A DNA stretch of 64,000 bases from a virus. Below the pieces are notes generated by a model that worked only from the letters and a program-made list of their open reading frames with translations, did no database searches and was not told where the DNA came from. Of the stretch, positions 1 through 64,000 are shown in pieces (within the stretch, counting starts at the first letter, position 1; every line of letters begins with the position of its first letter). A program made the position numbers and the translations under genes. Location of the stretch: positions 240,366 through 304,365 of the IMG/VR virus record IMGVR_UViG_3300031857_000005; one strand, 5' to 3'.

Positions 1-780
1 AAATTCTTTGAAGGATCGCCAATGTCACAAGGTATATTCCAATTTGATATGTGGGGATTGAATGAAAGTGATTTATCAGGATACTGGGATTGGAACCAAC
101 TTAAAGAAGATGTAAAAGAATTTGGGGTATGTAATTCATTATTCACGGCACAAATGCCTGTAGCATCTTCAGCGAAAATTACAGGTTCATTTGAAATGAC
201 AGAACCCGCACATTCAGCATTGTTTAACAGAAGAGTGGTAGGTGGTGAAATTATGATTGTGAATAAATACCTCATTAATGACTTTGAAAAAATGGGTATT
301 TGGTCTGAGGATTTGAAGAATGAAATTATTATCAATGAGGGATCGATTCAAAACATTAACTTTAACAATTATTTAGATACTGAAGATAAACACTACAATA
401 AGAAAGTTAAACGAATTGAGCATTTGATTCCAAAGTATAAAACAATTTGGGAGATTTCACAAAGAGAATTGATTGATATGGCGGCAGACAGAGCACCATT
501 TATTGATCAATCACAATCAATGAATATCTATATGGCGAACCCAACATTGTCAAAGATTACATCATCACATTTCCACTCGTGGGAAAAAGGTTTGAAAACT
601 CTTTGTTATTATGTTAGAACCAAGGCAATTTCCACAGGGGCAAAACACTTGGCGGTTGATATGTCAAAAGTAGAAAAACCAAAAGCAACACCATTTGTTC
701 CCAAAGTGGACTATTCAAACATGAATCTACCACCAAAACCTGAAAATAGTGAATTTGATTGTTTTGGATGTTCATCCTAA
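1..780 (+). CDS. nrdA: Ribonucleoside-diphosphate reductase large subunit, C-terminal part (5' truncated by window)
   Basis: The reading frame is open from base 1, so the ATG at 22 is an internal methionine and the true start lies upstream. The visible 259 residues match the C-terminal part of class I RNR alpha: GIFQFDMW, MPVASSAKITG, the NGSIQ-like NEGSIQ segment, DQSQSMNIYMANP, then GLKTLCYYVRT. The protein ends CFGCSS, the C-terminal Cys-x2-Cys pair that relays electrons from thioredoxin or glutaredoxin to the active site. The sequence resembles eukaryotic/Bacteroidota R1 more than E. coli NrdA. The enzyme makes dNDPs for phage DNA synthesis. A thioredoxin and a glutaredoxin about 55 kb downstream are plausible reductants. 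A terminator follows. Confidence 0.95.
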   Translation, partial: KFFEGSPMSQGIFQFDMWGLNESDLSGYWDWNQLKEDVKEFGVCNSLFTAQMPVASSAKITGSFEMTEPAHSALFNRRVVGGEIMIVNKYLINDFEKMGIWSEDLKNEIIINEGSIQNINFNNYLDTEDKHYNKKVKRIEHLIPKYKTIWEISQRELIDMAADRAPFIDQSQSMNIYMANPTLSKITSSHFHSWEKGLKTLCYYVRTKAISTGAKHLAVDMSKVEKPKATPFVPKVDYSNMNLPPKPENSEFDCFGCSS

Positions 781-785
781 AATAT

Positions 786-811
786 AATCCCGACTTATGT
801 TGGGATTTTTT
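786..811 (+). terminator. Rho-independent terminator after nrdA
   Basis: Stem AATCCCGAC / GTTGGGATT (one G-T pair) with loop TTAT, followed by a T run. It separates the RNR gene from the virion module. Confidence 0.85.
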
Positions 812-835
812 ATTTATATAAAACTTCCCAACATT

Positions 836-843
836 ATATTTAT
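836..843 (+). promoter_or_regulatory. Candidate late promoter motif ATATTTAT before gp25
   Basis: ATATTTAT lies 5 nt before the gp25-like start. A second copy, TATTTATA at 811-818, lies 30 nt before it. The same motif recurs before many virion genes in this window. Assignment as a late promoter is inference. Confidence 0.45.
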
Positions 844-848
844 TAGAT

Positions 849-1307
849 ATGGCAAATGGAGTAACATATGGAATAAATTTCCCCTTTCAAAATTCGTATG
901 TGGGAAAGTATTTAGATTGTTCTGATACAACAGATGAAGAAGTGAGGAGTAATCTTATTCATTTACTTTTAACAAGAAAAGGTACTAGGTATTTTTTACC
1001 TGATTTTGGTACTAGACTATATGAATATATTTTTGAACCATTGGATGGACCTACATTTTCGGAAATAGAATCAGAGATTAGAGATTCGGTATCAACTTAT
1101 ATGCCAGGTTTAACTGTTACTAATGTTAAAATAACAGATGCCTCAATGGAAGAAGAAAATAAAGGAACATACATAAATGGTGAGGATAAAAGAGAATATA
1201 CTGTCTCAAATATATCACAATTAGAACACACGGCAAAAATTAGAATTGATTATAAAACGACTAATACCGCTTTTGAATCAAGTGATTTTGTTATTATTAA
1301 TATTTAA
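849..1307 (+). CDS. 25: Baseplate wedge subunit, gp25-like
   Basis: The 152-aa protein matches the GPW/gp25 family (T4 gp25 is 132 aa). The family core is visible: NLIHLLLTRKGTRYFLPDFGTRLYEYIFEP at residues 34-63, followed by the EIRDSV helix and a short beta-rich tail. This protein forms part of the inner baseplate wedge of contractile tails. It is followed after 6 nt by a gp6-like gene, the same neighbourhood seen in T4-like phages. An insertion of acidic and polar residues near 108-120 makes it slightly longer than T4 gp25. Confidence 0.9.
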   Translation: MANGVTYGINFPFQNSYVGKYLDCSDTTDEEVRSNLIHLLLTRKGTRYFLPDFGTRLYEYIFEPLDGPTFSEIESEIRDSVSTYMPGLTVTNVKITDASMEEENKGTYINGEDKREYTVSNISQLEHTAKIRIDYKTTNTAFESSDFVIINI

Positions 1308-1313
1308 TAGTAT

Positions 1314-3152
1314 ATGGCAAATAAAAAAATATCGTACACAACGAGAGATTTTCAGGGGATAAGAACTGAGTTAATAAATTTTACAAGAACTTATTATCCT
1401 GATTTAGTTCAGAATTTTAATGATGCTGGAATATTTTCGGTAATGTTAGACTTAAATGCCGCAGTAACCGACAACCTACATTTTAATATTGATAGAAGTA
1501 TCCAAGAAACCGTATTACAATACGCACAACAAAAATCATCAATCTATAATATTGCAAGAACTTATGGTTTAAAAATACCTGGGTTGAGACCTTCAGTTGC
1601 ATTGGTTGACTTCTCAATTACAGTTCCTGCGTTTGGGGATAGAGAAGATTTAAGATATTGTGGTATTTTGAGAAGAGGTTCACAAGTTAATGGTGCTGGA
1701 CAACCTTTTGAAACTGTATATGATATTGATTTTGCATCGGCAATTAATGCTGAAGGATCACCAAATAGATTAAAAATACCTAATTTTGATGGTAGTGGTA
1801 AATTAGTTAACTATACAATTGTAAAAAGAGAAGTGGTAGTTAATGGAGTAACAAAAGTATTTAGAAGAGTTGTAACTCCAAATGATGTTAAACCATTCTT
1901 TGAACTTTTCTTACCTGAAAAAAATGTATTGGGAATCACAAGTGTATTATTAAAAGATGGTACACAATATTCTACGGTACCAAGTCCACAGGAGTTTTTA
2001 GGTTTAGAAAATAGATGGTATGAAGTACCTGCTTTAGTTGAGAATAGAGTGTTTATTGAAGACCCTACAAAGGTATCTGATCAACCAGGAGTTAAAGTCG
2101 GTAAATACATAACCACAGATAATAAATTAATTACTGAATATACACCTGAAGGGTTTATGAAATTAACTTTTGGTGGTGGTAATGTTTCTGCAGACGAACA
2201 ATTAAGAGATTTTGCAAGAAATGGATATCAATTAGATTTAAGTAAATATATTAATAATTTAGCTTTGGGTGCGGCTTTAAAATCTAACTCAACACTATTC
2301 ATACAATATAGAGTCGGTGGTGGACAAGGAACGAATTTAGGTGTTAATATTATAAATCAAATAGGTACCGTTTCATTTTATGTGAATGGACCGTCACAAT
2401 CCGTAAATACTACTGTTATTAATTCATTATCATGTAATAATGTTACTGCGGCAATTGGAGGGGCAAATGCTCCATCAACAGAAGAAGTTAGACAATATGT
2501 GACATATAATTTTGCCGCACAAAATAGAGCGGTAACTATAAATGATTATGAATCCATTTTAAGAAATATGCCGTCACAATTTGGGGCACCTGGTAAAGTT
2601 GCAATTACGGAAGAAAACAACAAAATTAAAATTAAAATGTTATCTTACGACGCTGAAGGTAAATTAACTGAAGTAATATCAAATACATTAAAAAATAATG
2701 TCGCCAATTACCTTTCTAATTATAGAATGATAAATGACTATATCTCAATTGAAACTGCAAATGTTATTGACTTAAGTGTTAATGTTGATGTAGTATTAGA
2801 TGCGAGTCAAAATCAAGGTGCGGTAGTTACTAAAATAATTGATATTATATCAAACTATTTTAGTCCATTACAAAGACAGATGGGTGAGAATGTTTATGTA
2901 TCCGAAATAAGACGATTAATTCAAAATGAAAATGGGGTTATTAGTATTTCCGATATAAGTTTTATTAATAATGTTGGAGGACAATATTCATCATCACAAA
3001 CATCACAACCTTACTCTGATTCGGCAACTAAAGAGATTGGATTAATTACTGACACTATATTTGCAGAACCAACTCAAATTTACCAAATTAGATATCCAAA
3101 TAAAGATATTAATGTTAGAGTTCTTAATTTAAAAACGGTGAATTTCTCTTGA
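1314..3152 (+). CDS. 6: Baseplate wedge subunit, gp6/baseplate-J-like
   Basis: The 612-aa protein is close in size to T4 gp6 (660 aa). The N-terminus TTRDFQGIRTELINFTRTYYPD and LDLNAAVTDNLHFNIDRSIQE is characteristic of T4-type gp6. The middle carries the baseplate-J-like segment with NRAVTINDYESILRNMP and an ENNKIKIKML strand. This protein dimerises to link adjacent wedges into the baseplate ring. It lies directly behind the gp25-like gene and is presumably co-transcribed with it. The ATG at 1314 is 6 nt after the previous stop. Confidence 0.85.
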   Translation: MANKKISYTTRDFQGIRTELINFTRTYYPDLVQNFNDAGIFSVMLDLNAAVTDNLHFNIDRSIQETVLQYAQQKSSIYNIARTYGLKIPGLRPSVALVDFSITVPAFGDREDLRYCGILRRGSQVNGAGQPFETVYDIDFASAINAEGSPNRLKIPNFDGSGKLVNYTIVKREVVVNGVTKVFRRVVTPNDVKPFFELFLPEKNVLGITSVLLKDGTQYSTVPSPQEFLGLENRWYEVPALVENRVFIEDPTKVSDQPGVKVGKYITTDNKLITEYTPEGFMKLTFGGGNVSADEQLRDFARNGYQLDLSKYINNLALGAALKSNSTLFIQYRVGGGQGTNLGVNIINQIGTVSFYVNGPSQSVNTTVINSLSCNNVTAAIGGANAPSTEEVRQYVTYNFAAQNRAVTINDYESILRNMPSQFGAPGKVAITEENNKIKIKMLSYDAEGKLTEVISNTLKNNVANYLSNYRMINDYISIETANVIDLSVNVDVVLDASQNQGAVVTKIIDIISNYFSPLQRQMGENVYVSEIRRLIQNENGVISISDISFINNVGGQYSSSQTSQPYSDSATKEIGLITDTIFAEPTQIYQIRYPNKDINVRVLNLKTVNFS

Positions 3153-3202
3153 TGATTTATTTTTAGAATAAAAGAATTATTTTTTGAAAATAGGAAATAA
3201 AC

Positions 3203-3209
3203 TATTTAT
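3203..3209 (+). promoter_or_regulatory. Candidate late promoter motif TATTTAT
   Basis: TATTTAT lies 15 nt before the start at 3225, in the 72-nt AT-rich gap after the gp6-like gene. It belongs to the recurring late-type motif of this window. Confidence 0.4.
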
Positions 3210-3224
3210 CAAAAAAAGAATTTA

Positions 3225-6200
3225 ATGCCAAAATCATATAGAATTAGAACCGAGCCAGGTGTAGATAAATCCATAAAAATACAATTAGATCAGGATTTTG
3301 AATACTTGGAGATTTTATCTTTGAAGATATTTCAAAATGATATATACACTCGTATGTGTTCTGATTACGGTGTTGTTGTAGGTAGAGTATTAGTTAACGG
3401 AGGTTTTGGGGTACCAAACGCTAAAGTATCGGTGTTCATCCCAATAACTGACGAAGATGAACAAAACCCAATTATTTCTCAATTATATCCATATAAAAAC
3501 ATTGATGATTTAAATGACGATGGTTATAGATATAATTTATTACCTTATGAACCTTCATATCAAGGACATTCAGCAACAGGTACATTTCCAAGTAGAGAGG
3601 ATGTTTTAACCGATGCAGCATTAGTTGAGGTATACGACAAATATTATAAGTTTACTGTAAAAACAAATGAAAGTGGTGACTATATGATATTTGGGGTACC
3701 AACTGGAGAACAAACAATATTTATGGATGTTGATTTATCCGATATTGGGTGTTTCTCATTATCACCACAAGATTTAATTAACTCAGGATTAGCAACAGAA
3801 ACTCAAGTTGATGGGAACAAGTTCAAAACTTCAACCAACTTACGAGAATTACCACAAGTTAAAACATTAAATAAAATAGTTCAAGTACAACCATTATGGG
3901 GTGAACCTGAAATTTGTTTATTGGGTATCACAAGAGTTGATTTTGATTTAACGGCATCTGCTAATGTAAACATACAACCGACTTCTGTGTTTATGGGTTC
4001 AATGTTCTCAACAACAAATGAGGATGCGGTTAAGAAAAGTTGTAAACCAAAGATTAACACAGGAAATATGTGTGAACTAATTGCGGGTCCTGGACAAATA
4101 TTGGCAATTAGACAAACAATTAATACTGATGATAATGGATATCCTGTTCTTGAACAATATAGATTAGAACAGGATGGTAAGATAATTGATGGTGAGGGTA
4201 CTTGGTTGGTTAATTTACCAATGAATTTGGATTATGTAACAACAAATGAATTTGGTGAACAGGTATTATCTAACGATCCAAAAGTGGGAATACCAACCAC
4301 TTCAAAGTACAGATTTAAAATTAAGTGGCAAAACGAAGAGGGTTTGCAAAATAACTTTATGAGAGGTAACTATTTGGTACCTAATATTAAAGAACACGGA
4401 TGGAATAGTACTGATGAGAATAATGATCCATTTAAAAATTCTGATACATATACAAGTGAATATCAAGCGTCAATACCTGTTGGATCAACATCATTGTCTG
4501 TTGGACCAATACCTAGAGGGGGGTTCTTTCTTAATAGTGTGGTAAATACACAACAATTAACAATTGAAGTAAACGGAGTTCCATATTATGGTAGTTTGGA
4601 TAGTGTACCATTACCCAATGTCAACAATATAATTACATTTAATGCAATACCAATAGATAATACACAACCTATTGATATTGTGTTCACAATATATGACGAA
4701 CCACTATTTAACCTATTAAGATCTTACGCATTCAGTTTAGATTGGGATGATTATTATGATACTCAAGCGGCAATTGATTGTGAGGATAGTTTTTATAAAT
4801 TTCATTACAATAAAGTTTATACCGTAAGTTCATTTATTGATAGGTATAAAAATGGTAGCAATAGAGCCAGACATCTTGGGATTAAAGAAATTACAAATAG
4901 AACTTGTCAGAGTGAAAATAACAAATTACCTGTTAATGATTTAGTTAGGAATTTTGACTTCATATTCTTCTTATTCACTTTGTTACTTGCAATAGTATCA
5001 CCAATGATTGTTATTATAATAGTTGTAAATCACGTATTGGCATTAATATATCCAATAATAGTTGCAATAGCTAACTTTGTTATAAAATTAGTTAATGGTA
5101 TTGTTTATAACATATGTAAAATTGTTAAAAATTTAGGAGGTAATGTTGAATGTAAAAAAGAAACATTAGAACCAATGAGTGAAGATAACCCATTCAAAAG
5201 GTTATCATTACCAATGATGACATATCCTGATTGTGAGGCTTGTTCTTGTCCTGATGAGAGTTTGGTAACATCAAGTTCTGTTGCGGGTTCTTGGAATGCC
5301 GCGGCGTTAGGTATTAATATATCAATATTAAGTGATTTAGGTACTTTAGGTAGTTATAGTACTTGGACATTGAATCCCACAAACAATCCTTGCGGATTAA
5401 CCTTTTCCTCAACTCCGGACCAAACGGCTTGGGATCAAGGTTCTCAACAATTATTTGCTGGGGCAGTTAATCCCGCTAGAGTTTATTATAAAGTACCAAT
5501 ATGGGAGGAATTAGGTCCTGATGGTGCTAGTGCTAATTCGGGACAATTGTTTAAAAGATTTGGTGATGGTATGACATTGGCTCAATCAATGAACATGGCT
5601 AATCTTAGATCGAGATACTTTGATATTACCGCTAGAAACAGAATCACAGTAACACCAAACCCAACATTGGTTGGTACAACAACTTTAGGTGTTGGTGGTA
5701 ATTCATATCAAGATTTATCAATGATAATGTTAGCGGATCAGGGCACAATTAGTCAGTTAGTGGGTAAAGTAATTTCTTTTACTAATCCGGTGAATACTAA
5801 TGACTTTAATGTTACAGGTGGTACCGAAAATCAATTTGGGGGAAATGCAATAACAGGGACTACATTAGGGGTTGGCACATATACAGTACCTTTAACTTAT
5901 ATGAATGACTTAGGTGTTAATATAACATCAGATATAACTGTTGTTGGTACTGAAAGTGAAAAGGAATATTTATATAAATCAGGTATAGAGTATTTCCAAG
6001 TAGTTGCCGGATATACATGGGATGAACTTGTATCCACAGGTCCATTACAACCACAAGGTACCTATGTTGGATCAACAGTAACTAATTCAGGAGTGTTGTG
6101 GAAGTACTTCTTTCAAAATAAAATAAGCTATTTAAATCCAACGGCAAGTTCTCACACACCACCTTGGTTTTGGTTTAATGATTATCAACAACAAGAAATT

Positions 6201-8489
6201 TTAATATTAGTTAGAGGTGTTGATCCATATACTGAAAAACAAGAAATAAAATACGATTTATCTGAATTATTTGGACAACCATTGGGTACCACAACAGTTA
6301 CGGGAGAATATTTTTTAAATATTCCGATACAACAAAATTCTGGTAACCCGACATATTATTATGATCAACAAACACCTGAATCACATAGTTTAGCAACATC
6401 AAACTCAAATACATTTTTATTTCATCAACCAATAGGATTTACGGTAGATACCTCGGCGTTTACTGCATTCACAACCGATTCACCACGATATTACATATCA
6501 ACAGATAAATCAACAATATCTTATATTCACGGTTCGTATGATGCGGGGTATCCTATGTCAAACTGGATAGAGGCAAATGGTAGAGTTGAGAATGGTAATG
6601 GACTACCTCAAATTTTTAGATGGAAAAGTACTATTGGTGCAACAACAATATTAAGTGATTTTATAGGTAGAGTTGATGGTGGCTCATTTACGGTTACAAA
6701 TGCAATTAACTATATTTGTTATGATGGAGGACTTGGACTTATTGGTCCACCGGTATTCTCAACAACCAGCCCATTAGCAAGATGTTACGCACCTGCATAT
6801 CATGTGAGTGCAAATGGTAATATACCATTAACAACAAATATAACCCCAAGTCAAAATTTAATATTTAGATCAGATAGGTTACCTACATCTGACTCAACAG
6901 ATACTGTTGGATATAACTCATTCCCATTACATCAAAATAATAACTTTACATTCTACGCAATTGATGAACAAGGACAGGTAACTAACTTTAACGCTTCAGG
7001 TGATGGAGTACAAGGATTAAATGATTTAGATGCGTTTAGTGAATTAGGAACAGGATCTACGTCAACAATTGTGGAAACATTTAGTTGTGAAGGAATGGTT
7101 CCATTAAAATGTTATTCAGGTGCGGGAATTAATTTTGGTGTTTCAGATCCTTGTACTTTTAATCAAACAGGAGAAAATGGTGTAAATAAAAGAGTTAATG
7201 GTGGATGTTATTATTTTGTTGATGACAAATTAGTGAAAACTATTAAAGATGACATTAAGTATTTAGCGGAATGGAGAACAAGATTTAGAATCATATTTGG
7301 AGCTTGTAGAGGAGTGTTTGGGCATATGTTCCAAAACAATTGGATTAACGGTACATTATATATGCCAACATTCAATAAACAAACAACGTATAATATAATA
7401 GGACAACCTAATTATAATTTCTGTGAAGATATTGTAATGTTTAATGATATTAGTAATAACTTCTATTATAGAAGTACTCCATATGCGGATAATATAGGTG
7501 AATTTATTGGTGGACCTCAACCAACCATAAGTAACTTCTTCACTAATTTGACAGGATATCAACCACAAGATGATTCACAAAATACAAGACAAATTCTATT
7601 CCCAACTACAATTATGGATTTAGGAAAAAGAGACGAATTTATATCAGAGATTTGTGGGGATCCGGACTTCAGTGGTAAATATTTAGCGAATACAATAAAA
7701 AGTACTTCATATCAAGATAGTTCAGATGTATTACAGTTAGCAATAATCTCAAGAATAGTAAACTCAACATTCTTAGAACAAGTACTATCTATCCAAAATG
7801 GTGGTATTGAACAATTCTTTAATCGACCTGGAGATAGAATTGATGGAGATATTGCACAATCCTTCTCAATAAATTCGGAATATCAAGTCAATCCGTTTAT
7901 CGGTGGTAACTATCCTGATGATTATATATGGGTTGCACAAAATACAAATGGGGAACCTGTTTTTGGGATATTCTATAATACAAGTGAAAACGAATATAGA
8001 AATAGGAGAGCATTGTCACCTGGGTATAATATTTACAGTTTCCAAACCAATCCTCCATTACAAACATATATAGGATACCCTGATACACAAGAAGTTCCAT
8101 TATATAAATGGAAAATTGACACAAGTAACGCCAATAGTATTTTTGGAAATCAAGACAATACATGGTATACCGATAGTAGTGGTGGTGGTTTTTATAAAAG
8201 AGGATATCAAGATTTAGACGCAGTATCGGACGATTATTTTAAGACTTCTGATATGTCTCAGACATTCCCTAACATTTATTATGGGTTTATTACAAATTTT
8301 GCGGTACCGCCAGCACCACCCGCAATACCACCCGCAGTACCACCCGCACAACCTAACCCATCTACCGTATTACCATCGGCTAATGGAGTTTTAGTTGGTT
8401 CACCAAACCATTTCTATTTTGGATTAAAAAACGGAAAAACCGCATTAAATAGATTTATAAAAATATATATAGATACAGAATTAGACTAA
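3225..8489 (+). CDS. Giant tail/baseplate protein with internal hydrophobic segment (1754 aa)
   Basis: This is the longest gene here and sits where T4 has gene 7 (wedge, 1032 aa), but no motif identifies it as gp7. Residues about 50-170 read like a carboxypeptidase-regulatory/CnaB-type beta sandwich (VVVGRVLVNGGFGVPNAKV, then SGDYMIFGVPTGEQTI). Residues about 576-640 are a long run of Phe, Leu, Ile and Val with only a few polar breaks, enough for two membrane-spanning helices, which is unusual inside a tail protein. A Cys cluster (CEACSCPD) follows. The C-terminus has a Pro-Pro-Ala linker and ends FYFGLKNGKTALNRFIKIYI. It is very likely a virion protein; its exact role is unknown. The stop overlaps the next start as TAATG. 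Confidence 0.75.
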   Translation: MPKSYRIRTEPGVDKSIKIQLDQDFEYLEILSLKIFQNDIYTRMCSDYGVVVGRVLVNGGFGVPNAKVSVFIPITDEDEQNPIISQLYPYKNIDDLNDDGYRYNLLPYEPSYQGHSATGTFPSREDVLTDAALVEVYDKYYKFTVKTNESGDYMIFGVPTGEQTIFMDVDLSDIGCFSLSPQDLINSGLATETQVDGNKFKTSTNLRELPQVKTLNKIVQVQPLWGEPEICLLGITRVDFDLTASANVNIQPTSVFMGSMFSTTNEDAVKKSCKPKINTGNMCELIAGPGQILAIRQTINTDDNGYPVLEQYRLEQDGKIIDGEGTWLVNLPMNLDYVTTNEFGEQVLSNDPKVGIPTTSKYRFKIKWQNEEGLQNNFMRGNYLVPNIKEHGWNSTDENNDPFKNSDTYTSEYQASIPVGSTSLSVGPIPRGGFFLNSVVNTQQLTIEVNGVPYYGSLDSVPLPNVNNIITFNAIPIDNTQPIDIVFTIYDEPLFNLLRSYAFSLDWDDYYDTQAAIDCEDSFYKFHYNKVYTVSSFIDRYKNGSNRARHLGIKEITNRTCQSENNKLPVNDLVRNFDFIFFLFTLLLAIVSPMIVIIIVVNHVLALIYPIIVAIANFVIKLVNGIVYNICKIVKNLGGNVECKKETLEPMSEDNPFKRLSLPMMTYPDCEACSCPDESLVTSSSVAGSWNAAALGINISILSDLGTLGSYSTWTLNPTNNPCGLTFSSTPDQTAWDQGSQQLFAGAVNPARVYYKVPIWEELGPDGASANSGQLFKRFGDGMTLAQSMNMANLRSRYFDITARNRITVTPNPTLVGTTTLGVGGNSYQDLSMIMLADQGTISQLVGKVISFTNPVNTNDFNVTGGTENQFGGNAITGTTLGVGTYTVPLTYMNDLGVNITSDITVVGTESEKEYLYKSGIEYFQVVAGYTWDELVSTGPLQPQGTYVGSTVTNSGVLWKYFFQNKISYLNPTASSHTPPWFWFNDYQQQEILILVRGVDPYTEKQEIKYDLSELFGQPLGTTTVTGEYFLNIPIQQNSGNPTYYYDQQTPESHSLATSNSNTFLFHQPIGFTVDTSAFTAFTTDSPRYYISTDKSTISYIHGSYDAGYPMSNWIEANGRVENGNGLPQIFRWKSTIGATTILSDFIGRVDGGSFTVTNAINYICYDGGLGLIGPPVFSTTSPLARCYAPAYHVSANGNIPLTTNITPSQNLIFRSDRLPTSDSTDTVGYNSFPLHQNNNFTFYAIDEQGQVTNFNASGDGVQGLNDLDAFSELGTGSTSTIVETFSCEGMVPLKCYSGAGINFGVSDPCTFNQTGENGVNKRVNGGCYYFVDDKLVKTIKDDIKYLAEWRTRFRIIFGACRGVFGHMFQNNWINGTLYMPTFNKQTTYNIIGQPNYNFCEDIVMFNDISNNFYYRSTPYADNIGEFIGGPQPTISNFFTNLTGYQPQDDSQNTRQILFPTTIMDLGKRDEFISEICGDPDFSGKYLANTIKSTSYQDSSDVLQLAIISRIVNSTFLEQVLSIQNGGIEQFFNRPGDRIDGDIAQSFSINSEYQVNPFIGGNYPDDYIWVAQNTNGEPVFGIFYNTSENEYRNRRALSPGYNIYSFQTNPPLQTYIGYPDTQEVPLYKWKIDTSNANSIFGNQDNTWYTDSSGGGFYKRGYQDLDAVSDDYFKTSDMSQTFPNIYYGFITNFAVPPAPPAIPPAVPPAQPNPSTVLPSANGVLVGSPNHFYFGLKNGKTALNRFIKIYIDTELD

Positions 8490-10237
8490 TGGGTATTGAT
8501 AACGAAACAAGAATTATTTTAGGATCTCTGAGAAATAAAGTTTCTCCTAATGTTGATATGCTATCTAATATAACATTAGAACAGACACAAAGAGAAAATA
8601 TTGAATTTGATAGAACTGCGGATGTAAATTTACAACAACTTTATATTAATGAAAGGGAAGCGTCTCAAATTTTTAGACCTACTTGTAAATTTTCATTCAT
8701 ATTTAAAAATAATTATGTTGGATCTACAAACTATACTCCGTTTAAAAATAATATGTTTTATGCAAACGCAATACAAAATGCGGTTACCGCAACTGTAAAC
8801 CCAAATTTACCTTGGGATGGTTATCCTCAGTATTTTGAATTTGATTTTATTAGAACGGATAATAATAATCCTGGATACACACAACCCCCAAATAATCATT
8901 TGACTTTTGTTAATAAAAGTGCGACTACATATAATTGGACTCATTACATGAGTTATGCTTATGATAATAACCCAAACAAACAATTAGAAGCGGTTGATCA
9001 ACAAACAACAACATCTTGGTCGTGGGTGGCATCTGATGGTATCCCATTTATTATTGTTGTTGGAAGTAATGACAATACAAGAGTTATATCTTTTAGATGT
9101 GTTATGCCACATGGGTTAAATATAGGGGATTATGTTTATTTATCTTTTGATTATTTTGGAGATCAGTTGTTTTTAGTATCTAGTTTAGGTGATACGGGGT
9201 TTGGTAGTGAAGAGTACATTTTCAACATAGACAACATAGGTTATATCGGTACAACATTTAATCAGGGAGTTACTGGTACTTTTAAAAAAGTATTGGATGA
9301 TGCGAATTCAGGGGAAACAATGTCAACTTATTATGTGAGAAGACATAAAATACTCACAAGTTCTGATAACGCAGTGTTGGTTAAAGCCGGATTTGAACAA
9401 AATATATTTACATCAAAAAGTAAGTTAGAACCTGCAGTTTTAACCCCAAATAATCTTGTAAGAACATCTGTTAAGGAAGGTAATCAATCTTACACATTAA
9501 CATTTAATTCTGACATTGATATAACAGGATTAATTGATAATCAAAAACGACCTTTAAGTGAATTATACTTCACTACTATATGGAAAGGTTATTTTGGGTG
9601 GACAAACCCATTAAAGGAAGGATTTACATTCAACCTACCATTAGTTAATAATGAACCTTCACCTTGGTGGGATATAAATAATGTATCGTCAGATGCTAAT
9701 TTACCAATAGGTATTTATTTTAGTCAAACTACACCACCTGTTGGACCTTTTGTTTATAATGAAAATTTACAAATAGGTGATATAGTTGACGGAGATTACT
9801 GTGAATTTAATGCATACAACCAAGAAGAAAGAGTAATATCAAATATTCTACACAAATTTACATTTAACCCAACATATTTTAATTTAACTGGTAATACTAC
9901 ATCTAATAATACAAATCAATTAGGATACTATTATCAACCACATAAAACTGTAGTAATCAGAAGATTTTCTGATTATATTGAAGAAGGTGATGCTCAATTA
10001 ATCGTTGGGGTACCCGATTATTCGTTCTATTCAAATTTATCAAATAGTTTTAGATGGAGAGATTTATATCCTTTTGGATATATTGATGCAAGTGGTATTG
10101 GTGTTGACTTCCCATTTATTAATGGAAAACATTATCCGTTTGTTGAAAACATATTTAGATTAATACCTGAAGGTAGTCAAATTGGTAACCAATTCATAAA
10201 CGAAATTGCAGAACCTACAATAGATGAGTGTGAATAA
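8489..10237 (+). CDS. Putative tail/baseplate structural protein (582 aa)
   Basis: I do not recognise a family. The composition (Asn, Thr, Tyr, Phe and Gly rich, few charges, many predicted beta strands) matches the other virion proteins in this block, and it is translationally coupled through TAATG to the giant tail protein. The N-terminal 60 residues are helical and polar (NITLEQTQRENIEFDRTAD), the rest beta-rich. Its place between the gp6-like region and the fibre genes suggests a baseplate or tail-tip component. Confidence 0.6.
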   Translation: MGIDNETRIILGSLRNKVSPNVDMLSNITLEQTQRENIEFDRTADVNLQQLYINEREASQIFRPTCKFSFIFKNNYVGSTNYTPFKNNMFYANAIQNAVTATVNPNLPWDGYPQYFEFDFIRTDNNNPGYTQPPNNHLTFVNKSATTYNWTHYMSYAYDNNPNKQLEAVDQQTTTSWSWVASDGIPFIIVVGSNDNTRVISFRCVMPHGLNIGDYVYLSFDYFGDQLFLVSSLGDTGFGSEEYIFNIDNIGYIGTTFNQGVTGTFKKVLDDANSGETMSTYYVRRHKILTSSDNAVLVKAGFEQNIFTSKSKLEPAVLTPNNLVRTSVKEGNQSYTLTFNSDIDITGLIDNQKRPLSELYFTTIWKGYFGWTNPLKEGFTFNLPLVNNEPSPWWDINNVSSDANLPIGIYFSQTTPPVGPFVYNENLQIGDIVDGDYCEFNAYNQEERVISNILHKFTFNPTYFNLTGNTTSNNTNQLGYYYQPHKTVVIRRFSDYIEEGDAQLIVGVPDYSFYSNLSNSFRWRDLYPFGYIDASGIGVDFPFINGKHYPFVENIFRLIPEGSQIGNQFINEIAEPTIDECE

Positions 10238-11042
10238 ATATAAGATAGTAATCCCCGCAAATGACAAACAAATTGACATTCCAATTGAACTTAAGTGGGA
10301 CTTTGGAGGAAGAGATGGTGGTATTGAAGATTATGAAAAAACCATTTTAGGTGAGATAGTTGGAATACCAAATGATTTTGAAGTTGATAGATTTTCACAT
10401 GATAATTACGATATATTAAATGTTTTAAAAACTTCGTTAAATTATGAGTTTTATTTTTATAACGGGCTACCTCAAAATATACCATCGGCAAATATTTCTA
10501 ACTATGTGAGTAGTTATACTACAGTTGGGTTTACTGAGAAAGAAATATACTATTATAGTAATCCGTTCACTAAATCATTTTTTAAATTAGATTTTTATGA
10601 CACTGCGGATCCAATAAGTCAAAAAATATATTTTACCATAATTTTACCTGTACAACAAGGGTTTACAGAGTCGGTTTCAATATCTACATTATTACCAAAT
10701 GTTGATGTTAAAAAACCAACAATGAGATTGGATTTTATTGGTGATAAGGAAGGGTTTTTTATATATTGGTTAAGAAAGAGAGACTTTATAGATTTAACAG
10801 AATTTTATATGTCGGCAAAGTTCTTTAATGGAAGAACAGGGACTTACGCAACTATGGTTAATCAACCACAGTTCCAAATACCAAATCCGTACACATTTAA
10901 TGGTGATAATTATTTTTATTATAAAGTTAATTTAAATTATAACAATAAAACTTATCAGGTTTACCGACCTGATAATAATGTACAAAGAGTGGGGTTGGAA
11001 AATAACCCAATTATTTGGTTTGAATATGTAAATCCTGTATAA
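10224..11042 (+). CDS. Putative tail structural protein (272 aa)
   Basis: Family not recognised. The ATG at 10224 overlaps the end of the upstream gene by 14 nt, implying translational coupling in the same virion operon. The start is AVIPANDKQ-like (YKIVIPANDKQIDIPIELKWDF is the local context), then alternating beta-type sequence rich in Tyr, Phe and Asn. There is no signal peptide or membrane segment. A baseplate or tail accessory role is inferred from position only. Confidence 0.55.
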   Translation: MSVNKYKIVIPANDKQIDIPIELKWDFGGRDGGIEDYEKTILGEIVGIPNDFEVDRFSHDNYDILNVLKTSLNYEFYFYNGLPQNIPSANISNYVSSYTTVGFTEKEIYYYSNPFTKSFFKLDFYDTADPISQKIYFTIILPVQQGFTESVSISTLLPNVDVKKPTMRLDFIGDKEGFFIYWLRKRDFIDLTEFYMSAKFFNGRTGTYATMVNQPQFQIPNPYTFNGDNYFYYKVNLNYNNKTYQVYRPDNNVQRVGLENNPIIWFEYVNPV

Positions 11043-11043
11043 A

Positions 11044-12216
11044 ATGGTTGAGCAAAAGTATTATTTTAAAATATCACCCGAAAATATAAAAGGGGATTTA
11101 ATTACGGTAAATTATACTGGTGGTACTGATTATATTTATGATGTTGATCCTTGTTGCCCAATAACTGCAATAACTGAGAATACATTAACAGGATCAACAG
11201 GTGTTTATACGGGAATGACATATGTTCTGTCAGGAGCGTCTGGAGGAACATCAATTTTAACAGGATTAACTATACCGATTCTCTTAACTCAAACAGGAGT
11301 GGATTACGGTTATTATTCTGTTTTTGATGGTGCGATATTACAAAAAGAAGTTATCACCAACTTTATGTTCTCTGCAACGACAGGTAGTCCATACACCTAT
11401 TACTTTTATAATACTTCAGATTTAGAGTTAAAAAAGTTTTTAGAATTAACAACATTTAAGGTAGATTGGGGTGATGGGTCAACAGTTCAGACAATAACAG
11501 GAACGGCACCATTATCACATAGTTACCCAATAGGTAATGGTCAGTACACAATAACGATGACTGCGACATCACCTTGGGGAATATCCCAAGTATCAAAAAC
11601 AATAACTGTACCGTTTGTTTTTGTACCTAATTTAGATCCGTTTGGTGTCGCAACATTTACACCTGCGGGTGGTAATTGGTCGGCAACTTCATTTAATTAT
11701 GATTATATATTTAGTGGTGATTCTAATACAAATATAGATGATTTCTATAGTTATAATTACACCACAGTACCATTCACAATCACAGGATATACCCAATCAT
11801 CTATAAATGACTTAGCTCAGTATGGACCTAAATATTTATTAGCTGAAGGGAAGTTTAAACCTGGCATTCAAGTGACAGGAACATCAAATAGTGTTGGTAC
11901 ATATTGGGGTCCTGACCCAAGTGGAACTTATGTTTCATATACGATAGATGGTGTTGATTATTATGACTATCCTGATGGTACAACATTATATGTAATACAG
12001 TCTTCAGGTTTCACTCAAGATGATTTGGTATTGTCGGCATTAACAAAAAATGAGGCATTAATTAATGTCATTGATCAACCCGAAATACAGTCCAATATAT
12101 TCATAGAAAGAGGTAAAATGTCTGCATTAGAATATATTGAAAGACTTGGTGAAGTTGATAATGTTGGTGACTTAACCAAATATGGATATGGGTTTTTTAA
12201 TGTGGAAAAACAATGA
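11044..12216 (+). CDS. Tail protein with a PKD-like domain (390 aa)
   Basis: Residues about 136-190 carry the hallmarks of a PKD/Ig-like fold: VDWGDGSTVQ, then SHSYPIGNGQYTITMTATS and a closing TITV strand. PKD domains are surface-adhesion or carbohydrate-proximal modules, and in phage tails they decorate fibres or baseplates. The C-terminal 60 residues (IERGKMSALEYIERLGEVD) are helical, as in attachment regions. It sits in the tail operon, 1 nt after the preceding stop. A structural role is likely; its binding partner is unknown. Confidence 0.65.
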   Translation: MVEQKYYFKISPENIKGDLITVNYTGGTDYIYDVDPCCPITAITENTLTGSTGVYTGMTYVLSGASGGTSILTGLTIPILLTQTGVDYGYYSVFDGAILQKEVITNFMFSATTGSPYTYYFYNTSDLELKKFLELTTFKVDWGDGSTVQTITGTAPLSHSYPIGNGQYTITMTATSPWGISQVSKTITVPFVFVPNLDPFGVATFTPAGGNWSATSFNYDYIFSGDSNTNIDDFYSYNYTTVPFTITGYTQSSINDLAQYGPKYLLAEGKFKPGIQVTGTSNSVGTYWGPDPSGTYVSYTIDGVDYYDYPDGTTLYVIQSSGFTQDDLVLSALTKNEALINVIDQPEIQSNIFIERGKMSALEYIERLGEVDNVGDLTKYGYGFFNVEKQ

Positions 12217-12223
12217 TTTTAAG

Positions 12224-12230
12224 TATTTAT
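12224..12230 (+). promoter_or_regulatory. Candidate late promoter motif TATTTAT
   Basis: GTATTTATAT lies 35 nt upstream of the GTG start at 12266, within the short gap between two tail genes. Confidence 0.4.
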
Positions 12231-12265
12231 ATTTAAAACGATAAACAATATAAAAGATATTAATA

Positions 12266-13174
12266 GTGGCAACAGGTAGTTACGGAACAATTAGACCGGC
12301 AGATGTTAGTCCTGATGATGTAGACATCATTTTGAATTACACTCCAAGTAGAGACGATACTGATAATTTCGTTTTAACAAAATTGGATGCAAAAACAATA
12401 TTACGACCTTATTTTAATAATAACAATACTGGTGGTAATGCGGATGTTGAGATTTTAGGTGGATTATACAACTTAAAACTTCCTGCGGATGTATTCAATA
12501 AATTAGGGATATATACATTATATATTAGACCGGCAGAGATAAGAACTAGAATTACAGATTGTGGTATTTTATCGGCATTACCAAATGTTAAAGGGATTGT
12601 TATTGATGTTAATAATGTCCCAACACAATTTAGGAATAATTTTATTAATCAAGGTTTAATTGGATTTAGAGTTGAATATTTAAATTCTGATGGAACAAAG
12701 ATACCGAACTTTTTTAGGATGATAACCTCATCTTTTTATTGTGAGCCAGTAATACAAAATCTTACAAATACATCACAAAAATCAATTAGATATAGATATA
12801 CTGAAGGAACAACTAATTTAATTTTTTGTACGCTTTCACCATCATCATCACCAACTAATAAACCAAACGCAACACCATTCATTGGACAACCAAATCAAGA
12901 TATTGTTATTAGTAATACATATTTTAATCCGGTAACCACTGAAATTGAGATTGTTGAGCACGATATATCAACATTGGCACTTGCTCTTTATGGGAATCAA
13001 ACTAAGTCAATTGATGATGGTATTTACACTATTTACGACAGTGAAAATAATATATACAAACAATACAACTTATACGAAATTAGAGATCAGTTTAATGAAC
13101 TTCTTTATGAAGTTAGACAAGACAGAGGTAATAATATTGATTTTACTAAAAACTTTACAAATATAACAGGATAA
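12266..13174 (+). CDS. Putative baseplate/tail protein, GTG start (302 aa)
   Basis: Family not recognised. Translation begins at GTG (12266); no ATG start fits the conserved-looking N-terminus ATGSYGTIRPADVSPDDVD. The protein is mixed alpha/beta, with a segment that reads like a wedge/adaptor protein (LPADVFNKLGIYTLYIRPAEIRT). It is coupled by TAATG to the next gene and stands alone behind its own late-type motif. A baseplate function is inferred from the neighbouring tail-protein-I-like gene. Confidence 0.6.
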   Translation: MATGSYGTIRPADVSPDDVDIILNYTPSRDDTDNFVLTKLDAKTILRPYFNNNNTGGNADVEILGGLYNLKLPADVFNKLGIYTLYIRPAEIRTRITDCGILSALPNVKGIVIDVNNVPTQFRNNFINQGLIGFRVEYLNSDGTKIPNFFRMITSSFYCEPVIQNLTNTSQKSIRYRYTEGTTNLIFCTLSPSSSPTNKPNATPFIGQPNQDIVISNTYFNPVTTEIEIVEHDISTLALALYGNQTKSIDDGIYTIYDSENNIYKQYNLYEIRDQFNELLYEVRQDRGNNIDFTKNFTNITG

Positions 13175-16100
13175 TGGCAATTATTAAGTATACTTGCCCA
13201 CCACAGGCTAGCGGAGAAGGAAGTTTTTCTGACAATCTTGTCGGATTTCAATTAGTTGACGGTGGAGGTTTTACTCAAGCAAATTTTGAGTTCACTACCA
13301 ATGTGACCGAAAAAGTTAATAGAAATTTCTCAATTGGATCATTTTCCGATCCAATTTCTTTGGAATCAATGAATATTACCGATATTGAACAATCAAAATT
13401 ATTGGTAAATAAAAATTTTCAAGTATACCCAAATTATGATTTAAGTGAAATTACTAATTTTACAATTTATGGTTCTTTGGCTAAAAGATTTTCAGTATCC
13501 ATAACTAAAATTATTAATTACTTTCCTGCGGCGTTAGAGATATTTTCATCAACAACAAGATTTGTAACAGGACAAACAGTTACAACCTCATCGTATGATG
13601 TTATTGAAAATGAGACATATTTTGAAATTCCATTATATCTTATTCGTAATCCGTTTGACATTGATTTTAGTATTAATGCAACAAGAAACTTACAATTAAG
13701 AGAGATTACAGTATCTCCATTGAGAAATTTAACGGTGGAATACTCAAAATATACGGTTATTATTGATGGGGTAAATTACCCAATTAATACAGTAGTACCA
13801 ACAACAGACACAGATACAACATTAAAATTGTATATTGAAGGAAACCCGTTTAATGGACAATCCGAGATTTTTAAAACAATAATAATAAGACCAACAGACT
13901 TCTATGTTAACAAAGTCTTCAATGAGGAGTTTGATCAAGTTGAAAACTTTTTATTAAATAGAGAAATTTCACCAAAATATAGTGCTTATTTTAATAAACC
14001 AATTGAAAATGATGATGGTACTTATACTATCACTCAAGAAGTTGTAATTTTCCCATTAAGTGGTATTTGGAATTTAAGTATTAGTGGTAATGATTTTAAT
14101 AGTTATCTATTAAAATTAAGTAGTGTTGCGGAAAATTTAGATGAATATAGAACAAATTTAATTTCTAGATTTTTAACTACAGGTGCGATAAAAGAATTTG
14201 ATACATCGGATCAAAAAGTAGAAAAAATATTACAAATATATGGTAGAAGTTTTGATGAAACAAAAAAATTCATAGGTGCTTTAGCGTATATGAATTCAGT
14301 TCATTATACCGTTAAAAATGATATCCCATCACAACTTTTAAAAAATTTAGCACAAACTTTAGGGTGGAAAGATAATATTTCACCAATCACTAACGAACAA
14401 TTATTAGATTCTGTATTCTCAAGTGGGGAAAATACATTTACAGGACTTTCTAAAGGACAAACTCCTGAAGAAATTAATTATCAATATTATAGAAATTTAA
14501 TATTAAATTCCGCATATCTATTTAAGTCAAAAGGAACAAGAAAATCAATTGAAATGTTGTTGAGATTGATTGGTGCTCCTGATGCCATTACCGAATTTAA
14601 TGAATATGTGTATGTTGCTGATCAGAGAATAAATTTAACTCAATTTGGGGAACAATATACTCAAATATCGGGAGGTACATATGTACAGGATATACCTGTA
14701 TTGGATACTACCGACATATATTCAATTATGGGTGTTCAGTATACGGGATTCACAACAAATACTGTAACTCAAGATATTACAGTAACCAAAGTTGATTACC
14801 CTATAGATAGTTTTGGTTATCCAAGTATGCCTGTAGACAGTGATAATTTCTTCTTCCAAATTGGGGGAGGATGGATAGAATCTACACCACAACATAGAAT
14901 GCCGGCACAAGTTGATTTGACGACTAGTGTATTTACAGGTGCAAACCCAAATTATCAAACAACTTTACAACCATTCAATTACGGGGAAGAATATTTACAG
15001 AGATTTAAACAATTTCCATATATGGATTTAGGTTTTAAATTACGAAAAACTGCGGATAATAAAAAAAGTTGGGTGGTAAATAATGAAATTATTAGGAGAA
15101 GTACTGATGGTGGATTTACAGCTTATTACCCTACTGATGATGATAGATTAGTGTTGAATGTTAAAAATATTGACATTTTTATGAATCCAGCTCAGGGACT
15201 TGTTTACGATGTTTGGAATATGTCACGACAATATAATTACCCAATACCTGAAGAAGGATTGAATTATATTGCACCAACATACTGTAACCCAAATCCTAAC
15301 ACACCATACCCACAAAGAGGGGGAATAGATTGGACTGAAATTATACCAAAACCAAAACAAAAAACATTTTTTGAATTTGCTCAAAGTTTTTGGCATAACA
15401 CAATTAATGTTAGAAATAGACAATTTATTACTGATGGAAAGACGGGAGGTTATCCGACACTTCAGTCAATTTATTGGAAATATCTTGAATCACTAGAATT
15501 GGCGGGAATTAAAAACGACAATTTTACTTATCAGACAATGATAGATTATGTAAATGGTATTGGGGATTATTGGATTAGATTAATTGAACAAATGGTTCCG
15601 GCAACAACAATATGGAATGCCGGTACAAAGTACGAAAATTCAATATTCCACAGGCAAAAATATGTGTGGAGAAGACAGATGGGTTGTCAATTAGTACTTG
15701 TACCTTGTAACCCATGTACATTAGTGGGGCAATTATTTACCTACGATTGTCCAATCCAAACGGTAAGTTGTTCAGTGTATCCTTGGGATACAAATCCTTA
15801 TATTAATTCATTTGGTAATGTTCTTGGTGATATGTTAAATGGTTATCTATCATCAAACGGTTTAACATTTGGTGATTGTGATATGAATACGTTACAAACT
15901 ACTTGGTATGTGAATGTTAAATTTAATGGAAATGATATTATTAACTACCCATTCTTCAATGGGGTTGGATATAATAACCCATTATCTGTACCAAGCGGAC
16001 AAACTTGGGTTGATGCAATACAAACAAGTTTTGTTGATTTACAAACATATGGGTTAAGTTATTATTTAAATGATGATGAAACAAGTTTTACTGTATTTAA

Positions 16101-16179
16101 TAGTACTTGTATCCCATTAAGCGTAGTTCAAAGTTTTGAACTTAATGTTGGAATAAATTTTAATTTACTATGTAACTAA
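13174..16179 (+). CDS. Baseplate protein with tail-protein-I-like core (1001 aa)
   Basis: The middle region (about residues 325-470) is helical and contains FLFKSKGTRKSIEML-like text (LFKSKGTRKSIEMLLRLIGA), the KGT motif of P2 gpI/T4 wedge-type proteins that bridge baseplate and fibres. The N-terminal 300 residues are beta-rich. The C-terminal 130 residues form a separable domain beginning after a Cys pair (CNPCTL) that resembles the C-terminal domain of the next protein (WVDAIQTS against WVNEIKTS, followed by matching strands). It is likely the wedge or tail-tip protein on which the fibres assemble. The exact T4 equivalent (gp7, gp10 or none) is uncertain. Confidence 0.65.
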   Translation: MAIIKYTCPPQASGEGSFSDNLVGFQLVDGGGFTQANFEFTTNVTEKVNRNFSIGSFSDPISLESMNITDIEQSKLLVNKNFQVYPNYDLSEITNFTIYGSLAKRFSVSITKIINYFPAALEIFSSTTRFVTGQTVTTSSYDVIENETYFEIPLYLIRNPFDIDFSINATRNLQLREITVSPLRNLTVEYSKYTVIIDGVNYPINTVVPTTDTDTTLKLYIEGNPFNGQSEIFKTIIIRPTDFYVNKVFNEEFDQVENFLLNREISPKYSAYFNKPIENDDGTYTITQEVVIFPLSGIWNLSISGNDFNSYLLKLSSVAENLDEYRTNLISRFLTTGAIKEFDTSDQKVEKILQIYGRSFDETKKFIGALAYMNSVHYTVKNDIPSQLLKNLAQTLGWKDNISPITNEQLLDSVFSSGENTFTGLSKGQTPEEINYQYYRNLILNSAYLFKSKGTRKSIEMLLRLIGAPDAITEFNEYVYVADQRINLTQFGEQYTQISGGTYVQDIPVLDTTDIYSIMGVQYTGFTTNTVTQDITVTKVDYPIDSFGYPSMPVDSDNFFFQIGGGWIESTPQHRMPAQVDLTTSVFTGANPNYQTTLQPFNYGEEYLQRFKQFPYMDLGFKLRKTADNKKSWVVNNEIIRRSTDGGFTAYYPTDDDRLVLNVKNIDIFMNPAQGLVYDVWNMSRQYNYPIPEEGLNYIAPTYCNPNPNTPYPQRGGIDWTEIIPKPKQKTFFEFAQSFWHNTINVRNRQFITDGKTGGYPTLQSIYWKYLESLELAGIKNDNFTYQTMIDYVNGIGDYWIRLIEQMVPATTIWNAGTKYENSIFHRQKYVWRRQMGCQLVLVPCNPCTLVGQLFTYDCPIQTVSCSVYPWDTNPYINSFGNVLGDMLNGYLSSNGLTFGDCDMNTLQTTWYVNVKFNGNDIINYPFFNGVGYNNPLSVPSGQTWVDAIQTSFVDLQTYGLSYYLNDDETSFTVFNSTCIPLSVVQSFELNVGINFNLLCN

Positions 16180-18440
16180 TGAGTTGTGGTTTACCATATG
16201 TGTATAATTATTTTGTAAGCGGAGATTGCTCTAATATAGGTGCTGGAGTAGTATCATTTGATATTACAGGAAGTACCGCTCCTCCATATTCTGTAATGGA
16301 ATTAACCACATCAGGTTTGTTACCGACTTCTGCGTCTACTACTTCATATTATTTTAGTGGTTTAACTGGTGGTTCATATAGTTTGGAAATTACGGATTCT
16401 TGTTTAAGTCCAGGACCTTCATCCGCAATAATAAATTTTAATATATCTACAGGTAGTTGTTTATCAATATCGTCAACAACAAATACAACTTGTGGTAATA
16501 ATAACGGATCTTTAACCTCAACATTCTCAGTTGATTATGGGGGTGGAGAAGTTTTTCTATATGAAACAACAAATGGGTATCAATCAAGTGGTGCAACAAC
16601 CCTTGGTAGTTATACTTTTAATTCATTATCAGGTGGTACATATTATGTTATCGGAAATGATGGAGGTGGATGTACTGGGAAAAGTGAAAGTTGTATTGTA
16701 AAATCCTCAACAACGGTTGATTTTGGTGTTTATGTTATAAATGATGGTAGTTGTGTTGCACTTGATGGAAGTGGGAAGATAATTGTTACAGGACAGACGG
16801 GAACATCACCATATACATATAGTTGGAGTAGTAATGCGAATGGACAAACAGGTTCTACAGTTACAGGATTAACGAGCGGTGTTTATAGTGTGACTATGAC
16901 GGATTCGTTAGGATGTTCAAAAACACTAACAAATATTACGGTGAACCAAGTGTTACCTGTTGGTATTGTTAATTTTACTATTGTGTCACCAAGTTGTTTC
17001 TCAAATGACGGGGAGGTTACAGTCCAACTTACAGGAGGGACATCACCTTTCTATTATTCAGGATCAAATGGTAGTGTCGCAATTTCATTCTCAGATAGTT
17101 ATACATTTACGGGGTTATCTTCAGGTGATTTTACTGTTAATGTTACCGATGCTGGATTATGTACTAGCTCACAAACAACAACATTATTAACACCTAACGG
17201 ATTCTCAATTCTTAATCTTAGTACGGTTAATTCAAATTGTAATAATAGTGACGGACAAATTTTTATTGAATTAAATGGTGGTTCTAATGTTGGTACATAT
17301 GTTTACACTTTAATAAATTCTTTAGGTAATACTGTATCTACATCAACTGAAGGTAATAATTATCATTCGCCACCATTATCATCGGATACATATACTATTT
17401 TGATTAGTGGAGGTTCTTGTGTATTTACCGCAACAACAATAATAAATAATACTAATTTATATACAATTACCGCAAATACCACAGGTACAACTTGTGGTTT
17501 TAATAATGGGACAATACAGATTTTAGCGTCAAGTGGGGGTACACTACCATATACCTATCAAATCACCGGATTTCCACCTGGACCCGTATCAACATTTAGT
17601 AATTTATCTCCAGGATTTTATGATGTAACTGTAACGGATTCAGGAGGTTGTCAACAAATTGAAACGGTATATATTACAGGATCGTCTCCAGTGTATTTTG
17701 ATTTTTTTGCTACACAACCTATAAGTGGGAATGATGGAGAACTTGATGTATTAATAACAAGTGGGGAGCCACCGTTTATTTTAAATTGGAGTTCTAATGT
17801 TAATGGACAAACAGGAACTACCGTGACTGGTTTAACTGCGGGAACATATTCATTAGAGGTAATTGATGATAATGGATGTGCATTAATTAAAACGATTGAA
17901 TTATTTGGAACAGTACTATATAGTAGTTATCAAACATATAGAGTATGTTCTAATAATTTCCAAAATAGTGGTACTCTTGGTAGAAGAGGTATACAACAAA
18001 TGTTAAATGAAGGTTTCTTTGATTTAACATCGGGAGATACTAATTGTATATTAAATTCTGCTATTTTTACGCTTGATGTGACAGTAAATGGTGTTAATTC
18101 TCAAACCGTATTTTATACATCAACAGGACTTGATGATTACCCAACAGATGAGGAATGGGTTAATGAAATTAAAACTTCTTTATATGGTTTTTCGGGAATT
18201 ACTTCGGTTGAAACCAATATTGAAACTAATAAAATAATAATTAAGAGTGGTTGTTTAACTGGAGGCACAACTTGTCAACCTACGGTAACAACACAATTGG
18301 ATGACACAAGAGTAATAATTAATTTGTTAATAGATTATGACATATCTTGTGTGGAATGTGGAGTATATCAAAAAGTTTTCCAAGACGACTTTGAGTTTGT
18401 ATTCCAAGATGATAATAGTTATATATTCCAAGGACAGTAA
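16179..18440 (+). CDS. Tail adhesin with SprB-type repeats (753 aa)
   Basis: About six consecutive repeats of 65-75 residues occupy roughly residues 90-570. Each has the pattern C..NDG.I.V...GG..PY.Y.W, then TVTGLTSGVYSVTMTDSLGC, the SprB repeat known from the gliding adhesins of Flavobacterium. A C-terminal domain (about 590-730) resembles the end of the preceding 1001-aa protein. The last 25 residues (FQDDFEFVFQDDNSYIFQ) resemble the end of the next, 100-aa protein. The protein is probably a side or tip fibre that contacts the host surface. The repeats suggest exchange with host adhesin genes, but common ancestry is inferred only. Confidence 0.75.
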   Translation: MSCGLPYVYNYFVSGDCSNIGAGVVSFDITGSTAPPYSVMELTTSGLLPTSASTTSYYFSGLTGGSYSLEITDSCLSPGPSSAIINFNISTGSCLSISSTTNTTCGNNNGSLTSTFSVDYGGGEVFLYETTNGYQSSGATTLGSYTFNSLSGGTYYVIGNDGGGCTGKSESCIVKSSTTVDFGVYVINDGSCVALDGSGKIIVTGQTGTSPYTYSWSSNANGQTGSTVTGLTSGVYSVTMTDSLGCSKTLTNITVNQVLPVGIVNFTIVSPSCFSNDGEVTVQLTGGTSPFYYSGSNGSVAISFSDSYTFTGLSSGDFTVNVTDAGLCTSSQTTTLLTPNGFSILNLSTVNSNCNNSDGQIFIELNGGSNVGTYVYTLINSLGNTVSTSTEGNNYHSPPLSSDTYTILISGGSCVFTATTIINNTNLYTITANTTGTTCGFNNGTIQILASSGGTLPYTYQITGFPPGPVSTFSNLSPGFYDVTVTDSGGCQQIETVYITGSSPVYFDFFATQPISGNDGELDVLITSGEPPFILNWSSNVNGQTGTTVTGLTAGTYSLEVIDDNGCALIKTIELFGTVLYSSYQTYRVCSNNFQNSGTLGRRGIQQMLNEGFFDLTSGDTNCILNSAIFTLDVTVNGVNSQTVFYTSTGLDDYPTDEEWVNEIKTSLYGFSGITSVETNIETNKIIIKSGCLTGGTTCQPTVTTQLDDTRVIINLLIDYDISCVECGVYQKVFQDDFEFVFQDDNSYIFQGQ

Positions 18441-18742
18441 TGACACAATTGGTGATAAGTAATGTTACAGGATTAACAATACCATATCAAATATATGTTT
18501 GTGATGTTTATGGTAATAATTGTACAATAGTTGCAACTGTAAATACTGTAATTCCACCAATGGTTACAATTACATTACCATCACAATTTAATATGTCACC
18601 AGCAATAGGAGTATTAGTAAAAGATTTATATTGTGAAAGATTTATTGTTTTAAATTGCGTTAATTTACCACCTGTAGGAAAACAATTCCAAGACGGAGAT
18701 TACTTCTTCTTTATGGATTATAGCATTTATCAGTTCCAATAA
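18440..18742 (+). CDS. Small tail protein sharing a C-terminal tag with the SprB-repeat adhesin (100 aa)
   Basis: It is coupled by TAATG to the adhesin gene. Residues 1-70 form one small beta domain (VISNVTGLTIPYQIYVCDVYG) that resembles the whole of the 73-aa minus-strand protein at 30550-30771 (ITINNISGSTPFDVYVCDTGY). The last 20 residues (QFQDGDYFFFMDYSIYQFQ) match the end of the adhesin in spacing of Phe, Gln and Asp. It looks like a single-domain virion decoration or adaptor. No family known to me. Confidence 0.6.
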   Translation: MTQLVISNVTGLTIPYQIYVCDVYGNNCTIVATVNTVIPPMVTITLPSQFNMSPAIGVLVKDLYCERFIVLNCVNLPPVGKQFQDGDYFFFMDYSIYQFQ

Positions 18743-18754
18743 TGAATTAAAGTG

Positions 18755-18762
18755 TATTTATA
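18755..18762 (+). promoter_or_regulatory. Candidate late promoter motif TATTTATA
   Basis: TATTTATA ends 14 nt before the fibre gene start at 18777. Confidence 0.45.
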
Positions 18763-18776
18763 TATAAAAAAGAATA

Positions 18777-21700
18777 ATGGCATTTTTAACGGATCAAATA
18801 CCAGCAACCGGGGTTAATTTAACTGATTTATTTCACATAGTGGATCCTAATGATTTATCACAAGGTAATCCTGCTGGATCATCATATAAAGCGTGTTTTC
18901 AGCAAGTACTTGGAGCATTAACGGGTGGAACATCTGTTATGATAGTTGGTTCTGGAATTGGTTCGGTTGAAAGATGTGGTAATAATAATGATGCAAGTGG
19001 GAACTACTCCACTGTAAGTGGTGGTAGAGTAAATACATCAAGTTGTAATTGGTCAACTGTAAGTGGGGGGTATTGTAACACATCAAGTGGGTGTTATTCG
19101 ACAGTAGGTGGCGGACAACAAAATGGTTCAACATCTAATAATTCAACTGTAAGTGGCGGGTATTGTAATACAATCTTAACAGGAGCAACAAACTCAACTA
19201 TAGGTGGAGGGAACTCCAATACAATACTAATAGGATCAACTTTAACAACGATTGGTGGTGGTGGTTTGAATACATCAAGCGGTTCTAGATCAACCGTAAG
19301 TGGTGGTGTTGGTAACACATCAAGTGGTGGTGGATCAACAGTTGGTGGTGGTCAAAGTAACGAATCAAATGGGGCTAACTCAACCGTAAGTGGAGGTTAT
19401 TATAATACATCAAGTGGTGACTGGTCAACAATTGGCGGTGGTAGTGGGAATACATCAAGTAATTATTTTTCAACAATTGGCGGTGGTAGAAGTAACACAT
19501 CAAGTGGGTGTTACTCAACCGTTGGTGGTGGTAAATGTAACACATCATCAGGTACTTATTACTCAACTATAAGTGGAGGATATCGTAATACATCAATTGG
19601 TAGTGAATCAACCATAGGTGGGGGGCGTTTTAATACCTCAAGCGGTTACTATTCAACTATAAGTGGAGGACGTTGTAACTCATCAATTGGTGCGGATTCA
19701 ACCATAAGTGGTGGTCTTAGTAACAAAACAAATAGTGACACATCAACCATAGGTGGTGGGTGTAATAATACAATATTAACTGGTTCAACAAGTTCATCAA
19801 TTGGTGGTGGTGAATGTAATACAATCTTAACAGGATCAACAAGTTCATCAATTGGTGGTGGTGAATGTAATACAATCTTAACAGGATCAACACATTCAAC
19901 AATTGGAGGGGGTGTGAGTAATACTTCAAGCGATTATTATTCAACCGTAGGTGGTGGTGCAAACAACACTTCAAGTGGAGGTAGATCAACCATAAGTGGG
20001 GGAGCAAGTAGTACATCAAGTGGATATTATTCAACCGTAGGTGGTGGTAGATGTAATAGATCGTTAGGGGATTCTACAACCGTAGGTGGTGGTCAATTTA
20101 ATAGGGCGTGTGGTCAAATATCAACAATAAGTGGGGGGCGAGCAAATATTTCGTGTGGAACATATAGTTCAGTCGGTGGTGGAAACGCTAATACGTCAAG
20201 TAGTTATGCATCAACTGTTGGAGGTGGATTCAGTAACACATCTTATGGTGTGTGTTCAACAGTAAGTGGTGGTCGTCAAAATACATCGGTTGGTGATACC
20301 TCAACGGTAAGTGGGGGTATAGGTAATACATCATTAGGAGCGTGCTCAGTAATTGGTGGGGGTGTTTGTAATACAAATATGTCTACGGGTGGTTTTATAG
20401 GATCAGGTTGTGGAAATACTTCGTGTGATGTTTATAGTTTAGTAGTTGGAGGTTATTTTAATAAAGTTAACGGTAAAGCTTCAACAGTTAGTGGAGGTTA
20501 TTGTAATACAATATTAGCTGGAGCAACAAGTTCAACCATTGGTGGTGGACAACAAAATACAATATTAGCATCAGCAGCAAACTCAACCATTGGTGGAGGT
20601 AGTGGTAACACAATAAGTAGTTTTTCATCAGTCGTAGTAGGTGGATGTTTAAACACGTCAAGTGGGGGATACTCATTTATCGGTGGTGGTAGAAGAAATG
20701 TGTCAATCGGTTTTATATCAACCGTAAGTGGAGGTTATTGTAACACATCAATCGGAGATTGCTCAACCGTAGGTGGTGGTAGAGGTAACACATCAAGTGG
20801 GTGTTATTCAACCGTTGGTGGGGGAACGCAAAATAAAAGTAATGGTGTAGTATCAACAATAAGTGGGGGTAGAACTAATACCGCATCAAATTATTTTACA
20901 TTTATTGGTGGAGGTAGAGGTAACACATCAAGTGGGTGTTATTCGACAATAGGTGGTGGATGTTTGAATCGATCTTTAGGTGTTGGATCAACAATAGGTG
21001 GTGGATTGCAAAATATAACAAGTGGTAATTGTTCGTCAATATTAGGAGGAATTAGTAATACATCAAATTGTAATGGATCAACCGTAGGTGGTGGTTGTCG
21101 TAATACTGCATCAAATTATTTTTCGTTTGTTGGTGGAGGACTACAAAATACAAATAATGGTGTTTGGGGTACCTTATCTGGAGGTATATGTAATAGACTT
21201 ATAGGTAACGGAGCATCAATTGGTGGTGGTTCTAACAATACTGCTTGTGGAGATTATTCGGTAATAAGTGGTGGAATATCGGGAACTACAACGGCAAGTA
21301 ATAATTTCATTGGTGGAGGAAGTAATAACACAACAACAGGAAACTACTCCTCAATTTTAGGTGGAGTATTTAACACCTCAATAGGAAATTATTCTTCAAT
21401 TTTAGGAGGTTCAGGAAATACCGTAACACATAATTGTTCATCGGCTTTTGGTGTTGGTATTACATCGGTTTCAGCGTGTACATTCCATACAAATTATTTA
21501 ACATTACAAAATACACCAGATACTGATCCGTCAAATACAAATTTCTTGGTGAGAGATACATCAACAGGTGTCGTTAAATCAAGAGATATTTCATTACCGT
21601 TGAATTATGCGACCTCCGCAATAACATCATCACAAACATTAACTTGGGATAAAAGTTATTGGGGGGTTAGTGGTTCATCAAATGTTGATTTAACATTACC

Positions 21701-21884
21701 GACAACAACATCGAAAGATGGTTATTATTTATTGATAAAAGATGAAGCAGGAACTTCTGGTTCATACAGAATAAGATTAACGCCAGCATCAGGATTGATT
21801 GATGGTAATTCATATGTTGATATGAATATAAACTATATGTCTCTTACTGTTATGGTGAGAAACGGAAATTGGTATATAATATGA
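18777..21884 (+). CDS. Long beta-roll tail fibre with about fifty 16-residue repeats (1035 aa)
   Basis: After an N-terminal attachment region shared with the 483-aa paralogue (residues 1-65, with PAGSSYKA and GIGS..RC.NNN), the protein is an array of roughly fifty units of the form STVSGGYCNTSSGxY, 15-17 residues each, the spacing of YadA-head-like left-handed beta rolls. From about residue 900 a non-repeated C-terminal domain follows (TSSQTLTWDKSYWG, LTLPTTTSKDGYYLLIKDE, ending RNGNWYII), typical of fibre tips with a capping jelly-roll. It is likely a trimeric receptor-binding fibre. One 51-nt unit is duplicated exactly at 19791-19892, so the array can recombine. Confidence 0.8.
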   Translation: MAFLTDQIPATGVNLTDLFHIVDPNDLSQGNPAGSSYKACFQQVLGALTGGTSVMIVGSGIGSVERCGNNNDASGNYSTVSGGRVNTSSCNWSTVSGGYCNTSSGCYSTVGGGQQNGSTSNNSTVSGGYCNTILTGATNSTIGGGNSNTILIGSTLTTIGGGGLNTSSGSRSTVSGGVGNTSSGGGSTVGGGQSNESNGANSTVSGGYYNTSSGDWSTIGGGSGNTSSNYFSTIGGGRSNTSSGCYSTVGGGKCNTSSGTYYSTISGGYRNTSIGSESTIGGGRFNTSSGYYSTISGGRCNSSIGADSTISGGLSNKTNSDTSTIGGGCNNTILTGSTSSSIGGGECNTILTGSTSSSIGGGECNTILTGSTHSTIGGGVSNTSSDYYSTVGGGANNTSSGGRSTISGGASSTSSGYYSTVGGGRCNRSLGDSTTVGGGQFNRACGQISTISGGRANISCGTYSSVGGGNANTSSSYASTVGGGFSNTSYGVCSTVSGGRQNTSVGDTSTVSGGIGNTSLGACSVIGGGVCNTNMSTGGFIGSGCGNTSCDVYSLVVGGYFNKVNGKASTVSGGYCNTILAGATSSTIGGGQQNTILASAANSTIGGGSGNTISSFSSVVVGGCLNTSSGGYSFIGGGRRNVSIGFISTVSGGYCNTSIGDCSTVGGGRGNTSSGCYSTVGGGTQNKSNGVVSTISGGRTNTASNYFTFIGGGRGNTSSGCYSTIGGGCLNRSLGVGSTIGGGLQNITSGNCSSILGGISNTSNCNGSTVGGGCRNTASNYFSFVGGGLQNTNNGVWGTLSGGICNRLIGNGASIGGGSNNTACGDYSVISGGISGTTTASNNFIGGGSNNTTTGNYSSILGGVFNTSIGNYSSILGGSGNTVTHNCSSAFGVGITSVSACTFHTNYLTLQNTPDTDPSNTNFLVRDTSTGVVKSRDISLPLNYATSAITSSQTLTWDKSYWGVSGSSNVDLTLPTTTSKDGYYLLIKDEAGTSGSYRIRLTPASGLIDGNSYVDMNINYMSLTVMVRNGNWYII
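18993..21435 (+). repeat. Coding array of about 48-nt degenerate repeats
   Basis: Units of 45-51 nt encode (S/T)(T/S)(V/I)(S/G)GGxxNTSSG. Codons for TCAACC, AGTGGTGG and AACACATCAAG recur almost unchanged, whereas the two or three exposed positions vary. Confidence 0.85.
19791..19892 (+). repeat. Exact 51-nt tandem duplication inside the fibre array
   Basis: Two identical 51-nt copies, 19791-19841 and 19842-19892, each starting AGTTCATCAATTGG and encoding one 17-residue unit. Exact identity points to a recent unit duplication. Confidence 0.85.
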
Positions 21885-23101
21885 GTTTTATTTTTAATAA
21901 TCAAGTATCTTATAGTGACAGTGCAAATTTAGATGCATTTGGTAGGTTAAGAACTGCCGCAGTCCAAAATTTATTGGACATTAAACACGTATACGATAAA
22001 AATCCATTACAAGTAAATGAGGTTACCGCAGGAACTGCAACGTCAATTTTTAATCAACAATTTGCGAGAGTTAGAATGTCAACTGCGGCAAATAATGATT
22101 TAGTTATAAGACAATCAAAAACACACCCTATTTACCAACCAGGAAAAAGTCAATTATTCCAAGCAAGTTTCTCAAATTTTCAGTTAGAAACAAATGTCAT
22201 AAAAAGGGTGGGAGGATTCACCTCAACAACGGCATCTACATATAATTCGGTTTTTGATGGGTTCTTTTTAGAAAGTAATGGGGTAACAAACGAAATAAGT
22301 TTTCAAATATGGAGATCGGGAACTACGGTTTATAGTGCGGCAACAACCGTATGGAACACTAATGAATTTAACCCAATAGGTTTAGATTGGTCTAACACTA
22401 ATTTAATGTCAGTTGATTATCAATGGTTAGGTGTTGGTAGAATGAGATTTGGTTTGGATTTAGATGGAATATTAATTTATTTTACCGAACATAATTGTGC
22501 TAATAACGAACCAAATGTTTATATGTCATCACCAAATCAACCAATAAGGTATGAAATAAGACAAGTTGGTGTTGGTTCAGGAAGTTTTGATATGATATGT
22601 TCACAAGTATCAACCGAAGGAGCATTAAACGGACTATATTCCACTGTAGGAGTTATAAACTCAACCACTGCAGATTTAAATTCGTCAGGTACAAAATATC
22701 CATATATTGGTTATAGACTTAAACCAAGTTATAAATCAGTGACATCGCAATATAGTAGTTTGAGTATTTTAAATACCTCAAATGATAATTACTTAGTGAC
22801 TATTGAATTTAATCCTACATTATCTGCAACTCCAAGTTGGACAGATATACCAAATTCACCATTTCAATATTCAATATATAATGGGACTGTTACAACAACG
22901 ATAACATCACCAGGTCACATTATGTCGTCTTTAATTGGTGAATCAGGATCATCAGCACTTTCAACAATTAAAGTGGATGATAATCAAATTAGAGTTGGTT
23001 CTAATGTTGATGGAACACTTGATGAAATGTGGGTATGTATAACACCATTAAGTGCAAGTGCAACATTTTTGGGAACCGCAGAAGTATTATATTATTTATA
23101 A
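21881..23101 (+). CDS. Putative tail/receptor-binding structural protein (406 aa)
   Basis: I place the start at 21881, where ATGA overlaps the stop of the fibre gene by 4 nt; an ATG 12 nt upstream in the same frame is less likely. The N-terminus SYSDSANLDAFGRLRT is a motif I know from phage virion proteins of unassigned function. The rest is beta-rich with a jelly-roll-like spread of Trp and Gly (RMRFGLDLDGILIYF). There are no repeats and no membrane segment. Lying between two paralogous fibres, it may be a fibre tip, a connector or a chaperone-like partner. Confidence 0.6.
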   Translation: MSFIFNNQVSYSDSANLDAFGRLRTAAVQNLLDIKHVYDKNPLQVNEVTAGTATSIFNQQFARVRMSTAANNDLVIRQSKTHPIYQPGKSQLFQASFSNFQLETNVIKRVGGFTSTTASTYNSVFDGFFLESNGVTNEISFQIWRSGTTVYSAATTVWNTNEFNPIGLDWSNTNLMSVDYQWLGVGRMRFGLDLDGILIYFTEHNCANNEPNVYMSSPNQPIRYEIRQVGVGSGSFDMICSQVSTEGALNGLYSTVGVINSTTADLNSSGTKYPYIGYRLKPSYKSVTSQYSSLSILNTSNDNYLVTIEFNPTLSATPSWTDIPNSPFQYSIYNGTVTTTITSPGHIMSSLIGESGSSALSTIKVDDNQIRVGSNVDGTLDEMWVCITPLSASATFLGTAEVLYYL

Positions 23102-23120
23102 AATAAAAATAGATTAAAAA

Positions 23121-24572
23121 ATGGCAAATCAAAAACTTACAGACAGAGTATTGGCAACGGGAGTCACATTAAATGATTTAATTCATATTGTAATTCCGAC
23201 AGATATAACTGACGATCCTGCGGGTTCATCATATAAAGCAACCGTTAGTCAGATGATGGACACTATAAGTGGTTCCACAATTATGGTTTTGGATGCAGGA
23301 ATTGGATCAACAATGAGATGTGATAATAATAATGAAGCGTCGGGAAGTTATTCAACAGTTAGTGGAGGTTATTGTAATACCTCAAGTGGAAATAAATCAA
23401 CTGTAAGTGGTGGATACCTTAATACATCGAGTAGTTATTACTCAACAGTTGGTGGTGGAGCGGCTAACACATCTAGTTGTGTTTATTCGACGGTAAGTGG
23501 TGGTCGTAACAACACATCAAGCGGTATTTATTCATTTATTGGTGGAGGATCCTTCAATAATAATAGTTCTTGTGGAAGTGTTATATCGGGTGGTGCAAAT
23601 AATTTAACAGGACCAACAGGTGTTATCTCAACTCTAAGTTCATATACTCCAAGTGCTGGATTAGGTCTTGCAGATGCGACTTACGGACCTTATTCTCAAA
23701 CAACAACAAGTGGTTATGGTGTTGGTGCGGATTTTACATTTGATGTTAGTGGTAATACAATAACTGGAGTTACAATCACAAATGGAGGTTTTGGATATAG
23801 TAATGGTGACACTATTTTTATTACAGGAACAACTTTTCCTGGTGGTACATCATCAAATGATGTTACATTAACTATTAATAATGTTTTAAGTAGTTATTAT
23901 TCAACCGTAAGTGGAGGACTAAATAATACATCAAGTGGAGATTGCTCAACCATAGGTGGAGGTAGAGGTAACACATCAAGTGGTAATGGTTCATTTGTTG
24001 GTGGCGGATCATTTAACAAATCAACTAATAATTTTTCAACAGTTGTAGGAGGTGCGGGTAACACATCAAGTTCTTATTATGTGACAATTGGTGGGGGAAA
24101 ATACAACACATCAAGTGCTTGTTACTCAACCGTAAGTGGTGGATATAGAAATACAACATTAACGGGGTCAACATATTCAATAATAGGTGGTGGTCGTAGT
24201 AACACATCAAGTGCTTCGTATTCAACAATAAGTGGTGGGTATTGTAATACAATTTTAACAGGATCAACAAGTACAACAATTGGTGGTGGTTATCAAAATA
24301 CAATATTAACAGGATCTACATATTCAACAATAAGTGGTGGTATATGTAACACATCAATTGGAATATCTTCGTCAATATTAGGTGGTTCTGGAAATACGGT
24401 TATACACGATTGTTCATTTATTGTTGGTAATGGAATAGCAACTTCTTGTCCTAATACGACATATATGAATTGTTTATCAATTATGGATTTACCAAATGAA
24501 TCGTCATTACCATTACCTTCAGGTTCTGTTTATTATTGTACGACAGGTTGTGGTATTTACTATGTTCCATAA
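23121..24572 (+). CDS. Second beta-roll tail fibre, paralogue of the 1035-aa fibre (483 aa)
   Basis: The N-terminal 70 residues align with the larger fibre (VLATGVTLNDLIHIVIP against QIPATGVNLTDLFHIVDP, then PAGSSYKA, GIGS). It has about 18 repeats of the STVSGGYCNTSSG type. They are interrupted at about residues 162-257 by a different domain of the GADFTFDVSGNTITG/TNGGFGYSNGDT class common in phage tail proteins. The short C-terminal tail (LPSGSVYYCTTGCG) differs from the large fibre. The two fibres could form alternative or hetero-oligomeric receptor-binding arms, and their shared repeats could recombine. Confidence 0.75.
   Translation: MANQKLTDRVLATGVTLNDLIHIVIPTDITDDPAGSSYKATVSQMMDTISGSTIMVLDAGIGSTMRCDNNNEASGSYSTVSGGYCNTSSGNKSTVSGGYLNTSSSYYSTVGGGAANTSSCVYSTVSGGRNNTSSGIYSFIGGGSFNNNSSCGSVISGGANNLTGPTGVISTLSSYTPSAGLGLADATYGPYSQTTTSGYGVGADFTFDVSGNTITGVTITNGGFGYSNGDTIFITGTTFPGGTSSNDVTLTINNVLSSYYSTVSGGLNNTSSGDCSTIGGGRGNTSSGNGSFVGGGSFNKSTNNFSTVVGGAGNTSSSYYVTIGGGKYNTSSACYSTVSGGYRNTTLTGSTYSIIGGGRSNTSSASYSTISGGYCNTILTGSTSTTIGGGYQNTILTGSTYSTISGGICNTSIGISSSILGGSGNTVIHDCSFIVGNGIATSCPNTTYMNCLSIMDLPNESSLPLPSGSVYYCTTGCGIYYVP
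23340..24395 (+). repeat. Second coding repeat array, interrupted by an inserted domain
   Basis: These units are the same kind as the 18993-21435 array. The insertion at about 23605-23890 encodes a non-repeat domain. Confidence 0.8.
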
Positions 24573-24637
24573 TTCACTTTTTACAATACTATAATATCTT
24601 TATTTATAATTAATTTACTAAAAAATGGTAAGTTGAT

Positions 24638-24645
24638 TATTTATA
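24638..24645 (+). promoter_or_regulatory. Candidate late promoter motif TATTTATA
   Basis: TATTTATA ends 16 nt before the start at 24662. A second copy is at 24601-24608. Both lie in the 89-nt gap after the short fibre gene. Confidence 0.45.
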
Positions 24646-24661
24646 GTAAAAGAGAATATAA

Positions 24662-26248
24662 ATGTCCAATTGTTATTGTTTAGAATTTAGTTTTGCAAAG
24701 GTTAATCAGTATGATTTAACCTATCAAGATTGTAGTGGAAACACTGTAACAGAAACATTCCAAAGTGGTACAACATACAATATATGTAGTGAAAATTTTG
24801 ATCCAATAACAAATTGTTTAGATATTGATTTTGAAGTTAAAGGACTCTGTGTTAATGGAGTTTGCCCTGGTGGATTATTTAAATATCAAAATGAATGCGA
24901 TGTAATAACAATATTCCCATTGGGAGTACAATGTTTAACTGAAAATCCAACAACAAGTAATAGTTTTGACGGTGTGGCATCTTTGTATATTACAGGAGGT
25001 ACACCACCATATTTTATATCATGGGAAAATGGTAATTATTCTCAAACATTAACAAATTTGGGTTCAGGAGAATATGATGCGGTTGTTACCGATTTTTATG
25101 GTGACTTTACCGCAAGAACAACTTGTTATTTAACCGCACCAAGTCCGACACCAACACCAACTCCTACACCAACTCCTACACCGATACCGGCATTTAGTGG
25201 TTTATGTTTAATTGTTGAAGGTAGAATAGGTAAAGATCCTTATCTTGAATTAATTGATTTTGGTTATAATGGGTATTATAATGGAAAACCAACTTGGACA
25301 TCAACACCTTCAGGTTATGATGTGGTATGGATGAGTGGTACAAGTCAGTGGGAAGTGTCAGGATGGACATACGGTAGTTTAGTTAATTTAAATCCAGCTA
25401 CACCACCTATTGCTGGATGGCAATCTATTGGTTCAGTACCACCAAATCCGTCAATATTATCGGTACAAATGAGTGAAGGAACTTGTGCAAGTCAAGACAT
25501 ATTGAGATATGAATTAACAGTTAACCAACCTACTTGTGTTCGTAAAGATGGTTTAGGTGGATGTATTAGTGACGGAAGTATAATATTTAATATTATTGAT
25601 GGAGTTCCACCATATGAGTATAGTATAGATGGATTCAACTTCTTCCCTAACCAACCTATCTTCCAAAGTCTATGTCCTGGGTTATACACAACAATTGTTA
25701 CAGACTCTTCAGGACAAACATTTAGTCAAATTGTGAATTTAATACAACCGGCAGCACCTCAAATATATGCACTAACATTATCACTAAACGCCACGTCAAC
25801 CGCATTTAATGTTACGGTTTCACCACAATTACCTGTAGGTACTACTCTTTCATTTGATTTAGTACATGAGAAATATTTTACAGAACAACCTCAATTTAAT
25901 GCGTACACTTGGAATAATGTGGTTACAGTAAATAAAAATATGATTCCTGTTCCATATAGTACAACCACTAATAGTGGGTCATCAAATGCTTTACCTGATA
26001 AAGTGTGTATTGGAGGTGTTGTTGTTGAGTCACTTACAACATTTACTTGGGATAATATAACTATGGTACAGGGAGACACTGTTAGTGGTACAATTAGTAA
26101 TCCAACACCAATATTGAATCTACCTTTAGAAACTCACTGTTTATCTGAAAAACATTCATATAATTTATATTTAAATGATGTAAAGTTAACTAACTGTCCT
26201 TGTTGTTCGGTAACCGTAATAAATAAACCGATAGGAAAAGTAGGGTAA
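24662..26248 (+). CDS. Tail adhesin with SprB-like repeats and a Thr-Pro linker (528 aa)
   Basis: A Cys-containing N-terminal region (CYCLEF, CGNTVTETF-like) leads to one SprB-like repeat (SLYITGGTPPYFISWENG, LGSGEYDAVVTDFYG). A (Pro-Thr)n linker follows at about residues 162-177, then a region around GRIGKDPYLELIDFGYNG and a second SprB-like repeat (DGSIIFNIIDGVPPYEYSIDG, LCPGLYTTIVTDSSG). The last 150 residues are beta-rich and end with Cys-Pro-Cys-Cys. The architecture is multidomain adhesin on a stiff linker. It is preceded by two late-type motifs. The role in host attachment is inferred. Confidence 0.65.
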   Translation: MSNCYCLEFSFAKVNQYDLTYQDCSGNTVTETFQSGTTYNICSENFDPITNCLDIDFEVKGLCVNGVCPGGLFKYQNECDVITIFPLGVQCLTENPTTSNSFDGVASLYITGGTPPYFISWENGNYSQTLTNLGSGEYDAVVTDFYGDFTARTTCYLTAPSPTPTPTPTPTPTPIPAFSGLCLIVEGRIGKDPYLELIDFGYNGYYNGKPTWTSTPSGYDVVWMSGTSQWEVSGWTYGSLVNLNPATPPIAGWQSIGSVPPNPSILSVQMSEGTCASQDILRYELTVNQPTCVRKDGLGGCISDGSIIFNIIDGVPPYEYSIDGFNFFPNQPIFQSLCPGLYTTIVTDSSGQTFSQIVNLIQPAAPQIYALTLSLNATSTAFNVTVSPQLPVGTTLSFDLVHEKYFTEQPQFNAYTWNNVVTVNKNMIPVPYSTTTNSGSSNALPDKVCIGGVVVESLTTFTWDNITMVQGDTVSGTISNPTPILNLPLETHCLSEKHSYNLYLNDVKLTNCPCCSVTVINKPIGKVG

Positions 26249-26267
26249 AATAAAATATCAAACATAG

Positions 26268-26275
26268 TATTTATA
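26268..26275 (+). promoter_or_regulatory. Candidate late promoter motif TATTTATA
   Basis: TATTTATA ends 6 nt before the start at 26282, so a transcript starting just downstream would be almost leaderless. Confidence 0.45.
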
Positions 26276-26281
26276 TAACAA

Positions 26282-28720
26282 ATGGCATATATACTCAAAA
26301 ATACATCTGGTTTAATCAATACAAGAGTTACTGATACAGGTAGACAAAAATTATCTGAAGGTAACTTTAACATTGCGTATTTCCAAGTTGGGGATAGTGA
26401 AGTATCGTACAATGCATTATCGTCAACATATAATCAACCATATAGTATGGTATTGGAACCACCATTTAATAGTCAAAATAGTGCTGGTTCACCACAATCA
26501 AATAGACAAAATGTTAAATACCCTTATTATGTAGATGGTTCTGCCGGTAATACATATGGAATTCCTTATATGGATTCGGTTATTGAACCTGTATTTAATA
26601 GAGCTCCTTTAAGAGGATTTTTTTCAGGAAATACTAGTGCAACCACAATTAGTTGGAGTGCTTTAACTAACAATAATTATGTAGTTAGCTCAAACTATGT
26701 TGTAAATATGTGTTCTTTAAGTGGAACAAACCAAGTTGAATTAATATATTCTGGTTCTAATTTAATTAATGAGGGAATACCTTCAGTTGGTGATTTTATT
26801 ACAATATATTATGACGGTAAATGGGATATAAATAACACTTGTTATAATTTACCAACCCCAACACCATCAGCGTCCGTCGCATCAACACCGACACCAACCC
26901 CAACACCAAGTTCAACGTATACATTTGTGTGTTCGGCAACACCAACGCCAACACCAACTAAGACACCTTGTTTAACACCATCAAACACACCTGCGTGTCC
27001 TCCACCACCTATGGCGGATTGTTATATGTCAATTAATAGTTGTTATCCAATGATGACATATAGAATTATTGCGTACTGTAACAATGTTATTACTGTTGAT
27101 AGGAATTTACCTGACTTTTCATCATTTTCTGGGTCATGTTATTCAAGAACATTAATCTATCCACCAAATATGACAACACTTTATGATAGTATAACACCGG
27201 CACCTCATTGGAGTAGTGATGTTATTAATTTTGAAACTGTTTGTGATATTGATGAGTTTGATGTTAAAATATGGAACATGAATATTCCTTGGAGTGAAAA
27301 TCCTGCAGGTTTATATCCTGCAACATATGAGGGATATGAATATTTTGGATCAATAGATTATCTTGGGACAAAAGAATATTTTGGATACGCATCAAGTTTG
27401 GGACAAAAAGACACTAGTTCGGTATATTACTACAATTCATTTGATGAAAAGATTACGGTACAACCTGAAGAACAAAAAGCAATTGCAATAATACATTATA
27501 CAAATCAAACCATTGACTTCTTCTATGGAGAGAAATTTGCGCTAGAACCATATGATTCCGCAAATCCTGATGATACAACAGGACAAGCAAGAAACTTTAA
27601 ATTACATCTACCTTGGTTGATGTGGCATAAAAATCCTGCGTGTTGTTCGGGAGAAACATTTTGGGTTGATCCTGCGGGGTTTGAAGATAAAAATCTATTT
27701 GATGTCCAATACATACAATCAAATAAAAATTCAGGGATGAATCAACCTGGTATTAGATATTATCATCTTTGGGATACTCACGCAAATGCTGATGGATACC
27801 CAAGTAGAATTGGTAAAGTATTCCCTGATAGTAAGATAGTTATTATTGATGATGAGGAAATAATTGCGGCGATGTCATATAAGTCAAATAGAAACTGGAC
27901 TTTACCAGCACCTCAAGTTTCCTTAGTAACCCCAAATACTTGTGGAACACCAACAACAACGGTAGATGGTATCTTAACAGGAAATAACGAAACTATGTAT
28001 GTGACTTATAGATTCACAAATCAAACTGGTTTTACAGATTCACTACATTGTAATTATTACTCAAAAGTAATCGGTAATAATAATGATTGTAATCCTGACA
28101 CATCTAAAAATGTTGCATTAAGATTTGGTGCGGAATTCGGATGTATGGTACAACCTTCATACAGTGCTGGAACACCTTGTATTACTTCTTGTAACTACTT
28201 ACCTCAAGGATATTTTGGTACTAATTTTGAAATTCTGTGTCAAAAAGTTATAACAGGAAATAGACCTGACTCAACTCAATGGAGAATAATTGATTATACC
28301 GATGTTATTAGTGCGTCAACAATTAATGGATATTTAACTCAAGATGGTATTACAGGCACGACATTCGTAATTACACCTGAATTATACAACGCAGCACCAT
28401 ATTATAATTTAAATAATTACATATCCTTAACTACATTAGGATCCACAGGTGAAACATTAAATTTTGGTGATGAATTTTATTTTTATGGTGGTTTGGAAAC
28501 AGATATCCAAGCAACAATATATGAAATGAAATATAAGATTAATTTGAGTAATGCTGAATTCTTAAACACATCAAATCCTACTTGGACTCAAGGAACTAAA
28601 TCATATATTACTGAGATTGCATTATTGGATAGAAATAAAGATATATTAGTAATGTCCAAACTACAATCACCAGTTCTAAGACAAGGTATCCAACAGTTCG
28701 TAGTTAAGTTAGATTTCTAA
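26282..28720 (+). CDS. Tail-associated structural protein with Thr-Pro linker (812 aa)
   Basis: The N-terminus NTRVTDTGRQKLSEGNFNI followed by YFQVGDSEV is a signature I associate with T4-like structural proteins of marine phages. A Thr-Pro-rich, Cys-containing linker spans about residues 190-240 (TPTPTPTPSS, then CLTPSNTPAC). The remaining 570 residues are one beta-rich body with repeated EYFG motifs and a Cys pair (PACCSGE), ending in an amphipathic strand (QQFVVKLDF). It closes the rightward virion block. The role is probably a fibre or baseplate appendage; this is not certain. Confidence 0.6.
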   Translation: MAYILKNTSGLINTRVTDTGRQKLSEGNFNIAYFQVGDSEVSYNALSSTYNQPYSMVLEPPFNSQNSAGSPQSNRQNVKYPYYVDGSAGNTYGIPYMDSVIEPVFNRAPLRGFFSGNTSATTISWSALTNNNYVVSSNYVVNMCSLSGTNQVELIYSGSNLINEGIPSVGDFITIYYDGKWDINNTCYNLPTPTPSASVASTPTPTPTPSSTYTFVCSATPTPTPTKTPCLTPSNTPACPPPPMADCYMSINSCYPMMTYRIIAYCNNVITVDRNLPDFSSFSGSCYSRTLIYPPNMTTLYDSITPAPHWSSDVINFETVCDIDEFDVKIWNMNIPWSENPAGLYPATYEGYEYFGSIDYLGTKEYFGYASSLGQKDTSSVYYYNSFDEKITVQPEEQKAIAIIHYTNQTIDFFYGEKFALEPYDSANPDDTTGQARNFKLHLPWLMWHKNPACCSGETFWVDPAGFEDKNLFDVQYIQSNKNSGMNQPGIRYYHLWDTHANADGYPSRIGKVFPDSKIVIIDDEEIIAAMSYKSNRNWTLPAPQVSLVTPNTCGTPTTTVDGILTGNNETMYVTYRFTNQTGFTDSLHCNYYSKVIGNNNDCNPDTSKNVALRFGAEFGCMVQPSYSAGTPCITSCNYLPQGYFGTNFEILCQKVITGNRPDSTQWRIIDYTDVISASTINGYLTQDGITGTTFVITPELYNAAPYYNLNNYISLTTLGSTGETLNFGDEFYFYGGLETDIQATIYEMKYKINLSNAEFLNTSNPTWTQGTKSYITEIALLDRNKDILVMSKLQSPVLRQGIQQFVVKLDF

Positions 28721-28770
28721 AAACTTTAATTTTAATTAATAGTTGTTATATTATTAATAAATCATTTTTT

Positions 28771-29379
28771 ATGACTAAAACTATTAAAAATTCACCAAAA
28801 GTCCTTGGACTAGATGTCTCAACAAGAACCATTGGGTGGGCATTATTTGATATTAAAGAACAAGAATTATTAGAATTAACTCACATCTCACCAAGACCAA
28901 AAGCAAAAGACTTTGGAGATAATAAAATGATGGAGTTGTTACTTAAATCTGAAATATTCAGAACAAAATTATCCGAATATAAAAATTTAGGGATTGTTAA
29001 TGTAGTTATTGAGGAACCGTTGTTGAACTCAAATAATGTCTATACAATTCAAACTCTTTTAAGATTTAACACATTAATATGTAAAGAAATTTATGATGCG
29101 TTAGGTATAGTTCCCGAATTTATATCAACATATAACTCAAGAAAATTTGCATTCCCTGAATTAGTACAACCTAATGATAAAGGTAAGCATGTTTTATTTG
29201 GGGGACTTCCAAAAGACATAGATAAGAAACAAATTATTTGGGATTTAGTGGCAAAAAAAGAACCTCAAATCCAATGGTTGTACACTAAAAATAACACCTT
29301 AAAGAAAGAAAATTTTGATCAAACCGATGCTTATACCTGTGTATTAGGATATATGAACTCAAAAGAAATTTGGAAATAA
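28771..29379 (+). CDS. RuvC-like Holliday-junction resolvase
   Basis: The 202-aa protein begins KVLGLDVSTRTIGWALFD, the first strand of the RuvC/RNase H fold with the catalytic Asp. It carries the second acidic site in VVIEEPLL (about residue 74) and the terminal pair FDQTDAYTCVLGY (about residue 185). These are the four-acid layout of RuvC-family crossover junction endonucleases, which resolve branched DNA before packaging, the job done in T4 by the unrelated endonuclease VII. The gene stands between virion and replication modules and ends in a strong terminator. No late-type motif was seen just upstream. Confidence 0.85.
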   Translation: MTKTIKNSPKVLGLDVSTRTIGWALFDIKEQELLELTHISPRPKAKDFGDNKMMELLLKSEIFRTKLSEYKNLGIVNVVIEEPLLNSNNVYTIQTLLRFNTLICKEIYDALGIVPEFISTYNSRKFAFPELVQPNDKGKHVLFGGLPKDIDKKQIIWDLVAKKEPQIQWLYTKNNTLKKENFDQTDAYTCVLGYMNSKEIWK

Positions 29380-29404
29380 TATCGGTTAGATAAAGGATAA
29401 TTTG

Positions 29405-29437
29405 AAATATCGTCTTTTTAGACGATATTTTTTTTTA
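29405..29437. terminator. Bidirectional terminator between convergent genes
   Basis: A perfect 11-bp stem AAATATCGTCT / AGACGATATTT with a TTTT loop, followed by nine T on the plus strand. It serves the resolvase gene and may also serve the minus-strand Thr-Pro protein, whose stop codon it abuts. Confidence 0.85.
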
Positions 29438-30547
29438 TGGTGAACTCGGAGTTGGTGTTGGTGTTTGAGTCAATGTCGGAGTTGGTGTCGGAGTTAATGT
29501 AACACAAGGACAATCAATAAAAACTATATTAATGTTATTACCTACAGGTATCTTATATGATTTTACAGTAATTGTTGAACCACCATTTATGTTTATTACT
29601 TGAGTCTCGTTATTACTACAGTTTTTAATATTAAAAGTATTTGCAGTATATAGTAAATTAGTTACTTTATACTCACAACAAACATCAGGAGTTTGAGTTG
29701 GTGTTAATGTAGGTGTAGGTGTTGGTGTAGGTGTTGGAGTTGAACTAACAGGTGGAATACAAACAAGACATCCTCCTTCAGAAACTAAACCATTCTCAGT
29801 GTTCAAGACTATAATATCAACACCACTAATATTATCCGCAGTACCAATGTACTCAATACAAACATCTATCTCATTCACTTCCGCCTCATATACCATACCA
29901 ATTACTGGAGTACCACCTGTCGGGTTTAATATAACATCAGTGGTTGAATAAATAAATCCATTTAAACAATCTTTGAATTGTTTGCTATTTGGACATTTAA
30001 TATAATCATCAAGAGTGTTAAATGTTACTAAACCTGTATAATTACATGGTCTGGTAATTTCAGGTGAAGGTGTTGGAGTTAATGTTGGAGTTGGTGTTGG
30101 AGTTGGTGTATATGTAATACCCGAAACATTAATACCGATCCCACCACAAGGGTTTGTTGAGGTTGGTGTCATTGTTGGGGTTAATGTCGGAGTTGGTGTC
30201 GGAGTTGGAGTTTGTGTTGTGGGTACATCACAATCAAAAATCGCATCAAAATCTATTGAACAAGCAGCACTTGGTGATGGAGTTGGTGTAGGGCAAATAC
30301 CCGAACTAAAAAGTTCATCACATAAATCAGGACAAGAACTTACACAAGGTGATTTACCAAATAATAAACAATTTGGATCCCCTAAAGTTAATGCTAAACA
30401 CCATTGAGTTTGTCCTGTTGAATAATAAATAGTATATGTATCTCCTGTGAAATAATCATAACCCGCATCGTAAGTACCTGCGGAAAAATATGTACCATCA
30501 AAAGATGATGAAGTACCACTTACACAATATTGACCAAAACAAGACAT
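29435..30547 (-). CDS. Thr-Pro-repeat, Cys-rich virion-type protein (370 aa)
   Basis: Four blocks of (Thr-Pro)n linkers (about residues 85-95, 112-132, 148-165 and 272-288), plus a C-terminal tail of the same kind, separate three Cys-rich globular segments, such as CPNSKQFKDCLNGFIYS (a pattern like the small Cys domains seen in fibre proteins) and CCEYKVTNLLYTANTFNIKNC. The composition matches the plus-strand tail proteins at 24662 and 26282. It is second in a two-gene minus-strand unit. It is probably an extended surface or fibre protein. No enzyme motif is visible. Confidence 0.6.
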   Translation of the reverse strand: MSCFGQYCVSGTSSSFDGTYFSAGTYDAGYDYFTGDTYTIYYSTGQTQWCLALTLGDPNCLLFGKSPCVSSCPDLCDELFSSGICPTPTPSPSAACSIDFDAIFDCDVPTTQTPTPTPTPTLTPTMTPTSTNPCGGIGINVSGITYTPTPTPTPTLTPTPSPEITRPCNYTGLVTFNTLDDYIKCPNSKQFKDCLNGFIYSTTDVILNPTGGTPVIGMVYEAEVNEIDVCIEYIGTADNISGVDIIVLNTENGLVSEGGCLVCIPPVSSTPTPTPTPTPTLTPTQTPDVCCEYKVTNLLYTANTFNIKNCSNNETQVININGGSTITVKSYKIPVGNNINIVFIDCPCVTLTPTPTPTLTQTPTPTPSSP

Positions 30548-30549
30548 AC

Positions 30550-30771
30550 TTAAACGGTTACGGTGTCAGTTACAACACAATTATTATCATCCACAATTTT
30601 AACTATAAAATCAGTTAAAGATGAGTACACTGGTGGAATCTCAAAGGTATATGGTAAGTCACCACTTACGATTGTTGATACATAAATACAACTTGTGTAT
30701 CCTGTATCACATACATAAACATCAAATGGTGTTGAACCTGAAATATTATTTATTGTTATATCTGTTGGCAT
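30550..30771 (-). CDS. Small beta-domain protein, paralogue of the 100-aa tail protein (73 aa)
   Basis: The whole protein aligns by eye with residues 1-70 of the 100-aa protein at 18440 (PFDVYVCDTGYTSCIYVST against PYQIYVCDVYGNNCTIVAT, then IPP and a final CVV/VLNCV strand), without the FQ-rich tail. It is first in the minus-strand unit with 2 nt before the Thr-Pro protein. It has a late-type motif upstream. It is likely a virion decoration or adaptor domain. Confidence 0.6.
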   Translation of the reverse strand: MPTDITINNISGSTPFDVYVCDTGYTSCIYVSTIVSGDLPYTFEIPPVYSSLTDFIVKIVDDNNCVVTDTVTV

Positions 30772-30789
30772 TTACTATTGTTATCTTAG

Positions 30790-30797
30790 ATAAATAT
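30790..30797 (-). promoter_or_regulatory. Candidate late promoter motif (minus strand)
   Basis: Plus-strand ATAAATAT, that is ATATTTAT on the minus strand, 18 nt upstream of the minus-strand start at 30771. Confidence 0.45.
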
Positions 30798-30858
30798 AAA
30801 GGAATGTAAAAACTTGTGAAGTTTGATTATTCCATAATTTATGTTTATATTATAATTT

Positions 30859-31758
30859 ATGGATGAAAATGAATCTTTGGTTGAATTATTGGAGGATGTT
30901 TTGGGGGATCACGGATTACACTACCCAAATAGAGGACAAATATCCTTCAATTGCCCCGTATGTGACGACGATAGAAACAAATCCAACCTTGAGGTAAATT
31001 ATTTTACAAATGTTTATAAATGTTGGTCTTGTTCTGAAAGTGAGGGTACGCACGGATCTTTGGGTAAACTTTTTGATAAATACGGGAATAAAAAACATAA
31101 AAAATTATATAACATCCTTAAACCTGAAACTGTTCAGGTGAAAGAAAAGAAAAAACCTAAAGTCCAACTACCAAAAGAGTATAAGTTATTTAAGGATGTT
31201 AATCCAAGATATCCAATTAGACAACAAGCAATAAATTACCTATATAATCGGGGAATTTCCGATTATATGATTGAAAAATACCAAATTGGGTTCTGTGATA
31301 ATGGTAGTCATTCTGGTAGGATAATTATTCCATCTTATAGTGCAAAAGGAGAACTTAACTATTACATAGGTAGAAGTTGGGATCCGTATACTAAAGCTAA
31401 ATACCGAAATCCCGAAGCCGAGAAAGAAAAAATTATTTTTTGGGAAAATTTAATTGATTGGAACAAAGATATATACCTTGTTGAAGGTGCTTTTGACGGG
31501 ATTTTCTTAGAAAACTCAATACCAATGCTCGGAAAACATATGTCAGAATTATTGTTTGAATCAATATATAATAAAGCTAAAGGTGATATTATTATTTGTT
31601 TGGATGCTGATGCGTGGGTTAACGCAGTTAAACTTTATCACGAATTAAATGGTGGAGTTCTATGGGGTAGAATAAAAATTATCAAATTACCTGATGATAA
31701 GGATGTTTGTGATTTGAAGGGAGAAATAAATGATTATTATATTGAAATACGAGATTAA
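30859..31758 (+). CDS. DNA primase (zinc finger + TOPRIM), gp61/DnaG-like
   Basis: The 299-aa protein has an N-terminal zinc ribbon with C32, C35, C55 and C58 (CPVC, CWSC), a helical linker, the catalytic core with GRIIIPSY and YYIGRSW, and a TOPRIM domain with VEGAFDG at about 208-215 and LDADAW at about 248. Primases of this kind lay down RNA primers for lagging-strand synthesis. The length fits a phage stand-alone primase lacking a fused helicase. It starts the replication module, is divergent from the minus-strand virion pair, and is coupled to the next gene by TAATG. Confidence 0.9.
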   Translation: MDENESLVELLEDVLGDHGLHYPNRGQISFNCPVCDDDRNKSNLEVNYFTNVYKCWSCSESEGTHGSLGKLFDKYGNKKHKKLYNILKPETVQVKEKKKPKVQLPKEYKLFKDVNPRYPIRQQAINYLYNRGISDYMIEKYQIGFCDNGSHSGRIIIPSYSAKGELNYYIGRSWDPYTKAKYRNPEAEKEKIIFWENLIDWNKDIYLVEGAFDGIFLENSIPMLGKHMSELLFESIYNKAKGDIIICLDADAWVNAVKLYHELNGGVLWGRIKIIKLPDDKDVCDLKGEINDYYIEIRD

Positions 31759-32615
31759 TGGATTTAAAAGAAATTGCAAAGGAGATAAGAGAGATTATTG
31801 AAAACAAACAAAAGGAACTACAATTAACTTTTGAGGAAGATAGTCACACATACACAATGATTGATTCATCGGGTAACTTGAGAAGTGATTGGCCGTCAGT
31901 ATCAAAAGTGATGAAGTTATTTTATACCGAATTTGACTCGGATGGAATTGCTGAAAAGAAGGCTAAAGGTGACCCTGAAGAAAAGGCTCGTTTATTGAAA
32001 GAATGGTCAGATGCGGGAACCTATTCTACAAATATGGGTTCTAGAGTCCACTTCTTTCTTGAACAAAAATCCTTAGAAATGTTTGGAATTGAAAAGGAGG
32101 TTAGACAACCAATATTTGATTGTGATTTCACACAAATATTAAAGGGAGATTCTATGATTCATGCGGGTACTGATTTTTTGGAATTGATGAAAGAAAGGGG
32201 AGCTGTATTATTGGATACTGAAATAGTATTAGGGTGTAATGAGATTGGATATGTTGGACAACCAGATAAATTTTGGTTAATAATGAATAGAGAAGGTACT
32301 GAATTTGGTTTAATTATTACCGATTGGAAGACAAACAAAAAGAAAAATTTTGAGGATAACATCTTTACCAAAAAAATGAAACCACCATTTCAAAGTTTGA
32401 GTGATAACGCCTTAGGGCACTACTTTACACAGTTACCGTTCTATTCAAAGTTAATATTGAAAATGTTAAAAGGTTCTAAGTATGAAAATACCAAATTATA
32501 TGGTGGTATTATTGTTCATTTGAGTGATGAAGGTAAGTTTGAAGAATTTAGAGTACCTAAAGAAGTTATCAATACTATTTTGAATATGGATATGTCAAAA
32601 TACTTGAAAAAATAA
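31758..32615 (+). CDS. PD-(D/E)XK nuclease (RecB/Cas4-like)
   Basis: The 285-aa protein carries the nuclease core in order: an N-terminal PSVSKVM and GSRVHFFLE (helical His motif), a substrate strand GYVGQPDKFW (Asp at about 168), the ITDWKTNKK strand (Asp-x-Lys at about 188-190) and the helix motif QLPFYSKLI (about 225). This is the RecB/exonuclease layout of the PD-(D/E)XK superfamily. It probably acts as a 5' or single-strand exonuclease in recombination or host DNA degradation. It is co-translated with the primase. Confidence 0.8.
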   Translation: MDLKEIAKEIREIIENKQKELQLTFEEDSHTYTMIDSSGNLRSDWPSVSKVMKLFYTEFDSDGIAEKKAKGDPEEKARLLKEWSDAGTYSTNMGSRVHFFLEQKSLEMFGIEKEVRQPIFDCDFTQILKGDSMIHAGTDFLELMKERGAVLLDTEIVLGCNEIGYVGQPDKFWLIMNREGTEFGLIITDWKTNKKKNFEDNIFTKKMKPPFQSLSDNALGHYFTQLPFYSKLILKMLKGSKYENTKLYGGIIVHLSDEGKFEEFRVPKEVINTILNMDMSKYLKK

Positions 32616-32637
32616 ATTAATTTAATTATAATTAAAT

Positions 32638-32730
32638 ATGGAAAATTCAGTGGAATTAATATGGGTATATACAACATCGTGGGATCACGAGTTACCATAT
32701 AAAATAAAAATTAATTATATTATAAAATGA
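32638..32730 (+). CDS. Possible 30-aa micro-ORF
   Basis: ATG at 32638 opens 30 codons (MENSVELIWVYTTSWDHELP start) and its TGA overlaps the ATG of the next gene as ATGA, the junction used by several real genes here. It is too short to recognise. It could be a leader peptide or chance. Confidence 0.3.
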   Translation: MENSVELIWVYTTSWDHELPYKIKINYIIK

Positions 32731-32978
32731 AAATTAGAATGACAAGATCATATGAAATGTGGGAATCATATGAACCAATTGAAATTAACCCAGAAGATTA
32801 TCCTGAATTGGAAGGAATGACAAATGAAGAAATCATTGATTATTTGAATGAAAATATGTATGAATTTGAAATTAAAGATGGTTCAGAAGGAAGTTTAGTT
32901 GATGAAATTCAGTTTGGACAAGAAATTATTAAAGATAAAATGGGTGATGAAACATTCACATTATATTTAGAAGATTAA
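32727..32978 (+). CDS. Small acidic hypothetical protein (83 aa)
   Basis: Rich in Glu and Asp, with a helix EGMTNEEIIDYLNENM and a beta end TFTLYLED. It resembles small phage proteins of unknown function that occur between replication genes. It is followed 4 nt later by the zinc-ribbon gene and has no predicted membrane segment. Confidence 0.6.
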   Translation: MKIRMTRSYEMWESYEPIEINPEDYPELEGMTNEEIIDYLNENMYEFEIKDGSEGSLVDEIQFGQEIIKDKMGDETFTLYLED

Positions 32979-32982
32979 AACT

Positions 32983-33198
32983 ATGGAAGATAATATTATT
33001 AGACCTAAAATTGATTTAAAACAACAAGAAACCGTTGAGTGTGAAAAATGTAAATGTAAATTCTTTAAGGAGGTTGTTTTAATTAAAAAAGTGCCTAAAT
33101 TAATGACAGGAAGTTCGGAAGATACATTAGTACCATTCCCAACATATATGTGTAATGATTGTGGTCATGTGAATATTGATTTTAAATTGTTTGATTAA
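32983..33198 (+). CDS. Zinc-ribbon protein (71 aa)
   Basis: Two Cys pairs, CEKCKC near residue 19 and CNDCG near residue 57, with a central beta segment form a rubredoxin/ribbon-like metal site. Such small ribbons often bind nucleic acid or act as adaptors. The precise role is unknown. It ends just before the next start. Confidence 0.65.
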   Translation: MEDNIIRPKIDLKQQETVECEKCKCKFFKEVVLIKKVPKLMTGSSEDTLVPFPTYMCNDCGHVNIDFKLFD

Positions 33199-33199
33199 A

Positions 33200-33430
33200 A
33201 TGACACATAGAGAATTTTATATTTGGTTAGAAGGTTATCTTGCTGGTAAACTTGAAAATAAACATATAGATATTACACCTATTGTTGAAAAAATGGGTGA
33301 AGTTATTAGTGATGAACAAAAGTGGATTGATGACTTCAAAAGATATAGAGATATTAATCCATTACCAATAAAACCGAATCCGTATAACCCACCGTATGAA
33401 ATTTATTGCGGTACAAAAGACACAGAATGA
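33200..33430 (+). CDS. Small hypothetical protein (76 aa)
   Basis: The start is chosen at 33200 (MTHREFYIWLEGYLAGKLEN), 1 nt after the previous stop; an ATG 24 nt upstream would overlap the zinc-ribbon gene. The first half is a helix-rich domain (IWLEGYLAGKLEN), a pattern I know in small T4-like phage proteins without assigned function. The C-terminus is Pro-rich. The stop overlaps the start of the gp47-like gene as ATGA. Confidence 0.6.
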   Translation: MTHREFYIWLEGYLAGKLENKHIDITPIVEKMGEVISDEQKWIDDFKRYRDINPLPIKPNPYNPPYEIYCGTKDTE

Positions 33431-34206
33431 TAAAAAAAATAATACACTTTTCTGATTTACACATTCGTCTTTATAAAGATCATGATTTGTATAAGTCAAT
33501 AATGGAAGATGCGATTAACCAATGGAGAGAAATCAATCCTGATAGAATTGTATTCACTGGTGATTTGGTTCACTCTAAAAATCAAATGACTCCCGAACTT
33601 ATTGAAATGGTTCGGTGGTTGCTTTTGGAATGTTCATTTATTGCACCAACAATCATTATACCTGGTAATCACGATTTCCTTGTAAACAATGTTGAAAGAT
33701 TAGACGCACTTACACCAATCATTAATTCGTTAAATAATAAAAACATTTTCTATTATAGAGATAGAGGTGTGTATGAAGATGAGAATATTAGTTGGTGTGT
33801 GTACTCGCAATATCAAGGGAATATTCCTCCTGATTTGAATGTTGCAACAGGAATAAAAGTGGGATTGTTTCACGGACCAATTCAAGGAATGAAAACCGAT
33901 TTGGGATTTGACTTTGGAGAGGAGGCGTATGATGTTGAAAAGTTCAATGGACTTGATGTTGTATTATGTGGTGATATCCATAAAAGACAAGAATTTAACT
34001 TTAAAACGGGTAAAGGTTATATGATAGGTAGCCCAATACAACAAAATATTGGTGAAAGTATTGGTAGACATGGATATGGAGTTTATAATTTAGAAACAAA
34101 AGAATATAACTATACGGACTTATTCAACCCCAAGCCATTTTTAAAGTTTGAAATTAAATCATTTGAGGATATTGAAAATGGAACCGAATTACTCAAAAAT
34201 CTTTAA
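33427..34206 (+). CDS. 47: Recombination endonuclease subunit gp47 (SbcD/Mre11-like)
   Basis: The start is taken at 33427 (ATGA overlap with the preceding stop); an ATG 21 nt upstream is in frame but less likely. The calcineurin-like phosphoesterase motifs are complete: FSDLH (about 8-12), TGDLVHSKN (about 44), GNHDF (about 80), LFHGP (about 149) and GDIHKRQ (about 180). It forms the nuclease of the gp46/gp47 complex that resects DNA ends for recombination-dependent replication. At 259 aa it is shorter than T4 gp47 (339 aa), so the C-terminal capping domain looks reduced. gp46 is three genes downstream. Confidence 0.92.
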   Translation: MIKKIIHFSDLHIRLYKDHDLYKSIMEDAINQWREINPDRIVFTGDLVHSKNQMTPELIEMVRWLLLECSFIAPTIIIPGNHDFLVNNVERLDALTPIINSLNNKNIFYYRDRGVYEDENISWCVYSQYQGNIPPDLNVATGIKVGLFHGPIQGMKTDLGFDFGEEAYDVEKFNGLDVVLCGDIHKRQEFNFKTGKGYMIGSPIQQNIGESIGRHGYGVYNLETKEYNYTDLFNPKPFLKFEIKSFEDIENGTELLKNL

Positions 34207-34945
34207 TAAAAAAACAATGCAGACAGTGTCTGCATTTTGTGAATTAAACAAAATTGACGATATAGATAAATTCATCAAAAAATGTTTTACTGATGGATTT
34301 AATATTGAAAAATACGGACTTTTGGGAGAAACACTTAATGAAGGTGAAAAAGACTTAAAAACGGATGTTGTTGAGGAAAAACAATTAATAAAAGAAGTGA
34401 TTGTTGAAAAACGGGTGGAAGTTCCTATTGAGGTTATCAAAGAGGTGGAGAAAATAGTTGAGGTGGTTAGAGAAGTACCCATTGAAATTATTAAGGAAGT
34501 CCCTGTTGAAAAAGTTGTCACAAAAATAGAATATATTAGTGACAAGTCTAGTGAGAACGAATTAACGGAAAAAATTTTCCACTTAAATGAGGAATTAGAA
34601 AAAGAAAGACAAAAATTTTCCACTAAAACCGAAGAAATGGAAAATTTTTTCCAAAATGAAATGTCTAAAAAGGATGAAGAATTAGACGAACTTAGACATA
34701 ATTTAGACGAACTTTTAGACAAACCTCCTGTTGAAATTATCAAGGAGGTAGAGGTAATTAAAGAAGTTGAAAATAATGAAAAGTTAAAAATGATGGGAGA
34801 AACTTTACAGAAACTTAGAAAAGAACTATCATTAAAAGACAAAAAAATTGAAGAATTAGAAGAAATAAATAAACAATTAGAATCTATGAAGGTAAGCCAA
34901 GGTGCTGTATACCTCAAAGGTTCAAACTTAACACGAAGATTATGA
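34178..34945 (+). CDS. Long coiled-coil protein between gp47 and gp46 (255 aa)
   Basis: The start is taken at 34178 (MEPNYSKIFNKKTMQ); an in-frame ATG 30 nt upstream is possible. After a 55-residue globular start come repeats of VEVPIEVIKEVEK type (about 80-125), then a coiled coil of Glu and Lys heptads to the end. The repeats are low complexity, so they may be a stiff charged stalk rather than a conserved fold. It overlaps gp47 and the next gene by a few bases and may tether or scaffold the nuclease. No family known. Confidence 0.6.
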   Translation: MEPNYSKIFNKKTMQTVSAFCELNKIDDIDKFIKKCFTDGFNIEKYGLLGETLNEGEKDLKTDVVEEKQLIKEVIVEKRVEVPIEVIKEVEKIVEVVREVPIEIIKEVPVEKVVTKIEYISDKSSENELTEKIFHLNEELEKERQKFSTKTEEMENFFQNEMSKKDEELDELRHNLDELLDKPPVEIIKEVEVIKEVENNEKLKMMGETLQKLRKELSLKDKKIEELEEINKQLESMKVSQGAVYLKGSNLTRRL

Positions 34946-35295
34946 TGATATTAATTTGGTTATTAGCGGCATATGGAATGTCAAATATATTGGTTTACGG
35001 ATCAATATTTCAAGGAATAAGAGATTGGTTTAAAAACACAGGTAATAGTGGAATACCAGTAATAAGTGACTTCTTTAAGTTCATATCTGATTTAGTGTCC
35101 TGCATGATGTGTACATCAACTTGGGTAGGATTTTTTATGTCATTGGTTGCGTATTCACCTTGGCATGAAATTATAGGATTAAATCAGTACGCATCTATAT
35201 TTTTTGATGGTATGTTAGCATCAGGATTTGTATGGGCGTTTAATGGTATAGTAGAATGGTTTGAAGAAAATCGACCTAATAATAATGTTTTATAA
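34942..35295 (+). CDS. Membrane protein with CxxC motif (117 aa)
   Basis: Three or so hydrophobic segments (IWLLAAYGMSNILVY, then FMSLVAYSPW and FFDGMLASGFVWAFN) flank a CMMCTSTWVGF motif typical of DUF1360-type small membrane proteins. It sits in the cytoplasmic membrane if expressed. It lies between the coiled-coil and a small basic protein ahead of gp46, which is an odd place for a membrane protein. It might anchor replication factors; that is speculation. ATGA overlaps the preceding stop. Confidence 0.6.
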   Translation: MMILIWLLAAYGMSNILVYGSIFQGIRDWFKNTGNSGIPVISDFFKFISDLVSCMMCTSTWVGFFMSLVAYSPWHEIIGLNQYASIFFDGMLASGFVWAFNGIVEWFEENRPNNNVL

Positions 35296-35305
35296 ATAAG
35301 TAAAA

Positions 35306-35584
35306 ATGGGAAAAGCAAAGAAAGAACACAGAGCGAAAGTGGTAAAAAGAAATCAGAGAATTGCCGAAGAGAAAGGTAAAATGCAAAGAGCATTTAATAA
35401 ACTTCTTCAAGAACAAATGGAAAAATTCCAAGAAAACGAGGAGTTGAATGTTCAAGTGGGTGATCAACCTGTTCAGTTTAGTGTGGTTGATCCTAATGAG
35501 GTAGAAAACACCATAGACATTGAAACTGTTGGTGAAGGAACCCTTATTAAAGAAACTACCACATTTGAAGACGAAGAACAATAA
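35306..35584 (+). CDS. Small hypothetical protein with basic helix and acidic tail (92 aa)
   Basis: The first 40 residues are a Lys/Arg/Glu helix (GKAKKEHRAKVVKRNQRIAE), the rest acidic. The gene ends 3 nt before the gp46-like start. It is probably an accessory protein. No family known. Confidence 0.55.
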   Translation: MGKAKKEHRAKVVKRNQRIAEEKGKMQRAFNKLLQEQMEKFQENEELNVQVGDQPVQFSVVDPNEVENTIDIETVGEGTLIKETTTFEDEEQ

Positions 35585-35587
35585 TAA

Positions 35588-37963
35588 ATGGATCTGTTTA
35601 ATCCACCAAAAACATTTAATTATAAAATTATGATAAAAGATTTAGAGTTTTCTAAATTTGAAAACCCACCTATTCAAGTAGTATGGGAAGACATTTCAGA
35701 GAATTTCACACAAGATAAGATTAAGAGTGTTAAACATTACTTCCAAAAGAAGTACGGTTCCACTAATGTGAATGTTATCACAAAAGTTAAAAACATTCAG
35801 GAAGATACTATGCAAAGTGTTGATGTGTCTGTAAACATTATGGACACAAATTATCAAACTGATTTGTTGAAACAATTTCTTAAGTCTAAGGGGTATGAAA
35901 ATCGTATTGATGAGGTTATGTCAATCAATAGAATGGTTGAGAATAAAATGTCTGAATCAGAAGATGAAACCTCATCATTTAAGAAATGGTATATCAAAAA
36001 TATTGAATTCTCTAATTTCTTATCATATGGTGATAATCAGCGTATTGATTTTGATAAATGTAATGGTATTACAGTAGTTGAATCTAATCCACCTAACTTT
36101 GGTGGTAAGACAGTATTATCGGTGGATTTATTAATGTTCCTATTCTTTAATGAGACAACAAAAACATCAAAGGCGGAAGAAATCTTTAATCGATTTACCG
36201 ATAAAAACTCGGTAGTTGTAAAGGGTGAAATTATTATTGATGGTGAAGAATATATTATTGTTAGAAACATCGAAAGAAAAATGTCTAAGAAAGGTGAATG
36301 GAATGTTAAAACCGAATTAGACTTCTTCAAAAAACTTTCCGACGGTAGTTTACAAAACTTTACTGGTGAACAAAGACGAGAAACCGAACAATTCATTAAA
36401 ACATCAATCGGTTCTAAAGATGATTTCTTAATGACAATTTTAACCACCGCAACAAATCTTGAGGACCTTTTGGAATCAAAACCAACGGCAAGAGGACAGG
36501 TACTCTCAAGGTTTATGGGGTTGGAGTTTTTAAAGAAAAAAGAAGAATCTGCAAAACAAATTTATTCTGATTTTTCTAAATCAATGTTATCTAATGTTTA
36601 TAATACTGAGCAATTAAAAAGTGATAATGAACAATATGAAACTGATATTGAAAATTTTAAAACTAGTATTGATACATTGAAAGACGAACTTAATCAAGTT
36701 GAAGTAAACTTAACAAAGGGTAAGGATTATCGTGACGATATGTTAAAAAAGAAACATACTGATATAGATAATGATATTGCTCAAACAAACCCTGATAAGG
36801 TACAAGATGAGATTAACTCATTTGAGTATCAAAAAGGTGACATCATTAAGAAGTCAAATGAATTACAGGTAGTTGAACCATCTTCTTTTTATTATGAGGA
36901 TCAACACGATAAGGTTAAAGAAGAATATAACGAAGTATTCAAGGAAAAAATCCAAGTTGAGAGTAAGATTAAATCAATTGAGGAATTAAAGAGTTCCGTT
37001 GATGGTGGAATTAAATGCGAACACTGTGGTATTGATTTAATGATGGCATCAATCACCCAATCTAAAATTGCCGAACTTGATGGTTATAATAGGCAAAAAG
37101 AGGAAAAAGAGGGGTTAATGACGGTTTTATCAGGCAAAGAACAGGCATTTGTACAACTTAAAAAAGAGTTTGATGAGTATGAGAAAAACAAACTTATTAA
37201 AGAAAAATATGATTTGAGTATTGAGAGTTATAATCTTAAAATTGAAAATTTAAAACAAAAATTAGGAAGGTATAACGAATTGATTGAAAAAATTAAGGAA
37301 AATGAGAAGATTGAGGGTATGTTGTTAAAAGCAGGTATTAGAATTGAGGAACTTGAAAGAGAAAAGACTCAAAAACAAACACTAATCAATAATAATACTT
37401 ACCAAATCACCTCGTTGGAAGATAAGATTAAAAATAATTTAAATACAATAATCAAAATTCAGGAGGAATCTGAAAAAGAAAAATTATATAAAATATATTT
37501 GGAGGCGTTCGGTAAAAATGGGATATCTAAAATCATAATGAAAACTATGATGCCGATAATAAACTCAGAACTTCAAAGACTAATGGAGGATAGTTCATAC
37601 TTCAAACTTGAAGTTAGAATTAACGATAAGAATGAAGTTGAGTTTATGATGATTGACAACGGTACTGGTGTTGAGAAATTAATGACATCAGGTTCAGGTT
37701 ATGAAAAAACAATTGCATCATTGGCATTGAGATCAGTATTAAGTAAGATTTGTTCGTTACCAAAACCAAATATAATTGTCTTTGATGAGGTGTTCGGAAA
37801 AATATCTAACGACAATTTGGAAATGGTTTCAGAATTCTTTATTAAAATTAAAGAATATTTTGAGAAAATATTTGTCATTACACACAACCCAATGGTTAAT
37901 CAGTGGGCGGACACCATCGTTAAGATTAGAAAAGAAGATAATATTTCAAAGGTATATCAATAA
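35588..37963 (+). CDS. 46: Recombination endonuclease subunit gp46 (SbcC/Rad50-like) with N-terminal extension
   Basis: The ATPase starts at about residue 138 (IEFSNFLSYGDNQRIDF). Its Walker A reads SNPPNFGGKTVL, keeping GK-Thr but replacing the first Gly by Pro. A long coiled coil follows with a zinc hook CEHCGID at about 477, then the ABC signature SGSGYEKT (about 700) and Walker B NIIVFDEVFG (about 730). It pairs with gp47 to resect DNA ends. Compared with T4 gp46 (560 aa) it is longer (791 aa), with about 135 extra N-terminal residues that contain no motif I recognise. Confidence 0.92.
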   Translation: MDLFNPPKTFNYKIMIKDLEFSKFENPPIQVVWEDISENFTQDKIKSVKHYFQKKYGSTNVNVITKVKNIQEDTMQSVDVSVNIMDTNYQTDLLKQFLKSKGYENRIDEVMSINRMVENKMSESEDETSSFKKWYIKNIEFSNFLSYGDNQRIDFDKCNGITVVESNPPNFGGKTVLSVDLLMFLFFNETTKTSKAEEIFNRFTDKNSVVVKGEIIIDGEEYIIVRNIERKMSKKGEWNVKTELDFFKKLSDGSLQNFTGEQRRETEQFIKTSIGSKDDFLMTILTTATNLEDLLESKPTARGQVLSRFMGLEFLKKKEESAKQIYSDFSKSMLSNVYNTEQLKSDNEQYETDIENFKTSIDTLKDELNQVEVNLTKGKDYRDDMLKKKHTDIDNDIAQTNPDKVQDEINSFEYQKGDIIKKSNELQVVEPSSFYYEDQHDKVKEEYNEVFKEKIQVESKIKSIEELKSSVDGGIKCEHCGIDLMMASITQSKIAELDGYNRQKEEKEGLMTVLSGKEQAFVQLKKEFDEYEKNKLIKEKYDLSIESYNLKIENLKQKLGRYNELIEKIKENEKIEGMLLKAGIRIEELEREKTQKQTLINNNTYQITSLEDKIKNNLNTIIKIQEESEKEKLYKIYLEAFGKNGISKIIMKTMMPIINSELQRLMEDSSYFKLEVRINDKNEVEFMMIDNGTGVEKLMTSGSGYEKTIASLALRSVLSKICSLPKPNIIVFDEVFGKISNDNLEMVSEFFIKIKEYFEKIFVITHNPMVNQWADTIVKIRKEDNISKVYQ

Positions 37964-38015
37964 GATAGATGACTAAGTGGATTTTTATTCTTATATTTAG
38001 GTAAATAAGTTTAAA

Positions 38016-38705
38016 ATGAGAGATAAGAAAATTTTGGTTAGGGATTTAGTTATTCATTTAAAAAAATTAAAGTTTGCAAAATATTTAGTTGAGTATATTG
38101 ATAACGAAATTCCTTTAACCATATTCCCTATTGCGAATAGGGAGGGGTTGACAATTAATGAATGGGTGAAAGATGTTGAAGATGATGTAAGACAACACAC
38201 AGTTTTGACTACAACCAGATTATCATATGATGGTGTTAAATCATTTTTAGTTTACAAATTAAATACAATTCTCTCAACCTATAACGACGCAAATATTAAA
38301 GTACTTAAAATTACTGAGATTGTTAATACTGAAGAAATTGAGGGTAAATCTTTTGACGCTATATTTGAGTTTAACGGTGAAATTATTATAATTGAAATTA
38401 AAGTAACCCAAAGCGATACCGCATTTACAGGTGCAACACATACAACATCAAAAGCGGATATTTTTTTATTAATATCATTATCAATTAATCGTGATAAAAA
38501 AGTTAAGGAAAGTGAAAAATATGTTGATGGTATTTTCGGTATGTTAATTAACTTGGATAAAGATTTTTGGAAAGGTGAGGCTAAAAATAATAGTAGTTTT
38601 ACTACACTTAAATTTTTATCAAATATTGACTATAGTGAAAATATTTTTTGTGGTAGTCTTAAAAACAATAAAGTATACCAAAAACTAATTTTTGAAAAAA
38701 TATGA
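38016..38705 (+). CDS. Type II restriction endonuclease, PD-(D/E)XK type
   Basis: The 229-aa protein has the core D114 (FDAIFEF), then E127-I-K129 in IIIEIKVTQSDT, followed by a KADIFLLISL strand. This is the PD-(D/E)XK arrangement of many type II enzymes. Its TGA overlaps the ATG of a DNA methyltransferase (ATGA), so the two are translated together as an R-M pair would be. The target sequence cannot be predicted. A palindrome (8-bp arms, GCG loop, 38125-38143) lies early in its coding region. It could attack host or competing phage DNA, or be a solitary nuclease; the pairing favours R-M. Confidence 0.75.
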   Translation: MRDKKILVRDLVIHLKKLKFAKYLVEYIDNEIPLTIFPIANREGLTINEWVKDVEDDVRQHTVLTTTRLSYDGVKSFLVYKLNTILSTYNDANIKVLKITEIVNTEEIEGKSFDAIFEFNGEIIIIEIKVTQSDTAFTGATHTTSKADIFLLISLSINRDKKVKESEKYVDGIFGMLINLDKDFWKGEAKNNSSFTTLKFLSNIDYSENIFCGSLKNNKVYQKLIFEKI

Positions 38706-39613
38706 ATGAAGTAATTTTAGGTAATGCGATTGAAGTATTACAAAGATATGAGGATAATACATTTGATTTAACTGTAACATCACCACCGTATGATAACTTA
38801 AGAACTTATAATGGAAAAATTAAGGATGAGGTTGTCTTTGAAGATGGATTTAGTTTCCCATTTGTGGAAATGGCTCGTGAGTTATATAGAGTAACCAAGA
38901 AGGGTGGTGTTGTTATTTGGGTGGTAAATGATCAAGTAAAAAATGGTGGAGAAACTGGTAGTTCATTCAGACAAGCACTTAAATTTAAGGAGATTGGATT
39001 TACATTGTACGATACGATGATTTATCATAAGAATGGAGCCCCATTTCCTGAAACAGGTAGATACTCACAAGTATTTGAATATATGTTCGTCCTTTCAAAA
39101 GGGAAACCAAAAACGGTTAATCTATTAAAAGATAAACCAAATAGATGGGCGGGACATAGTAATTTTGGTGATCCATCAAAAAGAGAAAAAGACGGAAACC
39201 TTAAAAAGGTTGACAAGTTTGTTGTATCTGAATTCGGTACAAGGTATAATGTATGGTATGTTAATAATGGTAAAGGGTTCTCATCCAAAGACGACATTGC
39301 ATTCCAACATCCTGCAATATTTCCGGAATCATTGGCTGAGGATCATATTCTATCTTGGAGTAATGAAGGTGATATAGTATTAGATCCTATGTGTGGTAGT
39401 GGAACGACATTGAAGATGGCGAAACTTAATAACAGGAATTATTTGGGTATTGACATCAATGAAGAATATGTCGATTTATCAAATCTAAGAATACAAAATA
39501 TTGAACCATACACTAATGAAACACCTAATCCAAAGGTTAAATTCCTTTTATCTAAAGAAGATGCTTTATTGAAAAGAAAAAATAATAAAGAATCTAAAAA
39601 TTTGTTGGATTAA
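38702..39613 (+). CDS. DNA methyltransferase (N6-adenine or N4-cytosine), R-M partner
   Basis: The catalytic motif TSPPYDN is at residues 26-32 and the SAM-binding motif LDPMCGSGTT at about 227-236, the beta-type order (motif IV before motif I). FMETGRYSQ-like text and YNVWYV belong to the target region of the family. At 303 aa it is a usual length. It shares a 4-nt overlap with the restriction nuclease ahead of it. It would protect phage DNA against that nuclease and possibly against host enzymes. The base modified cannot be decided by eye. Confidence 0.85.
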   Translation: MNEVILGNAIEVLQRYEDNTFDLTVTSPPYDNLRTYNGKIKDEVVFEDGFSFPFVEMARELYRVTKKGGVVIWVVNDQVKNGGETGSSFRQALKFKEIGFTLYDTMIYHKNGAPFPETGRYSQVFEYMFVLSKGKPKTVNLLKDKPNRWAGHSNFGDPSKREKDGNLKKVDKFVVSEFGTRYNVWYVNNGKGFSSKDDIAFQHPAIFPESLAEDHILSWSNEGDIVLDPMCGSGTTLKMAKLNNRNYLGIDINEEYVDLSNLRIQNIEPYTNETPNPKVKFLLSKEDALLKRKNNKESKNLLD

Positions 39614-39631
39614 TAATTATTTGTATATTTG
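39601..39631 (+). promoter_or_regulatory. Host-type promoter TTTG-N19-TATATTTG
   Basis: TTTG at 39601-39604 and TATATTTG at 39624-39631, separated by exactly 19 nt, the known Bacteroidota -33/-7 layout. The ATG at 39645 follows after 13 nt. It overlaps the end of the methyltransferase gene. Confidence 0.75.
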
Positions 39632-39644
39632 TAAAAAAAACAAT

Positions 39645-40181
39645 ATGAGATATCTAATGTTTGTGTACGGTGAAAGTGAAACTATGGATAGTGAAGCCTT
39701 AACCACTAAAATTGGTAAAGAAATCCAACCCATTGTAATTTCAGAACAGATAAAATACATTTATGGTGATGGTAACGCAATTTTTCATTTTGAATCTGAG
39801 TTAAAATATGAAGAAATGTCTATGTATGTTGAGATGGTTTTTGAAGAATTAGAAGACATTATGTTTACCTTAATACCATTTAATGGTAAGATGGCAACAA
39901 ATATGGGTAAGGATAGAAAAAATCACCTATTGTCTATTGATGAGGAGGATAAGATTGAGATTAATACTTTCACTGTTAGTTCTGAAGATATTAGTAATGA
40001 TGGTGCGATTTTTGATATGTTTATGGATATGATTAATCAAGGTAGTCCATTTATTATCAATAAAACAAATGAAGATGTGTGTAATATGTCATTGGACGAA
40101 CTTTTAGATAAAATCAATGACAAGGGAATAAATTCACTCACAAAGGCGGAGAAATTAAAATTGGAACAATACTCAAAATAA
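39645..40181 (+). CDS. Hypothetical protein before the sigma gene (178 aa)
   Basis: The start is chosen at 39645 (MRYLMFVYGESETMDSEALT) because the promoter -7 element lies at 39624-39631; the longer reading from 39621 would start upstream of it. Mixed alpha/beta, strongly acidic; the last 30 residues (KGINSLTKAEKLKLEQYSK) resemble the C-terminal helix seen in many small phage proteins. It is followed after 5 nt by the sigma factor and probably transcribed with it. No family known. Confidence 0.6.
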   Translation: MRYLMFVYGESETMDSEALTTKIGKEIQPIVISEQIKYIYGDGNAIFHFESELKYEEMSMYVEMVFEELEDIMFTLIPFNGKMATNMGKDRKNHLLSIDEEDKIEINTFTVSSEDISNDGAIFDMFMDMINQGSPFIINKTNEDVCNMSLDELLDKINDKGINSLTKAEKLKLEQYSK

Positions 40182-40186
40182 AATAT

Positions 40187-40987
40187 ATGAAGGAAAAAGG
40201 AACAGGAATGCCCATTAATCAGGATGAAATCTCTCACTACCTAAAGGATATTAGGAAGATTAAAGTTATGACACCTGAAAGGGAAAAAGAATTATCTAAA
40301 CTTATGATGTCGGATACTTTAACTGACAAACAACGAAAACAAGTTGAACAGGAGTTGTTAACAGGTAATTTACGATTTGTTATTACCGTTGCAAAACAAT
40401 ATCAAAATCAAGGTTTGGATTTTCCTGATTTGGTTGCTGAGGGTAACTTAGGGTTATTGAAAGCAATTAAAAACTTTGATTGGAGTAAAAATTTGAGATT
40501 TATTTCATATGCCGTTTGGTGGGTTAAACAATCTATTATTCAGTCTTTAAATGACAATGCGAGAACAATTAGACTTCCTGTAAATGTTGTTCAGGAACTT
40601 CATAAAGCTAAAAAAGAAATTGAGAATAATGGAGGAAAACTATCGGATAAATTCTCATCTTTACCATCAATGATTGACTTAGATATGAATATCAATGATG
40701 AGGGAGATACATTCCTTGATATGATACCAAATATGGATGCAGACGCTCCTGATGCGGCTTTTAATACTGCGGACATTCTTAAAGAAAAATTAATCAATAC
40801 ACTTAGTGTTTTAGATGAAAGAGAACGAGTAATTATTGAGGATTATTTTGGACTTAGTGGAACACCAAGAACTTTGGAAGATATTGGAGGTGATTTTGGT
40901 TTAACTAAAGAACGAGTAAGACAGATTAAAGAAAGAGCTTTGAGAAGGTTACGAAATGAGAGTTCTGAATTATTTGATTATATCTAA
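40187..40987 (+). CDS. RNA polymerase sigma-70 factor, RpoD-like with shortened region 3
   Basis: The 266-aa protein has region 1.2 (about 11-40), region 2 (FVITVAKQYQNQGLDF.DLVAEGNLGLL, FISYAVWWVKQSI, RLPVN, about 60-132) and region 4 (TLEDIGGDFGLTKERVRQIKERALRRLR, about 229-256). It resembles the short Bacteroidota primary sigma. Between 133 and 195 the region 3 helices are cut down and replaced by acidic sequence. It probably redirects host RNA polymerase to phage promoters, likely the late class, replacing T4 gp55. The start could also be the Met at residue 8. It is transcribed with the upstream gene from a host-type promoter. Confidence 0.9.
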   Translation: MKEKGTGMPINQDEISHYLKDIRKIKVMTPEREKELSKLMMSDTLTDKQRKQVEQELLTGNLRFVITVAKQYQNQGLDFPDLVAEGNLGLLKAIKNFDWSKNLRFISYAVWWVKQSIIQSLNDNARTIRLPVNVVQELHKAKKEIENNGGKLSDKFSSLPSMIDLDMNINDEGDTFLDMIPNMDADAPDAAFNTADILKEKLINTLSVLDERERVIIEDYFGLSGTPRTLEDIGGDFGLTKERVRQIKERALRRLRNESSELFDYI

Positions 40988-41007
40988 ATAATTTTCTATA
41001 CTTTTTG

Positions 41008-41038
41008 TTTGGTGGTTTAAAAAAGATCATTACATTTG
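41008..41038 (+). promoter_or_regulatory. Host-type promoter TTTG-N19-TACATTTG
   Basis: TTTG at 41008-41011, TACATTTG at 41031-41038, exact 19-nt spacer. The start codon at 41062 is 23 nt downstream, so the ATG at 41005 in the same frame lies upstream of the transcript and is not the start. Confidence 0.8.
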
Positions 41039-41061
41039 TAATGTATCTAAAACGAAATATT

Positions 41062-41508
41062 ATGACAAACGACATCATCAAAGTAAACGAAGGAACATTA
41101 TCAGGAGACGTATTCTACGGATCATTCAACACCACAGTAAAAGGTAAAAGAATTTCAGTTTCGGTTTCAAACCACCTTAAAGATGCGGACAAAGAATACG
41201 AATTCCGTATCGCAAATAAATGTCAGGCAGGATTCATCAATATCCACGACACTAAAGGAACTGCGGCGAGTGTTATTCGTGGATACCAAAAAAACTCATT
41301 GGTTAATATCCAAGCAAAAAATGAGTACGGACAGTGGATGAATGTTTACACAATTAAAGGTGGTAAGTGGTACTCAATCGACAAAGGGTTCTTGGATGTG
41401 TTAACTGTTGGGACAATGAGAGAGTCATTCCCTGATATGTGTGACATGGAACTTTGGGGTAGAATGGGAGCAAAAACTTGGGCAGACAAATCATTTAAAC
41501 AAAACTAA
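41062..41508 (+). CDS. Early-type hypothetical protein (148 aa)
   Basis: I start it at 41062 (MTNDIIKVNEGTLSGDVFYG), behind the strongest-looking promoter in the window. Codon use differs from neighbours, with many C-ending codons (ATC, AAC, TTC), as expected of a highly expressed gene. The fold appears beta-rich with a few charges (GKRISVSVSNHLKDA). It is followed by a G/C hairpin. Function unknown; an abundant early protein that acts on the host is plausible. Confidence 0.65.
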   Translation: MTNDIIKVNEGTLSGDVFYGSFNTTVKGKRISVSVSNHLKDADKEYEFRIANKCQAGFINIHDTKGTAASVIRGYQKNSLVNIQAKNEYGQWMNVYTIKGGKWYSIDKGFLDVLTVGTMRESFPDMCDMELWGRMGAKTWADKSFKQN

Positions 41509-41513
41509 AAAAA

Positions 41514-41533
41514 TGGGGGGGTATAACCCCCCA
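41514..41533. terminator. G/C hairpin with A-tract upstream
   Basis: A T-GGGGGG/CCCCCC-A stem with a seventh G plus TATAA in the loop. On the minus strand it is followed by seven T; on the plus strand by ACATACAC, so termination in the plus direction would be weak or partial. Confidence 0.5.
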
Positions 41534-41573
41534 CATACACAAAAACAACCTTATTGGGAAATTAAAAAATAAT

Positions 41574-42020
41574 ATGGGAAGCGTAATTGATTATATTGAA
41601 TGTACAAATTGTAAACACGAAGCGTTTAGTGACTTCTATTACAAAACAGGGGAACAATATGTAAGTTGTAATAACTGTGGGTATCACTACTCACAAACAT
41701 TCCAAAGGGACGGTACCGGAAGGTTCATCACCAAAGACGGAAGTGATGATTATCATTTTGAAAATCTGATTATGAATGTTTCGGAACTTAAAAATCCTTA
41801 TGGTGCGTACAGAATAAAGACATATCATTCACCAGCAACACAGTGTGGTTCTTTTGAGAATGAAGAACAGTGTAACGAGTTTAAGAAAAGTATTATGGAT
41901 GATGTTGAAATTGAATTTGCGTCGGTATCCAGGTTTATTAACGAGGAAATTGTTGTTGAGACAATAATTGATAATGGACCTGAAGTTGATTCTTCTGGAT
42001 TTACAATTGAGGATCGTTAA
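41574..42020 (+). CDS. Zinc-ribbon protein (148 aa)
   Basis: The N-terminal 40 residues hold CTNCKHEAF and CNNCGYHY, a clear two-knuckle ribbon. The rest is unremarkable mixed sequence. It probably shares the transcript of the early gene ahead of it and ends in a terminator. The related short ribbon protein at 32983 has a different order. Function unknown; nucleic-acid binding is possible. Confidence 0.65.
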   Translation: MGSVIDYIECTNCKHEAFSDFYYKTGEQYVSCNNCGYHYSQTFQRDGTGRFITKDGSDDYHFENLIMNVSELKNPYGAYRIKTYHSPATQCGSFENEEQCNEFKKSIMDDVEIEFASVSRFINEEIVVETIIDNGPEVDSSGFTIEDR

Positions 42021-42047
42021 TTTAAAATAACAGCCCTATCATATATG

Positions 42048-42073
42048 AACCCCCACCTAAAATGGGGGTTTTT
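42048..42073 (+). terminator. Rho-independent terminator
   Basis: Stem AACCCCCA / TGGGGGTT, loop CCTAAAA, then T run. It ends the early block before the lysis operon. Confidence 0.85.
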
Positions 42074-42084
42074 CTTTATCTTTT

Positions 42085-42092
42085 ATATTTAT
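42085..42092 (+). promoter_or_regulatory. Candidate late promoter motif ATATTTAT
   Basis: ATATTTAT just after the terminator and 18 nt before the start at 42111, at the head of the probable lysis operon. Confidence 0.5.
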
Positions 42093-42110
42093 TAGGTATA
42101 GTTTAATAAT

Positions 42111-43199
42111 ATGAAAGAAAAATTTTTACCTTGGTTTTTATTATTTTGTGCGATAGGTTTATCGGGAACTGCTGCCTATTATAGTGTTGTTGGATTATCA
42201 ATTGTTTTTATTGGCGTTGCAATACCAGTAATAATAATGGGTTCATTTTTGGAGATATCAAAAATTGCTATTGCAACATATCTTCATGACAAATGGAAGG
42301 AAACATATGGCGCGTTGAAGATATACATGACGATTGCATTGGTGACTTTATCAATTATAACCTCTTTAGGGATTTATGGATTATTGAGTACAGGGTTTCA
42401 GGGAAACATTGCAAAACTTGAAATAAATGAGAAAAAAGTCAAAAATGTTGAAGTTAAAAAGAAACGATTTGAAGAAATAAAAGACGAACTCTCTAAAGAA
42501 AAAACAATTCTTAATGGGGATATAACAAAGTTGAGAGACGGACTTTCAAATAACACCACCACACAATCTGTGGACGGTAGAACTGGACAAGTAGTTACAA
42601 GAGCAAATAATGCGAATAGACGATCATTTGAGACACAACTATCACAAGCACAAGTTAGAAGAGACACTATCGCAAAACGAATTGATTCAATGAATGATAG
42701 TATTACTAAACTTGACATTGAAATTTTAGATATGGAATCTCAAGAAATATCTGGTAGTGAACTTGGGGCTATTAAGTATGTAAGTGAACTTCTTGATTGG
42801 GAAATTAAAAGGACTGCAAATTTATTTATTTTAATTTTAATATTTGTATTCGATCCTTTAGCAATCACATTGGTTATTGCAACAAACCAAGCATTTAAGT
42901 CAAGAAGAAAAGAAGAAGACACCCCCCAAGTACCCATTAACTACCCTCCAAGTACCCCCCAAGTTAATGATACCGATGAACTACCGATGAACTACCGATC
43001 AACTACCGATCAAGTCAATGAGTATAGTTTTATTGATTATGATATATCCAAGGAGTTATCAGATGATATTGAAAATGATACGCCAAAACCATCATCCCCT
43101 GATTTAGTTGTTGATGAATTGTTTGATACAATTGATAAATATGAATTAGATATTAATGAAGTAAAAAATAAAAAAAGATTAGTATATAAAAAAGAATGA
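42111..43199 (+). CDS. Membrane protein with coiled coil and soluble acidic tail (362 aa)
   Basis: Two or three N-terminal hydrophobic segments (residues about 5-50 and 72-92), a coiled coil (about 95-230), then another hydrophobic helix (about 238-262, LFILILIFVFDPLAITLVI), and a Pro-rich, acidic tail. The tail carries short repeats of the type PINYPPST, from DNA repeats at 42920-43015. It lies directly upstream of an amidase with a 4-nt overlap (ATGA). A role in holin-type membrane disruption or membrane anchoring during lysis is possible; it is larger than known holins. Confidence 0.55.
   Translation: MKEKFLPWFLLFCAIGLSGTAAYYSVVGLSIVFIGVAIPVIIMGSFLEISKIAIATYLHDKWKETYGALKIYMTIALVTLSIITSLGIYGLLSTGFQGNIAKLEINEKKVKNVEVKKKRFEEIKDELSKEKTILNGDITKLRDGLSNNTTTQSVDGRTGQVVTRANNANRRSFETQLSQAQVRRDTIAKRIDSMNDSITKLDIEILDMESQEISGSELGAIKYVSELLDWEIKRTANLFILILIFVFDPLAITLVIATNQAFKSRRKEEDTPQVPINYPPSTPQVNDTDELPMNYRSTTDQVNEYSFIDYDISKELSDDIENDTPKPSSPDLVVDELFDTIDKYELDINEVKNKKRLVYKKE
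42985..43015 (+). repeat. Short tandem coding repeat
   Basis: AACTACCGATS-type units of about 11 nt repeated in tandem (GAACTACCGAT, GAACTACCGAT, CAACTACCGAT) within the Pro-rich tail of the 42111 gene. Confidence 0.6.
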
Positions 43200-43792
43200 T
43201 TGATGTTGTAAAATACGGAGAATTTAAACCGACGGGAAAACAAAAGAAGAAAAAACAAATAATTTTATCTCATACATCTAGAGATGTTAAAAACTATTTA
43301 ATGTCTTTAAAGTACCGATATAACGGAAAATACGACAAAGTTCCAAATTATATTGTTAACCGAGAAGGTAAAATTTTAAAACTTCTAAATGATAATGAAC
43401 ACTCTAATTATTTTTCAGAACCCAATATAAATAGGAACTCAATCATAGTATGTTTAGAGAATTTAGGATGGATGGAAAAAGAACCATTAAAAAATTCACA
43501 CATTAATTGGATTGGTAATATTTATAAGGAGAAGATATATGAAAAAAAGTGGAGAGATTACTTTTTTTGGCAACCATATACTGAAATTCAGATAGAAAAA
43601 ACTGCCGAATTATGTAATCATTTAATGAAAGAACTCTCTATAACAAAAGAATGTATCGGACATAATACTAAAATAAATGGTGTTGAAAGATATGAAGGTA
43701 TTGTGACTAAAAGTAATTTTGATAGTGAATTTACTGATGTTAGTCCGGCTTTTAATTTTGAACAATTTATAAAGCTAATTGAAAATGAATAA
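43196..43792 (+). CDS. Endolysin, N-acetylmuramoyl-L-alanine amidase (amidase_2/T7-lysozyme-like)
   Basis: The 198-aa protein has HTSRDV with the first zinc His at 26, a PNYIVNREGKI strand (about 50-60), NSIIVCLENLGW (about 81-92), a second zinc His in IGHNTK (H156), and FTDVSPAFNF (about 179-188) where the amidase fold closes. That is the layout of amidase_2 and T7-type lysozymes. It would cleave the peptide bridge of peptidoglycan. It has no signal peptide, so release needs a membrane hole. The N-terminal Lys run (KQKKKK) is unusual. Confidence 0.8.
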   Translation: MIDVVKYGEFKPTGKQKKKKQIILSHTSRDVKNYLMSLKYRYNGKYDKVPNYIVNREGKILKLLNDNEHSNYFSEPNINRNSIIVCLENLGWMEKEPLKNSHINWIGNIYKEKIYEKKWRDYFFWQPYTEIQIEKTAELCNHLMKELSITKECIGHNTKINGVERYEGIVTKSNFDSEFTDVSPAFNFEQFIKLIENE

Positions 43793-44399
43793 TTACGAGG
43801 AACTAAAAAAATTATTAGAATCATCAAGAAGATTACTTGGGGGGGATTTATTAAACGAAGAGTCTAATAGAATTAGAAAAAGTTATGGTATGATAACTGA
43901 ACAGTCTAACCCAACAACTGATATAACAAAAAAAATTAATCCATTAGGGGACTCAGAAGAAGAAATTGAATATGAGACTGCTGATAGCGGTGAAGAAGAA
44001 ACAGAGAGTAAACCTGAAAAGAAAAAAGCATATAGAATTTCGGGCGGAATTTTAGTTCTTCATGGAACAGATAGTACTGATATACAATTAACAACCGATG
44101 ATAAAATCGCATTCCAAGAAAGTATGGATGAGTTTGTTGCGGAAGTGGCGGAAATTGTGGACTTCAATAAACTAAATGTTTATGAAAATAATGTAGAATG
44201 GTCAGGTAAAATTACAGAATTGGATCTTGAGTTCTTCTTCTCAATTGGTGAAACTAAAGGGGTATACATAAATGGTACTATGATTAAGTTGGATGATGAA
44301 TTCTTAGAATTTGTTAATAAACTACAAACATACTACGAGAAATTTAAATCTAAGTGGTCTAAAGTGATTGCATCAAAAAAGAAAACACCTGAAAAATGA
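43785..44399 (+). CDS. Putative virion/capsid-internal protein (204 aa)
   Basis: The start is taken at 43785 (MNNYEELKKLLESSRRLL); it overlaps the amidase end. The leader carries T4-type prohead protease cleavage patterns, [L/I]xE, at LLE (about 12) and LNE (about 25), then ITE (about 38). An acidic low-complexity stretch follows, then a mixed alpha/beta body (GGILVLHGTDSTDI). It could be a scaffold-linked or packaged protein or a lysis regulator. No known family. Confidence 0.5.
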   Translation: MNNYEELKKLLESSRRLLGGDLLNEESNRIRKSYGMITEQSNPTTDITKKINPLGDSEEEIEYETADSGEEETESKPEKKKAYRISGGILVLHGTDSTDIQLTTDDKIAFQESMDEFVAEVAEIVDFNKLNVYENNVEWSGKITELDLEFFFSIGETKGVYINGTMIKLDDEFLEFVNKLQTYYEKFKSKWSKVIASKKKTPEK

Positions 44400-44749
44400 A
44401 ACAATTCTTAAATACCAATTTTAAATACATCCTATTTGTTGGGGTTGGATTATTTGTTATGTACTTTATGGTTTATTTATTTACACCAAAACCTGAAATG
44501 TCAGAATTAGATAAATATAAATTAGAACAATTAGATAAAGACATTGACTCAATTTTAAAAAAACAACAACTGCTTGATAAAAGAATCTTAGAATATAAGA
44601 CAGAACTAAGTAAGATTGACTCAACAATTGCACAAGTCAGAAACCAAAAAACTATAATAAAAGAATATTATAAAGAAAAAGGTGAAGAAATAACAGGAAT
44701 GAAACCATCTCAAATTGACAGTTTATTCCATAAAAGATATAAGTATTAA
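44396..44749 (+). CDS. Probable inner-membrane spanin-like protein (117 aa)
   Basis: One N-terminal membrane helix (residues about 11-30, ILFVGVGLFVMYFMVYLF) followed by a coiled coil of about 70 residues. The size, position after the amidase, and following signal-peptide protein all fit the i-spanin (Rz-like) role that fuses the two host membranes. ATGA overlaps the previous stop. No sequence family recognised. Confidence 0.55.
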   Translation: MKQFLNTNFKYILFVGVGLFVMYFMVYLFTPKPEMSELDKYKLEQLDKDIDSILKKQQLLDKRILEYKTELSKIDSTIAQVRNQKTIIKEYYKEKGEEITGMKPSQIDSLFHKRYKY

Positions 44750-44750
44750 G

Positions 44751-45158
44751 ATGAAAAATTTATTAATTACATTATTGTTATTCGTTCCATTGTTATCATT
44801 TGGACAAGTTAAAAAGGACACAACACAGATTTGTTTCCCATATAGTGTTGGAAAACAAATTGCGTTAGATTTAAATAAATTAGATCAGTTAACTGAAGTA
44901 CTTAAATTAACTGAAACAGAACTTAAAGAAACTCAAAACAAAGTAAGTGTTCAAAACGATATTATCACTACAATGGAACTTAAAGAAGATAATTATGAGT
45001 TACAAATTCAAAAGGAACAAGAAAAATTTGGAATTGTTGAAGAACAAAATGAAGGATTAAGAAAAGATATTAAAAAAATTAAAACCAAAAATACAGTTAT
45101 TGAAATTGTTGGAGGGGCGATAATTGGTGCATTAACCTATATACTTATTTTTAAATAA
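44751..45158 (+). CDS. Signal-peptide coiled-coil membrane protein, spanin-partner candidate (135 aa)
   Basis: I start it at 44751 (MKNLLITLLLFVPLLSFGQ); an ATG 36 nt upstream would put 12 polar residues before the signal. The signal peptide with SFGQ at the cleavage site is typical of Flavobacteria. A coiled coil follows (about 50-105) and a C-terminal membrane helix (about 113-133). It would sit in the periplasm. With the preceding gene it may form the spanin complex; it may instead be a one-protein spanin. Confidence 0.55.
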   Translation: MKNLLITLLLFVPLLSFGQVKKDTTQICFPYSVGKQIALDLNKLDQLTEVLKLTETELKETQNKVSVQNDIITTMELKEDNYELQIQKEQEKFGIVEEQNEGLRKDIKKIKTKNTVIEIVGGAIIGALTYILIFK

Positions 45159-45403
45159 TGGCACTATCACAAACAGATAAAAGAGAAATTGAAACATTGG
45201 TTAGAAAAGAGATTAAAGATTTCTTAGGATCAACTACTGTGAAACAGTTTGAAGATAAACTGTTAGATAGAATTTCCAAAGAAATGAAGAGAGGTAAACT
45301 AGAAAAAGATGTAAAAGACTTAATAATAAAATCATTCAGAGAATTCTATACGATAATGTATCAACAAAGAAGTTTCTGGGAATCAAAATTCAGAAGTGCG
45401 TAA
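45158..45403 (+). CDS. Small hypothetical protein (81 aa)
   Basis: Nearly all helical and charged (TLVRKEIKDFLGSTTVKQFEDKLLDRI); a form I associate with small proteins of Bacteroidota phages. Coupled by TAATG on both sides. Function unknown. Confidence 0.6.
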   Translation: MALSQTDKREIETLVRKEIKDFLGSTTVKQFEDKLLDRISKEMKRGKLEKDVKDLIIKSFREFYTIMYQQRSFWESKFRSA

Positions 45404-46104
45404 TGGAAAACCTAACCGACTTATTTAAAAAACAATTCAACCAAGAAGCCAATATGATTGGATTGACAGGTATTGATCAAGCAAAAGCGAGAAAAGAATT
45501 TACTGAAAATAAAAAGTCGGAAGATGATGATATTAGAAATAAATCAAAAGATTATCTTAAAGATGGTGTTGATTTATCCGACATTATGAAATTAGTTAAA
45601 AATAAAAAATTAACTAATAATAAAATCAAAGGTGAAATAAGAAAATTATTAAAGAAACCTGAAGAACTTAAAGATTTCTTAAAATCTTTAATTAGTAAAG
45701 ATAAGACTGAAACTAAAGAGGCAACAGGAACTGGAAGTTCGGGATCTGATATAACAACACCATTGTTTTCAGGTGAAGAACCCAAAAAAGTTGAAGCCAC
45801 AGAAACCGCGTCTTCAGGTTATGGAGTTGGTGCGTATGAAGGACCTAGTATTTGGGCAAAAACCACAAGTAAGAAGAATTGGAAACCATCAAGGAAGACA
45901 CAGATACCAGGAGGAAAATTCGTTCAGGTTAAAAAAAAATGTAAACGATTTCCCTATTGTAATCAGGGAGATATTAAGGCTCTTAATATATTTGAAAACG
46001 AAACTGTTAAAAATGTTATTGAGAAAGTAAGTAACACCTATAACTTACACGAGGAACATATAAAAGACATTATTTTATATGAGTTAAGAAAAACAAACAA
46101 ATAA
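45403..46104 (+). CDS. Hypothetical protein with Ser/Gly-rich linker (233 aa)
   Basis: A Lys/Glu helical N-terminal half (about 1-110), a Ser-Gly-Thr-rich linker (about 110-150), a basic segment with C..C (KCKRFPYCNQGD, about 185), and a C-terminal helix. It lies in the same run of genes as the spanins and the capsid-internal candidates. No known family; it may be a virion or assembly protein. Confidence 0.55.
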   Translation: MENLTDLFKKQFNQEANMIGLTGIDQAKARKEFTENKKSEDDDIRNKSKDYLKDGVDLSDIMKLVKNKKLTNNKIKGEIRKLLKKPEELKDFLKSLISKDKTETKEATGTGSSGSDITTPLFSGEEPKKVEATETASSGYGVGAYEGPSIWAKTTSKKNWKPSRKTQIPGGKFVQVKKKCKRFPYCNQGDIKALNIFENETVKNVIEKVSNTYNLHEEHIKDIILYELRKTNK

Positions 46105-46106
46105 CG

Positions 46107-46114
46107 ATATTTAT
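46107..46114 (+). promoter_or_regulatory. Candidate late promoter motif ATATTTAT
   Basis: ATATTTAT 15 nt before the start at 46130, directly after the 45403 gene. Confidence 0.45.
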
Positions 46115-46129
46115 TATAAAAACACAATT

Positions 46130-47479
46130 ATGAAAAGTAACACTTATTACGATAATTTATTTAGAAAAGTTCTAACCGAAACTTTAGAAGGAAAGGCTGA
46201 TGAGATAATGGAAAAATTAAAATTTAATCCTCCAGGGAAATCGTTTGACTATGTCCAAGAAGGAGAAACTTGTGAATGTGGAGGTGAAATGAAAGAAGGT
46301 GAATGTATGGAATGTGGATACATGAATGAAGAGATGAAAGAAAGTAGGTATGTTACATCCAAAGGAGGTAAATTCCCTAACGAAAAAAAGGAATTATCAA
46401 GACAAGATTCTGAATGGACTATGCCAGGATTTGATATGGAAGAATACTGTGCTCAATATTACGATATGGATCCTGAAAGATGTCAATCATATTATGATCA
46501 AAAAGAATATAATGATAATAGAGGTGAAATCGATGAAAGACTTCATGGTAAACAATCTCGTTTGGATAAAAACAAAAATGGAAGAATAGATTCGGAAGAT
46601 TTTAGATTACTTAGAAAAAAAGGAAAAAATACGGAAATGGAAGAAGGCAACGCATTTTCAGGAGCTCTTGCCAATGCTAAAAAAGAAGGTAAATCTCATT
46701 TTTCTGTTGATGGTAAAAAATATACTGTTAAAGAAAGTAAAAGACAAAATGATAATGGTGTTTTATATAAATTAGAATACATTAATGAAACCGCATTGTT
46801 TACTGAAGATGAAATAATAGATATTATTGAGGGTATTATTAAAGAAGAAAGTAAAACAAAAAATACGATTAAAACAGGTAAAACACCTGCAGGGTATATG
46901 GCATATGAAAAGTCACATAAAGGTTCGGGAAAAGAAGAAGATGACTATATGAAAAGTTTTGAGAAGAAAATGAAAGATTATCTTAAAGACGGATCTAAAG
47001 GTAAGTATGAAATGAATCCTAAACATTTTCCTATGGGTAATGGTGAAATTGAAAAAATGGAAAAAATGGCTTATGTACCATCAAATGCTGTACAGGATTA
47101 TGTAGATAACTTTACCGCCGCAGCATTAGAAAACTTAGACTTCAATGATGGGATAGCTCCAAATGAGGATTGGATGACAGATAACATTGAAGGTTCATCT
47201 AGAACGGGTAATAACCCTGAATGGGCAAATGCGGTTGAAACACCAACAAACAAGAAAAGAAACAAAATAAGAAAAGATAATTTACTTGGTAAACTAAAAA
47301 GAAAGGCATATAATAAATCTGTACAACCAGTAGTTTCAGATAAAACAGGTAATGAAACAGATAAAGCAAGTAAAGTTATGATGAAACTTGAATCAGTTGA
47401 AAACAAAAAAATTGAAAAACTTAATGAGGAGTTCGATAGAATGAAGTCGTTGATTGGTTATCAAGATAAGACACAATAA
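46130..47479 (+). CDS. Putative capsid-internal protein with EF-hand-like loop and Cys motif (449 aa)
   Basis: The leader YYDNLFRKVLTE fits a T4-type capsid-targeting peptide with a prohead protease site LTE at about 16-18. A CECGGE...CMECGY segment (about 47-65) may bind metal. LDKNKNGRIDSEDFRLL (about 145-160) matches an EF-hand calcium loop. The rest is charged and helical, with scattered Gly-Lys segments, and the C-terminus EFDRMKSLIGY is helical. I judge it to be packaged or part of the prohead core; no name is justified. Confidence 0.5.
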   Translation: MKSNTYYDNLFRKVLTETLEGKADEIMEKLKFNPPGKSFDYVQEGETCECGGEMKEGECMECGYMNEEMKESRYVTSKGGKFPNEKKELSRQDSEWTMPGFDMEEYCAQYYDMDPERCQSYYDQKEYNDNRGEIDERLHGKQSRLDKNKNGRIDSEDFRLLRKKGKNTEMEEGNAFSGALANAKKEGKSHFSVDGKKYTVKESKRQNDNGVLYKLEYINETALFTEDEIIDIIEGIIKEESKTKNTIKTGKTPAGYMAYEKSHKGSGKEEDDYMKSFEKKMKDYLKDGSKGKYEMNPKHFPMGNGEIEKMEKMAYVPSNAVQDYVDNFTAAALENLDFNDGIAPNEDWMTDNIEGSSRTGNNPEWANAVETPTNKKRNKIRKDNLLGKLKRKAYNKSVQPVVSDKTGNETDKASKVMMKLESVENKKIEKLNEEFDRMKSLIGYQDKTQ

Positions 47480-47492
47480 TTTACATAAAAAA

Positions 47493-47500
47493 TATCTTTG
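47493..47500 (+). promoter_or_regulatory. Possible host-type -7 element TATCTTTG
   Basis: TATCTTTG matches TAnnTTTG, but the -33 position (47470-47473) reads GACA, so the promoter is incomplete. A transcript from here would begin at the hairpin at 47507. Confidence 0.35.
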
Positions 47501-47506
47501 TTATTA

Positions 47507-47540
47507 TTCTCCATAGATACTTGTCTATGGAGAATTTTTT
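47507..47540 (+). terminator. Terminator hairpin that contains the next gene's start codon
   Basis: A perfect 11-bp stem TTCTCCATAGA / TCTATGGAGAA with loop TACTTG, followed by six T. The ATG of the next gene (47527) is inside the 3' arm. It terminates the upstream operon and may sequester that start codon. Confidence 0.8.
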
Positions 47541-47991
47541 TAATTATATAGCAAAACCAATGGATCCCGATGATGTGGACATATGGTTTAGAGTTAATAA
47601 TATAATACCTGAAAAAATGGATTTATATTATGACTTTAGTTTTTCATTATACTATTTGATTTTAGACACATATTTGGGTGACGACAAAAATAGTGAAACC
47701 AAAATAGTATTATCTGATGAAGATAATTTAAAACATTTTGAATGGTGTTGGAATAAAACAATTGAGAACTTTCAAAAAGAAGAAATTACTTTTAATAAAA
47801 AAGGGGATCATTATGAGTATTTCTTATCATTCTTCACTGACATATTCTATAATCAAAAGGAGAACAAAATAAAAAGTTCAATAGGAACATTCTTTAACGA
47901 CTTATTCGACAGGAAAAAACCTTTTACAAAATCTGATTTGGATATGATATCAAGTATATATAAATCATTAGATAAAAATATGTCAGTATAA
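47527..47991 (+). CDS. Hypothetical protein starting inside a terminator hairpin (154 aa)
   Basis: I start it at the ATG at 47527; a TTG 6 nt upstream is also in frame. The protein has an aromatic-rich helical composition (YYDFSFSLYYLILDTYLG), and no motif is recognised. Translation would need the hairpin to be opened, so control at the RNA level is possible. It is isolated by an upstream terminator. Confidence 0.55.
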   Translation: MENFFNYIAKPMDPDDVDIWFRVNNIIPEKMDLYYDFSFSLYYLILDTYLGDDKNSETKIVLSDEDNLKHFEWCWNKTIENFQKEEITFNKKGDHYEYFLSFFTDIFYNQKENKIKSSIGTFFNDLFDRKKPFTKSDLDMISSIYKSLDKNMSV

Positions 47992-48057
47992 TATTGACAT
48001 TAGAGTTAACTAATTTAGATTTATGATAATATAAATAAACTTTTTTTAATTAACAAA

Positions 48058-48231
48058 ATGGAAACATTAGAAAAAATTAAAGCACTTACAGAGGAACTTA
48101 GTGTTGATGTAACGAAGTTCAACAGTGGTAATAAAAGTGCGGGAACTAGAGCAAGAAAGACTTCCCAAGAATTAAAATCTTTATTACAACAATTAAGAGG
48201 TGAAATTCTAGAATCTAAAAAAGCTGCGTAA
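48058..48231 (+). CDS. Histone H1-like protein, Hc1 type (57 aa)
   Basis: The 57-residue protein reads METLEKIKALTEELSVDVTK, then FNSGNKSAGTRARKTSQELK, then SLLQQLRGEILESKKAA, matching the AGTRARKTSQELK core of the Bacteroidota Hc1-like histone family. It may bind DNA to compact or re-programme chromatin, or associate with phage DNA. A TATAAATA box lies at 48030-48037 in the opposite sense to the other late-type motifs. The gene is short and easily missed by size cut-offs; no membrane or signal segment is present. Confidence 0.75.
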   Translation: METLEKIKALTEELSVDVTKFNSGNKSAGTRARKTSQELKSLLQQLRGEILESKKAA

Positions 48232-48232
48232 T

Positions 48233-48424
48233 ATGACTAACATAAATACTATATATCTTTTTGTATTTGTGTTCTCACTAATTGCAGTATTTAGAATTGT
48301 TTTTAGATTTACTGTTTCCCTACTACAATCTGAACCGAAAAAATTTGTGATGAGTAGTAGGGAAACTATTTATTTAGGTTTATTCATATCTTACATCATA
48401 ACATATTTAATACAATCAAATTAA
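48233..48424 (+). CDS. Small membrane protein (63 aa)
   Basis: Two hydrophobic helices (about 7-30 and 47-60) around a polar turn, a holin-like topology. It starts 1 nt after the histone-like stop and couples to the next gene by TAATG. A 13-bp inverted repeat lies within it (48314-48326 and 48354-48366). A holin role is possible but unsupported beyond topology. Confidence 0.5.
   Translation: MTNINTIYLFVFVFSLIAVFRIVFRFTVSLLQSEPKKFVMSSRETIYLGLFISYIITYLIQSN
48314..48366. repeat. Perfect 13-bp inverted repeat inside a coding region
   Basis: GTTTCCCTACTAC at 48314-48326 and GTAGTAGGGAAAC at 48354-48366, with a 27-nt loop. This is long enough to be unlikely by chance in an AT-rich gene. It may be an RNA structure or a protein-binding site. 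Confidence 0.7.
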
Positions 48425-48870
48425 TGGGATTATTTGAAGAATTCAGTATACTATTTCCTTACTTACAATCAGTTAGGAAAATTAAAAATTATTTATCTTT
48501 TGACATTGAATTTCCTGAAACATGGAAGTTACCTAAAAAATATGTTAATGAGAAATCTGTAATGGAGAATGAAAAAACAACAACAGGTTATAGGTTCTTC
48601 TCATTTGTTGCTGAGTTTAATGAAACCTCAACAAACCAATTAATTGATAGTATTAAAAATGTCATCTCTTACAATAAAGAAAGAGAAGAAAAAGACAGGT
48701 TATTCCAACACAAGGTAAATGAGTTGAAAGCGATTTTTGAAAAACAAAATTTAAATAGTCTACAAGCTTTGAAATTTGACATAAATGATCCTAAAATTGA
48801 ATTAGAAGATGACGAAGAAACCACTGAGCCAACTGGAAGGGATGCAGGATTGGTTGAAGAACGAGATTAA
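48424..48870 (+). CDS. Hypothetical protein (148 aa)
   Basis: Mixed alpha/beta, SFDIEFPETWKLPKKYV near the start, YRFFSFVAEF centrally, acidic tail. Resembles small proteins seen in marine T4-like phages, function unknown. It overlaps the next gene by its 3' end. Confidence 0.6.
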   Translation: MGLFEEFSILFPYLQSVRKIKNYLSFDIEFPETWKLPKKYVNEKSVMENEKTTTGYRFFSFVAEFNETSTNQLIDSIKNVISYNKEREEKDRLFQHKVNELKAIFEKQNLNSLQALKFDINDPKIELEDDEETTEPTGRDAGLVEERD

Positions 48871-49015
48871 TAAAGATAAGAAAGAACTTGAACTTGAAAA
48901 AATAAAATTTCTAAATGAGATTAAAAATTTTAAAAAAGAAGACATAGTTCAAAAAAATACGAATAAAGTTAAACTAACAATATGGCAGAAACTGAAAAAA
49001 ATGTTAATGGGATAA
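48842..49015 (+). CDS. Small basic helical protein (57 aa)
   Basis: Started at 48842 (MQDWLKNEINKDKKELELEK), which gives a short overlap with the preceding gene; an ATG at 48809 in the same frame is possible. Almost all Lys, Glu and Leu, likely a helix. Unknown function, modest certainty that it is a gene. Confidence 0.45.
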   Translation: MQDWLKNEINKDKKELELEKIKFLNEIKNFKKEDIVQKNTNKVKLTIWQKLKKMLMG

Positions 49016-49296
49016 TGGAAAAATTAGCATTAATAACTGATGCCACTCAATCAATGTTCCCAAAAGGTAAATCCGTAATAGTTTTTGAATTGAATGAGGG
49101 AGACTTCAAAGAAGTATTAGGAAATTTTAGACAACTCGATCAAGGACATAAAAAATTTAAAATTGATATATCAGGAGTTGAGGTTGTTTTTATTTTGGAG
49201 GGTCAATACGACGACTCAAAAATAAATGTAGCACCTGTAAAAAGGAGTTTTATTGGGAGACTATTCCCTTTTATAAGTCGTAAATCGTCTATATAA
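48982..49296 (+). CDS. Hypothetical protein (104 aa)
   Basis: Alpha/beta sequence with VEVVFILEGQYDD at about 75. It overlaps the preceding gene by 34 nt and the convergent minus-strand gene by 36 nt at its 3' end. No family known to me. Confidence 0.55.
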   Translation: MAETEKNVNGIMEKLALITDATQSMFPKGKSVIVFELNEGDFKEVLGNFRQLDQGHKKFKIDISGVEVVFILEGQYDDSKINVAPVKRSFIGRLFPFISRKSSI

Positions 49297-49899
49297 AACC
49301 GATTTAGGAATACCATTACTGGATAATAAATCATAAAGGTATTTCTTTTGTTGTGGTGATGAATCTTTAACAATAATAGTATCAATTCTACCTTTATTAA
49401 TCATATAATTAGACACACCATCAACAAATCTATCACAATCATCTTCACTCTTTAATGAAAATAGATTTATATCACTGTCATGTTGGATAACAATTTTGTT
49501 ATTAATTTTCGATAAAAGTTTAACCCCAATTTTAGGTAGATGTTTCCTCATAAACTTATCAACACCTATCTTAGTTTTATTTTTAATATCGTATAGTTGT
49601 TCCTCTTTTCTATATGGAGTAATTTCAACTATAGTATAGTTTGGATCTTCAAGTTCAATTTTTATTGTTCTACCAAAATCATCTCTAACAAAATATGGTG
49701 ATGACTCATCCATCTTTGAAACTAATGCAAGTTCGTAGACGCATTTTTTACCATTCTCAGTCTCAACACCAAAAAATACATTTTTATTTTCTTCTATTAA
49801 GTTTTTATAATATTTTGTAGCATTAACTTTAGTTTTAAACTTCTTTATAATTTTCTTTTTTACCTTATTTTTGAATAATACAATTGTGAAATTGTCCAT
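49261..49899 (-). CDS. Hypothetical protein (212 aa), convergent with the previous gene
   Basis: Basic N-terminal region (FKNKVKKKIIKKFKTKVNA), mixed alpha/beta body. Its start codon lies inside the dnaJ promoter region (between the -33 and -7 elements), and its 3' end overlaps the plus-strand gene at 48982. No family known. Confidence 0.55.
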   Translation of the reverse strand: MDNFTIVLFKNKVKKKIIKKFKTKVNATKYYKNLIEENKNVFFGVETENGKKCVYELALVSKMDESSPYFVRDDFGRTIKIELEDPNYTIVEITPYRKEEQLYDIKNKTKIGVDKFMRKHLPKIGVKLLSKINNKIVIQHDSDINLFSLKSEDDCDRFVDGVSNYMINKGRIDTIIVKDSSPQQKKYLYDLLSSNGIPKSVLYRRFTTYKRE

Positions 49900-49914
49900 T
49901 TTTTCATATCTTTG
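49884..49914 (+). promoter_or_regulatory. Host-type promoter before dnaJ (TTG-N20-TATCTTTG)
   Basis: TATCTTTG at 49907-49914 with TTG at 49884-49886; the -33 TTG is 20 nt away. The dnaJ start at 49944 follows 29 nt later. Confidence 0.6.
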
Positions 49915-49943
49915 TAATTAAATATAATTAAAATACTATATAA

Positions 49944-50873
49944 ATGAATATTCCGAATTATTACGACATATTAGGTGTTCCTGAAACTGCAACCCAAGAT
50001 GAGATAAAAAAAGTATATCGTAAACTGGCAAAAGAAAATCACCCTGATGCTGGTGGTGATGAGGAAAAGTTTAAGCAAATTGCTGAAGCATATGATACTA
50101 TTGGTGACGATAACAAACGACAAGAGTATGATATGAGAAGAAAGAACCCATTTGCAGGAATGGGAGGAGGTGACGATATATTCCAACAGATGTTTAATCA
50201 GGCATTTGGTAATCGTAGACAAAAAAATGTGGTACATGATTTAGTTATTGATACTGAATTAAAAGTTACTGAATCATATTTGGGTGCGAATAAAGAAATC
50301 ACATATCGTAGGAAATTAAAATGTGATCCATGTAATGGTAGTGGGGGTGAGAAGAAAATTTGTCCCGAATGTAATGGACAAGGTTCTGTAGTGAGACAGA
50401 TGGGGTCTGGTATGTTTATACAAATGGTACAAGTTGCTTGTAACACTTGTTCAGGACATGGACGAGTTATTACAAATCCTTGTCATATTTGTAATGGTAG
50501 TGGGACTAAAGATGAGATGAAAACTGTTGAAGTTAAATTACCTAATGGTATTGATGATGGACAATTCATCCGATTACAAGGTGTTGGGGATTTTAGAAAC
50601 GGTGTTTATGGTAACTTAGTTGTTAGAGTTAAATTGGTTTCTGATAATAATTTTGAAAAGTACGGACCTCACTTAATTTATAATGCTTATTTCACATTGG
50701 ATGATTTGAAGAAGAGTGATTTTGAAATACCTCATCCTGACGGTACGGTAAGGTTAAGATTCCCAAAGACATTTGATACAACAAAACCCTTAAGAGTTAA
50801 ATCAAAAGGGTTTAAAGGTGAAGTGATAGGTGACTTGTTGGTTAACCAGCATGTCCGATTTGAAAGGGATTAA
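49944..50873 (+). CDS. dnaJ: DnaJ (Hsp40) co-chaperone, type A
   Basis: A complete 309-aa type A DnaJ: J domain with HPD at 33-35, a short Gly-rich hinge, and four CxxCxGxG zinc motifs (CDPCNGSG, CPECNGQG, CNTCSGHG, CHICNGSG, about residues 127-190), then the peptide-binding C-terminal domain (PNGIDDGQFIRLQGVGDFR). It would stimulate host DnaK ATPase to fold phage proteins or disassemble host complexes. Full DnaJ genes in phages are uncommon. A host-type promoter suggests early expression. It is slightly shorter than typical bacterial DnaJ (about 375 aa). Confidence 0.92.
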   Translation: MNIPNYYDILGVPETATQDEIKKVYRKLAKENHPDAGGDEEKFKQIAEAYDTIGDDNKRQEYDMRRKNPFAGMGGGDDIFQQMFNQAFGNRRQKNVVHDLVIDTELKVTESYLGANKEITYRRKLKCDPCNGSGGEKKICPECNGQGSVVRQMGSGMFIQMVQVACNTCSGHGRVITNPCHICNGSGTKDEMKTVEVKLPNGIDDGQFIRLQGVGDFRNGVYGNLVVRVKLVSDNNFEKYGPHLIYNAYFTLDDLKKSDFEIPHPDGTVRLRFPKTFDTTKPLRVKSKGFKGEVIGDLLVNQHVRFERD

Positions 50874-51046
50874 AATAAAGAAATTACATCTTTAATTATT
50901 TGGATGGTACCGTAAATTCCGGCACCAAACATATATAATGAGAATATTAATAATCCCCATTGTGTTTTACTCATACCTTTTTTACATTGACTACATCCTG
51001 TAACTTGTGTTGCTTCTTTTTTTGATTGTTCTACTTCTTGTTTCAT
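50870..51046 (-). CDS. Small membrane protein with CxxC (58 aa)
   Basis: Reading leftward from 51046: 58 residues beginning MKQEVEQSKKEATQVTGC and containing CSQCKKGM, then a hydrophobic helix (WGLLIFSLYMFGAGIYG). Its stop overlaps the dnaJ stop region. It fills the gap between dnaJ and the minus-strand gene at 51051. It is a plausible small membrane protein, unknown function. Confidence 0.55.
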   Translation of the reverse strand: MKQEVEQSKKEATQVTGCSQCKKGMSKTQWGLLIFSLYMFGAGIYGTIQIIKDVISLF

Positions 51047-51050
51047 AATG

Positions 51051-51536
51051 TTATTTTTGATAATAAATAATTATATCACCAATTATTTTATAAGTGAATG
51101 ATTGGTTAATAATTGATTCTCTTATCACAATATCATCATTTCTTGTTATTATAATCTCTCTAGTGTTAACATTATTGAATAATTTTTTTGGGTGACGGAT
51201 TGAGGTATTTATTGTTATTTTAAGATTATTATTTTTTATGTTGTAATGAGTAAATAATTGATAATCAAAACCTAAACGGTAATCACGAATCAATAATGCA
51301 CATTTATGTTTACAGGTATTAAATAAAATAAATGATTGATTAATTAAAACATCGTATATGTCCGACATTGAGTCCATGATTTCATCCGTTGGGACTCTAA
51401 TAAATTCACCACTACCGGTAATAGCTCGGAAAGATTCATAAGTTTGAACGATACTCAATGGTTGACCATTAATGGTAACATTTTTAATAGGAACACTCTC
51501 AACAATTATACTCTTAAGTAATGGTAATAAATTCAT
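51051..51536 (-). CDS. Putative capsid-internal protein (161 aa)
   Basis: The start is placed at 51536 (MNLLPLLKSIIVES) because a late-type motif lies just upstream (51544-51550); an ATG 27 nt further upstream (51563) overlaps that motif. The leader LLKSIIVE|S ends in IVE, a T4-type prohead-protease site. The body is beta-rich with a few Cys (FNTCKHKCALL). Lack of a signal peptide and the leader suggest a packaged protein. Unknown function. Confidence 0.5.
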   Translation of the reverse strand: MNLLPLLKSIIVESVPIKNVTINGQPLSIVQTYESFRAITGSGEFIRVPTDEIMDSMSDIYDVLINQSFILFNTCKHKCALLIRDYRLGFDYQLFTHYNIKNNNLKITINTSIRHPKKLFNNVNTREIIITRNDDIVIRESIINQSFTYKIIGDIIIYYQK

Positions 51537-51543
51537 ATATAAT

Positions 51544-51550
51544 ATAAATA
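51544..51550 (-). promoter_or_regulatory. Candidate late promoter motif (minus strand)
   Basis: Plus ATAAATA, that is TATTTAT on the minus strand, 7 nt before the start at 51536. Confidence 0.45.
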
Positions 51551-51555
51551 CAAGA

Positions 51556-51581
51556 AACCCCACCTTTTTAGAGATGGGGTT
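51556..51581 (-). terminator. Terminator hairpin after the 62-aa minus-strand gene
   Basis: AACCCCA / TGGGGTT stem around a 12-nt loop, with T-rich sequence downstream on the minus strand. It sits between the 51586 gene and the 51536 start. Confidence 0.6.
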
Positions 51582-51585
51582 ACAA

Positions 51586-51774
51586 TTATTTCATTCCTAA
51601 AATTGAGGTAATCAACCCAGACCGATTCACCCAGTCATTAGCGGTCAGTTTGTTTAATAGGATTCTGACAACCTGTTGATAATATTGATTACTCAACCAC
51701 ATCAACAATACAAAGATAGTGAAGTTTTTGGTTCTGCCAAAACTTTTGTAATCTTTTTTAAAAAAAATATTCAT
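51586..51774 (-). CDS. Small hypothetical protein (62 aa)
   Basis: Leftward ORF with an N-terminal basic stretch (FFKKDYKSFGRTK) and a helix-rich body. Followed by a terminator hairpin. It is adjacent and divergent to the Dam-type methylase. No family known; gene status moderate. Confidence 0.45.
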   Translation of the reverse strand: MNIFFKKDYKSFGRTKNFTIFVLLMWLSNQYYQQVVRILLNKLTANDWVNRSGLITSILGMK

Positions 51775-51808
51775 TGACTGATTATCATAAATATCTTATA
51801 CTTTACCT

Positions 51809-52648
51809 ATGTTAAGTTATATCGGAGGTAAGAGTAAAATTGGAAAGTGGATAGTCCCTTTCTATGATAATAATATGGAAACATATGTTGAAACATTCGG
51901 AGGGATGTTTTGGTGTTTCTTCAACATGGACTTAAAACAGTTCCCAAACCTAAAGAAAGTTGTTTATAACGACTTTAATCCACTTAATTACAATCTGTTT
52001 AAATGTATTCAGAACCCAACTGAATTATTGAATGCAATTAACGCAATTGATTGTCAGAAATTTGGTGTAGAAGTAACTCCACCAATTTATAAAGAACAGT
52101 TTATCAGGTTTCAGGCTGAAATTTTTAGTGAAGGTTTCAGTGTAGAACCTGGTAATTATGAAGTTGCTGCTAAATACGCTTATGTCCTTACACAGGTTTT
52201 TAGTGGTTCTAAACCTGAGACAAGTTCATTCATTGACTTGAAAGGTAAATACAAATCAAAGTATCTTACATTTAGAGATAAATTATCTAAACCTGATTGG
52301 GTAGAACATTTCTTGAAAATTACGGATGTTGAAAATATGGATTTTGAGGATGTCATTAAAAAGTATGATTCACCAACAACATATTTTTATGTTGATCCAC
52401 CATATTGGAAAACTGAAAATTACTATTCAAATCACGATTTTGACAGAGAAGATCATGAAAGACTTGCAAATATATTAAAAGGAATGGAAGGTAAATTTAG
52501 TTTGTCGTATTATGACTTCCCGTTGTTATCGGAATGGTTCCCTAAAGAACAATATAGTTGGGAGAAAAAAGAATTCGCTAAGGCGGCGGCAGCCAAAAAA
52601 GGTACCAAACAAAATATGGGTGAAGAATTACTTATACTGAATTATTAA
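51809..52648 (+). CDS. Dam-type DNA N6-adenine methyltransferase (D12 class)
   Basis: The 279-aa protein has the D12 signature: an N-terminal YIGGKSKIG (SAM-binding) and TFGGMFW (about 30), and the catalytic DPPYW at about 195-199. D12/Dam enzymes methylate adenine, often in GATC. It stands alone, without a nuclease partner. It is the second clear DNA methyltransferase in the window. It probably protects phage DNA or alters regulation. Confidence 0.88.
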   Translation: MLSYIGGKSKIGKWIVPFYDNNMETYVETFGGMFWCFFNMDLKQFPNLKKVVYNDFNPLNYNLFKCIQNPTELLNAINAIDCQKFGVEVTPPIYKEQFIRFQAEIFSEGFSVEPGNYEVAAKYAYVLTQVFSGSKPETSSFIDLKGKYKSKYLTFRDKLSKPDWVEHFLKITDVENMDFEDVIKKYDSPTTYFYVDPPYWKTENYYSNHDFDREDHERLANILKGMEGKFSLSYYDFPLLSEWFPKEQYSWEKKEFAKAAAAKKGTKQNMGEELLILNY

Positions 52649-52675
52649 TTAATTTATTCATTTTTATTTATCGTA

Positions 52676-52683
52676 ATATTTAT
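52676..52683 (+). promoter_or_regulatory. Candidate late promoter motif ATATTTAT
   Basis: ATATTTAT, 14 nt before the start at 52698. Confidence 0.5.
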
Positions 52684-52697
52684 AGTAAAAACATCAA

Positions 52698-54542
52698 ATG
52701 AAATTAGTAAAAATTTTATCATCGGTAATCGTAGAAAATGTTGATCCTAAATTTAGATTAACAGAAATATCAAATAAATTAATGAATCAACTTGTCCTTA
52801 AATTTAGTAACGAAACTAAAGATTCTGAGGATGATATTAAAAGTTATATTGGTGATTTTGATAAATATAAAAACGGATTACCTGCCGACAAACGAGACAT
52901 TACAAAATATACATATGATCAACTTAAGTCTGTGATTTTATCAAAAAGAGTTAAGAAGGAAGAAGGTGATATATTTAAAACCTATATGAAGGGTCCTGGT
53001 AAAGGTTCTGATCAAAGACAAGTTAAGTCTATGATTAAGAAATTCTTAGAGATAAGAAATTATCTACCTGAACCTAATAGGGATATTATGAGATACCCTT
53101 ATTTGAAGTTGGTTGAATTGATACAAAATAAATTTGGTGGAATTATTACCAAGGCGGCATTTGAAAAATATAAGAAAGAAAGAAACGATTTAACAAACGA
53201 GCAAATACTTTCTTACATTGAAAGATATGTTGATTTGTATGATAGATTGGAAGCAAATACGCCACCGATTATGTTAATGTCATTTGATGAGTTGGAGGCG
53301 GCATTGGATCATTTACCTGACGGAGATGATACACCAAAGAAAAAAGGTGACGACTTTAAAGATATTGAAACAATCTACGATAAAGATAATTTGTATATCT
53401 TCAAACCAAACGGTAAAGAACAATGTATTAGATTAGCACATGGAAGACCTTGGTGTACATCAAGAATTGGTGGTGGTAACTTATATTACAACTATCGTTT
53501 GGAAAATAACTTAACACTTTACTATGTTATTGACAGAGATACCCCATTTGATGATTTGAACTTCGCGGTTGTTATCTTGGTTGATGAGTATGGAAGAAAA
53601 AGAATTGCCGATGGTAAAAACATGGCTGGTGGATATTCAGGACACAGAACAGAGACTTGGGATACAATCTCATCTAAAGTTCCGAAGTTAAAAGACAAAG
53701 AATACTTATTTACTCCAGATCCACTTACTGATAGAGAAAAAGGATTATTAAGAAAATACAAACATATTAATGTTCAAGACGATGCAGTTAAAGAACTTGG
53801 TTCGGTTGAAGATGCTGAGTTTTGGTTAGAAATTGCAAGTCCAAACCTAACAAACAAACCAAGAGTTTATATTAATTTACCTTCAGAACTTAAAAAGAAA
53901 TATATTTCTTTGGGTATGGATTTAACAGGTGATATGATTACAAGTTCAGAACCTGATGTTGTTAAATATTATTTGGCAAGAAAGATTGATTCGTTGAGAA
54001 CCAAAACTTTAAATAATCTTACCACCGCGGATATTGCTTTGATTAATATGCCGGGAATGAAAAATCTTAAGGAAGAACTTAAGGTTAAATATGCCGGACA
54101 GTTGGCAACAGAAGGTGACAACATTGTTAAGATTACATACCCGAATGATGCGTCATCAAAATATATTGCATTGTTTGGTTTTGATGAATTATTTGAAAAT
54201 TTACCTGAAAGTATTACATATTTAACAATATCAAATAAATCAAACGATTCTCTTGATTTGGATATACCGGCAAGCATTGGTAAGTTTACAAATATAATAG
54301 CATTGGTACTTGAGAATTGTGTAAAATCACTACCTGAAGAATTAGGAAGAATGGAAGGATTAACATTCCTAACATTACAGAATAATAAAAATCTTCAAAG
54401 TCTACCTGAGTCTTTAGCGGATTTAGAGTATTTGGATCTTATTGCGTTATCGGGATCAAATCCAAGTGTTGTAATACCTGAAAGATTAAAGAATATGATG
54501 GTTGAAGAAGGTGATGGTTTTTACTATATTTCAAGAGACTAA
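52698..54542 (+). CDS. Leucine-rich repeat protein with unknown enzymatic-looking core; capsid-cargo candidate (614 aa)
   Basis: The leader MKLVKILSSVIVE|N has the T4 prohead-protease pattern IVE. A helical N-terminal region follows (about 20-200), then a beta-rich domain around QCIRLAHGRPWCTSRIGGGN, LYYVIDRD and VVILVDEYGRKRIAD (about 235-310) that I believe recurs in marine phage proteins but cannot name. The C-terminal 170 residues contain leucine-rich repeats (LPESITYLTISN, LPEELGRMEGLTFLTLQN, LPESLADLEYLDLIAL). LRRs bind proteins, so the protein might reach host partners after injection. A late-type motif precedes it. This is inference beyond the motifs. Confidence 0.6.
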   Translation: MKLVKILSSVIVENVDPKFRLTEISNKLMNQLVLKFSNETKDSEDDIKSYIGDFDKYKNGLPADKRDITKYTYDQLKSVILSKRVKKEEGDIFKTYMKGPGKGSDQRQVKSMIKKFLEIRNYLPEPNRDIMRYPYLKLVELIQNKFGGIITKAAFEKYKKERNDLTNEQILSYIERYVDLYDRLEANTPPIMLMSFDELEAALDHLPDGDDTPKKKGDDFKDIETIYDKDNLYIFKPNGKEQCIRLAHGRPWCTSRIGGGNLYYNYRLENNLTLYYVIDRDTPFDDLNFAVVILVDEYGRKRIADGKNMAGGYSGHRTETWDTISSKVPKLKDKEYLFTPDPLTDREKGLLRKYKHINVQDDAVKELGSVEDAEFWLEIASPNLTNKPRVYINLPSELKKKYISLGMDLTGDMITSSEPDVVKYYLARKIDSLRTKTLNNLTTADIALINMPGMKNLKEELKVKYAGQLATEGDNIVKITYPNDASSKYIALFGFDELFENLPESITYLTISNKSNDSLDLDIPASIGKFTNIIALVLENCVKSLPEELGRMEGLTFLTLQNNKNLQSLPESLADLEYLDLIALSGSNPSVVIPERLKNMMVEEGDGFYYISRD

Positions 54543-54557
54543 TTTAAATCCGAATAT

Positions 54558-54854
54558 ATGAGTAATGTTGATATTGAAATTTATGTATCACAATTAATTA
54601 ATTTCTTTGAGAGTAATCCAAACGATTTAATTGAATTGATAGGTAATCTTCAGAAAGAAGAGTTCTATCATAAATTGAGAGAGAAGTGTGAAGAGAACTA
54701 TAAGAAAGGTGAAGATATTGTTTTGACAAAAAATCAAATTATTGATATTGTGGTGGAACTTAAAATACCTGAACTATCGGATAAATTAAATCCTAAACAA
54801 GTTGTGGAAGGGTTTATCCAAAAAACAAAGTTTGGGGATATTATTTTAAATTAA
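54558..54854 (+). CDS. Small hypothetical helical protein (98 aa)
   Basis: All-helical, with a FFESNPNDLIELIGNL start. Resembles the 46-aa and other small proteins that contain the ENPND/NPNDL motif, as in the 61096 product (KENPNDSDLG). Unknown function. Confidence 0.55.
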   Translation: MSNVDIEIYVSQLINFFESNPNDLIELIGNLQKEEFYHKLREKCEENYKKGEDIVLTKNQIIDIVVELKIPELSDKLNPKQVVEGFIQKTKFGDIILN

Positions 54855-54866
54855 TTTCATTTCGTA

Positions 54867-54897
54867 TTTGGCAATTACAAATTAATTACTATCTTTG
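54867..54897 (+). promoter_or_regulatory. Host-type promoter TTTG-N19-TATCTTTG
   Basis: TTTG at 54867-54870 and TATCTTTG at 54890-54897 with an exact 19-nt spacer; the DUF932 start follows 24 nt later. Confidence 0.8.
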
Positions 54898-54921
54898 TGA
54901 TGTAATTAAAACCAAAACATT

Positions 54922-55677
54922 ATGATTTATACACCAGAACTTATCAAATCCGTAGCCCCTTCAGTATTCGCAACATCAGCATCAAGCAAGTTGTCTGACA
55001 AGTATGTCTTTGTACCAACCGATCAAGTCATTGAATTTTTCGATCGTGAAGGTTGGGAAATTTCAGATGTTAAACAAACAGGTAAAGGAATTCACGCAAC
55101 CCATCAAATTAGATTCCGTAATGGAGAACTTCCTTCAGTTGGAGACACATTGGTTGAAGCAATTGTTCGTAACTCACACAATGGTATGTCAACATTCTCA
55201 GTCAGTGCTGGACTTCACCGATTGGTATGTTCTAACGGACTTACAGTACCTACATCAGTTGCCGACAAATTTAATGTTAGACACAGTGGGTTTGAACTTG
55301 ACGATGTGAAACGATTGATGGACGGTTTTGCAAAGAAACTACCAACAATCCAAGGATCTGTTGGACGAATGATGGAACGAGAACTTACCATTGACGAACA
55401 AATTCAATATGTTCAGAAAGCGTCAAAAATCCGATGGGCTGAAGGATCAATCCCAACTGACAACCAACTTGTTGACATCCTTACACCAAATCGTGTGGAA
55501 GATAGTAATAACGACTTGTGGACAACCTTCAATGTAGTACAAGAGAAGTTTGTACGAGGAGGGTTTGACTACCGAACTAAAACAGGACGAAAGTCAAAAC
55601 TACGAGATCTTAAAAGTATCTTGGCGGTAAACAACATCAACACAAAACTTTGGGAACTTGCCGAAGAAATGATTTAA
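54922..55677 (+). CDS. DUF932 protein (251 aa)
   Basis: The 251-aa protein matches DUF932 of phages and plasmids: VFVPTDQVIEFFDREGWE near the start, then IRFRNG, VEAIVRNSHNGMSTFSVSAGLHRLVCSNGLTV (about 85-112), and a helical C-terminal half. The function of the family is not established, though it is often linked to early phage or plasmid genes. Like the 41062 gene it uses many C-ending codons and has a strong host-type promoter, so high early expression is likely. It ends in a terminator. Confidence 0.8.
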   Translation: MIYTPELIKSVAPSVFATSASSKLSDKYVFVPTDQVIEFFDREGWEISDVKQTGKGIHATHQIRFRNGELPSVGDTLVEAIVRNSHNGMSTFSVSAGLHRLVCSNGLTVPTSVADKFNVRHSGFELDDVKRLMDGFAKKLPTIQGSVGRMMERELTIDEQIQYVQKASKIRWAEGSIPTDNQLVDILTPNRVEDSNNDLWTTFNVVQEKFVRGGFDYRTKTGRKSKLRDLKSILAVNNINTKLWELAEEMI

Positions 55678-55684
55678 AAACAAC

Positions 55685-55708
55685 GGAGGGTTAATCACCC
55701 TCCTTTTC
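55685..55708 (+). terminator. Rho-independent terminator after DUF932
   Basis: GGAGGGT / ACCCTCC stem with TAATC loop and T-rich tail. Confidence 0.85.
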
Positions 55709-55712
55709 TATT

Positions 55713-56054
55713 ATGGAGAATAGTGAAATAAAATATTTTAAAAAGATTGATGACTTTATTACTTCTTTATTGGAGAAAACGAATAAAGTGTACAGTGTTA
55801 TTGAGTGTATGGATTATATTCCGATTACACCTGAACTTTTATTAACTAAACGATTTACAATTGAGTATCTTGATAGTAAATCTTATGGAGGTTCTTTAAT
55901 CCATACTGAAGGTATTTTTAGAAATAATGCTGGTATCTATTTGTATTTATCTAAAATGGAGGTTGAGACTACTTATAAAATAAAAGTAATATACGACATA
56001 TCACAACTTGATGAAGTTGTGTTATTCATAAAAAATTTAACAAGATTAAAATAA
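55713..56054 (+). CDS. Hypothetical protein (113 aa)
   Basis: Alpha/beta sequence (KRFTIEYLDSKSYGGSL, then YKIKVIYDISQLDE). It is 1 nt from the thioredoxin gene. No family known. Confidence 0.55.
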   Translation: MENSEIKYFKKIDDFITSLLEKTNKVYSVIECMDYIPITPELLLTKRFTIEYLDSKSYGGSLIHTEGIFRNNAGIYLYLSKMEVETTYKIKVIYDISQLDEVVLFIKNLTRLK

Positions 56055-56055
56055 A

Positions 56056-56370
56056 ATGGAAATTACAGGAAATCAATTACAAGAAAAAATAAATAATGGT
56101 GAGAAAGTAATCGTTGAATTATGGGCAACTTGGTGTGGACCCTGCAAAATGATGAAACCAATTTTTGAAAGAGTTGCAACTGAAAATACTACTAATGTAC
56201 AGATGTATACGATGGATGTTGATCAAAACAGAGAAGTTGCAATGGCATTAGGGGTTAGGAGCGTACCGACAATTAAAGTATTTAATGGTGGGAATGTAAC
56301 TAACACAAGAGTTGGGGTTCTCCAAGAAAATGAAATAAAAGGTTTAGTTCAAGAATTAATCAATGGATAA
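56056..56370 (+). CDS. trxA: Thioredoxin
   Basis: The 104-aa protein has the redox motif WCGPC at 26-30 (ELWATWCGPCKMM) and cis-Pro RSVPTIKVF at about 70, the thioredoxin pattern and length. Such a protein can reduce RNR or act on host targets. It overlaps the glutaredoxin start by 8 nt, so both would be made together. Confidence 0.93.
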   Translation: MEITGNQLQEKINNGEKVIVELWATWCGPCKMMKPIFERVATENTTNVQMYTMDVDQNREVAMALGVRSVPTIKVFNGGNVTNTRVGVLQENEIKGLVQELING

Positions 56371-56647
56371 GGTAGTAGTATTATTCACAATGGAAGGATG
56401 TCCTTTTTGTGTTGAGATGAAAGATATGTTAGTTAAAGAAGGGATTGATTTTGTTGATCGCGACATTGACGAATATGAAGAGGAATATAATATGTTTGTT
56501 GAGATAACAGAGAATGAATTTGTTCCGGCATTTATGTTAATTGAAAATCCTGAGACAGAACCGATTAGTCAATTATTTGCACCTGATAGAGATTATCAAG
56601 ATTTAGAAGACGGTGTCAAGATAATTAGAGAATGGATTGAGAAATAA
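56363..56647 (+). CDS. Glutaredoxin-like protein
   Basis: CPFC at residues 13-16 in FTMEGCPFCVEMKD gives the glutaredoxin dithiol site; the following EFVPAFML fits the cis-Pro loop. At 94 aa the length suits a glutaredoxin. Paired with thioredoxin it can serve the RNR whose C-terminus is at 1-780. Confidence 0.85.
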   Translation: MDKVVVLFTMEGCPFCVEMKDMLVKEGIDFVDRDIDEYEEEYNMFVEITENEFVPAFMLIENPETEPISQLFAPDRDYQDLEDGVKIIREWIEK

Positions 56648-56653
56648 AAAATA

Positions 56654-56681
56654 AACCCCACCTTTTAGGATGGGGTTTTTT
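56654..56681. terminator. Bidirectional terminator between convergent genes
   Basis: AACCCCA / TGGGGTT stem with T runs on both sides; it ends the glutaredoxin gene and the minus-strand gene at 56683. Confidence 0.8.
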
Positions 56682-56682
56682 G

Positions 56683-57381
56683 TTAGAATAGAATTATATG
56701 TTCTAATAAATCTTGTTTAAGGTACGGTTTTTCACCATCAGGATTCAGGACATCATCAATTAAATTATAATCCGACAAACGCTCTCTAAATGAGTCCATA
56801 TTAAAATCAAATACATCAAGAATAAGTGACTTAATTGATTTCTTGTCAATTTTTGAGTCGGATATAATTTTAATTTTTAAATCTTCATTATTATCTTCCT
56901 CAGTGGTGAAATAAAATGATACTTCATTGACACCTAATAAATTAAACATATGGTTCATTATGTAATGTGAGTAATATGTGTTTAACCTTCCACAATCTAA
57001 ACTATAACCATATGGGAATTCTGATGAAATTGATATTTCTGAAATATCAGGTTCAGGTTCCTCAACAAAAATATCTTTCTTTACCATAACCCAACCCTTA
57101 TGAATTGTGTTTATATCCTGATTATATCTAACAACATCAATGGTATTAATATCTGACATTTCCAGCTCCTTCAGGGTATCACCAAAAGATTCCTTGAACT
57201 CATTTTTAATTTCGTTTATGTCTAAATACTCATTTGATGTTGTTAAACCATTAACAACCATAAATGCACCACAATCTGTGACTTGGATAATTGATTTTTC
57301 TGTTTTGTTGATTTTTGAGAGAATAAAGTCGGCAAATAAATTTACGATTCCTCTTTTTGAATTTTTGTTAATTAATCTCAT
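56683..57381 (-). CDS. Hypothetical protein (232 aa)
   Basis: A mixed alpha/beta protein with CGAFMVVNGLTTSNEYLDIN near residue 37, which weakly recalls the N-terminal strand of S-adenosylmethionine synthetase (GEITTS.. .DI), and NTYYSHYIMNHMF at about 135. The rest is acidic. The resemblance is not enough for a name. Convergent with the thioredoxin operon and upstream of a late-type motif copy at 57424-57431. Confidence 0.5.
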   Translation of the reverse strand: MRLINKNSKRGIVNLFADFILSKINKTEKSIIQVTDCGAFMVVNGLTTSNEYLDINEIKNEFKESFGDTLKELEMSDINTIDVVRYNQDINTIHKGWVMVKKDIFVEEPEPDISEISISSEFPYGYSLDCGRLNTYYSHYIMNHMFNLLGVNEVSFYFTTEEDNNEDLKIKIISDSKIDKKSIKSLILDVFDFNMDSFRERLSDYNLIDDVLNPDGEKPYLKQDLLEHIILF

Positions 57382-57423
57382 AACTATTAAATTTTTATAA
57401 TGTGTATGAAATTAAAACAACAT

Positions 57424-57431
57424 TATAAATA
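57424..57431 (-). promoter_or_regulatory. Weak candidate late promoter motif (minus strand)
   Basis: TATAAATA on the plus strand, TATTTATA on the minus, 42 nt upstream of the 57381 start. Confidence 0.3.
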
Positions 57432-57433
57432 GT

Positions 57434-58450
57434 TTAGTAATAAAGACGATCAGGTAACCCGTCATTGATATTCTCAACAACTTTTCTATTATCTGGATAG
57501 TCAGGAACCCTGATTCTTAAAAAATCATCACTATCGCCCATGTAATGGCGTAACATTGATGAGTAATCACCATATTCAAATAAAGTATCCTCATATCCAG
57601 CAAATGAATTTAAAAAATTCTCAATATCACTTTTAATGTTTTTAATTTTAATATAAGGTATATATACGGTTTTTAAACCGTTTTTGTTTTCAACCCAACT
57701 GTGCTTACCCTCAAAGTAAGTTGATAACTCATCAAATACCTCCGAGTACACTTCATCATTATATGCCTGATTGTAAGCCTCATCACCCAACCAACGAAAA
57801 CTATTCATCAAATCATTTAAATCACCTTTAAATAATGAATTCATAGAGTCCTCATCCTCAACAACAGACATCACATTTGATTCAGTAATGATAAATCTAC
57901 CATCGTCATCCGACATATCTCTAAACAATTCACTTTTATAATCATCTAAAGATAATTCTTGATTACCAACCAATTCTAAAACTCTCTCGGCTAATAATTT
58001 CATATTCTTTTCGTTAAGTTCTTCAACAATATCTTTATAAACATCGTAAACGGTATCACTATAAGGTTCCCACCAATCCTCATCTAAAACATTTTTTACA
58101 ATATCTCTATCGTTATATTCTCTTGAATACTGGTTGTCCTTAAAAAAATCGGATAACTCAGATAAGTCACTCAACATTAAATAATAACCATCACCACGAA
58201 TTTCAACATCACTTAAAAAACCCTGAACAATCTCGTTTAGATATGAAGGATCGTTTTGTAGGCGATATAACATCAACTCATTTACAAACCGTTCATCTTC
58301 GTAGTGTATACTATCTAAATCAAAATAATTTAAAAATCCTGCGCGTTTTACATAGGAATAAAATCTTTTTACATCACCTCCGAATACATCAGAGATATCA
58401 TCCCATTCACCATTATTGAATTTATTTACTAAATCTAAAACTTTTGACAT
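57434..58450 (-). CDS. Acidic hypothetical protein (338 aa)
   Basis: A strongly acidic protein (Asp and Glu rich throughout, about 22% by eye) with aromatic motifs (RFYSYVKRAGFLNYFDLD, DEDWWEPYSDTVYDVY). No motif recognised. Late-type motif 4 nt upstream (58455-58462). May be a virion-associated protein; its acidity would suit DNA mimicry but that is speculation. Confidence 0.55.
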   Translation of the reverse strand: MSKVLDLVNKFNNGEWDDISDVFGGDVKRFYSYVKRAGFLNYFDLDSIHYEDERFVNELMLYRLQNDPSYLNEIVQGFLSDVEIRGDGYYLMLSDLSELSDFFKDNQYSREYNDRDIVKNVLDEDWWEPYSDTVYDVYKDIVEELNEKNMKLLAERVLELVGNQELSLDDYKSELFRDMSDDDGRFIITESNVMSVVEDEDSMNSLFKGDLNDLMNSFRWLGDEAYNQAYNDEVYSEVFDELSTYFEGKHSWVENKNGLKTVYIPYIKIKNIKSDIENFLNSFAGYEDTLFEYGDYSSMLRHYMGDSDDFLRIRVPDYPDNRKVVENINDGLPDRLYY

Positions 58451-58454
58451 ACCT

Positions 58455-58462
58455 ATAAATAT
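58455..58462 (-). promoter_or_regulatory. Candidate late promoter motif (minus strand)
   Basis: ATAAATAT on the plus strand (ATATTTAT on the minus), 4 nt before the 58450 start. Confidence 0.45.
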
Positions 58463-58516
58463 AAAAAAAGGTGGAAACTTCCGTAACCACCCATTAATTT
58501 CTTTGGTAGAAATAAA

Positions 58517-58663
58517 TTACCTCTTGTTATAATACTTCTCAACGATTTTTTTAACTGACTCTTGAACAGTGGCATTTTTTACTTGCTGTGGCTGTCCTTG
58601 AGCCGGTGCTTGTTGAGTAGCGGGAGTTCCACCATTGTTCTTATTTTTGCATCCACACCCCAT
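58517..58663 (-). CDS. Small protein with N-terminal CGC motif (48 aa)
   Basis: Read leftward from the ATG at 58661-58663: 48 residues starting MGCGCKNKNNGGTP, then a Gln/Pro-rich stretch and the helix SVKKIVEKYYNKR. A late-type motif lies 31 nt upstream. It lies in the 307-bp gap between the 57434 and 58758 genes. Function unknown; possibly a small structural peptide. Confidence 0.55.
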   Translation of the reverse strand: MGCGCKNKNNGGTPATQQAPAQGQPQQVKNATVQESVKKIVEKYYNKR

Positions 58664-58694
58664 AGCTGATTGTTTTTATTAGGTTTATTTTCTT

Positions 58695-58702
58695 ATAAAT
58701 AT
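58695..58702 (-). promoter_or_regulatory. Candidate late promoter motif (minus strand)
   Basis: ATAAATAT on the plus strand (ATATTTAT on the minus), 31 nt before the 58663 start. Confidence 0.4.
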
Positions 58703-58744
58703 CTTAATAGAATGTATTTTGTAAATAATTTTGGTATATCAATA

Positions 58745-58752
58745 ATATTTAT
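58745..58752 (+). promoter_or_regulatory. Candidate late promoter motif ATATTTAT
   Basis: ATATTTATA 5 nt before the start at 58758; it is divergent from the motif at 58695-58702. Confidence 0.5.
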
Positions 58753-58757
58753 AAAAT

Positions 58758-60266
58758 ATGAAAAAAGTAATTAGACTTACCGAATCAGATTTAATTAAAA
58801 TAATTAAAACTAAACTCAACGAAGAAGAATCTGAATTTATTGAAATTCCCGCAAATGAATATGAACAGTTATTATCTGTAACTGGATATAATGGTGCGGC
58901 TCTTGAAAAGACAAGAAGGTTTAGAGGTAAGAAAATAAAAGTAAACGGTAGGTTAGATATATCAGGTAAACCAGTTACAAATCTTGGAACAATATATCTA
59001 CAAGGATCATTAGAGGCAACTAGATCAAAGTTAGAAACTTTAAATGGTGTGACAATTACGGGGTCTAAATGGTACTATAATACACCATTGGAGTCTAAAG
59101 AAAAGATAAGGAAACGAAGAAAAGAATTGGATGATGCCCAAGAAAGAAGAGAAAATGGTGTGTGGGACTTAGATTATCCGAACATTGATGATGAGGGATT
59201 AAAAGCAAATGCTGCGTTTCAGTACCTTGTTGAAAATGGTGAGATAGAAGAAATAACATCAGAAGAAAAAAGAGAATTAAAAAATTTAGAACAAAGACAA
59301 CTTAATATTTCTGATAGAATGGAAGCGGAAAATGATGAGGAACTTTTATCTGAATTGCAAAGTGAATACGATGAATTACAAGAAGACATTGATGATTTAT
59401 TAAGAAAGGAAAATAATGATGTTTATGGATTGATACCCAAAAGTTTTGGACATTATAATATGTTATCTTTTATGACAACATATGATGATTTTAATGATGT
59501 GACAATTGCCGTTGGAACCGAATATGAAGCGGATGAATCAAAAAAAGAATGGGTTGAACAATTATTGGATGATGGAGGATATAGACACTTTAATCAATAT
59601 ACGGTTGAAAGACATATTGATGGTGATGAGGTTGCCGACTATTTTGAAGATGTTATTAGAGAATGGATATATGATGATCCTGATAATTATGACGTTGTAA
59701 AAGATTTAAGTAGAAGTCAAAAAGATGAACTTTGGGTTCTTAAAATGGAGAAATGGGTTTATGAAAATGAAGGAGTCAGGTTTCCAATAAAGTACCCAAC
59801 AAAAGAAGAAAATGGAACTGTATTTGATTTTTGGGATGAAGATGAAGAACACGAATTTCAATTAAAATATGAAGGAAATAAGTGGGTATTATATAAAGAC
59901 GGATCGATAGTTCAACCAGGTCAACTATATGATGATGAAGACACTGACGATCACCAAGATGATCGTGAAAGTAGAATTTCTGATATTGAATATGAAATAC
60001 AAGAAATTGAAGAAAATCCTGATGGTGATTTGGATGAAGATTCGGTTGAAGAAAGGGTTGAAGATAAAAAATACGAAATTTCTAATGACCCTATAAGTTG
60101 GTTGAGAAATTACGACATGGATGTTGATAATTTTATTGATGAAAAGGCATTTATTGAAGATGTTGCTGGTGATGAGGATTATGGTATTTTGAATGGTTAC
60201 GACTCAACATATGATATTATTAATTTGGGTAACCAAAGTTATGTTGTAATGATAACCGATAAATAA
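58758..60266 (+). CDS. Large acidic capsid-cargo candidate with RLTESDL leader (502 aa)
   Basis: The leader MKKVIRLTESDLIKIIKTKL ends LNE|EE, a T4-type prohead-protease site; RLTESDL leaders of this kind are familiar to me from many marine phage proteins. Two segments that follow are an N-terminal beta domain (NGRLDISGKPVTNLGTIYL, about 60-100) and a long acidic helical coil region (about 110-220). The rest is acidic, with FDFWDEDEEHEF and DDEDTDDHQDD runs. The acid content and the leader suggest a packaged, possibly injected protein. No catalytic motif seen. Confidence 0.55.
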   Translation: MKKVIRLTESDLIKIIKTKLNEEESEFIEIPANEYEQLLSVTGYNGAALEKTRRFRGKKIKVNGRLDISGKPVTNLGTIYLQGSLEATRSKLETLNGVTITGSKWYYNTPLESKEKIRKRRKELDDAQERRENGVWDLDYPNIDDEGLKANAAFQYLVENGEIEEITSEEKRELKNLEQRQLNISDRMEAENDEELLSELQSEYDELQEDIDDLLRKENNDVYGLIPKSFGHYNMLSFMTTYDDFNDVTIAVGTEYEADESKKEWVEQLLDDGGYRHFNQYTVERHIDGDEVADYFEDVIREWIYDDPDNYDVVKDLSRSQKDELWVLKMEKWVYENEGVRFPIKYPTKEENGTVFDFWDEDEEHEFQLKYEGNKWVLYKDGSIVQPGQLYDDEDTDDHQDDRESRISDIEYEIQEIEENPDGDLDEDSVEERVEDKKYEISNDPISWLRNYDMDVDNFIDEKAFIEDVAGDEDYGILNGYDSTYDIINLGNQSYVVMITDK

Positions 60267-60302
60267 TTTACAGATGACAAAACCTTTATTATACTTGAAT
60301 AA

Positions 60303-61094
60303 ATGGCAAGAAAAAAGAAAAATAAAGGAATTGAATTTATAATGGAAACAGATTGGTTATTTGAAAAACCAATTGATCAAGAACACAAAGAATATAAATT
60401 ATTAAGTTACTTCCAAAAAATGGGAGAGAAACTTGATAATATGGAACTATATCCTGGTTTCATAGAGTTGTCATTGCATTTGGCAAGTATTCAAACCCTA
60501 ATTAAAGATAAAAAATTAATTTATACTGATAAGAAGTTTGATACGATTGATGATGAACTCCTTGTTAAGGATTTGAAAATCAAACAAATTCCTGACATGA
60601 CACAGGAAGAAACTCAAGAGTTTATTAGTATATTAAAATTTTCCGCACCAAGACTAATGGAGTACTTCAATGTTGCAAAGTCCGTGTGGTCAGTCGTGTT
60701 TGAAACAATTGAAGTTAAAATTAAAAAGAACAAAAAAAATCTATCGTTAAACAAAGGATACTTTTACTACAATGAGAATAAAACAAATAGTTTATATGTT
60801 TGGGAGTACAACATAACACCAGCATCAAGAGGTTCCATTGAGAAAAAAACACTTGTAAATTTAATTCATTCCGAACCAAAAGATAAGTTGACTATACCAA
60901 AAATAATTAATACATTTTCTCAATGGAGTTCTGATGAAGAAAAACCATCATTACCTGTGTTTGAAATGAAATGTAGTGATATATTCCCAATCAATGAAAC
61001 ATTACTACCATTATTCAAAAGAAAACTGATTTCATATATTAATCAAGAAATGTATGGGAAAGAAAAAAAAGTGATACAAATTAAAGTTAAGTAA
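60303..61094 (+). CDS. Hypothetical protein (263 aa)
   Basis: Basic, with a Lys-rich start (ARKKKNKGIEFIMETDWLFEKP), mixed alpha/beta. TTTA-N19-TATACTTG at 60267-60297 is a weak host-type promoter candidate. The protein resembles conserved marine phage proteins of unknown function. No motif recognised. Confidence 0.6.
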   Translation: MARKKKNKGIEFIMETDWLFEKPIDQEHKEYKLLSYFQKMGEKLDNMELYPGFIELSLHLASIQTLIKDKKLIYTDKKFDTIDDELLVKDLKIKQIPDMTQEETQEFISILKFSAPRLMEYFNVAKSVWSVVFETIEVKIKKNKKNLSLNKGYFYYNENKTNSLYVWEYNITPASRGSIEKKTLVNLIHSEPKDKLTIPKIINTFSQWSSDEEKPSLPVFEMKCSDIFPINETLLPLFKRKLISYINQEMYGKEKKVIQIKVK

Positions 61095-61095
61095 T

Positions 61096-61236
61096 ATGGA
61101 TATAATAGAAATTTTTGAAAAGTTGGTTAAGGAAAATCCAAACGATAGTGATTTGGGTAAAAAAGTTAGAGAAATGTATCACAAATTAAAGAGTGAAAAT
61201 AATGGGATTCAACAAGAGGATACTCAGAAAAGATAA
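61096..61236 (+). CDS. Small hypothetical protein (46 aa)
   Basis: ATG 1 nt after the previous stop; 46 residues beginning MDIIEIFEKLVKENPNDSDL. The ENPND motif recalls the 54558 protein. It overlaps the next gene by 35 nt. Moderate support. Confidence 0.45.
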   Translation: MDIIEIFEKLVKENPNDSDLGKKVREMYHKLKSENNGIQQEDTQKR

Positions 61237-61384
61237 TATTATTAATAATCTTGATAACCTATCAAGATATCTATCAGCCGATGCAATTATTATTAGTGAC
61301 GACTTTTCAAATGAAGTGTTCAAAATGTTCTGCGAAGGAAAAACTGAGGATGAAATCATAAAATATATAAATAAAAACAAATGA
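61202..61384 (+). CDS. Small hypothetical protein (60 aa)
   Basis: I start it at 61202 (MGFNKRILRKDNIINNLDN). Helical, with ADAIIISDDFSNEVFKMF and a C-terminal Asn/Lys run. Its stop overlaps the glutamine synthetase start as ATGA. Unknown function. Confidence 0.5.
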   Translation: MGFNKRILRKDNIINNLDNLSRYLSADAIIISDDFSNEVFKMFCEGKTEDEIIKYINKNK

Positions 61385-62580
61385 AGATTAAACTTGAATA
61401 TCTGTGGTTAGACGGATATATGCCGGAACCAAATTTAAGAAGTAAGGTAAAAATTGTTAATTACGATGACATAAAAAATTCATTTATAACGGGTAGATTT
61501 CCTGAATGGAACTTTGACGGATCATCAACAAACCAAGCAGAAACTGGGACTTCAGACTGTATTTTAAAACCTGTAAGACATTATTTGGATGATAAATTTG
61601 GTAGTGTGTATGTTCTTTGTGAGGTTATGAATTCAGACGGAACACCACATCAATCAAATACCAGATCATTACTTGGTAATGAACAAGAGGATTTGTGGTT
61701 TGGTTTTGAACAAGAATACTTTATCTATGATAGAAAAAATAAATGTATTTTAGGCCACGATGAAAACAACTTGGAACCACAAGGTAAATATTATTGTGGT
61801 GTTGGAGAATATGTTGCGGGTAGAGAATTTGTTGAAGAACATATGAATTTATGTTTAAGGTATGGGATTAACATAACAGGAATAAATGCCGAGGTTGCAC
61901 TTGGACAATGGGAGTATCAAGTATTCTCTCAAGGTAAATTGAAATCAGGAGATGATTTATGGATGTCTAGATACCTATTACATAAGTTGTCCGAAAAATA
62001 TAATTATGGGATTGAACTACACCCAAAACCAATCCAAAAAGGTGAATGGAATGGATCTGGACTTCACACAAACTTCTCAAATTATAAAATGAGGGAAGAA
62101 GGTGGTGAAAATCATTTTAAATCAATTTTCTCAAGTTTTGCCACAAGACACCAAGAACATATTGAAAATTATGGTTCATCAAATGAATTAAGATTGACGG
62201 GTAAATTTGAAACCCAATCAATTAATAAGTTTAGTTGGGGTATTTCAGATAGAGGTGCATCAATTAGAGTTCCACAATCAACCGCAAAAGAATGGAAGGG
62301 ATATGTTGAAGATAGACGACCATCATCTAATGCTGATCCATATAAAATCATTTATCAAATATGTGAATCATTAAGAAACGCTGAAGAGATTGACGACATC
62401 AAACATAAAATGAATTATAAACTTGATATGGACAACCTTAAGATGGATTATAAAACAATCCCAACCGATGAACTATTAAAAGAATACTTCAATGATGAAG
62501 AATTTGAATTGGATGGTAAAACAATGGATGGAAGTAATATCCCTACAAAAGAAATTAAATTTGATTTAAATGGAAAATAA
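61381..62580 (+). CDS. Glutamine synthetase, type II (GSII)
   Basis: The 399-aa protein has the GSII motifs in order: WNFDGSST (about 43-49), the active-site Glu region GFEQEYF, NAEVALGQWEYQV (about 168), the WNGSGLHTNFS segment (about 222), and LRLTGKFE, FSWGISDRGASIRVP and EDRRPSSNADPY (about 270-315). GSII (eukaryotic and Bacteroidota type) has no adenylylation site. It converts glutamate and ammonia to glutamine. In a phage genome it would be an auxiliary metabolic gene for nitrogen and nucleotide supply. It overlaps the fused methyltransferase downstream. It would act as a dodecamer or decamer in the cytoplasm. Confidence 0.93.
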   Translation: MKIKLEYLWLDGYMPEPNLRSKVKIVNYDDIKNSFITGRFPEWNFDGSSTNQAETGTSDCILKPVRHYLDDKFGSVYVLCEVMNSDGTPHQSNTRSLLGNEQEDLWFGFEQEYFIYDRKNKCILGHDENNLEPQGKYYCGVGEYVAGREFVEEHMNLCLRYGINITGINAEVALGQWEYQVFSQGKLKSGDDLWMSRYLLHKLSEKYNYGIELHPKPIQKGEWNGSGLHTNFSNYKMREEGGENHFKSIFSSFATRHQEHIENYGSSNELRLTGKFETQSINKFSWGISDRGASIRVPQSTAKEWKGYVEDRRPSSNADPYKIIYQICESLRNAEEIDDIKHKMNYKLDMDNLKMDYKTIPTDELLKEYFNDEEFELDGKTMDGSNIPTKEIKFDLNGK

Positions 62581-63409
62581 TATATTTAACAAATTACCCG
62601 GAATGATGTTTGGTAAGGGTGAGGGTAACATTAGTTGGTACCCAGAAAGGATTCATACCCTACAAGATTTGGTATACCAAATTAAACCAAGAAATATTAT
62701 TGAAATAGGATTCAATGAAGGACATTCAATGGTTTTAATATGTGAGACATTATTGAAAATAATTAATGAAGATCCTGATTTTAATAGGAAACCAATAATT
62801 GTTTTTGTATTTGATGACTGTAAATATGAGAGTACTGTTAACAATCACTCAATACTTGCCAAGCATTACAGGAAGTGGAACATACATTTGAGTTTATTTC
62901 CTGGTAACTCCCTTGAGGTTGTTCCAAGAGTTTTAGACACATCAAAAACAAAATTTGATTTTATTGAGATTGATGGGTGCCACTTTGAGGAATGCGTTAG
63001 AGGTGATATTAATAATGTGATTAATTTTATTAATGATGATGGTATTGTATATTTGGATGATTATAAGTCCTCAAAAGATCCTACTGAAGGTGTTAATAAT
63101 GTAATTGAATCATTTGACTGGCAAGGATTTAATACCTATCATATTGATGGAGTATTTTGGGCTCACAAAAAGAAAAAAGAAATGGAAGAAAAAAAGGAAC
63201 AAGTAAATCACCCTAACCACTATGGGGGAGAGTCAAACCCATATGAAGCAATCAAGGTGATTGATGCTTGGGACTTAGGATTCTCCCTTGGTAATACTGT
63301 GAAGTATATCTCAAGAGCGGGTAAGAAAGAGTTAGATAAAGAATTACAGGATCTTAAAAAAGCATTGTGGTATTTGCAACACCACATTGAAACATTGGAG
63401 AAAAAATGA
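62570..63409 (+). CDS. SAM-dependent methyltransferase fused to DUF3310 (279 aa)
   Basis: The N-terminal half is a class I methyltransferase fold with IIEIGFNEGHSM at about 43-54, a VFDDCKY strand and IEIDGCHFEE (about 134-143), then VYLDDY. The C-terminal 75 residues are DUF3310, beginning NHPNHYGGES and carrying the NTVKYISRAGKKELDKEL segment, a domain normally separate in T4-like phages. ATG 62570 overlaps the glutamine synthetase stop by 11 nt. The frame is continuous, so it is one fusion protein. The substrate and the role of DUF3310 are unknown. An internal Met near residue 205 could also make the DUF3310 part alone. Confidence 0.75.
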   Translation: MENNIFNKLPGMMFGKGEGNISWYPERIHTLQDLVYQIKPRNIIEIGFNEGHSMVLICETLLKIINEDPDFNRKPIIVFVFDDCKYESTVNNHSILAKHYRKWNIHLSLFPGNSLEVVPRVLDTSKTKFDFIEIDGCHFEECVRGDINNVINFINDDGIVYLDDYKSSKDPTEGVNNVIESFDWQGFNTYHIDGVFWAHKKKKEMEEKKEQVNHPNHYGGESNPYEAIKVIDAWDLGFSLGNTVKYISRAGKKELDKELQDLKKALWYLQHHIETLEKK

Positions 63410-64000
63410 TAGAAACAGGAAAAATAATAACAGGAGATTGTATTGAGGTGATGAAAACATTACCTGAAGGGTCTGTGGATTTAATCGTCACATCACCACC
63501 CTACGGAGTCGGGATTGCGTATGATACCCACGATGATGATGTGGAGTTTGAGGAGTATTTGGTATTTGCCAAAAATTGGTTAACTGAAGCATATAATGTT
63601 TTGAAAGATGATGGACGAATCGCGTTGAATATTCCATATGAAATCAATAGACAAAAGAAAGGGGGAAGAATTTTCTTTGTTTCTGAAATGTATCAATTAA
63701 TGAAACAAATTGGGTTTGGTTTCTTCGGTATCGTGGATTTAGAAGAAGATTCACCTCATCGTAGTAAAACAACTGCTTGGGGATCTTGGATGAGTCCGTC
63801 AAGTCCGTATATTTATAATCCAAAGGAGTGTGTAATACTTGCATACAAAAAACACCACATTAAAAAGGTTAAGGGAGAACCTCAGTGGAAAGGGACACCT
63901 ACTGAAATTGAACAGGAGGATGGAACCATAAAAAAGAAAGTTGTATATGAAGAACAAGATAAGAAGGAGTTTATGGAACTTGTTTTTGGTCAGTGGAATT
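63406..64000 (+). CDS. DNA methyltransferase, 3' part outside the window (198 residues visible)
   Basis: The frame runs from the ATG at 63406 (ATGA overlap with the fusion gene) to the end of the window without a stop. The motif VTSPPYGVGIAY (residues about 25-35) is the catalytic site of an N6A/N4C methyltransferase. It is similar in plan to the 38702 enzyme (TSPPYDN), with different flanks. Further motifs presumably lie downstream. Confidence 0.8.
   Translation, partial: MIETGKIITGDCIEVMKTLPEGSVDLIVTSPPYGVGIAYDTHDDDVEFEEYLVFAKNWLTEAYNVLKDDGRIALNIPYEINRQKKGGRIFFVSEMYQLMKQIGFGFFGIVDLEEDSPHRSKTTAWGSWMSPSSPYIYNPKECVILAYKKHHIKKVKGEPQWKGTPTEIEQEDGTIKKKVVYEEQDKKEFMELVFGQWN

Follow-up and report, generated by a model that had tools for sequence, protein, structure and literature searches.

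An RpoD-type phage sigma factor without the sigma 3.1 domain as a candidate middle sigma of a T4-like jumbo phage

The window (the whole analyzed stretch of 64,000 nucleotides, bases 240366-304365 of a linear virus record of 304,365 bases) contains, exactly at 40187..40987, a single plus-strand ORF of 266 aa encoding an RpoD-type sigma factor. In our main reading, to which we assign a probability of roughly 0.6, this sigma is expressed early and serves a T4-like jumbo phage as its middle sigma, recognizing promoters TTGA(C/T)-N18-TATAnT (class M), and a second, gp55-like phage sigma reads the TATTTAT promoters (class L). The proposed cascade is based on the domain anatomy of the protein, on the spacing and conservation of three motif classes, and on which sigmas and motifs occur together, the promoter assignments being predictions from sequence.

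Pfam recognizes in the protein region 2 (PF04542, residues 59-127, E 5e-17), region 4 (PF04545, residues 206-257, E 2e-15) and region 1.2 (PF00140, residues 15-40, E 2e-5), all above the cut-off, in agreement with the initial annotation, which had described these three regions as kept. The best PHROG is phrog_351 'RNA polymerase sigma factor' (E 4.5e-53), the phmmer matches in PDB are primary sigmas (best E 4e-48), and the identity to FCB RpoDs is 39-48%. The T4 gp55 query does not find the protein among the contig ORFs, and phrog_234 (T4 gp55) is absent from its profile matches; thus, the protein is indeed closer to primary sigmas than to gp55, as had been claimed. An ECF sigma, consisting of regions 2 and 4 only, is ruled out by region 1.2 and the primary-sigma PDB matches. 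No other RpoD-like match exists in the whole contig. We name the protein RpoD-type, not full RpoD, since region 3 (PF04539) is unmatched, while the sigma 3.0 helix and the 3.2 finger are kept.

The alignment shows that most sigma 2 and sigma 4 residues are shared with FCB RpoD, and the sigma 4 recognition helix is almost the same as in the host (TKERVRQIKEKAL in the phage, TRERVRQIKEKAI in the host). The junction of regions 2.4 and 3.0, ARTIRLPV, is of the common bacterial type (ARTIRIPV in SigA) and not of the Bacteroidota type RIVRLPL. The conserved C-terminus, SxL(F/Y)(D/E)Y(L/M/I), resembles the LDFL tails of T4 gp43, gp33 and gp55. Still, the clamp-binding reading of this tail was set aside, as no phage clamp was found and host RpoD ends with LKxYLG; the tail may simply be inherited from RpoD, and clamp binding is kept as a lead only. 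Searches of five records for the gp45 clamp and the gp44 clamp loader gave no match, though distant clamps can escape such searches.

The main structural difference from host RpoDs lies in region 3. PF04539 has no match in any of the four phage copies tested and is present in all three Bacteroidota RpoDs, host proteins matching it at E about 1e-15 to 1e-17. An alignment with 80 FCB RpoD loci shows that region 3 of the phage sigma has lost some 20 residues or more: it retains the sigma 3.0 helix (132-147) as well as the 3.2 finger (DMNINDEGDTFLDMI), and the sigma 3.1 helices are gone. The AlphaFold model, of modest confidence (mean pLDDT 66), has no helix of at least four residues in the stretch 148-194. 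A short region 3 is a trait of the clade rather than a sign of a damaged gene, since all 80 viral homologues fetched from the many present in IMG/VR (75-100% identical) are equally short, 266-276 aa. Hence, of the description of region 3 in the initial annotation as short and acidic, the former part stands, while acidity is not distinctive: with a median of -8, the segment carries the same net charge in the phages and in 77 host RpoDs.

In the phylogenetic tree, the phage clade (support 100/99) and FCB RpoDs are separated from the RpoDs of E. coli, clostridial and cyanobacterial type with support 100/100, FCB hosts forming their own group (90/91). These values come from a reduced tree, as the first one included very distant phage sigmas and suffered from long branches. 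The phylogeny with host rpoD, suggested earlier as a check, thus groups the sigma with primary sigmas on the FCB side, supporting the acquisition from an FCB-side rpoD. On the other hand, the phage clade is one long branch of 2.6 changes per site and is not nested among the sampled host RpoDs, which points to an old or fast-evolving acquisition and not to a recent capture; the capture of a host rpoD, as formulated originally, holds in this restricted sense.

The sigma gene belongs to a phage: it comes from a virus record, all its neighbors are phage-type, and it is not an essential housekeeping sigma of a cell. The genome is partly T4-like, encoding gp46/gp47, primase, DNA polymerase, helicase, SSB, UvsX, exonuclease and a DnaB-like helicase; gp25/gp6-type baseplate genes and a tail sheath are also found. 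The phage is probably a T4-like jumbo phage with a Bacteroidota host, the latter being inferred from the kinship of the sigma and the host-type promoters. Near each contig end there is a glutamine synthetase-like gene (window 61381-62580, 399 aa, and contig 650-1855, 401 aa), the two being related to each other, and two long proteins built of STVSGG..NTSSG repeats (window 18777-21884 and 23121-24572) are probably tail or surface proteins. The features of the window are listed in Table 1.

Table 1. Features of the window, with predicted promoter sites (window coordinates).
Feature	Position	Strand	Basis
Class L site before the gp25-type baseplate wedge gene (849)	811..817	+	site scan; gene phrog_261/43
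Second class L site before the same baseplate wedge gene (849)	837..843	+	site scan
Class L site before the 1754-aa ORF	3203..3209	+	site scan
Class L site before the 1035-aa repeat protein ORF	18755..18761	+	site scan
Class L site before the 812-aa ORF	26268..26274	+	site scan
Class M promoter TTGAT-N18-TATATT before the primase gene	30823..30851	+	spacing counts, ortholog leaders
DNA primase	30859..31758	+	phrog_47, E 3e-43
SbcD/gp47-like nuclease subunit	33406..34206	+	phrog_100 and Pfam Metallophos
SbcC/gp46-like subunit	35588..37963	+	phrog_77, E 3e-41
Class H promoter TTTG-N19-TATATTTG of the DUF6576-sigma operon	39601..39631	+	TAnnTTTG conserved in leaders of relatives
Gene with C-terminal DUF6576 segment, co-operonic with sigma	39645..40181	+	Pfam DUF6576, E 2e-11
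RpoD-type phage sigma, regions 1.2, 2, 3.0, 3.2 and 4, without sigma 3.1 domain	40187..40987	+	ORF, Pfam, PHROG 351, PDB phmmer, host RpoD alignment
Retained sigma 3.0 helix, codons 132-147	40580..40627	+	AlphaFold helix, alignment
Short linker replacing host sigma 3.1 helices, codons 148-164	40628..40678	+	alignment; PF04539 in hosts, not in phages
Retained 3.2 finger-like segment (LDMNINDEGDTFLDMI), codons 165-180	40679..40726	+	alignment with host RpoDs
Class M promoter TTGAC-N18-TATACT before the D12-type DNA adenine methylase gene (51809)	51774..51802	+	spacing counts; methylase Pfam

The promoter of the operon containing the sigma gene is of the host type (class H). The host consensus has TAnnTTTG at -7 and TTTG at -33 (PMC7366714). 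The TAnnTTTG box is observed in 46 of 47 distinct leaders of the DUF6576-sigma operon in relatives, as compared to one of 47 on the opposite strand. Complete TTTG-N19/20-TAnnTTTG sites are enriched in FCB hosts (14 vs. 0) and are present in the phages as well (20 vs. 4 antisense). This conserved host-type box suggests that the operon is expressed early, by the host sigma, the timing being read from the promoter only. The DUF6576 gene, whose true start is likely ATG 39645 and not TTG 39621, since homologues begin at the same Met, always adjoins the sigma gene under the same early-type promoter; its product might be a sigma partner or an anti-sigma.

The promoter class that co-occurs with the RpoD-like sigma is TTGA(C/T)-N18-TATAnT, equal to TTGACn-N17-TATAnT. 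It was found by data exploration, using counts by spacing, and independent support comes from conservation in orthologs. In particular, TTGAC exactly 18 nt before TAnnnT occurs in 13 sense gaps and one antisense gap (mean 1.7 and maximum 7 in 200 shuffles), and none of these 13 sites has TAnnTTTG. Among orthologs, TTGA(C/T)-N18-TATAnT is present in all ten distinct DNA polymerase leaders and in eight of nine distinct SSB leaders (the ninth has TATTAT), the spacers having diverged, as well as in several primase and gp47 leaders of relatives. Fixed-spacing counts and ortholog leaders were used in place of unrestrained two-block motif EM, which drifted and merged the promoter classes; 50-bp motif EM picked up terminators.

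Class M is absent from the 78 gaps of the complete genome of Flavobacterium phage immuto and from 249 gaps of immuto-type fragments, both without an RpoD-like sigma. Since a genome carries only about 6-10 such sites and about three would be expected in immuto, the zero in immuto alone is weak evidence. In FCB hosts class M is not enriched (1 vs. 1). The assignment of class M to the RpoD-like sigma draws on this presence and absence in two phage groups, which is a correlation, on the fact that both sigma 2 and sigma 4 are kept, and on the 2.4-3.0 junction being of the common type.

Two further elements were observed in leaders of class M genes. In primase leaders, a conserved block CTTGTGaAG, a possible activator site, stands immediately upstream of the -35 TTGA (in the window, upstream of 30823). 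The DNA polymerase mRNA leader (contig about 200400-200468) contains a conserved two-helix RNA element GGU AAA UGUCG ... CGGCA ... ACC, with 98% of cells paired, compensatory changes in five of eight pairs, none of 500 shuffles being as good, and no Rfam match. This element is a candidate translational operator, like that of T4 gp43.

The contig encodes one more sigma outside the window. The T4 gp55 profile phrog_234 has a single match in the contig, a 248-aa ORF at 152654-153400 on the minus strand (E 1.5e-4 in the genome search and 0.0026 in hmmscan; Pfam Sigma70_r2 0.098). The top Foldseek matches of its AlphaFold model (pLDDT 76) are sigma factors, none reaching E 0.001, but with TMt 0.73 for the alignment to the sigma E region 2 domain. 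This gp55-like sigma is divergent; its orthologues are common in viral contigs and well conserved, and both sigmas are carried by all seven examined records longer than 270 kb, the present one included. No consistent motif was found in the promoter of the operon encoding the gp55-like sigma. Immuto has the gp55-like orthologue (profile E 4.7e-18) and no RpoD-like sigma, as established by a search of the whole record; the immuto protein is annotated merely as hypothetical (KNV73_gp118). No RpoD-like match exists in two more contigs of the immuto type (162 and 167 kb); the same is true of LR756508 and Mel-JY01, considered as additional gp55-only controls, where only 44 and 16 gaps were sampled, making the motif counts uninformative.

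In the whole window the plain count of TATTTAT is at the chance level (59 vs. 57 expected), the enrichment being confined to the sense strand of upstream gaps. There, TATTTAT is the most strand-biased 7-mer, found in 76 of 171 contig gaps (31 antisense; 13.9±3.2, maximum 25, in dinucleotide shuffles). Its median position is 15 nt before the ORF start, it is often preceded by A and followed by an A-rich sequence, and it has no -35 partner. The T4 late box is TATAAATA; in our own comparison, class L, written as TATTTATA, differs from it only in the two central bases. In FCB host gaps TATTTAT is not enriched (17 vs. 16, shuffle 16.3). In immuto 25 of 78 gaps contain it, as compared to 10 in antisense and 4.6±1.9 (maximum 12) in shuffles, and ATATTTAT is found 15 times in sense and never in antisense. 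In immuto-type fragments the strand bias of TATTTAT is weak (51 vs. 44), that of ATATTTA being 70 vs. 20. The contrast with immuto and the T4 parallel are the reasons to assign class L to the gp55-like sigma, which TATTTAT tracks.

The initial annotation had proposed that the RpoD-like sigma was specialized to a different promoter, likely TATTTAT. Specialization is plausible, and the strong sense enrichment of TATTTAT in a genome carrying this sigma, where it precedes virion genes, agrees with the proposal; still, TATTTAT as the target is the least probable of the readings considered, as immuto has TATTTAT and the gp55-like sigma without the RpoD-like one, the contig itself encodes a gp55-like sigma, and the sites lack a -35 partner whereas sigma 4 is intact. 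The phage protein could also be a substitute housekeeping sigma, acting on TAnnTTTG, so that the early genes of the phage would stay active even with host RpoD switched off or in short supply. Its closeness to FCB RpoD, with most sigma 2 and sigma 4 residues shared, and the class H sites of the phages fit such a role, but we consider it unlikely: the operon of the sigma itself needs a TAnnTTTG promoter before any phage sigma exists, and class M, tracking the sigma and absent from hosts, would be left unexplained.

Less probable than such a substitution, though more probable than the TATTTAT reading, is the recognition of class M by host RpoD with a phage activator similar to T4 MotA/AsiA, perhaps the DUF6576 protein, with the RpoD-like sigma doing something else. 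The conservation of the DUF6576 gene in the operon with the sigma, and the additional block upstream of TTGA in primase leaders, are consistent with an activator. However, complete -35 and -10 boxes at a fixed sigma70-type spacing fit a sigma that itself possesses regions 2 and 4, making an activator unnecessary. The real determinant of class M, or a contributor to it, could nevertheless be the DUF6576 partner or another activator specific to the clade.

In the preferred reading, with a middle RpoD-type sigma, the host RNA polymerase with the host sigma would start from TTTG-N19/20-TAnnTTTG promoters, including that of the DUF6576-sigma operon, as the conserved element suggests. The new sigma would then bind the host core polymerase and direct it to class M promoters in front of genes for replication and recombination, namely those for DNA polymerase, for SSB (followed by UvsX, exonuclease and DnaB), for primase and, in relatives, for gp47. 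Of the two boxes, the -35 would be contacted by sigma 4 and the -10 by sigma 2; without sigma 3.1, a minimal connector would remain, with the 3.2 finger retained. Finally, the separate gp55-like sigma would read the -10-only TATTTAT promoters. We give about an even chance to the combined claim that the phage sigma, without a 3.1 domain and as the middle step of a two-sigma cascade, makes Bacteroidota RNA polymerase, whose own sigma uses TTTG/TAnnTTTG, read E. coli-type TTGACn-N17-TATAnT promoters. The named promoter class, the named target genes and the contrast with immuto make the promoter question directly testable. If the claim is true, one phage protein may reveal the sigma residues that separate the unusual Bacteroidota promoter from the common bacterial one, and it could be the source of an orthogonal promoter system for genetic work in Bacteroidota.

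RpoD-like sigmas of jumbo phages and the presence of two sigma types are already known from the jumbo phages of 'group 2' (Iyer et al. 2021, PMC7824862; PHROG 351). Judging by the consulted part of that work, those phages resemble the present one in their T4-type genes for replication and the capsid, in lacking their own RNA polymerase, and in having two sigma types, one minimal and one near cellular RpoD. Unlike here, no promoter class is assigned in that part, and the sigmas described there differ from ours, which lacks the sigma 3.1 domain and falls on the FCB side of the RpoD tree. Relative to these described sigmas, the clade-wide loss of sigma 3.1, the FCB kinship and the proposed division of labor with a specific promoter class are new; a limited literature search found no report of promoters read by RpoD-like sigmas of Bacteroidota phages.

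With the Bacteroidota primary sigma (sigma ABfr / RpoD) the phage protein shares regions 1.2, 2 and 4, the signatures VAKQYQNQGL and ISYAVWW, and the lack of region 1.1, but it has no PF04539, ARTIRLPV in place of RIVRLPL, a shorter C-terminus and a separate long branch. Like T4 gp55, which works with gp33 and the gp45 clamp, it is encoded by a T4-like phage near gp46/gp47 genes; unlike gp55, it has regions 1.2 and 4, the gp55 relative being another gene of the same contig; neither the gp45 clamp nor the gp44 clamp loader was recognized in the five records searched, where a distant clamp may have escaped detection. In phiEco32 and 7-11, host promoters are used first, followed by a phage sigma for middle and late genes, as inferred from intergenic motifs (PMC4331800). 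The order proposed here follows the same logic, with the difference that those phages have one sigma, whereas the present phage has two, with separate promoter classes.

Follow-up and report, generated by a model that had tools for sequence, protein, structure and literature searches.

The window analysed here, the final 64 kb of the 304,365-bp IMG/VR record IMGVR_UViG_3300031857_000005, carries an intact and complete gene for a type II glutamine synthetase (GSII), as judged from its sequence, within a run of phage genes. We consider it likely (probability roughly 0.85) that this gene encodes a working enzyme, expressed from the phage's own operon, that would raise the glutamine supply of the infected cell for nucleotide and amino-sugar synthesis. 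The gene and its neighbours (window coordinates) are:

58758..60266, + strand: 502-aa protein with N-terminal tag MKKVIRLTESDL..., kept upstream of GS in 61 of 81 loci
60303..61094, + strand: 263-aa protein, conserved directly upstream of GS in 72 of 81 loci
61096..61236, + strand: tiny ORF of 46 aa between the 263-aa and 60-aa genes, with a similar small ORF in the corresponding position of loci L079-L081
61202..61384, + strand: conserved 60-aa orphan protein, whose stop codon shares an overlap of 4 nt (ATGA) with the start of GS
61381..62580, + strand: GSII, 399 aa, with ATG start and no internal stop, assigned on domains, structure matches and active site
62570..63409, + strand: fusion of a SAM-dependent methyltransferase (Methyltransf_24) with DUF3310, found in 50 of 81 loci
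63406..64000, + strand: DNA N6/N4 methylase, cut by the record end, kept downstream of GS in 62 of 81 loci

The 399-aa chain comprises a catalytic core (residues ~1-335), followed by a C-terminal tail specific to the phage lineage (~336-399). N-terminal beta-grasp and C-terminal catalytic domains are present, both Pfam domains (Gln-synt_N and Gln-synt_C) pass their cut-offs, and GSII is a nearer match to the protein than GSI or GSIII. The NCBIfam GlnII profile matched over positions 1-327 of 333 (E=1.8e-99, 333 bits), with the other NCBIfam models far behind (GlnA, 2e-15; type III model, 2.1e-10). The GlnII equivalog cut-off of 500 bits, a naming threshold and no defining feature of the class, was missed by the window protein and reached by none of the 20 viral records checked; the score weakens strict equivalog status and leaves the GSII class unaffected. 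GSII structures in the PDB matched at 1e-70 to 1e-89, including those of yeast (3fky, 3e-89), Streptomyces (4bax, 2e-84) and maize (2d3a, 3e-77), and the remaining GS chains at ~1e-8 or weaker. The window protein resembles these three enzymes in both GS domains, in all catalytic residues and over ~335 aa, and differs from cellular GSII in having ~60 additional C-terminal residues; the best cellular copies are 50-58% identical to it. A structure model predicted from 22 sequences, of low confidence (pLDDT 61) and used as a fold check only, returned GS chains for all of the best 50 Foldseek matches listed, with GSII structures from Streptomyces, maize and yeast at the top.

For the active site we used a list of maize GS residues, which we take to be D56, E129, E131, E192, E199, G245, H249, R291, E297, R311, R316, E330 and R332. 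All 13 mapped positions are identical in the window protein, as they are in 214 aligned viral copies (window included) and in 80 cellular copies, and the alignment to maize GS places residues of the metal, ammonium, glutamate and nucleotide sites in the window protein. The sequence-only reading, which had described a complete GSII with the usual motifs, is thereby borne out by profiles, PDB matches and active site alike, and its concern that catalytic residues might prove missing on alignment is answered by the 13 positions found.

Start and stop codons overlap along the gene run, the 60-aa gene with GS (4 nt) and the GS stop with the start of the methyltransferase-DUF3310 gene. About 80 other viral contigs, retrieved with the GS protein as query, share the gene order: 502-aa protein, 263-aa protein, 60-aa protein, GS, methyltransferase or sugar genes, DNA methylase. 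The sequence-only placement of GSII in a phage gene run is thus confirmed by an overlapping operon whose order is widely kept. A simple pattern search directly upstream of GS found no Bacteroidota-type promoter, which is consistent with an operon, and an Rfam search of the 50-64 kb region gave no match. Between the window GSII and other phage copies dN/dS is 0.09-0.20, and the gene is under purifying selection. In other loci the methyltransferase-DUF3310 gene is replaced or joined by sugar-nucleotide genes; in relatives L010-L042 the interval between GS and the DNA methylase is a swap site, in which genes for a sugar-nucleotide dehydratase, a DegT-like aminotransferase and a hexapeptide acyltransferase vary.

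GS-fold enzymes of other classes use other amines. A drift of the phage GSII to another gamma-glutamyl ligase reaction, for example with an amine in place of ammonia and with DNA, sugars or peptides being modified, would be in keeping with the Methyltransf_24 and DNA methylase genes next to GS, and for the sugar-nucleotide dehydratase, DegT-type aminotransferase fragment and hexapeptide acyltransferase-like protein encoded beside it in relatives. We regard this as improbable: the aspartate of the ammonium site, the arginines of the glutamate site and the glutamate of the flap do not vary among the aligned copies, GlnII is the best family match and scores far above the gamma-glutamylputrescine synthetase model, and between relatives the sugar genes come and go while GS persists.

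Relatives of the enzyme are widespread among viruses. A scan of IMG/VR proteins with the window GS found at least 583 stretches encoding relatives, and queries with GSII of huge phages found 51 and 321 stretches, two sets that may overlap. A phylogeny of GSII, proposed as a check in the sequence-only reading, placed the window copy in a purely viral clade with support of 100/100 (maximum likelihood, 86 rows, bootstrap not fully settled). Its nearest relatives in the tree, L222, L215/L217 and L220, are all on viral contigs, of which L215 retains the 263-aa gene and the DNA methylase around GS and L222 the downstream methylase. The next branch out (99/93) is SAR86-like gammaproteobacterial GSII, the nearest cellular branch; one member, L103, is flanked by genes that on inspection are clearly chromosomal, a glycyl-tRNA synthetase gene among them. 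A second phage clade (C, 100/100) unites huge phages of 642 kb (LR756502) and 635 kb (LR745206), and GSII of a 735-kb phage (LR756501) lies on a different branch from clade C. The cellular rows of the tree are nearest hits, so it settles neither the direction of transfer nor the number of acquisitions.

Like the window phage, the huge phages LR756501/LR756503 (735 kb), LR756502 (642 kb) and LR745206 (635 kb) have an intact GSII, 44-54% identical to the window copy; the loci L176, L177 and L178 represent the intact gene at the three genome sizes of 735, 642 and 635 kb, respectively. In its main text, the paper that described huge phages in 2020 (PMC7162821) does not use the word 'glutamine'. 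The window GSII is a long-kept phage gene, inherited within a viral clade. On this evidence phage GS has been maintained in two or more separate viral clades and is no one-off captured gene, and its occurrence in these clades and in phages of 635, 642 and 735 kb makes nitrogen assimilation a recurrent target of large phages.

The same data bear on whether the GSII gene is host DNA, be it bacterial sequence joined into a chimeric contig or a gene acquired recently from a host. The ends of the record are composite, cellular GSII reaches 58% identity to the window copy, and at least one other viral-labelled contig, L211, has a GS gene that shares ~93% identity with one of Flavobacterium, so that some other GS contigs labelled viral may be bacterial. 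At the window locus, however, the flanking phage genes are common to ~80 viral contigs, the GSII clade is purely viral, and overlapping start and stop codons tie GS to phage genes. We give an origin from host DNA almost no credence, and contamination at the GS locus is refuted by the conserved synteny. The worry about a chimera, raised from the sequence alone, holds for the record ends, which come from different strains, but not for the GS locus, whose gene order is kept in the ~80 other contigs.

A second GS gene (401 aa) lies at record position 650-1855. Record positions 1-3269 and the final 3267 bases (window 60734-64000) align over their whole length at 80.5% identity, and this overlap of the ends is why the record holds two GS copies. 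GS occurs once in contigs L005-L007. This copy shares 99-100% identity with the record start and is joined without a break to a stretch that has 82% identity to the upstream flank in the window; along L006, identity to the record start is 98.9% as far as ~3.6 kb and falls to 80% past 4.8 kb. The record is therefore composite, both ends being the same locus from two strains, which makes the GS copies orthologues, not paralogues. Two intact GS genes in one record could also be read as a dose-doubling tandem duplication, with one paralogue at each record end, but we hold this to be very improbable given the end-to-end alignment, the single continuous copy in L005-L007 and the presence of exactly one GS in each of the 20 viral records checked (13-476 kb). 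On these three observations we reject the duplication.

The gene directly upstream of GSII is itself a conserved feature. Its ORF could be extended upstream to 61193; the conserved start is the ATG at 61202 (MGFNKR). In 60 of 81 loci the gene was detected ahead of GS, a count in which the window copy (L004) is masked by an overlapping antisense ORF, and with a dN/dS of 0.03-0.20 it is under purifying selection. The predicted structure of the 60-aa protein is a small alpha/beta fold of high confidence (pLDDT 90), for which comparison with Pfam, PHROG and PDB folds gave no convincing match; a weak resemblance to a CcmH helix (best E 0.0014) was not accepted. The protein may be a partner of GSII, a guess from gene order, and the conserved small gene thus offers a concrete, testable candidate. 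A more far-reaching proposal would make GSII a viral enzyme family of long standing that evolves separately and has its own dedicated, co-translated 60-aa protein to bind or regulate it, so that the phage could control nitrogen assimilation without depending on host regulation; we put this forward tentatively and think it rather unlikely.

The record is that of a T4-type aquatic jumbo phage. It encodes a T4-type terminase, portal, tail sheath, baseplate wedge (gp6), UvsW-type helicase and ClpA-type protease, together with a family B DNA polymerase (PolB), a sigma factor, DnaJ, Hsp20 and the large subunit of ribonucleotide reductase; a search for the beta-subunit family of phage RNA polymerase found none in the record. 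The terminase (TerL) and baseplate proteins are nearest to those of the annotated Flavobacterium phage immuto and of the unannotated huge phage LR756508 (25-29% identity), and the portal is nearest to that of Microcystis phage Mel-JY01, followed by immuto and LR756508. Judged from these distant phage relatives only, the host probably belongs to the Bacteroidota. GSII in general escapes adenylylation control, as the sequence-only reading had pointed out. This statement stands for GSII as a class and is probably irrelevant here: GlnE was found in none of 18 Bacteroidota/Balneolota genomes tested, with E. coli, Caulobacter and Corynebacterium as positive controls, so, with such a host, escape from adenylylation is unlikely to be the advantage.

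The sequence-only reading had also supposed a phage GS to be rare or undescribed, which does not agree with the published record or with the at least 583 IMG/VR stretches encoding relatives. The 25 moraphages are aquatic jumbo phages with genomes of 200-307 kb and, for the most part, predicted Bacteroidota hosts; 9 of these phages carry GS as an auxiliary gene (Perez-Hernandez et al., 2025; PMC12619734). Phage GS is further reported from other jumbo phages (PMC13037316), as an auxiliary gene of SAR86 virus(es) under the Ross Ice Shelf (PMC10721903), and in additional phages or viruses (PMC9083009, citing Cassman 2012; PMC11944383; PMC12542629); the class of GS is not given in the accessible portions of these reports. 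The SAR86-virus gene, likened here by description, is likewise a phage auxiliary gene, with a different host and phage; SAR86-like GSII is also the cellular branch nearest to the window clade in our tree.

In the traits described in PMC12619734, our record resembles the moraphages: its 304,365 bp lie within 200-307 kb, and it has TerL, portal, sheath and baseplate gp6, PolB, a sigma factor, a ClpA-type protease, a UvsW-type helicase and DnaJ/Hsp20, and lacks phage RNA polymerase (beta-subunit family searched). It is probably from the same phage lineage, a likeness drawn from shared traits and not from sequence alignment. For the moraphage GS the same portions of the report state no class, phylogeny, operon or active-site check, which are given here. 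What is added to the known phage GS is thus its class, ancestry, operon and an assembly artefact; new are the assignment to class II, the inheritance within a viral clade, the occurrence in one or more further, separate phage clades and in the huge phages of 635, 642 and 735 kb, and the conserved 60-aa orphan gene overlapping the GS start.

In the reading we favour, a T4-related aquatic jumbo phage would express GSII from its own operon during infection, and the enzyme, to go by its sequence, would convert glutamate, NH4+ and ATP to glutamine, of which the infected cell would then have more. Purines, CTP and amino sugars take their nitrogen from glutamine, and in this way GSII could support the synthesis of phage DNA, RNA and glycans. 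The gene for the large subunit of ribonucleotide reductase makes a high nucleotide demand plausible. A search of the record for two glutamine amidotransferase families (PF00117 and PF13522) found neither domain, and the consumers of glutamine may therefore all be the host's. The presence of GS in only 9 of the 25 moraphages (PMC12619734) suggests that it is useful yet dispensable.

Two further features of the phage were observed. At record positions ~153400-170465 lies a long run of genes resembling glycosyltransferase and FkbM-type genes, together with GDP-mannose dehydratase and epimerase genes, these two checked by family search. Recurring N-terminal tags (MKKVIRLTESDLTRIVxRVI, MKIIITE, MKELIRHILKEE and MNLQENIRRILRE) are found on at least 43 of 357 predicted proteins, for example at window 58758-60266 and at L003 13969-14653, and could be capsid-targeting or other sorting signals.
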